A program made the translations under genes and the position numbers. 35,517 nt of DNA from the NCBI GenBank assembly GCA_001464155.1, contig LNEN01000299.1, forward strand, positions 1-35,517. The letters run 5' to 3'. This document shows positions 1-35,517 of this stretch, in pieces. Source of the DNA: Cytophagales bacterium Ga0077538. Lineage in GTDB: Bacteria > Bacteroidota > Bacteroidia > Cytophagales > Cyclobacteriaceae. The notes beneath the pieces are model-generated. The model saw only the letters and a program-made list of their open reading frames with translations, did not search any database and was not told the DNA's origin. The stretch's first letter is position 1. Every line of letters begins with the position of its first letter.

Positions 1-1
1 G

Positions 2-2674
2 ATCAAAGAGAACGGTATCTCCATTTACCGTCCACAGGAAAATGTAAAGGTGTTAGAGGATGGTCGTGCCAACTACGACATTGCCATGCCTTCTACCGAT
101 ACGGCCACCGTTGAAGAAGGCGAGGCATCAGCTTTCTCCTTTGGTATCGACCATTGGGAAGTTGTAGAAGGTACTGTTGTGTATGACGATCAGTCCATGC
201 CCTATAACCTTCAGATCATAGGTCTTAATCACAACGGAAGCGGAGATTTTAGTCAGGACGTATTTGATCTTAAAACCTTTACATCAATCGATACCATTAC
301 CACTTCTTATGATGGCGTGGAATACCTTACCGATAAACGGGCAGAAATTGATGCAGTGATTCAGATCAGCGAAGACTTCTCCAAGTACACCTTTAAAGAA
401 AACAAGGCGAAGCTCAATGACTTTGCCATGAGCTTTGATGGCTGGTTCAAGATGAACGAGAACGACTTTGGAATGGACATCGCCTTCAAGAGTCCGGAGA
501 ATACGTTTAAGAGTTTGCTCTCGCTGGTTCCGGGTATCTACACAAAAGATTTTAATGGGATAGAAACCAATGGAGACTTATCCTTCGGTGGTTTTGTAAA
601 AGGTACGTACAGCGATACGCAAATGCCGGCCTTTAATGTGGCCTTGTTGGTGAAGGATGCCATGTTCAAATATCCTGACTTGCCCACCGCAGTTAACAAC
701 ATCAACCTCGACATGTTGGTAGATAACAAAGACGGTGTGATTGAAAACACCATGGTGGACATTAAGAAGTTCCACATGGACTTTGGTTCTAATCCTGTTG
801 ACGCAAGCTTGTTAATTGAAAACCTGCGCGATTACAGAATGAAAGCCAACTTGGCCGCTAAGCTGAACCTGGCAGAACTCACCTCCATGTTCCCAATCGA
901 AGGGTTGGAGATGAAGGGTTCTTTTGCTGCGGCTATAAAAGCCGAGGGTGTGTATGATAGCATCAACAAAATTATTCCGGTGGTAGATGCGACTATGTCC
1001 TTAAGCAATGGTTACGTGAAGTCGTCTGAGTTCCCGATGCCGATTGAAAGCTTAGGGTTTTCGTCCAGCATTAAAAACACTTCGGGTAAAATGACTGAGA
1101 CCTTCATTAGCGTAAAAGATCTTGGACTTGTATTAGATGGTGAAAAATTCACTTCCGATATGACCTTGCAAAACCTTGACAACTATACCTGGGATGTGAA
1201 AGCAACGGGGGGTATAGACCTGGAGAAGATCACGAAGATTTTCCCCTTGGAGGGAATGAGCCTTGCCGGTAAAGTAGTGGCAGACATTCGTACACAAGGA
1301 AAGATGAGCGACCTGGATGCCGAGCGTTACGATAAATTACCTACGAGCGGAAAGGCTTCCCTGAAAGATTTTAAATACACCGCAACGGATCTTCCGTATG
1401 CCGTTACCATTGCACAATCCGGAATGGTGTTCGATCCGAAGAAAATTGAATTGACGAATACAACCGGTACGATTGGGAAGAGTGACTTCACGGTCACCGG
1501 AGCCGTATCGAATTACTTAGGTTATATTTTTGGTGAGAACGAAACCATCAAGGGCAATGTAGATTTCGCTTCTACCTTGTTGGACTTAAATGAATTTATG
1601 GCGGAAACAGAAACTGCGGAGACAACCGAAACAGATACCGCTTCTTTTGGTGTGATTCCGATTCCGGAGAATATCGATTTCGTACTTCACTCAACGGTAG
1701 CCACAACCAAGATGATGGACTACGTGATCACCAATGCCAAAGGAGACATCATTTTAAAAGACGGCATTGCCAATATGAAAGGCTTAACCTTCAATATGCT
1801 GGGCGGTGCTTTTGGCATTGATGGCAGTTACAATGCGAAAGACATCAATCATCCTCAGTATGATCTAGCCTTGAAAATTGAAAAACTTTCTATTCAACAA
1901 TCCGCTGCATCGTTTTCAATGGTAAAGACCTATGCACCCATTGCCGGTTTAGTGAATGGTGATTTCTCTACAGACTTTAAATTAAAAGGAGAGTTAACAC
2001 AAGACATGATGCCTAACATGGCTACTGTCAATGGTGCGGGTCTCATCAAGATTGCGAAAGCTGCGTTGAAAGATTCGAAACTTGTGTCGGGAGTTACTTC
2101 GTTAACCAAGTTGGATAACACCAGCGAAGTGACGATGAAAGACGTGCTCATGTCTGCTTCTATTAAAGATGGAAGAATGAGTGTACAACCTTTTGATGTA
2201 AGCATGGGCAGTTACAAAACCACCGTGGCAGGAAGCACAGGCTTGGATGGTTCTATCGACTATACGTTGAAGATGGATGTACCCGCGAACAAATTGAGTT
2301 CTTCTCTGGCAGGCTTCACCAATAAGTACACCGGTTCTACTACCGATCCGAACAAGCCAGTGCCGGTAACCATTGGCGTGGGCGGTAACTATGCCAACCC
2401 TACTACTAAACTGATGATGGCAGAGCAGAAGGAGCAAGTGAAAGAAGCGGCCACCGTTGCTGCGAAACAGGAGGCTACCAAGCAAGCCACCGAGTTGGCA
2501 AAGGGAACAGAGGCAGAGAAGCTGGTGAATTCAGTTTTAGGTGGAGGAGATAAGACCAACACAACCGCTACCGACAGTGCCAAGGCACCGGCTACAAAAG
2601 AAGATTTAAGTAAAAAAGTACAAGAAGAGGCTGCTAAGAAAGTGCAGAACTTGTTGAAGAAAAAGAAGAACTAA
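2..2674 (+). CDS. AsmA-like protein, 3' part (5' end outside window)
   Basis: The frame is open from base 2 with no stop upstream, so the protein enters from outside the window and 890 codons are visible. A GTG at 50 is only an internal codon. The visible part is a long chain of beta-rich repeats, with phrases such as 'FPIEGLEMKGS' and 'FPLEGMSLAGK' recurring. The end resembles the AsmA C-terminal domain: residues 'GAGLIKIAKAALKDSKLV', then the 'GSTGLDGSIDYTLKMDVPA' region, then a Lys/Ala/Glu-rich coiled tail ending in a lysine run. AsmA-type proteins of Gram-negative bacteria are anchored in the inner membrane, reach into the periplasm and are linked to outer-membrane assembly or lipid transport. 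The specific role here is not visible. No frameshift is seen. A terminator follows 20 nt after the stop. Confidence 0.85.
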   Translation: MKENGISIYRPQENVKVLEDGRANYDIAMPSTDTATVEEGEASAFSFGIDHWEVVEGTVVYDDQSMPYNLQIIGLNHNGSGDFSQDVFDLKTFTSIDTITTSYDGVEYLTDKRAEIDAVIQISEDFSKYTFKENKAKLNDFAMSFDGWFKMNENDFGMDIAFKSPENTFKSLLSLVPGIYTKDFNGIETNGDLSFGGFVKGTYSDTQMPAFNVALLVKDAMFKYPDLPTAVNNINLDMLVDNKDGVIENTMVDIKKFHMDFGSNPVDASLLIENLRDYRMKANLAAKLNLAELTSMFPIEGLEMKGSFAAAIKAEGVYDSINKIIPVVDATMSLSNGYVKSSEFPMPIESLGFSSSIKNTSGKMTETFISVKDLGLVLDGEKFTSDMTLQNLDNYTWDVKATGGIDLEKITKIFPLEGMSLAGKVVADIRTQGKMSDLDAERYDKLPTSGKASLKDFKYTATDLPYAVTIAQSGMVFDPKKIELTNTTGTIGKSDFTVTGAVSNYLGYIFGENETIKGNVDFASTLLDLNEFMAETETAETTETDTASFGVIPIPENIDFVLHSTVATTKMMDYVITNAKGDIILKDGIANMKGLTFNMLGGAFGIDGSYNAKDINHPQYDLALKIEKLSIQQSAASFSMVKTYAPIAGLVNGDFSTDFKLKGELTQDMMPNMATVNGAGLIKIAKAALKDSKLVSGVTSLTKLDNTSEVTMKDVLMSASIKDGRMSVQPFDVSMGSYKTTVAGSTGLDGSIDYTLKMDVPANKLSSSLAGFTNKYTGSTTDPNKPVPVTIGVGGNYANPTTKLMMAEQKEQVKEAATVAAKQEATKQATELAKGTEAEKLVNSVLGGGDKTNTTATDSAKAPATKEDLSKKVQEEAAKKVQNLLKKKKN

Positions 2675-2694
2675 GAGTTAAGTATTTATAAGGA

Positions 2695-2726
2695 GACCTG
2701 TTGGTAAAAACTGACAGGTCTTTTTT
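2695..2726 (+). terminator. Rho-independent terminator of the AsmA-like gene
   Basis: Arms GACCTGT (2695-2701) and ACAGGTC (2714-2720) are perfect complements, followed at once by six T. It lies 20 nt after the stop codon of the AsmA-like gene. Confidence 0.85.
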
Positions 2727-2766
2727 ATTCTTCAAGATGCAGCTCTTTCGAATTTGTAAACAGCTG

Positions 2767-2854
2767 TTCCGAATTTGCAATTCGGGATAGTATCATTGAT
2801 CTAAGGCAGGGTCACAGACCCTGCGATAGAGCTTCCGAATTACAAATTCGGAAG
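2767..2854. repeat. Cluster of three perfect hairpins (REP-like)
   Basis: Three palindromes follow one another: CCGAATT/AATTCGG (2769-2785, loop TGC), GCAGGGTC/GACCCTGC (2806-2824, loop ACA) and CTTCCGAATT/AATTCGGAAG (2832-2854, loop ACA). The first and third share the core TTCCGAATT, and degenerate copies of it lie just upstream (about 2747-2760) and downstream (about 2861-2875). No T tract follows, so they are not ordinary terminators. They resemble dispersed intergenic palindromes; mobility is inference. Confidence 0.7.
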
Positions 2855-2881
2855 AGCAGAGTTATAAATTCAGAAGAGCAG

Positions 2882-3300
2882 AATAGGACGGTGGCAATAG
2901 TGAACAGGTGTATGACGAGCGCGCAAGTGTACGGTGTCGTCCGCGCATCTGTACTGCAACGAGTGCGCATCGTGCCGAAGGCGAACGTGTAATAGGACGG
3001 TGACAATAGTGAACAGGTGTATGCCGAGTGTGCAAGTGTACGGTGTCGTCCGCGCATCTGTACGGCAACGAGTGTGCATCGTGCCGGAGGCGAACGTGCA
3101 ATAGGACGGTGGCAATAGTGAACAGGTGTATGCCGAGTGTGCAAGTGTACGGTGTTGTCCGCGCATCTGTACGGCAATGAGTGCGCATCGTGCCGGAGGC
3201 GAACGTGTAATAGGACGGTGGCAATAGTGAATTGGTAGATGACAAGTGTGCGATTGTACGGAGGTCATCGCGCATTGGGTCGGAAAGAAGAGTGCAAAAG
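2882..3300. repeat. 109-bp tandem repeat, three full copies plus a decayed fourth
   Basis: The phrase AATAGGACGGTG begins at 2882, 2991, 3100 and 3209, giving an exact period of 109 bp. By eye copies 1 and 2 differ at 8 positions and copies 2 and 3 at 5. Copy 4 matches for about the first 24 bases, then diverges. Units 2 and 3 contain a hairpin with stem CGGCA-CGA/TCG-TGCCG around a 7-nt loop, interrupted by one unpaired A. The period is not a multiple of three, so each frame passes through all three phases. On the minus strand all three frames stay open through the array, giving spurious ORFs. The block is visibly richer in CG dinucleotides than its neighbours. I find no coding logic and no known element. 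Confidence 0.85.
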
Positions 3301-3342
3301 GTATAGGATGTCGCTGCAGCGGAAGCGGTATGCTATCAAAAC

Positions 3343-3369
3343 AAAAAAGCCCTGAAGATCAGGGCTTTT
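3343..3369 (-). terminator. Terminator of the tRNA-Gly/tRNA-Leu operon
   Basis: AAAAGCCCTGA-AGA-TCAGGGCTTTT lies just downstream of tRNA-Leu on the minus strand. Read on minus, the GC stem is followed by a T run (the A run at 3343-3347 on plus). Confidence 0.75.
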
Positions 3370-3382
3370 CGTCACTTGTGTG

Positions 3383-3468
3383 TACCTCGGGCGGGACTTG
3401 AACCCGCACGACTATTACTAGCCACAGGATTTTAAGTCCTGCGTGTCTACCAATTCCACCACCAAGGC
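3383..3468 (-). tRNA. tRNA-Leu (anticodon TAA)
   Basis: The minus strand folds as a class II tRNA of 86 nt. It starts GCCTTGG and has the D arm GTGGAATTGGTAGACAC, an anticodon stem CAGGA/TCCTG around a loop with TAA, a long variable arm and the T arm GCGGG-TTCAAGT-CCCGC, then closes with CCGAGGT and discriminator A. The G1-T72 pair is also seen in E. coli tRNA-Leu. CCA is not encoded (ACACA follows), so the 3' end must be added by nucleotidyltransferase. It decodes UUA, and by wobble UUG. Confidence 0.95.
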
Positions 3469-3487
3469 AGGTTGTGAAACCTTGTGT

Positions 3488-3595
<108 letters not shown>

Positions 3596-3655
3596 TTGGT
3601 ATCCACCGTAGCTTAAGCGGAGGTGGATTTGTCCATTTCTTATCGAAACGGGATG

Positions 3656-3686
3656 CAAATTTAGGCAAGCTTTCTAAAAATGCAAA
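3656..3686 (-). promoter_or_regulatory. Consensus Bacteroidota promoter of the tRNA operon
   Basis: On the minus strand TTTG (3683-3686) is followed by exactly 19 nt and then TAAATTTG (3656-3663), a full match to TTTG-N19-TAnnTTTG. Transcription would begin near 3649, leaving a leader of about 54 nt before tRNA-Gly. The leader contains an ATCCACC/GGTGGAT stem (3601-3628). Confidence 0.8.
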
Positions 3687-3710
3687 CGACTGTTAAAAAA
3701 TGCTTTCTTT

Positions 3711-4598
3711 TTACGCATTGTTCTTGGAATACTTGATGTGTTTGGGCACTTCCTTTAAATCCCAGATAAGACCAACGGCCTGAAGTCCACGGAGTATGTA
3801 ATACGTAATGTCTATCTCCCACCAAAAGAACCCTTGTCTTCCAGCGGTTTCATAATAGTGGTGATTGTTGTGCCAGCCTTCACCCAAGGTTACCAGGGCC
3901 AACCACAAACTGTTACGGCTTTCATCACCCGACTCATAGCGCTGGGTACCCACTTTGTGCATGATGGAGTTGATGGAGAAAGTAGCGTGGTAGAGAATAA
4001 CCGTACTTAAGAAAAAGCCAATTAATAACGTAGACATACCGGCTGCGCTAAACATGGCGAAAATACTACCACCATTCACAATGCCACCGAGGGCAGTGAC
4101 GACAAGCGCCAGAATTACCGGAGGGACTAAGTAATGTTCATTCAACCAAACCAACTCGGGATACTTGGCATAATCGCCAATTACTTTATAGTCTGTTTTC
4201 TTAAAGTCAGGGCCTACGATCCAACCAATGTGTGAATACCAGAAGCCATAAATTTTCATCGAGTGCGGATCAGCCGGAGTATCGCTGTGGCGATGGTGAT
4301 GACGGTGATGAGCAGCCCACCAGAGTGCACCTTTTTGTGCTGTAGTCTGCGACATAAAGGCAATCACAAACTGAAACCAACGAGAAGTTTTATACGATTT
4401 ATGAGCGAAGTAGCGATGGTAGCCCCCCGTTACCCAAAACATGCGAATGAAATAAAGCACGCCACACACAATCCAATCGAAAAGAGTGGCCCCTGTGTAA
4501 AGGGCAGCTAAGGGCAATAAGTGCACAAGAGCAAAGGCAATTTCTTGCTTGAGGTTGGGCTTGTTTCGTACCTCGGGGGTCATGCTTACGTCTGTCAT
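3711..4598 (-). CDS. Acyl-CoA/acyl-lipid desaturase (delta-9 type)
   Basis: This 295-residue membrane protein inserts a cis double bond into fatty-acyl chains, using a di-iron centre and an electron donor. The three histidine boxes are clear: HRYFAH (61-66), HHRHHHRHSD (97-106) and EGWHNNHH (240-247). An extra conserved His lies in YHATFSINS (about 204). Hydrophobic stretches near 22-55 and 155-203 fit the four-helix topology of the family. The order and spacing of the boxes match stearoyl-CoA delta-9 desaturases; regioselectivity is inferred from the family. It is transcribed away from the ECF sigma gene, with 168 bp between them. A second, different desaturase lies on the other side of that gene. 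Confidence 0.9.
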   Translation of the reverse strand: MTDVSMTPEVRNKPNLKQEIAFALVHLLPLAALYTGATLFDWIVCGVLYFIRMFWVTGGYHRYFAHKSYKTSRWFQFVIAFMSQTTAQKGALWWAAHHRHHHRHSDTPADPHSMKIYGFWYSHIGWIVGPDFKKTDYKVIGDYAKYPELVWLNEHYLVPPVILALVVTALGGIVNGGSIFAMFSAAGMSTLLIGFFLSTVILYHATFSINSIMHKVGTQRYESGDESRNSLWLALVTLGEGWHNNHHYYETAGRQGFFWWEIDITYYILRGLQAVGLIWDLKEVPKHIKYSKNNA

Positions 4599-4753
4599 TT
4601 CTGAATGGTTTCGCCTTACAAAAATCGCTTCTTAATCGGTAAAACGAACACAGACTGGGATTAATTCTTAAGTCAGGTAGGATTAAGTGATTTTTTGCCA
4701 AATCTGGCATAAAAAGCCCGAAAAATTATCTAAGTAAAGAGTCAGATAAGCCG

Positions 4754-4769
4754 TATCTTTGTTGCCTTG
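4754..4769 (+). promoter_or_regulatory. -7 element next to the sigma-factor start codon
   Basis: TATCTTTG (4754-4761) matches TAnnTTTG and ends 5 nt before the TTG start at 4767, so the predicted transcription start falls at or next to the start codon. I see no matching TTTG at 17-23 nt upstream. Confidence 0.5.
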
Positions 4770-5387
4770 AATCCTGCACAAACCATAACCTTGTATCAAC
4801 CCTTGCTGCACACCATTGCCTATAATTTGGTGCGCTCGAAAGCCGATGCTGAAGACATTGTTCAGGAGACTTTTCTGAAATGGCTGAGCATCGATCAGCA
4901 AAAAATTGAAAACACGAAGGCGTATTTGATAAAAGCCGTTACCAATAACTGCCTCAATCATCTCAATTCCTTGAAAAGGAAGAAAACGGAATACCTTGAG
5001 TCATTTCATTTGCCAGAGTTTTTGCAGAAATCCAAAGAGACAAACCTCTCTAAGCTAGATGAGGAGGTAAACCTGAAAGTGGCGTTTACGGTCTTAAACA
5101 CCAAGCTGGAACCGTTGGAAAGGGCTGTTTTCCTCTTAAAGGAGGTCTTCGATTTTGATTATGATTCGCTGCAGGTGGCCTTGGATAAAAAGAAGGATCA
5201 TTGTCGCCAGTTATTAAGTCGCGCGAAGAAGAAGTTAAACGAAGAGACGGCCAAAATGCATTTTGACCTTCCGGATACAGCTAAAATGATGGAAAGCTTC
5301 AAAAGTGCCTGCGACCTGAACAATGCTTCCGACTTCATAGATCAGCTCAAAAAGGACATTTCTACCACCCTTCGAAAGAAATTTTAA
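4767..5387 (+). CDS. ECF-type RNA polymerase sigma factor with short C-terminal extension
   Basis: This 206-residue protein carries sigma region 2 (about 9-40, with ADAEDIVQETFLKW) and region 4 (about 113-158, with LEPLERAVFLLKEVFDFDY followed by a helix-turn-helix). After residue 165 the segment PDTAKMMESFKSACDLNNAS resembles the first helix of the SnoaL-like domain found in SigJ/ECF41-type sigma factors, but the protein ends there, so that domain looks truncated. The TTG start is chosen because an in-frame stop lies at 4746 and no ATG or GTG occurs between it and the conserved region. No anti-sigma gene is adjacent. It sits between two desaturase genes, 108 nt upstream of the second, which suggests (inference) control of membrane lipid composition. 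Confidence 0.85.
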   Translation: MNPAQTITLYQPLLHTIAYNLVRSKADAEDIVQETFLKWLSIDQQKIENTKAYLIKAVTNNCLNHLNSLKRKKTEYLESFHLPEFLQKSKETNLSKLDEEVNLKVAFTVLNTKLEPLERAVFLLKEVFDFDYDSLQVALDKKKDHCRQLLSRAKKKLNEETAKMHFDLPDTAKMMESFKSACDLNNASDFIDQLKKDISTTLRKKF

Positions 5388-5495
5388 AATTCTTTCACAT
5401 TTCTGTCACAAATCAATCCGTCACTTGTCTTACAGGCTCATTCAGGCACGTAGTGTCATGCGTGATTTGTTTAACATTTAACCTATTCCTACAGA

Positions 5496-6266
5496 ATGGC
5501 CGTAATTTTCACCTTTTTCGCAGCACATTGGTATTTGTCGCTGTTTTTCCAAACGTTCTTCTTGCATCGCTATGCTTCTCACAAGGCCTTTACGATGAAC
5601 AAGACCACCGAAAAGATTTTCTATGTATTGACCTGGATATTCCAAGGGTCCAACTATTTAAGCCCTTATGGCTATGGCGTCATGCACCGCATGCACCATG
5701 CTTACGCGGATACTGAAAACGATCCACACTCACCCAAGTACGATGAGACCATCTGGAACATGATGTGGAAGACCAAAACAATTTATTCTGATATCGCGAA
5801 TAAGAAGTTTATTCCCGATGCACGCTTTACAGAAGGAGTGCCTAACTGGGAAGCCTTTGATAAGTTTGCGCGCTCATGGCCGTCACGTATTTTCTGGGGC
5901 TTAGTATACACGTCTATGTATGTGATGTTCGCTACCCAGTGGTGGTTATGGTTGTTGTTGCCCTTGCAATTTTTAATGAGCCCTATTCACGGTGCCATTA
6001 TCAACTGGTTTGCGCACAAGTATGGCTATCGCAATTTTGAAGTGGGAGATACCTCACGCAACTTCCTGCCTACCGATGTTTTGATGATGGGCGAAAGCTA
6101 TCACAACAATCACCACAAATATGGCTCACGCGCCAACTTTGGTGGCATCCGTTGGCACGAGATTGACCCTACGTATCAGGTCATAAAAGTGTTGAATGTG
6201 TTGGGCATCATTAAGCTTACCAAGCAAAAGGAAATTAACCTGGAAGCAGTTCAAAAAGCCGCGTAA
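5496..6266 (+). CDS. Fatty-acid desaturase (second, distinct type)
   Basis: This 256-residue integral membrane protein has the histidine boxes of the fatty-acid desaturase family: HRYASH (24-29), HRMHHAYADTENDPHSP (64-80) and ESYHNNHH (200-207). A conserved His lies in WFAHKYGYRNF (about 174). It starts almost at the first box and so is shorter at the N terminus than the desaturase at 3711-4598. The two differ clearly, so this is not a recent duplication. The ATG at 5496 is preceded by an AT-rich leader. It lies 108 nt after the ECF sigma gene and may be cotranscribed with it. Substrate and double-bond position cannot be read from sequence. Confidence 0.88.
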   Translation: MAVIFTFFAAHWYLSLFFQTFFLHRYASHKAFTMNKTTEKIFYVLTWIFQGSNYLSPYGYGVMHRMHHAYADTENDPHSPKYDETIWNMMWKTKTIYSDIANKKFIPDARFTEGVPNWEAFDKFARSWPSRIFWGLVYTSMYVMFATQWWLWLLLPLQFLMSPIHGAIINWFAHKYGYRNFEVGDTSRNFLPTDVLMMGESYHNNHHKYGSRANFGGIRWHEIDPTYQVIKVLNVLGIIKLTKQKEINLEAVQKAA

Positions 6267-6295
6267 TCGGCTCCTTTTGAGGCTTTTAAAACTTT

Positions 6296-6327
6296 AGGCA
6301 GGATTGTAATTAATTCTGCCTATTTTT
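6296..6327 (+). terminator. Terminator-like hairpin overlapping the next promoter
   Basis: AGGCAG (6296-6301) pairs with CTGCCT (6316-6321), with a further short ATT/AAT pairing inside, and TATTTTT follows. It lies 30 nt after the desaturase stop. Its T tract is also the -7 element of the cold-shock gene. Confidence 0.5.
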
Positions 6328-6328
6328 G
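6321..6328 (+). promoter_or_regulatory. -7 element of the cold-shock gene
   Basis: TATTTTTG matches TAnnTTTG exactly. A start near 6335 would leave about 30 nt of leader. No well-placed TTTG is seen upstream; the nearest TTG (6304-6306) is only 14 nt away. Confidence 0.55.
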
Positions 6329-6364
6329 TGCCTTAATTATTTTAACACAATTATCACATCACAA

Positions 6365-6559
6365 ATGAAACAAGGAACAGTAAAGTTCTTTAACCAGACC
6401 AAAGGTTTTGGCTTTGTTAAGGAAACAGCAACAGGTGAAGAGTTTTTCGTTCACGTATCAGGTCTAGTTGACGAGATCCGCGAAAACGATGCTATCACTT
6501 TTGAAGTACAGCAAGGTAAGAAAGGCTTAAATGCCGTAAAGGTTCGTTTAGCCAACTAA
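6365..6559 (+). CDS. Cold-shock domain protein (CspA family)
   Basis: This 64-residue protein is a single cold-shock domain, an OB-fold that binds single-stranded RNA or DNA. RNP1 (KGFGFV) and RNP2 (EFFVHVSGL) are both visible, and the opening MKQGTVKFFNQTKGFGFV is typical. The ATG at 6365 is preferred to an in-frame ATG at 6326, because that one lies inside the promoter region and would add 13 residues that do not belong to the family. The DEAD-box helicase gene follows after a terminator. Cold-shock proteins and such helicases both act on RNA structure, so the neighbours fit functionally. Confidence 0.93.
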   Translation: MKQGTVKFFNQTKGFGFVKETATGEEFFVHVSGLVDEIRENDAITFEVQQGKKGLNAVKVRLAN

Positions 6560-6582
6560 TTTTATATTAGTAACAAAACACG

Positions 6583-6612
6583 AAAGCCCCGCCTTATAAC
6601 GGGGCTTTTGAT
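6583..6612 (+). terminator. Rho-independent terminator of the cold-shock gene
   Basis: AAAGCCCC (6583-6590) pairs with GGGGCTTT (6601-6608), followed by a short T-rich tail. It lies 23 nt after the stop codon. Confidence 0.8.
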
Positions 6613-6625
6613 TTTCTCTCCCTCT

Positions 6626-6686
6626 GTCACGTTGAGCCTGTCGAAACGTGTTCCCCCTCAATGGCCTTCGACAAACTCAGGCTGAC
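6626..6686. repeat. Imperfect inverted repeat of dispersed type
   Basis: GTCACGTTGAGCCTGTCGA (6626-6644) and TCGACAAACTCAGGCTGAC (6668-6686) form an imperfect inverted pair between the csp terminator and the helicase gene. The GTTGAGCCTGTCGAA motif is, from general knowledge, a widely dispersed intergenic sequence. There is no coding content. Confidence 0.5.
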
Positions 6687-6712
6687 ATTCCGAAAAACAA
6701 CTAACTACTACA

Positions 6713-7936
6713 GTGACATTCCACGATTTCAACTTTGAAGCGCGTTTGGCCGAAGGCCTCGACTCGATGAACTACACCAAGCCTACCCCTATTCAGGAGC
6801 AGGCCATCCCACTTATTTTACAAGGGCACGATTTAATTGCCTGTGCCCAAACGGGTACCGGAAAAACAGCTGCCTACATTTTGCCAGTGTTGCATAAAAT
6901 GATCAATTCCGATCATCGACATCTCAACACATTGATCATAGCGCCAACGCGTGAATTGGCGCAACAGATCGATCAGCAGATTGAAGGCTTTGCTTATTTC
7001 ACAGGTGTAAGTTCCATACCGGTTTACGGTGGTGGAGATGGTGCCACCTGGGATCAGCAAAAAAGAGCCCTCGAACGCGGAGCAGATATGATCATCGCAA
7101 CTCCGGGTCGATTAATCGCCTTACTGGCATCAGGCACTATTGATCTGTCACACTTACAACATTTGATTTTAGATGAAGCCGATCGAATGCTCGACATGGG
7201 TTTCTATGACGACATTGTAAAAATTATCAACTACCTGCCGAAGAAAAGACAAACGCTCTTGTTCTCAGCTACCATGCCTCCGAAGATCCGGCAATTGGCT
7301 ACGAAGATTTTAGTCAATCAAAAAGAAATCAACATTGCCATCTCTAAACCAGCGGCTGGTATTTTACAACAAGCCTATGTAGTATACGATGCACAAAAGA
7401 TGCCGTTGATCAAGCACATCCTTACGGCCGATACCTACAACAGTGTGATTATTTTTTGCTCTACCAAAGATGGGGCAAAAGCCTTAGACCGCTCGTTTCA
7501 AAAAACCGGCTTGAAGGCAAGTGCCTTTCATTCCGATCTGGAGCAAGCAGAGCGCGAAGAAATCATGCGTGCTTTTAAGAGCAAGCAAATCAATATCATC
7601 ATTGGTACCGATGTGCTTTCGCGCGGTATTGATGTGGATGGAATCGACTTGGTTATCAATGCCGATGCCCCGCCCGATCCGGAGGATTACATCCACCGTG
7701 TGGGCCGTACCGCTCGTGCCGAACGAACAGGCACCGCCATCACCCTTATTAATGAAAGAGATCAACGAAGATTTTTCAGCATTGAAAGTCTGATCGGACA
7801 AGAGATTCCAAAATTGCCCTTGCCGGCTGAGTTGGGTGAAGGTCCGGTCTACGAGCCGGAGACAAAAAAGAAAAGCGTAGGATTTAACAAGGGTGGAAAG
7901 TTTAGAGGCAAGAAGGGTGTTGTAAAGAGAAGGTAG
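6713..7936 (+). CDS. DEAD-box ATP-dependent RNA helicase (RhlE-like)
   Basis: This 407-residue cytoplasmic helicase unwinds RNA duplexes with ATP. In order it shows the Q motif (about 5-30, ending PTPIQEQAIP), Walker A AQTGTGKT (45-52), PTRELAQQ (78-85), DEAD (154-157), SAT (185-187), and near the end DVLSRGIDVDGIDLVIN and HRVGRTARAE. The tail is short and basic, ending KGGKFRGKKGVVKRR, as in RhlE-type proteins that act in ribosome assembly and RNA decay. The GTG at 6713 is chosen because the protein then begins MTFHDFNF, the usual opening just before the Q motif. The assignment within RhlE/DeaD/CsdA is by similarity only. Confidence 0.92.
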   Translation: MTFHDFNFEARLAEGLDSMNYTKPTPIQEQAIPLILQGHDLIACAQTGTGKTAAYILPVLHKMINSDHRHLNTLIIAPTRELAQQIDQQIEGFAYFTGVSSIPVYGGGDGATWDQQKRALERGADMIIATPGRLIALLASGTIDLSHLQHLILDEADRMLDMGFYDDIVKIINYLPKKRQTLLFSATMPPKIRQLATKILVNQKEINIAISKPAAGILQQAYVVYDAQKMPLIKHILTADTYNSVIIFCSTKDGAKALDRSFQKTGLKASAFHSDLEQAEREEIMRAFKSKQINIIIGTDVLSRGIDVDGIDLVINADAPPDPEDYIHRVGRTARAERTGTAITLINERDQRRFFSIESLIGQEIPKLPLPAELGEGPVYEPETKKKSVGFNKGGKFRGKKGVVKRR

Positions 7937-8017
7937 AAGAGATTCTGCACCTGCATGACTTGTTATTTTTTAGGGCATTCGCTCTAAGTGAATTGCCAAT
8001 AAAGTATCTTTCACACG

Positions 8018-11012
8018 ATGAAGCATTGGTTGTTTCTGTCGGCAATTTTCTTCGTGGTGGTATATTCCGATGTACGCGCCCAAGCTCCTTCATTTTCGCC
8101 TACGGCACTGCTCTCTCAGGGGTCGGTGTATCAATGGTCAGGAGAGAATGGTCTCATCTCTAACAACATTACATCGGCCATTCAATCCTCCGAAGGCTTT
8201 ATCTGGATCACAACCTATAATGGTATCATGCGCTTTGATGGCAAGCGCATTATCGTTTACGATCGCTCCACACTTCCTTTTTTAGAGACAGATGCCTTCT
8301 ACCGTGTCTATGAAGATGGGAGAGGGACTTTGTGGTTTGCTTCTCAGGGCAGTGGCATTACGATCTACCGGAACAAGAAATTTTCTCCGATGGAAGCGGT
8401 AGGACGGTACCGTACTCATCGGATCCAATAATGAAGGGCTCTATCGCTTAAGTCCATCGCACCATCTTGAAAAAATTTCAGATCCTCAACTGGATGCTAT
8501 CAGCATTCTCGATATAGCCAAAGATGAAAGTGGTAAGCTTTGGCTTGCCACAGATGGTAATGGATTGGTTTCGTATGATGGTTCACGGTTTGATTATTAC
8601 ACAGAGAAAAAGGGCTTACTCAGCAACACCATCAACGCTGTGGCGGTTAGCAGAACTAATGAGGTGTTGATCGGCACCACCGATGGACTTAATGTGTTGC
8701 GCAATGGAAAAGTAGAAACAGAGGAGTTTCTTCGAAATGTTCCCATCAACGACCTTAGCATCGATGAACTAAACAGAAAATGGATTGCTACAGAAAATGG
8801 ATTGGCGCGTATTAATAGGAATAATACGCTGCGCGAGTTTGTTAACAGACGAAATGGATTTCCCTTTTCCCGGTTGAATGCCATTGCGCGCGATGCCGAA
8901 GGGAGCTTGTGGATAAGCACTGGCCGTGATGGTCTGCTGCAAGTGCGTGAAACAGGCATTATGAACATTGGAGAAAAACAAAATATCTCTAACAAGCGCG
9001 TCAACATTGTTGTAGAGGGAAACAAAAAACAATTTTATATAGGTACCGATGTAGGTACCATTGATGTTTATGTAGGTGGAGAACTGAGGCCACTGTCACT
9101 AAGCACAGATTTAATAGACGCAGGAATACGAGACATTTGCGAGGATGAAAAGGGTGTGCTGTGGATAGCTTCCTATAAAGGGATTCTTCGCAAGCAAGGT
9201 GCCAACGAAAAACTGTTGACAGAAAAAGACGGCATGCCTTCCATTGACATGCGGAGAATTCTCCGTGACCCTCAAAACAATTTGTGGTTTGCCTCGCGTT
9301 CTGGGGGCTTGGTAAAATACTCACCCTCGCTTAACAAGGTGCTAAAGCTGTACAACAAGGATAATGGGTTAGGATCGAACTATATTCTTTCACTTGAGCA
9401 AGATCGTGCTGGAAATATTTATGTAGGTACGCATAGCGGAGGAATGACCATCATACAACCGGATGGCAGCAGTGTGACGTATCACCTAACGGCTGATGAT
9501 GGAGGTGTATTGATTTTTAATATTCACATTGACAGCGAAAACAATATATGGCTCATCAGTAACATTGGCCCGTTTCTATTCAAGAATAATCAGTTCGTAA
9601 AGATTAACCTCACTTCAGTAAACAAAGGAGAGACCTACTTTGATTGGTTGGAAGACGTCAATAGAAATGTGTGGATCACCACGAATCTGGGGGTATTAAA
9701 GATTGAAAGAAAAGCCCTCGATGAATTTTTGGCAGGTACCAACCCACAGGTGCCGGTTAAACTTTTCGATCATCAGGACGGAATGCAGAATAAGGAATGC
9801 ACGGGGGCCACGCGTTCCTTAATCTCCTCCACAGGCAAATTATGGATACCTACCATTGCCGGTGTTTCTGTTTTTTATCCAGAACAGATTGTGGAAAACA
9901 AAACACCCCCTCAGGTATATGTAACGGACCTGGTCACTGATAGCGGAGTTTTTGAGAGTGATACAGTGGTGGTGACACCCGGAAACTTGCGCTATGTTTT
10001 TAACTACACGGCTCTAAGTTACCTGGCTCCCTCCAAAATAAAATTCAGGTATAAACTGGATAAGGTAGATCAGGATTGGGTGGAGGCGGGCAGCAAACGC
10101 GAAGCAGAGTATACCAATCTATCCCCAGGCACGTATGTGTTTCGCGCGTTGGCTTGTAACAGCGATGGTGTGTGGAATACGGTTGGGGCGAGCAAGGTTG
10201 TAATCGTACAACCCTTCTTTTATCAGACGGCCTGGTTCTATCTGGTAAGTGGCTGTATTATTTTTCTGCTACTCTATGTGCTTTACCGGTGGAGGATATA
10301 TGTTGTGGAGAGAAGGAACACAGAGTTGAAAAAATTAAACAGCGAATTGGACCGCTTTGTATACAGTGCCTCGCATGATTTGCGCGCGCCTCTCTCCTCC
10401 ATTCTTGGCTTGATTGCCGTGGCCAGACTGGATCAGCACAAAAACGTGGACGAGTATTTATCCCTTATCGAAAAAAGTATTCATAAACTCGATGGATTTA
10501 TTAGGGACATCATTGATTTCTCCAGAAACTCCCGCACTGATCTGATAACAGAGCCCATTCCTTTTCAGTCTATGATCGAAGAGATTGTTGAAGAATTGAA
10601 ATACATGGATGAAAGGGGAGATATTGAGAAGAGTATAGAGGTTAACGGAACGGGAATTTTTTATAGCGACAAAAAAAGATTAGCCATCGTGTTGCGCAAT
10701 CTTATCTCAAATGCCTACAAATACCACCGACAGTATGCAGAGAATCGGTTTTTAAAAGTTGAAGTAACGTATGATGAGACCAACGCCACAATTAAAGTGG
10801 TGGATAATGGAATTGGCATCGCCAGCGAGCACCTGCCTTTTATTTTTAACATGTTTTACCGGGGTACAGAAACCAATAAGGGTTCAGGCTTAGGTTTGTA
10901 TATTGTTAAGGAAACAGTAGAGAAGATAAAAGGAAGCATTACGGTAGAGTCCAAAGTGGATAAAGGAACTACCTTTAAACTGATTCTTCCCTCCATTAAA
11001 GGAGTTAGTTGA
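8018..11012 (+). CDS. Reg_prop/Y_Y_Y sensor histidine kinase, interrupted by a 1-bp frameshift
   Basis: The protein starts at ATG 8018 with a signal peptide (cut near VRAQA). Beta-propeller (Reg_prop) repeats follow, such as GLISNNITSAIQSSEGFIWI. Then come a Y_Y_Y domain (9900-10200), one membrane helix (about 10230-10290), the dimerisation domain with ASHDLRAPLSS (phospho-His at codon 10374) and an ATPase domain with N box RNLISNAYKYH, DNGIGIA and GSGLGLYIVK. There is no receiver domain. The first frame stops at 8431. Removing one G of the pair at 8402-8403 joins it to the second frame as AVDGTVLIGSNNEGLYRL and restores 998 codons including the stop. It senses an unknown periplasmic signal. 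The kinase gene at 11049 follows after 36 nt. The frameshift may be real or a sequencing error. Confidence 0.88.
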
Positions 11013-11048
11013 AAATAGCCTGTCTGTTTTTTATCTTTAACAATCATT

Positions 11049-11828
11049 ATGATTCCTACTCAAAATCAGGCACTCGTTGGTGTAATGGCAGGCATACTCA
11101 TTATCTTCCTGATAGCAGGTATTGTTTTCTACAAAATAATGTGGAAGCAATTCAGAACAAAGCTGCAGATGTTTTCGCAGCGAATGGATGCTGCTGCCGT
11201 ACAGCAAGAAATTGATAAAGCCGTTTTAAAGGAACGCAATCGCATTTCGAAAGTCATACACGATGAAGTGGGCAACAAACTTATTGCGCTGCTTTTTGAA
11301 CTCGATAGAAATTTCAAACAAGAATCTTTTGGTATTGCAGGCACCCAATTGCTCTGGCAACTTTCCAGAGAATTGAAGGTAAGTATTGAAGATACGCGCA
11401 CCCTGGTACGTGAGCTTTCTTCTTTTGAGTTAGACAGTAATGGAGTTGCCGGTGAATTAAAAAAATTCTGCGAGTCTAAAGATGGTTTTTACGGAGTTAC
11501 CGTGGGCTTTGCGGGCTTTTCTGGAGCCAAGCGTTTTGAGTTAGAAAAAGAGAAAGAGGTGGTGGCGATGGTAAAAGAGCTAGTGTATAATAGTTTTAAA
11601 TATTCGGGGTGCTGGCACATTGACATTGCACTGACGTGGGACTGGGAAAGTAAAAAGCTAATTGTAGAAGTGAGTGACGATGGCTATGGGCTCAGAACAG
11701 AAGATATGCGGCAGGCAAAAGATTCTGGATTAGTCGGGATGCAAAGCCGCTGTGAACGAATTGGGGCTCAACTTGAACTGATAAAAGTAAAAAGAGGAAC
11801 GTGCGTTCAAATTATTGTTCCCCTATAA
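11049..11828 (+). CDS. Sensor histidine kinase, HisKA_3 (NarL/DesK) type
   Basis: This 259-residue kinase has one N-terminal membrane helix (about 8-28), then a coiled segment and the HisKA_3 motif ERNRISKVIHDEVGNKL with phospho-acceptor His71. The ATPase domain has N box VKELVYNSFKYS (Asn180) and DDGYGL (209-214). It has no recognisable periplasmic sensor domain, so the signal may come from the membrane or from the preceding Reg_prop kinase. It follows that gene by 36 nt on the same strand. HisKA_3 kinases normally pair with LuxR/NarL-type regulators, and just such a regulator lies next to it on the opposite strand, with overlapping stop codons. Confidence 0.9.
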   Translation: MIPTQNQALVGVMAGILIIFLIAGIVFYKIMWKQFRTKLQMFSQRMDAAAVQQEIDKAVLKERNRISKVIHDEVGNKLIALLFELDRNFKQESFGIAGTQLLWQLSRELKVSIEDTRTLVRELSSFELDSNGVAGELKKFCESKDGFYGVTVGFAGFSGAKRFELEKEKEVVAMVKELVYNSFKYSGCWHIDIALTWDWESKKLIVEVSDDGYGLRTEDMRQAKDSGLVGMQSRCERIGAQLELIKVKRGTCVQIIVPL

Positions 11829-12452
11829 CCAACCTATTCCGTTTTTGGAAACAAAGGCCAACAGCTCACTGGTGCTTTGTGTGTGCGTAAGTTCGAGCAT
11901 GTCTCTTTTATAAGAGTTTACGGTATGCAAACTCATGTGTAAAGCTTCAGCAATTTCTTTTGCCGAGCTTCCCTTTAACAACAGTTCGAGTACTTGTTTA
12001 TGCCGCTGCGCGAAATGGATGGAGGGGACCATCTTTACATCCTTGCCGTAGAGGTTGAGTGTTTTTTCCACCGCTTCACAATAATATGTTTCTCCACTGG
12101 AGACAATTCTTACCGCTTTCTCCAACTCGTCCGAATCAGTATCTTTTAAGACAATGCCATGAACACCCAAGCGATGCAAGGCAATCAGGAGTGCTTCACC
12201 CGAATGATTGGTGAGCATAACGATGCGTATGTGAGGATAATCGCGTAAGATGATTTTGGCAATCTCTACCCCATTTTTACCGGGTAGATTTACATCCAAC
12301 ATCAGAATATTGTATTCACGTTGTTGCAGTTTTACGAGCACTTCCTCACCGTTTGCTGCGGTATCCACGTTGGTAATCCACCACCATTTACTAATGAGGG
12401 CCGCTACGGAGACACGCAGTAATTTCTCATCATCACACAAAAGTAATTTCAT
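11823..12452 (-). CDS. Response regulator, receiver plus LuxR-type DNA-binding domain
   Basis: This 209-residue regulator starts MKLLLCDDEKLLR. The receiver shows the acidic pair at 7-8, phospho-acceptor Asp53 in LMLDVNLPGKNG, Thr81 and Lys103 (IVLKDTD). The C terminus is a LuxR/NarL helix-turn-helix (about 145-190) with the core SSAKEIAEALHMSLHTVNSY. An open frame extends to 12554, but its extra 34 residues are not receiver-like, so the ATG at 12452 is preferred. The gene is convergent with the kinase gene, and the stop codons overlap within CTATAA (11823-11828). Pairing with the HisKA_3 kinase is inferred from family and position. Confidence 0.9.
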   Translation of the reverse strand: MKLLLCDDEKLLRVSVAALISKWWWITNVDTAANGEEVLVKLQQREYNILMLDVNLPGKNGVEIAKIILRDYPHIRIVMLTNHSGEALLIALHRLGVHGIVLKDTDSDELEKAVRIVSSGETYYCEAVEKTLNLYGKDVKMVPSIHFAQRHKQVLELLLKGSSAKEIAEALHMSLHTVNSYKRDMLELTHTQSTSELLAFVSKNGIGWL

Positions 12453-12881
12453 ACCGGGGAATGTTTGAAATTTTGTAATGCAAAGTACCTTATTTCTAAG
12501 GTATAACACACACCCTAAAAGTAAGGTATTTAAGTACAAGTGCTTTTTTTGCAAGAAAAACTTAAATTAAGATTGTTTCAAAGTATCCTGTTCGTACTGA
12601 TTTGGTATAAATCTTAAAGCGTTGAAAAACGGATCTAAAATTTTACTTTTCGTATTAGACTTTTTTCATTAGATCTAAGAGTAATGAGTAATATGTTAGA
12701 GAAGTTTTCCAAAAAAAGCATGGGATAGAATTAATTTAGGGTTTGAGCATTCTTTGTTTGAAAATAATGGCTCATGAATCAACGTATTAATTAATGATTG
12801 TATTTACGGAACCACTGGCTATAACTATCGTAAGACTTTAAAGATTTAATCTGTTTTTTTAAAATTCTAAAAATATAATAA
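12453..12881. other. AT-rich intergenic stretch, no gene seen
   Basis: This 429-bp stretch upstream of the response regulator is clearly more AT-rich than its surroundings and holds many short A and T runs. I find no long ORF, tRNA or strong hairpin. It should hold the response-regulator promoter, but I could not single out one convincing site. Confidence 0.5.
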
Positions 12882-13019
12882 ATGGAAACACTAAAACCCA
12901 CCTTGGATTTTTATATCTGGTCCATCCTAATTTCATTGGCGTTCTTTGCCATAGTTTATTTTCTTTTCAGACTAACTTGGAGATCAAGAAAGGGAAAAGT
13001 AAAGGAACTTCTGCCCTAA
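12882..13019 (+). CDS. Possible small membrane protein (45 aa)
   Basis: ATG at 12882 opens a 45-residue ORF. After a polar start it has one strong hydrophobic helix (about 11-33, WSILISLAFFAIVYFLF), then a basic tail RLTWRSRKGKVKELLP. This is the layout of a single-pass small membrane protein with a cytoplasmic basic end. An A/T-rich leader precedes it. It overlaps the ORF at 12977 by 43 nt in another frame. No family is recognised. Confidence 0.45.
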   Translation: METLKPTLDFYIWSILISLAFFAIVYFLFRLTWRSRKGKVKELLP

Positions 13020-13219
13020 TCGTAACAGTTATTTGTGCCCTACTTTTGGGTTACGCTGATTCAGTTGAATTTGACGATTCATATGCTCAAACAGCATTCA
13101 TAAGTAATTATGGGCGGTCATTCTATAAAGAGCAAACAAATGATAAGAGTATCCGATTCAAAACAACTTGTGGTTCTTTCAAAAAATCTAAATTAATTGA
13201 GTTCTGTAGAGAGCTTTGA
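12977..13219 (+). CDS. Hypothetical 80-aa ORF, possibly a gene remnant
   Basis: The ORF has a TTG start and an N-terminal hydrophobic segment (SALIVTVICALLLGYADS) resembling a signal peptide or membrane helix, then a polar part with two Cys. The frame continues past the TGA at 13217-13219 as GPSNPQNPWDDVLSPNGLKR before running into the terminator, so the stop may interrupt a longer gene. AT-richness, a rare start and overlap with the ORF at 12882 all reduce confidence. No family is recognised; it may be a decayed foreign gene. Confidence 0.3.
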   Translation: MEIKKGKSKGTSALIVTVICALLLGYADSVEFDDSYAQTAFISNYGRSFYKEQTNDKSIRFKTTCGSFKKSKLIEFCREL

Positions 13220-13285
13220 GGACCATCTAATCCGCAAAATCCTTGGGATGATGTTCTTAGTCCAAATGGACTTAAGCGAATTGAA

Positions 13286-13322
13286 AAACAAGAAAGGCGA
13301 GCAGTGCTCGCCTTTCTGTTTT
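13286..13322. terminator. Bidirectional terminator downstream of clpC
   Basis: AGAAAGGCGAGC (13291-13302) and GCTCGCCTTTCT (13306-13317) are perfect 12-bp arms around loop AGT. An A run lies on the left and T-rich sequence on the right, so the hairpin can end transcription of clpC (minus) and of anything arriving on plus. Confidence 0.85.
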
Positions 13323-13338
13323 AAAATGAACCTGTAAA

Positions 13339-15885
13339 CTATTTTTCTTTTGAAGTCGCCTTGGGCTTCTTCACCTTGATATTCAACACTTCTGCTTTTT
13401 CTTCGTGGTCGGCCACAATGATTCCACCTTCTTCGATTTCGCCACGCAGGATTTCTTCCGCTACCGGATCTTCCAGGTATTTCTGAATGGCCCGGTGTAA
13501 AGGTCTTGCCCCAAACTGATGGTCATATCCTTTCTCTGCTAAGAAATCTTTCGCTTTCTCAGTCAACTCAACGTTGTAACCAATCTGCTTAATACGATCG
13601 AAAACTTTCTTGAGGATAAGATCGATGATTTTGTGAATATGCTCTCTCTGAAGAGAGTTGAACACGATCACGTCATCCAAACGATTTAAGAACTCAGGAC
13701 TGAAGGCACGCTTCAACGCGTTTTGAATAGTAGACTTCATGGCCTCTTCTTCGTTCTCGCGCTTCGCAGCAGTAGAGAAACCAATGCCACCACCGAAATC
13801 TTTCAAGTCACGCACCCCAATGTTGGAAGTCATGATGATGATGGTATTTCTAAAATCAACTCTGCGACCCAAGCCATCGGTTAATATACCGTCATCCAAT
13901 ACTTGTAATAAGATGTTGAATACATCCGGGTGCGCTTTTTCAATTTCATCAAGCAGTACTACAGAGTAAGGCTTACGTCTTACTTTTTCAGTCAGCTGTC
14001 CGCCTTCTTCATAGCCTACATAGCCTGGAGGCGCTCCTACTAAACGTGATACAGAAAACTTCTCCATGTATTCGCTCATGTCGATACGAATCAGGGAATC
14101 TTCTTTATCAAAGAGGTAGGTGGCTAATACCTTTGCTAATTCTGTTTTACCCACACCGGTAGGGCCAAGGAACACAAAAGAACCAATCGGTTTCTTCGGG
14201 TCTTTCAAGCCTACGCGTGTGCGTTGAATCGCACGGGTTAATTTTTTAATCGCTTCTTCTTGTCCAATTACTTTGCCAGCCAATTCCTCGCCCATGTTGA
14301 GGAGTTTGTTGCTCTCCTTTTGTGCGATGCGGTTGGTGGGAATGCCCGTCATCATACCAATTACATCAGCAACGTTTTCTTCGTTTACGGTATATTTTTC
14401 GGTACGGGTTTTTTCCTCCCACTTGGTTTTAGCAAGTTCTAACTGTTCTAATAATTTTTTCTCCTTGTCACGAAGTTGTGCGGCTTCTTCGTATTTCTGG
14501 CTCTTTACCACACGGTTCTTCTCTTTCTTAATTTCTTCCACCGCCTCTTCGAACTTTACAATCTCGTCAGGGACGTGAATGTTGTTGATGTGCACACGTG
14601 CACCGGCTTCATCCAACACATCAATCGCTTTGTCTGGTAAGTAGCGGTCACTGATGTAGCGATCCGACAATTTTACGCAGGCATCAATAGCTTCTTTTGT
14701 ATAGATCACATGGTGGTGATCTTCGTATTTTTCTTTGATGTTGTCCAGAATCTGAATGGTTTCTTCTACCGTAGTAGAATCTACCATGACCATTTGAAAA
14801 CGTCTGGCAAGAGCTCCGTCTTTCTCGATGTATTGACGGTACTCGTCTAGTGTAGTAGCGCCAATGCATTGAATTTCTCCGCGGGCCAGCGCTGGTTTGA
14901 ACATGTTCGATGCATCCAATGATCCAGAAGCACCACCGGCACCGACAATGGTATGCAACTCATCAATGAAGAGAATGACATCGGGTGATTTCTCCAATTC
15001 ATTCATCACCGCCTTCATACGCTCTTCAAACTGGCCACGGTATTTGGTACCGGCCACCAAAGAAGCTAAGTCGAGGGTAACAACTCGTTTGCCAAAAAGC
15101 ACACGCGACACTTTTTTCTGAATAATGCGCAAGGCTAATCCTTCCGCAATGGCGGTTTTACCCACACCGGGTTCACCGATCAAAATTGGATTGTTCTTCT
15201 TTCTACGAGAAAGAATTTGTGCTACACGTTCAATTTCTTTTTCACGGCCTACAATCGGATCGAGTTTTCCGTCTTCTGCTAAGCGTGTAAGGTCACGACC
15301 AAAGTTATCGAGTACAGGTGTACGGGATTTTTCGGTTCCTTTCTTTTCGCCACCGCGTTGGCCACCTTGTCCGCCACCGGCTCCAAAAATTTTAGAGGAG
15401 TCATCATCCGGATCATCTGTATCCTGAGAAGCGGAAGGGCCGTCTGACTGGTACTCCAACATTTCTTTCACCGTTTCATACACCACATCATAGCGGCTGA
15501 GTAATTGTGAGGCCAGGTTGTCTTTGTCTCTTAATATAGAAAGCAACAAGTGCTCGGTTCCAATAAGTTGTGCTTTGAAAATTTTTGCTTCGAGATAGGT
15601 AATCTTCAACACCTTTTCGGATGCTTTCGTGAGCGGAATGTTGGTTAGATTTTTTACATCGTGCGCTTGTGTTGCCGTGCCTTTCGAAATCTTTTCGATC
15701 TCTGCGCGCAAATCATCGAGAGGTACACCTAATTTTTTTAACACACCTACGGCTACGCCCTCACCCTCACGGATAAGACCCAGCAACAAATGTTCGGTAC
15801 CAATATAATCATGTCCCAGTCTTAGGGCCTCTTCCCGGCTTAGCGAGATAACCTCCTTGACGCGATTGGAAAATTTAGCTTCCAT
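13339..15885 (-). CDS. clpC: ClpC-type AAA+ chaperone, ATPase of the Clp protease
   Basis: This 848-residue Hsp100 unfoldase feeds substrates to ClpP. Two Clp_N repeats (about 1-145, each with IGTEHLLL) recruit adaptors. A Gly-rich linker (about 165-185) leads to AAA domain 1 with Walker A GEPGVGKT (237-244) and Walker [14 protein letters not shown]-type coiled middle segment lies at about 455-490 ([20 protein letters not shown]). AAA domain 2 has GPTGVGKT (574-581) and [11 protein letters not shown]. The UVR middle domain and length mark ClpC rather than ClpB (longer middle domain) or ClpA (none). The ATG at 15885 gives the usual [10 protein letters not shown] opening. It is followed by a strong terminator. 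Confidence 0.95.
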
Positions 15886-16048
15886 AGAAAATTGGAGTGG
15901 TTTTACTGTAAATGTAAACTTTTGCTTTAATTTTTACGATAACTCGGATGAATACCTGAACCTCTGCAAAACTCACCTTTTCCGGTAGGGTGAAAGCAAA
16001 AGCCTTGCACTCACTTTGGGTTTTTAACAAGGGCCAAATACAATTTGT

Positions 16049-16669
16049 TCATACATGGCCTTTTACATAAGTAAGCGCTTGAGGACCTGTACAGAATACA
16101 AGATCAATCAGGCTGAGGTTATTGACAAAAGCATTGCCAAAAACTTGTGTGTAGGGTCTGATGGAAGGCACTTCGCTGCCCAAAGGCTTAATTTTAGCTG
16201 AAATGACATTTCTAAGGTCTTTTGTGGATTGTGGAGGACCTGCCTCATAAGCCAAACTTTCTTCTATTTGCACATTCAACTTTATCCATTTGAGACACAT
16301 TGTCAGCAACTCTCGATTTAAGTCGAAAAGAAAGACGTGCTTCTTGAACAAAATGCTTTCTAAAGAATCTGCATAATATTCAAAAAACGGAGCCTTCGCG
16401 TAGGCCGAGTGAATCGCACGCCAGTGATTAGTTAACCATTTTTGAGAGTAATCGATTCGCACTTCACTGATGAGTGTTTTTCCATGCTTGGCGGTTAATG
16501 GAATGCTCAGTGTTTGTGGACCTTGGGCAGTATTAATGATGCAACGATTGCGATAGCTTTGTTTCACAAAATGCTCCTGCCTTTCAATCACCACTTTTTG
16601 AAAATCAGTCAATGCGGAGAAGTACTGGATGGAGGGAAGGTAGTGTAGTTCGATGAGGCAGGTTGACAT
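16049..16669 (-). CDS. WbqC family protein
   Basis: This 206-residue protein matches the WbqC-like family common in Bacteroidota. The opening ELHYLPSIQYFSAL, the segment VIERQEHFVKQSYRNRCII, then LSIPLTAKHGKTLISEVRIDYSQKWLTNHWRAIHSAYAKAPFF cut in pieces, are characteristic. The family occurs in polysaccharide and glycan gene clusters and its biochemical role is not settled. A TATTTTTG -7 element (16686-16693, minus) sits 16 nt before the ATG. It lies between tsaC and clpC, all on the minus strand, with no other surface-glycan genes nearby. Confidence 0.8.
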   Translation of the reverse strand: MSTCLIELHYLPSIQYFSALTDFQKVVIERQEHFVKQSYRNRCIINTAQGPQTLSIPLTAKHGKTLISEVRIDYSQKWLTNHWRAIHSAYAKAPFFEYYADSLESILFKKHVFLFDLNRELLTMCLKWIKLNVQIEESLAYEAGPPQSTKDLRNVISAKIKPLGSEVPSIRPYTQVFGNAFVNNLSLIDLVFCTGPQALTYVKGHV

Positions 16670-16685
16670 GATTAGATTTCAAAGT

Positions 16686-16693
16686 CAAAAATA
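16686..16693 (-). promoter_or_regulatory. -7 element of the WbqC-family gene
   Basis: On the minus strand TATTTTTG matches TAnnTTTG and lies 16 nt before the ATG at 16669, giving a leader of about 10 nt. A TTG lies 25 nt further upstream, slightly beyond the usual spacing. Confidence 0.5.
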
Positions 16694-16752
16694 GTGATTA
16701 TGAGTATCCGTTTCTTGTCAATGTTAATACTGATCTAAAATCAAAAGGCCAC

Positions 16753-16779
16753 GTCATGCCGAACTTGTTTCGGTATGAC
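16753..16779. repeat. Short dispersed-type palindrome
   Basis: GTCATGCCGAA (16753-16763) and TTCGGTATGAC (16769-16779) pair with one mismatch around loop CTTGT. It lies between the WbqC-family gene and tsaC. GTCATGC(T/C)GAACTTGTTTC is, from general knowledge, a frequent intergenic palindrome in this phylum. Confidence 0.6.
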
Positions 16780-16845
16780 AATCATGCCTAATTGAAAATC
16801 ATTTTAGGATTACCAGTAAATATTCAGAAGAATGATTCTTGAACG

Positions 16846-17443
16846 CTATGTTTTGAATTCTCCGAGTCCTTGTCTAACCAAGGTGGGTTCATTCGTAGTA
16901 AGATCGACTACGGTAGAAGGCACATTTCCCAACTTTGTTTTTGAAGTCCTCATAAATTTCCTCCGGATCGGTAGTGTATTCTTTGATCAGGTCATCGTCC
17001 TTGATTGAGGAAGTGATAAGTGGGTTTCCCAATTCAGCCACAATGCTGAGCGGTATAGCATGTTGGGGGATACGAATGCCCACCATTTTTTTATTCACAT
17101 CCAGAATTTTGGGAACTTTGTTGCTGGCCTCCAGTAAAAAGGTAAAAGCACCCGGCAGGTTCTTTTTTAATAGTTTGAAAGAAGGCGTTTCCAAATTCTT
17201 CACGTACTCAGAAATGTGACTGAGATCATTGCAGATAAAAGACAAGTCGAGCTTTTGAGGTTTGATGTCGAGAATCTTGCAGAGTCGTTCCACAGCCTTC
17301 TTATTCATCAGGTCACAGCCAATGCCATAGATGGTATCGGTTGGGTACACGATAATGCCGCCACTGCGCAATACCTCTACCGCACGGGAAATTTTTCTTC
17401 CCTCGGGATTTTGCGGGTGGATTTTGAGGAGTTCGGCAGACAT
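16846..17443 (-). CDS. tsaC: Threonylcarbamoyl-AMP synthase (TsaC/Sua5/YrdC), 1-bp frameshift near the C terminus
   Basis: The enzyme makes threonylcarbamoyl-AMP from Thr, bicarbonate and ATP for the t6A modification of tRNAs that read ANN codons. The YrdC domain is clear: [18 protein letters not shown] (about 28-45), [25 protein letters not shown] and PLITSSI. The frame as read stops at 16889 after an out-of-family tail ([13 protein letters not shown]). Dropping one base of the GGGAAA run (16925-16930, minus) yields [20 protein letters not shown] and a stop at 16846, exactly the family ending, for 198 residues. It is the short TsaC form without the Sua5 C-terminal domain. Since t6A is normally indispensable, a sequencing error is likely unless a second copy exists. 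Confidence 0.88.
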
Positions 17444-17510
17444 GGAGGAATGTTATTGCTTACAAGATATGCAATTCAAAAGCAGTTTTAAACTCGACTT
17501 TATTATTGGG

Positions 17511-17592
17511 ACTCACCCCTGATCATCTTCGATGATCTTCCCCTCTCTACTTTGTAGAGAGGGGTGGCTCGCATTTGCGAGACTGGGTGAGT
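17511..17592. repeat. 82-nt cloverleaf palindrome (closing stem plus three hairpins)
   Basis: The outer stem ACTCACCC (17511-17518) / GGGTGAGT (17585-17592) encloses three perfect hairpins: GATCATC-TTC-GATGATC (17521-17537), CCCCTCTCTAC-TTT-GTAGAGAGGGG (17540-17564) and CTCGC-ATTT-GCGAG (17568-17581). Every stem is fully paired. It fills the gap between the mutS stop (17597) and the tsaC start (17443). It is not a tRNA, having no T loop or acceptor sequence. It looks like a structured dispersed repeat; function unknown. Confidence 0.85.
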
Positions 17593-17596
17593 TTTA

Positions 17597-20200
17597 CTAC
17601 TTCTTTAGAATTGTCAACACTTCATTCAATTTCAATAATGCCTCTACCGGACTAATGGTGTTGATGTCGACTTTGTGAAGAAGTTCTTCCACCGCTTTGT
17701 GTTTGGGGTCTAGCTCGAACAGGCTGATCTGACTGGTTGACTTTGGAAGCTCTTCCAGTTTCTTGCGCGGTTCGTTCTTGTGTTTGTCTTTTTCCAGAAA
17801 GTGCAGAATTTCATTCGCGCGAAGCACCACTTTGTTCGGCATGCCAGCCAGTTGAGCCACGTGTATACCAAAGCTGTGTTCGCTTCCACCTTCTTTTAAG
17901 GTGCGCATGAAAATAATTTTGTCTGCCACCTCCTTCACGCTCACATTGAAATTCTTAACACGCACTAAATCTTCTGTAAGCTGATTGAGTTCGTGATAAT
18001 GCGTAGCGAAAAGTGTTTTAGGTCTATAGTCTTTATGATTATGTAAATACTCCACAATGGCCCAGGCAATGGACACCCCATCGTAAGTGGAGGTACCGCG
18101 ACCAATCTCGTCCATCAGGATCAAACTCCGATCGCTTAGATTGTTCAGGATGCTGGCCGTCTCCGTCATCTCCACCATAAAGGTGGATTCACCTCGTGAT
18201 AGATTGTCGCTGGCACCCACGCGGGTGAAGACTTTATCGACCATGCCGAGTGTAGCCGATTGCGCAGGCACAAAACTTCCAATCTGTGCCATCAAGACAA
18301 TGAGGGCAGTTTGCCGTAGCAAGGCCGACTTACCTGCCATGTTCGGACCCGTAATGACTAAGATCTGCTGCTTCTCATTGTCTAAATAGATGTCATTGGG
18401 CACATAGCTTTCGCTGATGGGGAGTTGCTTTTCAATAACCGGATGGCGTCCCGCTTTGATATCAATAAGTGTGGTGTCGTTGATTTGTGGACGCACATAC
18501 TTGTTCTTCTTCGCTACCTGCGCGAAAGAGAGGAAGCAATCAAGGGCAGCGATGGCGCGTGCATTTTGTTGTATCTGTGCTGTGAAATCCGTGGCGTGTA
18601 CAATCAGCTCTTGAAATAATTTCTGCTCGATCGCCCCGATCTTTTCTTCGGCTCCGAGAATTTTCTCTTCGTATACTTTTAACTCTTCAGTAATGTAGCG
18701 CTCGGCATTCACCAGTGTCTGCTTGCGAATCCAGTCAGCTGGTACTTTATCTTTATTGGCATTGCTAACTTCTAAGTAATAGCCAAAGACTTTGTTGTAT
18801 GAGATTTTTAAAGAGTTGATTCCCGTGCGTTCTATTTCACGTTTTTGTGCCTGGAGTAAATAATCTTTTCCAGAACCAGAGATGCCACGCAATTCATCCA
18901 ACTCGGCATGAATGCCATCTTTAATGATACCTCCTTGATTGCTGTGGATGGAGACATCTTCGCGCAGTTCATGTTCAATTTTATCGACCAAGAAATCGCA
19001 GGCATGTAATTGATCGGCTAGTTTCTTCAGTTCTGCAGAAGCTTGCTGACTCAATTCTTTTTTTACGGGTGTGATGCGCTGCAGCGATTTTTTTAACTGA
19101 AGTAATTCCCGTGGGTTGATGCGCCCAACGGCTACTTTAGAAATCAATCGCTCTAAATCGGTAATGTGTCTGATCTCTTCTACCAAACGATCGGCCAGGT
19201 CTGCATCTGCGTGAAGGGTACTGACAATGGACAAGCGCTCTTCAATCGCCACGATGTCTTTCAATGGAAGAATCATCCACTTGCGCAATTGGCGCGAGCC
19301 CATGGGCGTTAGGGTATGATCCAGTATCTCCAATAAAGGAACGCCTCCTTCTTGCTGCGCAGAAACCAACTCCAGATTGCGAATGGTGAATTTATCCAAC
19401 CACACATATTTCTCTTCATCGATTCGTGCGATGGAGGTGATATGTTGAGTGTCCTTATGTTCGGTAGCTTCTAAATAATGCAAAATGGCTCCGGCCGCTA
19501 CGATGGCTTCTGGCAATACATCTATACCAAAGCCCTTCAGCGAAACTGTTTTGAAATGAGCCAGTAGTTTTTCCTGAGCAAAATCGAAGGCATATACCCA
19601 ATCATCTAAAGCAAAGGTGGCGTGACCATCGGAGAACAAGCTCTCTAATTTCTCGCGTACACTTTTGGCGAAAATAATTTCGGCAGGCGCAAAACTCTGA
19701 ATGAGTTTGAGCACATAAGTTTCTGAACCTTGTGCCGCATAAAATTCTCCTGTACTAATATCGAGGAAGGAAACGCCCACACTATTTTTTTGCCAATAGA
19801 CAGAAGCTAAGAAGTTATTCTGTTTGCGCTCGAGCACATTGTCGTTAAAGGAAACACCCGGAGTTACCAATTCCGTTACACCTCGCTTCACAATACCTTT
19901 TACAAAACGTGGATCTTCCAATTGATCGCAAATAGCCACCCTGTGCCCGGCTCTTACCAATTTGGGTAAGTAAGTGTCCATGGCGTGATGCGGAAAACCG
20001 GCTAATTCAATTTCAGAAGCAGAACCATTGCCGCGTTTGGTGAGCGTAATGTCTAGGACATTGGCAGCCTTGATCGCATCTTCTCCAAAGGTTTCATAAA
20101 AATCACCCACCCGAAAAAGTAGGAGCGCCCCCGGATACTTTGCCTTGATGGCATTGTACTGTTTCATGAGGGGCGTTTCAAAAGCGGAAGGTCCGGCCAT
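17597..20200 (-). CDS. mutS: DNA mismatch repair protein MutS
   Basis: The protein recognises base mismatches and small loops and, with MutL, starts strand-directed repair. In order it has domain I (mismatch-binding FYETF motif in LFRVGDFYETFGEDA), the connector and lever domains, the clamp, and the ATPase domain with Walker A GPNMAGKS (about 616-623), the LSRGESTFMVEM loop, Walker B LILMDEIGRGTS and the TH(Y)HELN switch. The tail ends with a MutS C-terminal segment. The length of about 867 residues is normal for MutS1. The ATG at 20200 is preferred over a TTG at 20209, because that TTG is part of the -7 element TATATTTG. Upstream the divergent M1 peptidase gene begins at 20292. Confidence 0.96.
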   Translation of the reverse strand: MAGPSAFETPLMKQYNAIKAKYPGALLLFRVGDFYETFGEDAIKAANVLDITLTKRGNGSASEIELAGFPHHAMDTYLPKLVRAGHRVAICDQLEDPRFVKGIVKRGVTELVTPGVSFNDNVLERKQNNFLASVYWQKNSVGVSFLDISTGEFYAAQGSETYVLKLIQSFAPAEIIFAKSVREKLESLFSDGHATFALDDWVYAFDFAQEKLLAHFKTVSLKGFGIDVLPEAIVAAGAILHYLEATEHKDTQHITSIARIDEEKYVWLDKFTIRNLELVSAQQEGGVPLLEILDHTLTPMGSRQLRKWMILPLKDIVAIEERLSIVSTLHADADLADRLVEEIRHITDLERLISKVAVGRINPRELLQLKKSLQRITPVKKELSQQASAELKKLADQLHACDFLVDKIEHELREDVSIHSNQGGIIKDGIHAELDELRGISGSGKDYLLQAQKREIERTGINSLKISYNKVFGYYLEVSNANKDKVPADWIRKQTLVNAERYITEELKVYEEKILGAEEKIGAIEQKLFQELIVHATDFTAQIQQNARAIAALDCFLSFAQVAKKNKYVRPQINDTTLIDIKAGRHPVIEKQLPISESYVPNDIYLDNEKQQILVITGPNMAGKSALLRQTALIVLMAQIGSFVPAQSATLGMVDKVFTRVGASDNLSRGESTFMVEMTETASILNNLSDRSLILMDEIGRGTSTYDGVSIAWAIVEYLHNHKDYRPKTLFATHYHELNQLTEDLVRVKNFNVSVKEVADKIIFMRTLKEGGSEHSFGIHVAQLAGMPNKVVLRANEILHFLEKDKHKNEPRKKLEELPKSTSQISLFELDPKHKAVEELLHKVDINTISPVEALLKLNEVLTILKK

Positions 20201-20206
20201 AGTTGG

Positions 20207-20214
20207 CAAATATA
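20207..20214 (-). promoter_or_regulatory. -7 element of mutS, close to its start codon
   Basis: On the minus strand TATATTTG matches TAnnTTTG and ends 6 nt before the ATG at 20200. The predicted transcript therefore has little or no leader. No clear TTTG at -33 is seen. Confidence 0.5.
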
Positions 20215-20291
20215 AAGCTTAGCGCGGGGATTTGTGATTCGCATTTTGATATTCCCTACTTTGCACGGCCATCCGATACTTTGTTTGTAGT

Positions 20292-22102
20292 ATGAAAGTC
20301 TTGTTTCCTTTTTTTTGCCTATTCATTTTAGTCTCGTGTGAAACACCACAACCCTACGCTCCTATGATCCAGCTCCCTACCGATGTACATTCTTATGCTC
20401 AACCCAATGTGGCGCGTGTTACCCATCTTGCCTGGAAGGCACAGGTAGATTTTGACAGCAAAACGATACGGGCGACCACCACCTGGACGATCCAAAGCGA
20501 GAGTGCCCAAGAAATTATTCTAGACACGAAAGGTTTATCGATTGAAGAGGTGAAAGTTGATGGGAAGAAAAGCGATTTTTCACTAGGGTCTGCCGATGCC
20601 ATTTTAGGTCAGGCCTTAACAATTCCTATTGAGAAAGACACTAAAACTATTGCCATACGATACACCACTTCTCCGGAGGCAAACACCCGTTTTTATTTAC
20701 ACAATCACAAGCTATACTGGCGCGTAGCTGGGTGCCGTGTCAGGATTCTCCGGGCATCCGTTTTACCTACAGTGCAGAAGTAACTGTTCCGAAAGATCTA
20801 TTGCCTTTGATGAGCGCCACCAATCCACAGCAAAAAAATGAGAAAGGGATTTATCAATTTGAGATGAAGCAACCCATTCCATCTTATTTACTGGCAATGA
20901 GTGTAGGGGATGTTGCTTTCAAATCGATTAGTGACCGCAGCGGTATTTATGCCGAAGCCTCGGTGCTGGATTCTGCTGTTTGGGAGTTTGCTGATTTGGA
21001 AAAAATGATCGCTGGGGCGGAAGAATTGTATGGAGCCTATGCCTGGGAGCGCTATGATGTGTTGGTACTACCTCCGAGCTTTCCTTTTGGGGGTATGGAA
21101 AATCCGCGACTCACTTTTGCCACGCCTACTATTCTGGCAGGCGATCGTTCTTTGACGTCTCTCATCGCGCATGAGCTGGCCCATAGCTGGTCGGGCAATC
21201 TGGTAACTAATGCTACCTGGGATGACTTCTGGTTAAACGAGGGCTTTACGGTTTACTTTGAGCACCGGATTATGGAGAAATTATACGGTGCGGAGTACGC
21301 AGAAATGTTAGCTTCTCTTGCCCTGCAAGACTTAAAGGCAACGATGGTTCACCTCACAGCAGATAGTTTGGTGGAAGACACGAAGCTGAAACTAAATCTG
21401 AAGGGTAGAAACCCGGATGATGGTGTGACGGACATCGCCTATAACAAGGGCTATTTCTTTTTGCGCAGCATTGAAGAAAAGTATGGCCGTGAAAAGTTTG
21501 ATGCTTTTTTAAATGAGTATTTTCTGGCCAATGCCTTTCGGGCCATGAATACTGATGGGTTCATTCAGCAGATTAACACCTTTTATAAGGAGACTTTTTC
21601 CGTTGAGTTGGAAGAAGGGATTTTTAAAGAATGGATATTCACCACCGGTTTGCCTGCTTCGTGTCCCCAGCCTAGCGCGAGGCGCTTTCAATTGGTAGAG
21701 AAGGTGCTGGCGCAGTGGAAAAAATCCGGACAGATTGATAAGGCCGTTACGCTTGGTTGGAGTACCCATGAGTGGTTACATTTTTTAAATGACTTACCCG
21801 CCTCTCTTACGGATACCCAACTAAAAGCCCTGGATGAAATAGGATCTTTTACCCGAACACACAATGCGGAGATTGCCAGTGCCTGGTTTGTTCATGTTAT
21901 TCGCCATCGCTATGAGCAGGCCTATCCGCAACTGGAAACTTTTCTAATCCATACGGGGCGCAGAAAATTTTTGAGCCCGCTGTATACAGAGCTGCTCAAA
22001 ACGGAGGAGGGAAAGATCTTTGCGCAGAAAGTGTACGAGAAAGCCAGACCTAATTATCATTTCGTGGCTACTAATACCTTCGATCCCCTGCTCAAAAAGT
22101 AA
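20292..22102 (+). CDS. M1 family aminopeptidase (LTA4H-like) lipoprotein, 1-bp frameshift
   Basis: This zinc aminopeptidase has a lipoprotein signal (lipobox LVSC, then ETPQP), so it is probably membrane-anchored outside the cytoplasm. The catalytic part has the substrate motif GGMEN (in PFGGMENPRLTFATPT) and the zinc site HELAHSWSG with the second Glu in NEGFTVYFE. The C-terminal helical domain resembles that of leukotriene A4 hydrolase. The first frame ends at 20783 and the second is read as starting at 20732. Adding one T to the T run at 20690-20694 joins them as FLFTQSQAILARSWVPCQDS, the expected family sequence, and gives 603 residues. The T homopolymer makes sequencing error plausible. 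It is divergent from mutS; pyrH follows 82 nt downstream. Confidence 0.88.
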
Positions 22103-22184
22103 TAATCTATTTCTTCGACCTTCGGATACTTAGAGAATCTTTGCAATATTTGCGGGATTAATCGCAGCACACTTAACTCATTCC

Positions 22185-22892
22185 ATGAAGTACAAACGCA
22201 TTCTCTTGAAACTCAGTGGCGAAGCCCTGCAAGGCAGCTCAAAAAGCACCAATATTGATCCCGCTGTGCTGGAGCAATATTGTGAAGAGATAAAGGCTGT
22301 GCGAGACCAGGGGGTGGAATTAGCCATCGTGATCGGAGGCGGTAATATTTTTAGAGGGGGCCAGGCAGAAGCCTTGGGTATTGAGCGCGTGCAAGGCGAT
22401 TACATGGGCATGTTGGCCACAGTGATCAATGCCATGGCCTTGCAGAGTGCCTTGGAAAAACACGGTGTGTATACACGCTTAATGGCTGGTATAAAAATGG
22501 AGCAGGTATGCGAACCCTTTATTCGTAGACGAGCGATTCGGCACCTGGAAAAAGGAAGAATTGTGATTTTTGGTGCGGGTATAGGTAATCCCTATTTCAC
22601 CACTGACTCAACAGCAAGCTTACGAGCGATTGAAGTACAGGCGGATGTGGTACTGAAGGGAACCCGCGTAGACGGTGTGTATACAAAAGATCCTGAAAAA
22701 TTTCCAGATGCTGTACGCTACAATAAATTATCTTTTCAGGAGGCATACGAAAAGAATCTCAACATCATGGACATGACTGCCTTTACGCTGTGCATGGAGA
22801 ATAAATTGCCCATCATTGTTTTCGATATGAACAAGAAGGGTAATTTGTTGAAAGTGGCACAGGGAGAAGATGCGGGAACAATTATTAGCTAA
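22185..22892 (+). CDS. pyrH: UMP kinase
   Basis: This 235-residue amino-acid-kinase-fold enzyme phosphorylates UMP to UDP in pyrimidine synthesis. Visible family motifs are KLSGEALQG (about 9-17), the Gly-rich [11 protein letters not shown] (about 49-59), [19 protein letters not shown], and [16 protein letters not shown] before a C-terminal [16 protein letters not shown] region. The length is as expected. The hexameric bacterial enzyme is usually activated by GTP and inhibited by UTP. frr follows after 21 nt on the same strand, a very common pyrH-frr pairing, so the two are probably one operon. Confidence 0.97.
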
Positions 22893-22913
22893 GCACATAA
22901 CAATTCGCGAATC

Positions 22914-23468
22914 ATGGAAGAACTTGAACTACTGTTAGAAGAAGCGCAAGATTTAATGAACAAAGCTTATACTCACGCGGGTAGTGAGTTGGGAAGAATT
23001 AGGGCAGGCAAGGCCTCTCCAAATATGTTGGATTCTGTGCAGGTACCATATTATGGTTCCTTGTCTCCGCTTAATCAGGTTTCTTCCGTCACAGCGCCAG
23101 AAGCACGCACCTTGTTTATACGACCTTTTGAGAAGGGGTTGATTCAGGAAATTGAGCGTGCCATCATCAATGCCAATCTGGGCTTTAACCCTCAGAATGA
23201 TGGACAGCAAATCATTATTAATATCCCCATGCTAACAGAAGAGAGACGCAGACAGTTGGTCAAGCAAGCAAGTCAGGAGACAGAGCAGGGAAAAATAAGC
23301 ATTCGTTCTGTTCGGAAGGAAATCAATGAAATGATTGACAAAGTGAAAGGTGTTTCGGAGGATGATCAAAAGAATGCTAAGGAGACGGTTCAAAAATTAA
23401 CAGATGACTTCAGCGCAAAGATTGATGCTATGCTCAAGAAAAAGGAGCAGGAGATAATGACAGTGTAA
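22914..23468 (+). CDS. frr: Ribosome recycling factor
   Basis: This 184-residue protein splits the post-termination ribosome together with EF-G. The family hallmarks are present: RIRAGKASPNMLDSVQVPYYG (in two overlapping parts, about 27-47), the LNQVSSVTAPEARTLFI strand, NDGQQIIINIPMLTEERR and a C-terminal helix ending LKKKEQEIMTV. Length is typical. It follows pyrH by 21 nt and is probably cotranscribed with it. Confidence 0.97.
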   Translation: MEELELLLEEAQDLMNKAYTHAGSELGRIRAGKASPNMLDSVQVPYYGSLSPLNQVSSVTAPEARTLFIRPFEKGLIQEIERAIINANLGFNPQNDGQQIIINIPMLTEERRRQLVKQASQETEQGKISIRSVRKEINEMIDKVKGVSEDDQKNAKETVQKLTDDFSAKIDAMLKKKEQEIMTV

Positions 23469-23479
23469 AGAGCTGAAAG

Positions 23480-23524
23480 TTGACAACGGGCAGCGGACAA
23501 CTGTTGTCAGTTATCCGTTGTCAA
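23480..23524. repeat. Inverted repeat downstream of frr
   Basis: TTGACAACGG (23480-23489) pairs perfectly with CCGTTGTCAA (23515-23524), with an inner ACAACTGTTGT palindrome. The right half (23499-23519) is 20/21 identical to 24905-24925 on the far side of the cyanophycinase-like gene. No T tract follows. Confidence 0.7.
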
Positions 23525-23753
23525 ATACTCTGTACTTCAAAAAATCTCTTCTTCATCCATACTTCTTCCTTTAAAGACTTTTTACATCCGCTTGTCGCAA
23601 TCGATTAGTTATAGTTAGTCAAACCTGTTTTTATCGATTTTTCCCCTTTGGTATCGTGCACTTTTGGTCTGAAGAGATATCGCTTCTTTTGAGGCATGGT
23701 ATAAAATCCTTTGGAATCTAATATCTTAGGTACTCAAACCTAAACCAAAGCCT
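23525..23753. promoter_or_regulatory. Leader of the cyanophycinase-like gene with a possible promoter
   Basis: TTTG (23663-23666), 17 nt, then TTCTTTTG (23684-23691) resembles TTTG-N17-23-TAnnTTTG with one mismatch in the -7 element. The rest of this stretch holds no gene that I can see. Confidence 0.35.
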
Positions 23754-24866
23754 ATGAAGACCACTGTTTATTCCTGCTCTTTGCTCTTTAGTCTACTGCT
23801 ATTCAATTCATGTGCTGACGACATGATGACTATGAATGCAACCTCTCAACAGAAAAAATCAAACCAGCCCATTACCTATGCAAAACCTGGTGGTGGTGGT
23901 GGTGGAACGACTGCCCCGACTATCTATACAACGGGAGATCCGGCTGATGTTGTGCGGACAACTTCTTTTGGTATTGCACTTATTGGAGGAGCCGATTCAG
24001 ACACTCCATCTGAAACAGCAGCCTTTCAATTTCTAGTGAGTAAATCCGGAGGAGGAGATTTTGTTGTGCTTCGCTCTTCAGGAGCGGATGGATATAACAA
24101 TTATGTCTATTCTACTATTGGAGGTGTTAATTCCGTTCAGACCTTATTGATTACTTCGCGGGCTCAAGCAGATGATGTTACTACAGAATCTATTGTACGA
24201 AATGCGGAAGCCATTTTTATAGCGGGTGGAGATCAGGCTAACTATGTTAACTACTGGAAGGACACAAAGCTTGAAGCAGCTATTAATTATGCGGTTAACA
24301 CCCGTAATGTCCCTATTGGAGGCACCAGTGCCGGAACTGCTATTTTGGGTCAATTCTATTATGGGGCAACCAGTGGAGGTTCCGTTACCTCAGCCCAAGC
24401 ATTAGCAAACCCTTATCATCGCGACATGGCAGGAATTGATGGGGGAAGCTTTTTAGCGGTTAATCATTTAACAAACGTTATAACAGATTCGCACTATGGG
24501 CAACGCGATCGTCAGGGAAGACATTTTACTTTTATGGCAAGGCTGGTAAAGGATTTTAGTGTCCCTTACGCATCTGTGAAGGGAATTGGTGTGGACGAGG
24601 CAACCAGTGTATTGATTGAAAGCAACGGATCTTCAAAAATTTATGGTTCGGGTAATGCTTATTTCCTCTTAGGCTTTGGCGGCACTCCTGAGACGTGCTT
24701 ATCAAGAACGGCATTGACCTGGAATCGCGGTGGACAGGCGGTAAAGGCTTATGTTATTCCTGGAACCGTAAGTGGGACAAACACTTTTAATTTACCGACC
24801 TGGACAGGAACGGGTGGAACTAGTGAGTTTTGGTATGCGAATGCCGGAACCTTTGTTAGAAATTGA
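23754..24866 (+). CDS. Cyanophycinase-like S51 family lipoprotein
   Basis: The 370-residue protein opens with a lipoprotein signal peptide (LLLFNSC, Cys20 as lipid site), so it is likely exported and anchored. After a Gly-rich linker (about 46-51) the S51/cyanophycinase fold follows, with FIAGGDQANYVNYW (about 155-168) and the nucleophile motif GGTSAGTA (Ser192). Then comes DSHYGQRDRQGRHF (about 247-260), the conserved cyanophycinase motif. Cyanophycinase cleaves the Arg-Asp polymer cyanophycin; other S51 members are Asp-dipeptidases. No cyanophycin synthetase is nearby and the enzyme is extracytoplasmic, so a scavenging or general peptidase role is more likely (inference). It is flanked by matching short repeats. 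Confidence 0.85.
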   Translation: MKTTVYSCSLLFSLLLFNSCADDMMTMNATSQQKKSNQPITYAKPGGGGGGTTAPTIYTTGDPADVVRTTSFGIALIGGADSDTPSETAAFQFLVSKSGGGDFVVLRSSGADGYNNYVYSTIGGVNSVQTLLITSRAQADDVTTESIVRNAEAIFIAGGDQANYVNYWKDTKLEAAINYAVNTRNVPIGGTSAGTAILGQFYYGATSGGSVTSAQALANPYHRDMAGIDGGSFLAVNHLTNVITDSHYGQRDRQGRHFTFMARLVKDFSVPYASVKGIGVDEATSVLIESNGSSKIYGSGNAYFLLGFGGTPETCLSRTALTWNRGGQAVKAYVIPGTVSGTNTFNLPTWTGTGGTSEFWYANAGTFVRN

Positions 24867-24887
24867 TAACTGATTTTTGATTGAAAT

Positions 24888-24925
24888 CGAATAGCTGATA
24901 ACTAAACTGTTGTCAGTTATTCGTT
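24888..24925. repeat. Inverted repeat downstream of the cyanophycinase-like gene
   Basis: CGAATAGCTGATAAC (from 24888) pairs with GTTGTCAGTTATTCG (to 24923) at 13 of 15 positions. Bases 24905-24925 repeat 23499-23519 in direct orientation with one mismatch. It lies in the convergent gap between this gene and polA. Confidence 0.65.
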
Positions 24926-24940
24926 TTCAGTTATCCGTTC

Positions 24941-27652
24941 TTAGTGCGCTTCCAACCAATTCTCCCCCACACCCGCTTCTACATCCATCGGCACTTCTAG
25001 TTGGATGGCGTGTTTCATCAGGCGCACCACGTTTTCCTTTACAAAATCTTTTTCTTCTTTGTGAAGATCAAACACCAATTCATCGTGCACCTGCATGATC
25101 ATGCGTGATTGTACCTTTTCCTTTTTCATCCATTGCTGAATGTTCACCATCGCCACTTTAATAATGTCGGCAGCGCTTCCCTGAATAGGAGCATTGATCG
25201 CATTCCGCTCCGCAAAACCACGCGTGGTTACGTTGCGTGAATTAATATCGCGGAGGTAGCGTCTGCGGCCTAAGATGGTTTCTACGTATTCTTTTTCGCG
25301 AGCCTTGTTAATGGAGTCATCCATGTAGCGCTTAATACCCGGAAATTCTTTGAAATAGGACTCAATAATTTCAGCGGCTTCGGTTCGGGAGATGCCCAGG
25401 TTTTGCGAGAGACCAAAAGCCGTACTTCCGTATAAAATACCAAAGTTCACTTCCTTCGCTTTGCGTCTCATGTCGGGTGTTACTTTTTCTAACTCAACAC
25501 CAAAAACTTTGGCAGCCGTAGTGGCGTGAATGTCGCGTTTGTTTTTAAAAGCCTCAATCATGGTTTCGTCCATGGCGAAGGAAGCAGCAATGCGCAATTC
25601 TATTTGCGAATAATCGGCAGACATGAAAAGAAAATTACTGTCGCGCGCGACAAAGGCTTTCCGAATGGCACGACCTTTTTCAGTACGAATGGGAATGTTC
25701 TGCAAATTAGGATTGTTAGAACTTAAACGGCCCGTAGCAGCTACGGCTTGTCGGTAGTCGGTGTGAATTCTTCCATCGCGTGGAGAAATCAGTTTGGGGA
25801 GTGCATCCACATAAGTAGATCTCAATTTTTCGTATTCACGGTAGTCGAGAATTTTTTTAGCGATGGGATGTTCATCTGCTAAGGTTGCCAATACTTCTTC
25901 ACCAGTAGCGTACTGTCCTGTTTTAGTTTTCTTCGCTTTGTCAAGAAGTTTTAGTTTGTCGAAGAGAATTTCTCCCAATTGTTTGGGGGAACCAATATTA
26001 AATTCAACACCTGCCAGTGTGTAAATTTCTTGTTGTACTTTTTCAGATTCTTTGCGCAGTTCTTCTGACATTTTTGAAAGAACTCCTGTATCTACCTTTA
26101 CGCCTTCGTACTCCATATCGGCCAGTACGCTCAGCAGGGGCATCTCCACTTCGCTCATTAAACGAGAATGTCCACGCTTTTCTAAGTCGCCTTGTAACTT
26201 CTTCTTCAATTGTAAACTGAGATCTACCCGCTCGCAAAGACGTTCAGGCAAAGGTTGAACATCATCCATTGGTTCGTAGTGTAGATGTTGATTGCTCAGC
26301 AAAGCAAGATCATGAGAAATTTCTGGCTCAATCAAATAGTGCGCAATCATTGGATCAAACAATTTTCCTTCTACAGAAAGTGAATATTCCTTTAGCAAAA
26401 GCAAGGAATACTTTAGGTTGTATCCAATTTTAAGACTCGTCTTATTGCTTAGAGCATCAGAGAATAATGGCAAAAGAGTTGATTCTGACGAACTACTAAG
26501 GGCAAGGAAGTGAGCTTCACCAGAGGTATAGGCGAAGGCAATTCCACGACTGTGATTTTTTTCATCGTTTACGAGTTCGAAGGCAAACTCTTTTTGGCTA
26601 TTGAGTTTGTCAGCTAAGTTGCGGCATTCATCTTCGCGCGTGAGTTGCTTGTAACTAACTGTGGAAGCATCGTAACTTTTTCTGCCTCCAGCCTCCGCAC
26701 TCTCTTTTGCGGTTTCCTCACTTGTTCCAAACATCGAAAGTTGTGATTGCTCAGGAACTTTAATGGTGGTTGTTGAACCTCCGGTGAAAATGCGCGTGGC
26801 CAGCGTTTTAAATTCTAAATGATCGAAGAGCGGTTTTAACTTTTCCGTATCAGGTCCTGTGTAAACAAGATCTTCTTCATTGAAATCCACGGGTACATCG
26901 GTAATGATGGTGGCTAGTTTCTTGGAAAGGATGGCTTGCTCTCCGTATTGTTCAACAAGTTCTTTTTTCTTGCCTTTTAATTCAGCTGAATGGGCAATGA
27001 TATTTTCAATCGTACCATATTTCTTGATCAGCTCTGCAGCTGTTTTAGGTCCGAAGCCGGGTATGCCGGGTATATTATCTACACTATCACCTTGCAGACC
27101 AAGAATCTCAATGACTTGGGAAACATTACTAATGTCCCAACGCTCGCAGATCTCCTTCTCGCCCATAATGTCCACTGCATTGCCAAGAAAGGCCGGCTTG
27201 TAGAGAAATATGTTTTTGTCGACCAATTGGCCGTAATCTTTATCAGGCGTCATCATAAAGACTTCAAAGCCCGCTGCAGCGGCTCTTTTGGCCACGGTGC
27301 CAATCACGTCATCCGCTTCGTAGCCATCCATTTCTAAAATCGGAATATTAAAGCCGCGAATAATTTCTTTTACTAAAGGCACTCCCGAACGAATATCTTC
27401 TGGTGTTTCCTGACGGTTTGCTTTGTACTCTGTAAAAATTTCATCGCGAAAGGTGGCCGCTGGCGTATCGAAGGCAATGCCAATGTGTGTGGGCTTTTGC
27501 TTTTGAAGCACTTCCACCAAGGTGTTGGTAAAACCAAAAGGCACTGAAGTGTTCATGCCTTTTGAATTGATCCGGGGCGTTTTTACAAAAGCAAAGTGCG
27601 CGCGGTAAATGAGCGCATAGGCATCGAGAAGGAAGAGTTTTTTTTCGCTCAT
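24941..27652 (-). CDS. polA: DNA polymerase I, with degenerate proofreading domain
   Basis: This 903-residue repair and replication polymerase has three parts. The N-terminal 5' nuclease (about 1-290) keeps LLDAYALIYRAHFAF, DGYEADDVIGT, TPDKDYGQLV and GDSVDNIPGIPGFGPKTA. The middle 3'-5' exonuclease fold (about 335-480) has lost its catalytic motifs: the usual DxE reads ELV (359-361), the NLKYD Asp is Ser (NLKYS, 412-416), and the third-motif Asp appears to be Ala in HDLALL. The polymerase domain is intact, with motif A DYSQIELR (680-687), motif B RRKAKEVNFGILYG (729-742) and motif C QVHDELV (854-860). It should polymerise and remove primers but not proofread. The gene is divergent from the UbiA-like gene. 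Confidence 0.95.
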   Translation of the reverse strand: MSEKKLFLLDAYALIYRAHFAFVKTPRINSKGMNTSVPFGFTNTLVEVLQKQKPTHIGIAFDTPAATFRDEIFTEYKANRQETPEDIRSGVPLVKEIIRGFNIPILEMDGYEADDVIGTVAKRAAAAGFEVFMMTPDKDYGQLVDKNIFLYKPAFLGNAVDIMGEKEICERWDISNVSQVIEILGLQGDSVDNIPGIPGFGPKTAAELIKKYGTIENIIAHSAELKGKKKELVEQYGEQAILSKKLATIITDVPVDFNEEDLVYTGPDTEKLKPLFDHLEFKTLATRIFTGGSTTTIKVPEQSQLSMFGTSEETAKESAEAGGRKSYDASTVSYKQLTREDECRNLADKLNSQKEFAFELVNDEKNHSRGIAFAYTSGEAHFLALSSSSESTLLPLFSDALSNKTSLKIGYNLKYSLLLLKEYSLSVEGKLFDPMIAHYLIEPEISHDLALLSNQHLHYEPMDDVQPLPERLCERVDLSLQLKKKLQGDLEKRGHSRLMSEVEMPLLSVLADMEYEGVKVDTGVLSKMSEELRKESEKVQQEIYTLAGVEFNIGSPKQLGEILFDKLKLLDKAKKTKTGQYATGEEVLATLADEHPIAKKILDYREYEKLRSTYVDALPKLISPRDGRIHTDYRQAVAATGRLSSNNPNLQNIPIRTEKGRAIRKAFVARDSNFLFMSADYSQIELRIAASFAMDETMIEAFKNKRDIHATTAAKVFGVELEKVTPDMRRKAKEVNFGILYGSTAFGLSQNLGISRTEAAEIIESYFKEFPGIKRYMDDSINKAREKEYVETILGRRRYLRDINSRNVTTRGFAERNAINAPIQGSAADIIKVAMVNIQQWMKKEKVQSRMIMQVHDELVFDLHKEEKDFVKENVVRLMKHAIQLEVPMDVEAGVGENWLEAH

Positions 27653-27722
27653 GGTACGAAGGGGAATGAATCAGAAATTTATCACAATAATTCGGCAATA
27701 GGAATTAGGTCTTTTCCTAGTT

Positions 27723-27730
27723 TATCTTCG
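27723..27730 (+). promoter_or_regulatory. Possible -7 element of the UbiA-like gene
   Basis: TATCTTCG matches TAnnTTTG at all but one position and ends 7 nt before the ATG at 27738, so the mRNA would have almost no leader. Confidence 0.35.
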
Positions 27731-27737
27731 CCTTATC

Positions 27738-28538
27738 ATGCTGGCAAATTTTTACCGAAGGCTCAATATTTTAAGCATTGATGTGGCGCTGGGTGCCATG
27801 TCTGGCGCTTTGTTCTTCGCTAAACTATTGCAGGTTCAGGTGTTACTCTATGGAGTGGTTTGCCTGGGTCTCACCGTATGGATCATTTATACAGTTGATC
27901 ACTTATTGGATGCCAGTAGAATAGGCAAGGAAGCTTCAACAGCAAGGCATCGTTTTCATCAGCAACACTTTAACAGTTTAGTAAAAGGAGTGTTAATAGC
28001 CATCCTGATCAATATCGTGCTGACTTTCTTCATGCGCGAACAAGTATTGTTGGGGGGTGCATTTTTGTCAGTGGGTGTGGTCTTGTACCTCCTGATCAAT
28101 CGCTACTTAAAAATTCTGAAGGAGTTACTTATTAGTGTGCTGTACACGTGCGGCATTCTGATGCCGTCTATTGCGGTTACGAATTTTTCGTGGATTGAAA
28201 TCCCCTGGATAGTTGTCTTTCAATTTATACTGGTTGCTTTTCTGAATCTTCTTGTTTTTTCCTGGTATGATTGGGAAAACGACATTCGGGATGGCACCAC
28301 TTCGTTTGCCACTAAATTGGGAATGAAAACCACCCGCACCTGTATACTTGTGCTCTTTGCTTGCGTAGTAGCAGGATTATTCTTCTCTACCCTACCATCC
28401 GCCTCTCTTCTCTTGGTAGTAATGGCGCTCCTTCAGGTGTTAATTTTCTTTAATAAGAAACACCTACTTCACAACGATCGCTTTCGAATAGCTGGAGAAG
28501 CCGTGTTTATACTGCCACTGTTCTATCTTCTTTTCTAG
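27738..28538 (+). CDS. UbiA-like membrane prenyltransferase
   Basis: The 266-residue protein is nearly all membrane helix (about eight segments). Two Asp-rich loops fit the UbiA superfamily, which transfers prenyl groups using Mg-bound pyrophosphate: YTVDHLLDASRI (Asp54 and Asp58) and WYDWENDIRDG (Asp178, 182, 185). The usual first motif NDxxDxxxD is here in a weaker form, VDHLLDA, so the substrate is uncertain: quinone, carotenoid, haem or something else. Its 3' end overlaps the convergent DNA-binding regulator gene by 32 nt (28507-28538). Confidence 0.7.
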   Translation: MLANFYRRLNILSIDVALGAMSGALFFAKLLQVQVLLYGVVCLGLTVWIIYTVDHLLDASRIGKEASTARHRFHQQHFNSLVKGVLIAILINIVLTFFMREQVLLGGAFLSVGVVLYLLINRYLKILKELLISVLYTCGILMPSIAVTNFSWIEIPWIVVFQFILVAFLNLLVFSWYDWENDIRDGTTSFATKLGMKTTRTCILVLFACVVAGLFFSTLPSASLLLVVMALLQVLIFFNKKHLLHNDRFRIAGEAVFILPLFYLLF

Positions 28539-28908
28539 GTTCTCCTTTTTCTATTTGGTGAACCAATTCAGCCCGCTCTTCCATCAGCACAATAATTTTC
28601 TTCAGATAATCAATCTCTTTTTTAGAAAGCATAAGCTCTTCTTCCAGTTTTTGGATGCGTAAATCCTGAAGGGAATCCTGGTCGTCTGTAGGACAATAGT
28701 ATTGGAAAAAATTATGGTCCAGTACATGCGATATTTTACTCAGCAGTCCCGTGTCTAGTTCATGCTTCTTAAAAATGCGGTAAACATTTTGGCGTACGGT
28801 GCCTAGTTGGTCGGCAAAATCTGAAAGTTTCAGGTCTTTTTGCTCAAAAACCTGCTGCACTTTCTCGCCAATATGGACTTGTGCTATTTGATTCTTAGGG
28901 TCAGACAT
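28507..28908 (-). CDS. Helix-turn-helix (XRE-like) DNA-binding protein with coiled-coil tail
   Basis: This 133-residue protein has an N-terminal helix-turn-helix of XRE type (about 12-65: KVQQVFEQKDLKLSDFADQL, then GTVRQNVYRIFKKHELDTGLLSKIS). A coiled coil follows (about 82-118, with EELMLSKKEIDYLKKIIVLMEE) that probably dimerises it. A TACATTTG -7 element ends 5 nt before its ATG. It is divergent from the PAS kinase gene, and the 103-bp gap between them holds a palindrome, so it may control itself and the kinase (inference). Its 3' end overlaps the UbiA-like gene by 32 nt. Confidence 0.8.
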   Translation of the reverse strand: MSDPKNQIAQVHIGEKVQQVFEQKDLKLSDFADQLGTVRQNVYRIFKKHELDTGLLSKISHVLDHNFFQYYCPTDDQDSLQDLRIQKLEEELMLSKKEIDYLKKIIVLMEERAELVHQIEKGEPRKEDRTVAV

Positions 28909-28913
28909 AGGGT

Positions 28914-28947
28914 CAAATGTATAAAACGTAAAGTAAAAGGTTACAAA
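28914..28947 (-). promoter_or_regulatory. Promoter of the XRE-like gene
   Basis: On the minus strand TTTG (28944-28947), 22 nt, then TACATTTG (28914-28921) matches TTTG-N17-23-TAnnTTTG. The -7 element ends 5 nt before the ATG at 28908, predicting a leaderless mRNA. Confidence 0.65.
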
Positions 28948-28969
28948 TATTCATAAAAATTTAAAAAAG

Positions 28970-28988
28970 TGTAAACATTATATTTACA
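28970..28988. promoter_or_regulatory. Palindrome, candidate operator
   Basis: TGTAAA-CATTATA-TTTACA is a perfect inverted repeat in the divergent gap between the XRE-like gene and the PAS kinase gene. A wider GTGTAA...TTACAC pair overlaps it. The size suits a dimeric helix-turn-helix protein; binding is untested. Confidence 0.45.
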
Positions 28989-29011
28989 ATTTCGTTACAC
29001 ACCCCATTCCC

Positions 29012-30457
29012 ATGAGTCTATCCGAGGCGGAAAAGAGCAGAAAGAGCAGTTCCATGTATAATACCTTAACAAAAGAAATCCCCAGCTTTTCAAGTGAACG
29101 AGACACCTCCCTTTTCAACATTTTGAGAGGTTTTGAGGAGTTTGTTCTGAATAGCGATGGGATTATCATAAGCAGTAACCTGGAAGCCGTAAACGTGACA
29201 GGTTATGAAGAATGGGAAGTGATCGGGAATCACCTGTCCATTTTCTATCCACCAGAAGATAGCCCATTCATAAAAGCAGCGGCAGATTTAAAAGTAGCGG
29301 TTGAAAAGGGGCAGGTAATTGTTCATGACTGGCGTGTTAAGAAACGCAACACCAAGTTTTGGGCGAAGATGAAGATCACCACACTTTTTAACCAGGCTAG
29401 GCAAGCCACCGGTTACAAAGTTGTATTGAAGGACACCACACACAAGGCGCTTTACAACCACCGAGTAAAACGCATTAAAGACGAATACCTTAATTTATTC
29501 AACAATTCGTACACAGGAATTTTCAAATTCAGGATAAAAGATTTTCAGGTGCTTTTATTGAATGAAAAGGCAACGGAAATTATTGGCCAGGAAGAATACA
29601 ATGAGTTAACGTTTCGCCAACTCTTCCACCACGAACAAGTGTTTGATGCATTTATTCAACGCTTGAATGATCACAAGAAAGTAGAAGGTTTCGAATTTCA
29701 AATTAATAAGACAGGCCGCGAGGAACGTTGGGCGAGTGTAAGTTGTCGCTATTTTCATGAACACGGTTTTGTGGAAGGCATTCTCATCGATGTTACAGAC
29801 AGCAAGAAGCAAATGATGGAGTTGCAGCGCCTCAACCACGAACTCGATCAGTTCATCTATCACGCTTCACACGATTTACGTTCTCCACTCACCACCATTT
29901 TAGGGTTGGTGAATTTAATTTCATTGGATGAACCTACTCCTCTCATTGCAAAAGATCTGGTGTCCATCACCTACAATAACAAAACACACCTGCAGCCAGA
30001 AACGATTGATTTTGATGTGGAGATCCGCTCTATTTTAAAAGAGTTTCATCATCAGTTCGACCATGTGCAGGCCTTTCTTACCATTGAAGGTCAGCATGAA
30101 TTTGCTACGGATTCCGTACGCTTTAGAACCATTGTGCGCAACCTCATTTCAAATGCACTGAAGTACCACAACCCACACATTGACACACCCTTTTTAAAGA
30201 TTCTTATTCAGAATAATGGAGATCATGCTGTCATCTCAGTGGCAGATAATGGGATTGGAATTGAGGATGCACATCTCTATAAAATTTTTGGTATGTTTTT
30301 CCGGGCCACCGAAAGGTCGAAGGGCACTGGTTTAGGGTTGTACATCGTAAAATCGATGGTAGATAAATTGGGTGGACAGATTCAAGTAACATCGAGACAT
30401 GAAGAGGGCACCACCTTTTCAGTAGAATTGCCCCGCCTGCTTTTTTCTGATAATTGA
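29012..30457 (+). CDS. PAS-domain sensor histidine kinase with a shortened dimerisation helix
   Basis: This soluble 481-residue kinase has no membrane helix. PAS domain 1 spans about 36-145, PAS domain 2 about 155-265, and then comes the phospho-acceptor motif HASHDLRSPLTT (His287). The ATPase domain has N box RNLISNALKYH, DNGIGIED and GTGLGLYIVK. After LISLDEPTPLIA (to residue 313) the chain jumps to KDLVSITYNNKTHLQPE. Aligned with the Reg_prop kinase at 8018, about 16 residues of the second dimerisation helix (the YLSLIEKSIHKLDGFI part) are missing, in frame. That should weaken dimerisation or autophosphorylation. It sits between the XRE-like gene and two small paralogues, with no response regulator adjacent. 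Confidence 0.88.
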   Translation: MSLSEAEKSRKSSSMYNTLTKEIPSFSSERDTSLFNILRGFEEFVLNSDGIIISSNLEAVNVTGYEEWEVIGNHLSIFYPPEDSPFIKAAADLKVAVEKGQVIVHDWRVKKRNTKFWAKMKITTLFNQARQATGYKVVLKDTTHKALYNHRVKRIKDEYLNLFNNSYTGIFKFRIKDFQVLLLNEKATEIIGQEEYNELTFRQLFHHEQVFDAFIQRLNDHKKVEGFEFQINKTGREERWASVSCRYFHEHGFVEGILIDVTDSKKQMMELQRLNHELDQFIYHASHDLRSPLTTILGLVNLISLDEPTPLIAKDLVSITYNNKTHLQPETIDFDVEIRSILKEFHHQFDHVQAFLTIEGQHEFATDSVRFRTIVRNLISNALKYHNPHIDTPFLKILIQNNGDHAVISVADNGIGIEDAHLYKIFGMFFRATERSKGTGLGLYIVKSMVDKLGGQIQVTSRHEEGTTFSVELPRLLFSDN

Positions 30458-30492
30458 GTTGAGTAGATTTTTGTTTCCCCAAAACGAAAAAG

Positions 30493-30936
30493 ATGAAGGT
30501 TGTTTTTGATGAAGATTTTGCCAAAATATGGAGTGATGGCTATTCTCCCATTGTTTTTGCTGTCGTGTATCACATGCCCGAGAGCAAGCGTTTCAAGAAA
30601 ATGTGTGAAGCGCATGCTGCATTGGTAAAGAGGCTCTCACATGAGTATAAAGGTGTTTATTCCATATTTAATATGGCCGAAGCGCAGCCAATTCCCCTGG
30701 AGGCACTTTTTTTATACCATAATGTGTATTTACCGCAACAATTTGAGAGTGGTTTACGATATAAGGCATACGTGAAACCCCGGAATCTTTTTTCACAGTT
30801 TTCACTCGAAGAAGTTGTAAACAATGTTGACCCCACTAAAATGGGGACTTTTGATTCTTTCGAGGAAGCCTTGCAGACTGTGAATAGAAAACGTTCCTCA
30901 TCCCTTTTGCTGCCGTATGGTCAAACTGTTTTATAA
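30493..30936 (+). CDS. Small alpha/beta protein, STAS/SpoIIAA-like fold (first paralogue)
   Basis: The 147-residue soluble protein is not assigned to a named family. Its pattern of strands and helices, with the turn SIFNMAEAQP after a central strand, a GLRYKAYVKP strand and a closing TFDSFEEALQTV helix, matches that of the next gene. This suggests a SpoIIAA/STAS-like fold that binds a partner protein. It starts 35 nt after the PAS kinase stop and overlaps the next gene by 20 nt, so the three are probably one operon. A role in signalling with the kinase is inference. Confidence 0.6.
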   Translation: MKVVFDEDFAKIWSDGYSPIVFAVVYHMPESKRFKKMCEAHAALVKRLSHEYKGVYSIFNMAEAQPIPLEALFLYHNVYLPQQFESGLRYKAYVKPRNLFSQFSLEEVVNNVDPTKMGTFDSFEEALQTVNRKRSSSLLLPYGQTVL

Positions 30937-31339
30937 GGACGAGTACGCTACCATCGAACTTGACGATGAGGTGCCCTGTGTAAAATTAACCCTTCAGGGG
31001 GTGCCCCGATTTAGTGAACACTACCAATTAGTGCAGGTAAAACGTCTTGAATTGATGCATCGGGAGATCGGCAATTTTGAAATTCTTCACATGCTCACTG
31101 ACAGTCGTGCGGCAGGCCCTGTTTTAAACGAAGACGTAGATTTCTTTAAGCTCAATATACTTCCAGAAATGGAGAGAGTGGGCATACGTTATTTAGCCGT
31201 GGTGATGCCCACTGGAAAATTAACCCGTATGACTGTTCAGGAAATGGTGGCAGATGCCAACACCACAGAAGTGAAAACTTTTGATGATATGCGACAAGCG
31301 CGCGCGTGGTTAAAAAGCAAAACAGCTGTGATGAACTAA
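30917..31339 (+). CDS. Small alpha/beta protein, STAS/SpoIIAA-like fold (second paralogue)
   Basis: The 140-residue protein has the same layout as the preceding one: the strand FEILHMLTDSRAAGP corresponds to YSIFNMAEAQP, GIRYLAVVMP to GLRYKAYVKP, and KTFDDMRQARAWL to GTFDSFEEALQTV. The two are diverged paralogues in tandem. LTDSRA resembles the segment near the phosphorylation site of STAS-like proteins. The ATG at 30917 lies inside the end of the upstream gene, implying translational coupling. A strong bidirectional terminator follows. Confidence 0.62.
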   Translation: MVKLFYKDEYATIELDDEVPCVKLTLQGVPRFSEHYQLVQVKRLELMHREIGNFEILHMLTDSRAAGPVLNEDVDFFKLNILPEMERVGIRYLAVVMPTGKLTRMTVQEMVADANTTEVKTFDDMRQARAWLKSKTAVMN

Positions 31340-31362
31340 CGCAAAACGAGAAGCATTGACCC

Positions 31363-31406
31363 TTAAAACAACAAGACCTGCCATCTGGCAGGTCTTGTTG
31401 TTTTAA
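31363..31406. terminator. Bidirectional terminator between the paralogue operon and guaB
   Basis: Two perfect 20-bp arms (31363-31382 and 31387-31406) around loop ATCT have a GACCTGCC/GGCAGGTC core flanked by A-rich and T-rich ends. It can stop transcription from both strands in this convergent gap. Confidence 0.9.
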
Positions 31407-31426
31407 AATCAAGTTAACTGAATCAA

Positions 31427-32899
31427 TTATTTTCTGCTGTAGTTCGGAGCTTCACGCGTGATGGTTACATCGTGTGGATGGCTTTCGGTAACACCGGCAG
31501 CGGTGATCTTCACGAACTTAGCTTGTTTCAGCTTCTCAATATTTTTGGCACCGCAGTAACCCATACCAGCTTTCAATCCACCTACCATTTGATATAAGAT
31601 CTCAGAGGCCATGCCCTTGTAGGCCACGCGGCCGGAGATTCCTTCGGGCACTAACTTCTTAATATCGTCTTCTACATCCTGGAAGTAACGATCCTTCGAT
31701 CCATCGTCCATGGCTTCGAGTGAGCCCATGCCCCGATAGGCTTTGAATTTTCTTCCTTCAAAAATGATCATCTCACCAGGCGCTTCTTCTGTGCCAGCCA
31801 GGAGAGAACCAATCATAATGCTGTTCGCACCTGCGGCAAGGGCTTTCACCAAGTCTCCGGAAAAACGAATTCCACCATCGGCAATCACGGGAACATCCGT
31901 TCCTTTTAATGCTTTGGCAGCTTCGTAAACAGCAGAGAGTTGTGGAAGACCGACACCTGCTACAATGCGGGTAGTGCAAATACTTCCTGGACCAACGCCT
32001 ACTTTTACAGCATCGGCTCCGGCTTTTACCAAGGCTTTTGCTGCTTCGCCTGTGGCAATGTTTCCTACAATCAAATCAAGCTCTGGGTATTTCTTTTTCA
32101 CGCGCTTGGCAGCATCCATCACACCTTTGGAGTGACCGTGGGCGGTGTCAATGCTGATAATATCTACGCTTGAATTTTTGAGGGCCTCAATTCTTTCCAA
32201 TACATCGGCTGTGGCACCAACTGCAGCACCGACACGCAAGCGACCGAATTGATCTTTACACGCATTGGGTTTGTTCTTCTTTTTCAGGATGTCCTTGTAG
32301 GTAACAAGTCCGGTGAGTTTACCTTTCTTATTCACTACTGGCAACTTCTCAATTTTGTATTGCTGTAGAATGACTTCTGCTTTTTCAAGGGTAATGCCTT
32401 CAGGCGCTGTGATCAGGTTTTCTTTTGTCATGATCTGCTCCACCGGAATGTTCATATCCTTTTGAAAACGCAGATCACGGTTCGTGATAATGCCCAGGAG
32501 CTTCCCATTTCCATCAATTACCGGAATACCACCAATTTTATACTCGCGCATAATTTTTTCAGCATCTCGTACCGTAGAGTTGATGAGGAGGGTAACAGGA
32601 TCGAGTATTAAACCACTTTGCGATCGCTTCACCTTTCGCACCTGGTCGGCTTGCGCCTCAATGCTCATGTTCTTGTGAATAAAGCCAAGTCCGCCTTCCA
32701 AGGCCATCGCAATGGCCATTTCAGCTTCTGTTACCGTATCCATGGCGGCTGAAACAATAGGAATGTTCAACTTGATGTTACGACTTAAGCGTGTGGTGGT
32801 ATCAGTTTCGCGGGGAAGTACCTCGGAGTAAGCCGGTACAAGAAGCACGTCATCGTAGGTGAGGGCTTCAAAAAGAAATTTGGTGCTGTCTAGCGCCAT
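31427..32899 (-). CDS. guaB: Inosine-5'-monophosphate dehydrogenase
   Basis: This 490-residue enzyme oxidises IMP to XMP with NAD+, the committed step of GMP synthesis. The TIM barrel begins with [19 protein letters not shown]. Two CBS domains are inserted at about 97-208. The catalytic Cys308 lies in [13 protein letters not shown]. The flap region has [10 protein letters not shown] and SKDRYFQ (about 400-420), and [10 protein letters not shown] is near the end. Length is as usual. The gene is followed by the shared terminator at 31363-31406 and preceded by a well-formed promoter. Confidence 0.97.
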
Positions 32900-32931
32900 A
32901 GCAAATAATTTACGTGTTGTTATTTGCAGGG

Positions 32932-32962
32932 CAAAAGTAGTCTTAATTAATCAATTCCCCAA
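32932..32962 (-). promoter_or_regulatory. Promoter of guaB
   Basis: On the minus strand TTG (32960-32962), 20 nt, then TACTTTTG (32932-32939) fits the Bacteroidota consensus. Transcription near 32925 would leave a leader of about 25 nt before the ATG at 32899. I see no riboswitch-like fold in it. Confidence 0.65.
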
Positions 32963-33008
32963 TGCAACATTGAATCAATGCTTATTTTTACCTGTCTAAT
33001 TATATAAT

Positions 33009-33692
33009 ATGAGAAAAACAGCACTTTCAATCGTATTCTTACTCATTGCTACACTCGCCTTTGCCCAAACACAAACAGGCAAAGCGTCCTTTTATGCCGA
33101 TAAATTTGAGGGCAGGCCCACAGCCAGCGGGGAAAAGTATAAGCACAGCAAGTTGACAGCGGCACATAAAACCCTACCCTTTGGAACGAAAGTGCGCGTT
33201 ACCAATACAGCCAATAACCAAACAGTAGAGGTTGTGATTAACGATCGGGGGCCATATGTGGATGGAAGAGTGATTGATTTGTCGAAATCGGCTGCTGAGA
33301 AATTAGGCTTTGTGAACCTGGGCCTTGCGGATGTGAAAATTGAAGTGGTGGATGCCGGGGATGGAAAGACGAGTGACACCCCGCGCCCTATCGGGCAGGT
33401 AGCGGTAGAAGAAAAAGAGTTTTATGATTTTGAAATTGAACGCAACAAACCAACGGGCTTTGGTGTGCAAATCGCGACTTATCAGGAGCTGGTGAACCTG
33501 ATGCGACTGACGGATAATTTAAAAAAGTCGTATCAGAAAAAGGTTACGGTGCAGGTAAAGGTGTTGAATGGTGTAAAGTATTATGGTCTTATACTGGGTC
33601 AATTCAGCACGCGTTCAAAAGCAGAAAGTTTTCGTGATCAGGTGAAGGGAAAATTTCCTGATGCCTTTATCGTAGAGTTTAATCGCTTGTAA
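33009..33692 (+). CDS. rlpA: RlpA-like septal/lytic transglycosylase family protein with SPOR-like C terminus
   Basis: This 227-residue exported protein has a signal peptide (cleavage near LAFA/QTQT). A double-psi beta-barrel follows (about 22-115), with GKASFYADKFEGRPTASGE and the active-site region NDRGPYVDGRVIDLSKSAA. The C-terminal domain (about 150-227) has the GFGVQIATYQ...YYGLILGQFSTRSKAESF pattern of a SPOR peptidoglycan-binding domain. RlpA proteins cleave or bind denuded glycan strands at the cell wall; enzyme activity is not certain in every member. It starts divergently from guaB and is followed after 1 nt by the next gene. Confidence 0.88.
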   Translation: MRKTALSIVFLLIATLAFAQTQTGKASFYADKFEGRPTASGEKYKHSKLTAAHKTLPFGTKVRVTNTANNQTVEVVINDRGPYVDGRVIDLSKSAAEKLGFVNLGLADVKIEVVDAGDGKTSDTPRPIGQVAVEEKEFYDFEIERNKPTGFGVQIATYQELVNLMRLTDNLKKSYQKKVTVQVKVLNGVKYYGLILGQFSTRSKAESFRDQVKGKFPDAFIVEFNRL

Positions 33693-33693
33693 A

Positions 33694-33990
33694 ATGTACT
33701 GCGTTGTGTGGCAATATGAAGTAAGAGAGGATCAACAAAATTTGTTTGAGCAAGTTTACGGACCGAAAGGTGCATGGTCTCAATTATTTTCTACATCGCA
33801 GCAGTATAAAGGTTCTCAACTGAGTAAATGCCTTGGTGAAAAGGATACCTACCTCTTGTTGGATTGGTGGGAAGATGCCATGAGCTACCAGGCCTTTCTA
33901 AAGAATCATGAAAGCATGTATGCGAGCCTGTCGAAGCAATATGAAACAGTCTATGTGAAGGAGGCAAGGCTTGGGGAGTTTGAACACTAA
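33694..33990 (+). CDS. Small ABM-fold (antibiotic biosynthesis monooxygenase-like) protein
   Basis: The 98-residue protein looks like a dimeric ferredoxin-like ABM domain: MYCVVWQYEVREDQQNLFEQ, then GSQLSKCLGEKDTYLLLDWWEDAMSYQAFL in two adjoining parts, ending with a strand. Such proteins range from monooxygenases to haem-binding and stress proteins, and the substrate cannot be read here. The ATG begins 1 nt after the rlpA stop and the next gene begins 12 nt after its own stop, so the three form an operon. Confidence 0.65.
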   Translation: MYCVVWQYEVREDQQNLFEQVYGPKGAWSQLFSTSQQYKGSQLSKCLGEKDTYLLLDWWEDAMSYQAFLKNHESMYASLSKQYETVYVKEARLGEFEH

Positions 33991-34002
33991 AACCCTGATG
34001 AT

Positions 34003-34674
34003 ATGATACCACAAGTACCCTATTTTGTAAGCATTTTATTTATGCTCACAACCTTTCTTACGATTTGGTTTTTTTACAAAGCGAGTAGCTCTAAGTTCGC
34101 CATTTTTATTTTGCTTGCCTGGGTTTCGATTCAGGCTATTATTACCCAATCTAATTTCTATTTAGAGACCACCACGTTGCCACCGCGTTTTCTCTTGCTG
34201 GTGGTGCCACCCTTATTGTTGATTTTGTATTTGTTTTTTAGTGAACAAGGAAAAACCTTTTTAGATAGTCTTGATACTACCTGGCTTACGTATTTGCATG
34301 TAGTGCGTGTGCCGGTCGAGATTACACTTTATTATTTATTTGTAAGTTCCCTGGTTCCAGAGCTGATGACGTTTGAGGGAAGAAATTTTGATATACTCTC
34401 GGGCCTTACTGCTCCTATTGTTGCCTATGTTGGATACACTCAACAGAAGCTGAGCAAGACACTTCTCCTGATTTGGAATTTTCTGTGCCTGGCCTTGCTG
34501 GTAAATATTGTTTCAACAGCTGTCTTGTCCGCACCTTTTCCTTTTCAACAACTCGCCTTTGATCAACCCAATGTAGGCGTGTTGTATTTTCCTTTCTCGT
34601 GGTTGCCAGGGTGTGTGGTGCCACTTGTTCTGTTGTCGCACTTAGTCTGTGTGCGACAGTTGTTGAAAAAGTAA
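34003..34674 (+). CDS. Hypothetical membrane protein (about seven helices)
   Basis: The 223-residue protein has about seven hydrophobic helices with short loops, no signal peptide and a basic end (VRQLLKK). No catalytic or transport motif is recognised. It starts 12 nt after the ABM-like gene, in the same operon as rlpA. Confidence 0.7.
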   Translation: MIPQVPYFVSILFMLTTFLTIWFFYKASSSKFAIFILLAWVSIQAIITQSNFYLETTTLPPRFLLLVVPPLLLILYLFFSEQGKTFLDSLDTTWLTYLHVVRVPVEITLYYLFVSSLVPELMTFEGRNFDILSGLTAPIVAYVGYTQQKLSKTLLLIWNFLCLALLVNIVSTAVLSAPFPFQQLAFDQPNVGVLYFPFSWLPGCVVPLVLLSHLVCVRQLLKK

Positions 34675-34851
34675 AATTTGATTGGTGACACTATTGGATG
34701 CAAGATAAAGTCAGGTCGAAAGACCTGAATACACGGATAGACAGTGCATACATTCCTCCTCACCTCCTCACTTCTGTGCTCCTCATCTCAATTCTCTACT
34801 CCAGCACTAGTCTAATTTCATTTCTCAACAAAAAGCCTTCTCTTTGAGGCA
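34675..34851. other. Intergenic region with GAAA-loop hairpin
   Basis: TCAGGTC-GAAA-GACCTGA (34711-34728) is a perfect 7-bp stem with a stable tetraloop but no T tract, so it is at best a weak terminator. It is followed by a C/T-rich stretch (34750-34800). Confidence 0.4.
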
Positions 34852-35517
34852 ATGGAGATTGCAGGTTACATCGCGTCTGTTTTTGTAGGCTTAGTGTTAG
34901 GACTTTTAGGTGGAGGAGGTTCTATTTTATCCATTCCCATATTGGTTTATCTTTTTGGCATTACACCCGTATTGGCATCAGCCTATTCATTGTTTATAGT
35001 TGGCGTTACCAGTATGGTGGGCGCCTTACCAAAGTATAAGCAACAATTGATGAGTGTGCCCACAGGCTGGTTGTTTGGTATACCCTCCATCATTGGAATT
35101 TTTGTAACACGCAAATGGATCGTGCCCGCCATACCGGAGGTTCTTTGGCAGGCTGATGGCTTTCTGTTGACGAAGCGAATTTTATTATTGGGTGTGTTTG
35201 CAGTGCTAATGGTGCTGGCCTCTTTTTCTATGATTACAGGCAAAGAAAAGGAAGCGGAGAGTGAGCATCGGTTTAAGGTAGTCCTGCTTGCGTTAGAAGG
35301 CTTGCTGATTGGATTTTTGACGGGATTGGTTGGAGCCGGTGGCGGGTTTTTGATAATTCCTGCTTTGGTTTTTTTAACAGGCTTAAATTTTAAAGTAGCG
35401 GCTGGCACTTCACTGTTTATTATTGCCATAAACTCTCTTAGTGGTTTTTTGGGAGATGTGTTTAATTATGCTCTCGAGTGGAGTTTTCTTTTGAAGATTA
35501 CATCCTTAGCATTAGTC
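34852..35517 (+). CDS. TauE/SafE family permease (3' end outside window)
   Basis: The frame runs from ATG 34852 to the window end, 222 codons without a stop. It begins MEIAGYIASVFVGLVLGLLG, then GGGGSILSIPILVYLFG, the Gly-rich N-terminal signature of TauE/SafE permeases. A second such repeat follows later: GFLTGLVGAGGGFLIIPALV, then AAGTSLFIIAINSLSGFLGD. These transporters are linked to export of sulfite, sulfoacetate or other organic anions; the substrate here is unknown. A basic soluble loop lies between the two halves. Confidence 0.88.
   Translation, partial: MEIAGYIASVFVGLVLGLLGGGGSILSIPILVYLFGITPVLASAYSLFIVGVTSMVGALPKYKQQLMSVPTGWLFGIPSIIGIFVTRKWIVPAIPEVLWQADGFLLTKRILLLGVFAVLMVLASFSMITGKEKEAESEHRFKVVLLALEGLLIGFLTGLVGAGGGFLIIPALVFLTGLNFKVAAGTSLFIIAINSLSGFLGDVFNYALEWSFLLKITSLALV

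Follow-up and report, generated by a model that had tools for sequence, protein, structure and literature searches.

Box C repeats, whose core motif also carries the names PIT and TMECO, have been known since the 1990s without, as passages of one account have it, a function or a mover (PMC4666352). The same passages place the strict motif in 262 proteobacterial genomes, report that TMECO forms a triplex in vitro with no stable triplex footprint found in vivo, describe neither a transposase nor an integrase near the E. coli sites, and cite earlier work in which promoter or terminator activity of PIT elements was not found (PMC4666352). A second system for comparison is that of the REP repeats and their RAYT enzymes; for Y1 genes of Bacteroidetes subclass 2.6, a passage of one report mentions flanking ‘atypical secondary structures’ (PMC6006769). 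The DUF559 family (PF04480, YcjD-type endonucleases) is described at Pfam as of ‘unknown function’. We know of no repeat partner for it.

The stretch of DNA analysed, here called the window, is 35,517 nt of contig LNEN01000299.1 from Cytophagales bacterium Ga0077538. It holds an 82-nt cloverleaf at 17511-17592, whose coordinates and anatomy (an 8-bp closing stem and arms of 7, 11 and 5 bp) a preliminary description had given correctly. The features are as follows.

17511-17518 with 17585-17592: closing stem, 8 bp here; most of the 19 aligned copies have one of 9 bp.
17511..17519, plus strand: outer left strand ACTCACCCC, the 5′ half of the closing stem (98.2% of closing-stem cells paired over 19 copies).
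17521..17537, plus strand: arm 1, hairpin GATCATC-TTC-GATGATC of 7 bp (17521-17527/17531-17537), from the fold and the copy alignment.
17540..17564, plus strand: central arm, CCCCTCTCTAC-TTT-GTAGAGAGGGG, 11 bp (17540-17550/17554-17564), 99.0% of cells paired.
17566..17583, plus strand: arm 3, hairpin GGCTCGC-ATTT-GCGAGAC, which varies more than the other arms.
17585..17592, plus strand: outer right strand GGGTGAGT, the 3′ half of the closing stem, from the fold and the copy alignment.
17597..20209, minus strand: mutS (Pfam MutS domains I-V), a neighbour only.
16889..17443, minus strand: Sua5/YrdC (tsaC-type) gene (PF01300, E 9.5e-38), a neighbour only.

The cloverleaf lies 4 nt from the mutS stop and 67 nt upstream of the Sua5/YrdC gene start. 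The predicted RNA minimum free energy of 17500-17605 is -51.5 kcal/mol, against a mean of -25.4 (sd 2.9) for shuffles (z -9.1; 0 of 200 shuffles equally good), which bears out the earlier statement that such closure is beyond chance. The element had also been held not to be a tRNA, and indeed ARAGORN reports two tRNAs in the window, both within 3382-3595 and none at the cloverleaf, and Rfam at gathering thresholds lists only these same two. The idea that the element came from a plasmid or a phage was rejected, blastn having returned no match; the outer-plus-central pattern is present in five viral stretches.

For a survey of the element's own genome by blastn and by model, the model R1 was built from 19 aligned copies. 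There are 20 full copies (the window's included), one that a contig end truncates, three decayed copies (C145:6889, C229:4452 and C155:11052, the last with an R1 E of 2.6 yet 29 identical bases by blastn) and eight shorter two-arm relatives with ends CCTCACCCC...GGGGTGAGG. Copies lie at the end of contig C315 and the start of C316, as if the assembly had broken at the repeat. Over the 19 aligned copies 96.7% of 640 cells are paired (slid controls, 39-56%), and 21 cells have changed on both sides compared with 8.6 in shuffles, 0 of 500 of which scored as high. Two of five covariation measures are not clearly above shuffles: the number of pairs with both-side changes (24 of 500 as high) and that of further pair types (311 of 500). 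An alignment with misaligned G-runs (A2) was left out of the pair counts. Most covariation falls in arm 3, which has both-side changes at 4 of its 7 pairs over the 19 copies and 5 contiguous bp in the window copy (17568-17572/17577-17581); in arm 1 there is a single such pair, seen in 2 of 19 copies.

The own-genome copies occupy tandem, divergent and convergent gene settings. The 30 examined are intergenic and in both orientations, with few exceptions: the two-arm copy of contig C202 is inside an open frame, one (L013:467) is in an 81-aa frame, one (L006) has an overlap of 16 nt, and a short frame overlaps one that is decayed (L030).

Among 196 family-level genomes, 14 match R1 at E 0.001, the own genome counted, and across them the boundary and the central hairpin are retained as the arms vary. 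The single site in a genome of the same genus, G033, is a 46-nt form that has the boundary and central stem of the window copy with the side arms absent. Searching for the outer-plus-central pattern gave at least 115 stretches, and the matches listed comprise 62 Bacteroidota, 10 Calditrichota, 15 further named phyla and 8 unassigned. Across phyla, the 80 listed loci contain 84 sites, of which 44 are closed palindromes with one mismatch allowed and 40 are not closed. A Box C-like half-unit was found in 51 of 395 same-phylum genomes, with no backwards control among the matches listed. At six loci of four genomes (L036, L037, L038, L044, L048 and L051; G104, G140, G065 and G152) the two-arm palindrome is nested in a larger MITE-like unit, which has imperfect outer inverted repeats of its own and occurs at different places of one genome. 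Another locus (L066, G184:C10:57651-58212) has three copies about 250 nt apart with flanks in common.

Relatives provide empty sites. The mutS-tsaC gap between matches is 63 nt in G033 and 68 nt in G164, compared with 169 in the window, and the element is absent. At three more sites, four same-genus genomes are syntenic on both sides in 4 of 4 (C117), 3 of 4 (C115) and 4 of 4 (C155) cases, and none of six core motifs is present in these gaps; in total, 13 of 13 syntenic gaps at four sites are empty, with flanks too diverged for the element ends to be placed at base level. No target-site duplication was found at lengths of 2-14 (lowest uncorrected p, 0.03). T is enriched in the 10 nt to either side of the 20 own copies, as read on the plus strand of the element (47% and 41%, compared with 27-34% further away), a possible strand-specific target.

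The preliminary description had offered, as one of several readings, that the element is a dispersed, structured and perhaps mobile repeat, a reading to be given up for a lone copy with an unconserved fold. Some 20 copies with kept pairing, the compensatory changes it had wished to see, and empty sites in relatives all agree with that reading, and the boundary it named, ACTCACCC...GGGTGAGT, recurs in this phylum and in others.

The window copy has the same core as the Box C/PIT/TMECO intrastrand-triplex motif (PMC4666352): CCCCTCTC-loop-GAGAGGGG, accompanied by the mirror strand GGGGTGAG. On either strand the half-unit reads CCCCTCTCT-loop-AGAGAGGGG-arm-GGGGTGAGT, with one side of the window copy short by one G. 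The central arm is the polypyrimidine/polypurine hairpin in common with Box C, and an identical stem is found in the plain form of G033. In minus-strand reading the outer left strand, GGGGTGAGT, would supply the third strand in a Box C-type triplex, with 9 of 9 permitted triads; the outer right strand, GGGTGAGT, is the putative third strand for the plus strand, with 8 of 9 in the window copy. The window copy has mirror strands on both sides, and consequently the outer strands also close the cloverleaf; hairpins fill the two linkers. The core arrangement (a hairpin and a mirror third strand with permitted triads) is likewise present in the own three-arm copies, with a hairpin as linker: all 9 triads are permitted on 31 of 40 strand-sides, four have 7-8 and five were not parsed. 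The strict Box C consensus, CCCTCNCCC N3-6 GGGNGAGGG N3 GGGNGAGGG, differs from the window copy and has no match across the examined own-genome loci; among the loci examined it occurs in G238 (3), G299 (4) and a Melioribacteraceae contig (1). A relaxed plain Box C form is present at three own-genome places.

The two parts of the motif vary together. In 138 half-units from 49 genomes the outer terminal base tracks the ninth central pair: A accompanies T-A in 59 and C accompanies C-G in 61, with 5 crossed combinations of one kind (all in G279), 1 of the other, and 12 others. Counted by genome, there are 11 with A and T-A, 32 with C and C-G, and 1 and 0 crossed; half-units of closed elements were counted once per strand, and genomes found by R1 may favour the R1 type. 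A hand count of genomes found by pattern only gave 5 with A and T-A, 26 with C and C-G and none with C and T-A, G279 being mixed. Such mirror covariation is a prediction of base triples, and could also reflect two old lineages. C-run lengths are moderately correlated (Spearman 0.33, conditioned loci excluded), 75 of 127 long linkers pass the hairpin criterion, and central loops in reverse-complement pairs number 16 of 19 (p 0.045). At one contig end (L272, G279:C7:5-222) Box C-like units are arrayed in tandem with a period of 58 nt and show the crossed outer/central combination.

A repeat-specific endonuclease of IS200/REP type had been suggested for the element. The suggestion was right in kind, as DUF559 genes have such repeats (below), and wrong, where tested, in the enzyme named. 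There are 35 Y1 matches in 14 of 15 genomes, and at none of the 30 examined (14 genomes, up to 1.5 kb on each side) was an R1 element found; 13 of these have the motif DHxH and may be plain IS200 types, 7 have no detectable motif and about 10 are clear NHxH. The sole Y1 match of the own genome (L075, G000:C261) is a frameshifted gene split between two frames. No GT[AG]G foot was found at the hairpin base: the foot is ACTCACCCC in 19 of 19 aligned copies, and GTAG occurs in the element only at the tip of the central arm.

DUF559 genes gave a different result. A PF04480 profile search covered 35 genomes, of which 34 were carriers according to R1 or pattern. It yielded 85 matches in 32 genomes, and flanks were counted for the 73 matches whose E was no higher than 1.1e-16. 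Of these 73 genes, 26 (in 22 of 31 genomes) have an exact Box C-like half-unit at a distance of up to 500 nt. The controls, 37 places at 40 kb from the genes on their own contigs and 30 Y1 loci, have none; with the limit widened to 1000 nt the three counts become 26 of 73, 1 of 37 and 0 of 30. In 24 of the 73 the unit is within 150 nt of the domain. Measured from R1 match to DUF559 domain, distances are 151 nt in G033, whose only element copy adjoins a DUF559 gene, 27 in G006, 92 in G148, 26 in G184, 43 and 7 on the two sides in G165, and 6 and 16 beside two genes in G173.

Many DUF559 flanks without an exact half-unit carry other polypurine palindromes, and units of equal mirror build and other sequence occur there, for example CCCCTCC...GGAGGGG with GGGGTGG. 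Such units, which had not been looked for, add to the support for the mirror relation. A general unit was defined as a 7-nt purine arm (at least 5 G, 1 A), its perfect complement within 30 nt, and a mirror strand of permitted triads within 60 nt, searched in 250 nt outside each domain end, with six genes near contig ends excluded. It was found beside 52 of 67 DUF559 genes, on both sides of 27, and at 0 of 37 distant places, 0 of 28 Y1 loci with full flanks and 1 of 76 other frames (1 of 141 pooled); shuffled DUF559 flanks gave none in 20 rounds. Since this definition was formed after viewing the flanks, it was tested on new genomes: 26 loci, each of a different genome, taken from a draw of the phylum made without regard to the repeat. 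The general unit was present at 21 of the 26, on both sides at 7, and at 17 of the 22 where the same-phylum search had given no Box C-like pattern. In that draw PF04480 occurs in 49 of 118 genomes, and the Box C-like pattern in 16 of these 49 compared with at most 5 of the 69 others. A plasmid collection held 26 records with a DUF559 relative; 10 of the 14 examined have the general unit, and the failures were two E. coli records, though Box C pieces follow the gene, and two cyanobacterial records with other palindromes.

A plus-strand unit before the gene and a minus-strand unit after it were seen in G391, G357 (two genes), G183, G006 (two genes) and G017. Inverted units around a gene are the arrangement termed REPtron for RAYT. 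The own genome has two DUF559 genes, one (C202) with a two-arm unit 7 nt past the domain and one (C239) with no half-unit within 600 nt; the exact three-arm 82-nt form of the window was not seen beside a DUF559 gene. At C202 (L058:593-2001, G000) the repeat joins the DUF559 gene and an amidohydrolase gene in one open frame, DUF559 upstream and amidohydrolase downstream, and is read through as a Pro/Arg/Gly-rich linker. The nearest solved chains to the DUF559 proteins are 3hrl (an endonuclease-like protein) and, weakly, 3r3p (a mobile intron protein).

The association extends to E. coli. In MG1655 a strict Box C at 1351205-1351239, listed as TMECO no. 9 (PMC4666352), is 167 nt from the DUF559 gene ycjD (1351407-1351760), and another Box C piece overlaps the 3′ end of ycjD. 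DNA like ycjD is in 3365 of 5426 E. coli genomes; the E. coli among our 14 control genomes had no PF04480 match and is presumably a strain other than MG1655. MG1655 and 55989, with reported TMECO counts of 23 and 29, carry ycjD, and IHE3034, with a count of 1 (PMC4666352), is without ycjD between fabI and sapF; with three strains only, this is an anecdote. In place of ycjD, IHE3034 has five other genes, including a TetR regulator and efflux genes (L460, 1516207-1524225).

The element of the window is a Box C-type repeat with several arms that has spread recently. With high probability Box C-type repeats belong to DUF559 nucleases, and for the window feature we favour, with somewhat better than even confidence, a non-autonomous copy of this type with DUF559 endonucleases as the cognate enzymes. 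DUF559 is likely the partner that spreads the repeats, because repeats of the same build adjoin its genes far above chance; the association is observed and the mobilisation inferred. The repeat consists of a polypyrimidine/polypurine hairpin and, to one side of it or to both, a purine strand in mirror relation; it would fold as a triplex or cloverleaf once the DNA is single-stranded. A DUF559 nuclease may recognise and cut the folded shape, and repair or copying of the cut ends might then seed new copies, including gene-less ones like that of the window. We give even chances to the broader view that this is trans-phylum selfish DNA, in which a folded strand able to form a triplex is recognised and spread by DUF559 endonucleases, with Box C-like repeats, multi-armed cloverleafs included, left behind in E. 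coli, Bacteroidota, Cyanobacteria and Alphaproteobacteria.

Adjacency could also come from a safe niche common to the repeats and the DUF559 gene, or from regulation of that gene by the repeat. Two carriers of units, G279 (28 pattern matches) and G317 (6), have no PF04480 match, and 15 of 67 DUF559 genes lack the repeat by the general definition. These carriers, with the lack of a target duplication and of any transposase or integrase in what is reported of the E. coli sites (PMC4666352), would suit a Box C-type repeat with no dedicated enzyme, spread and lost by slippage and repair, with DUF559 genes merely nearby. We consider this unlikely: 52 of 67 against 1 of 141 is too strong for coincidence, and the neighbourhood is seen again where both the repeat sequence and the DUF559 gene differ. 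That the repeats are operators, attenuators or terminators of DUF559 genes, copied elsewhere by accident, would account for the 24 of 73 units close to the domain, but units stand both before and after the gene and in tens of copies elsewhere, and the earlier work cited in passages of PMC4666352 found no promoter or terminator activity for PIT; this seems very unlikely.

Recognition of a Watson-Crick cloverleaf by some other protein, with incidental triplex symmetry, is in our judgement unlikely. The 98.2% pairing of the closing stem, closure at 44 of the 84 cross-phylum sites in the listed loci with one mismatch allowed, and the existence of three-arm forms with other arm sequences speak for it; the 40 sites not closed, the mirror covariation, and recurrent right ends GGGGAGAGT that with left ends ACTCACCCC break the pair and keep a permitted triad speak against it. 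For movement by a Y1 HUH transposase, as in REP/RAYT, Y1 genes are available in 14 of 15 genomes, and a passage of PMC6006769 reports atypical structures beside subclass 2.6, but with the element at 0 of 30 Y1 loci and the general unit at 0 of 28 we hold it highly improbable, a limit of this count being that only about 10 of the 30 are clear NHxH types. The preliminary description had also allowed for a leader RNA of tsaC. An RNA element of tsaC or mutS would agree with the strong RNA fold and the position, yet about 20 copies occur in every gene setting, the same gap in G033 and G164 is without it, and no U-tract follows the element on the mutS-tsaC strand. The leader reading was dropped because copies occupy tandem, divergent and convergent settings, and we find an RNA element here scarcely credible.

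The preferred reading, a repeat with a DUF559 partner, can be set beside known systems. The repeat itself is a form of Box C: alike are the polypyrimidine/polypurine hairpin with mirror strand GGG(G)TGAG, the intergenic location and the inverted pairs, and unlike Box C/TMECO it has a third strand on both sides, hairpins in place of N3 linkers, and a ninth pair T-A with outer A/T. Like MITEs it is short and gene-less, with inverted ends and empty sites; unlike them it has no target-site duplication, and no parent transposon with its ends was seen. The genes neighbouring the repeats are themselves members of PF04480, as are the DUF559/YcjD endonuclease-like proteins. Among the papers listed for DUF559 we found no earlier account of its pairing with a repeat, though one may exist, and the pairing appears new to us. 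With it a family of ‘unknown function’ gains a function to look for, and the question is open to bench tests, a nuclease gene adjoining Box C in E. coli K-12 and repeats of the same build in other phyla. The finding suggests that a three-stranded DNA shape, besides hairpins, could serve as the handle of a mobile repeat.

The pairing most resembles that of REP/REPIN with RAYT (TnpA-REP), for which the accounts cited describe, in part, palindromic repeats between genes, placed in inverted orientation about one nuclease-type gene, and many gene-less copies elsewhere (PMC6006769, PMC3733652). It differs in having DUF559 in place of a Y1 HUH enzyme and a polypurine triplex-type unit in place of a GT[AG]G-footed hairpin, and the proposed system would thus resemble the REP/RAYT pair with an unrelated nuclease and a different DNA shape. 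If true, it is a second solution to the RAYT/REP task, each nuclease with its own repeat sequence.
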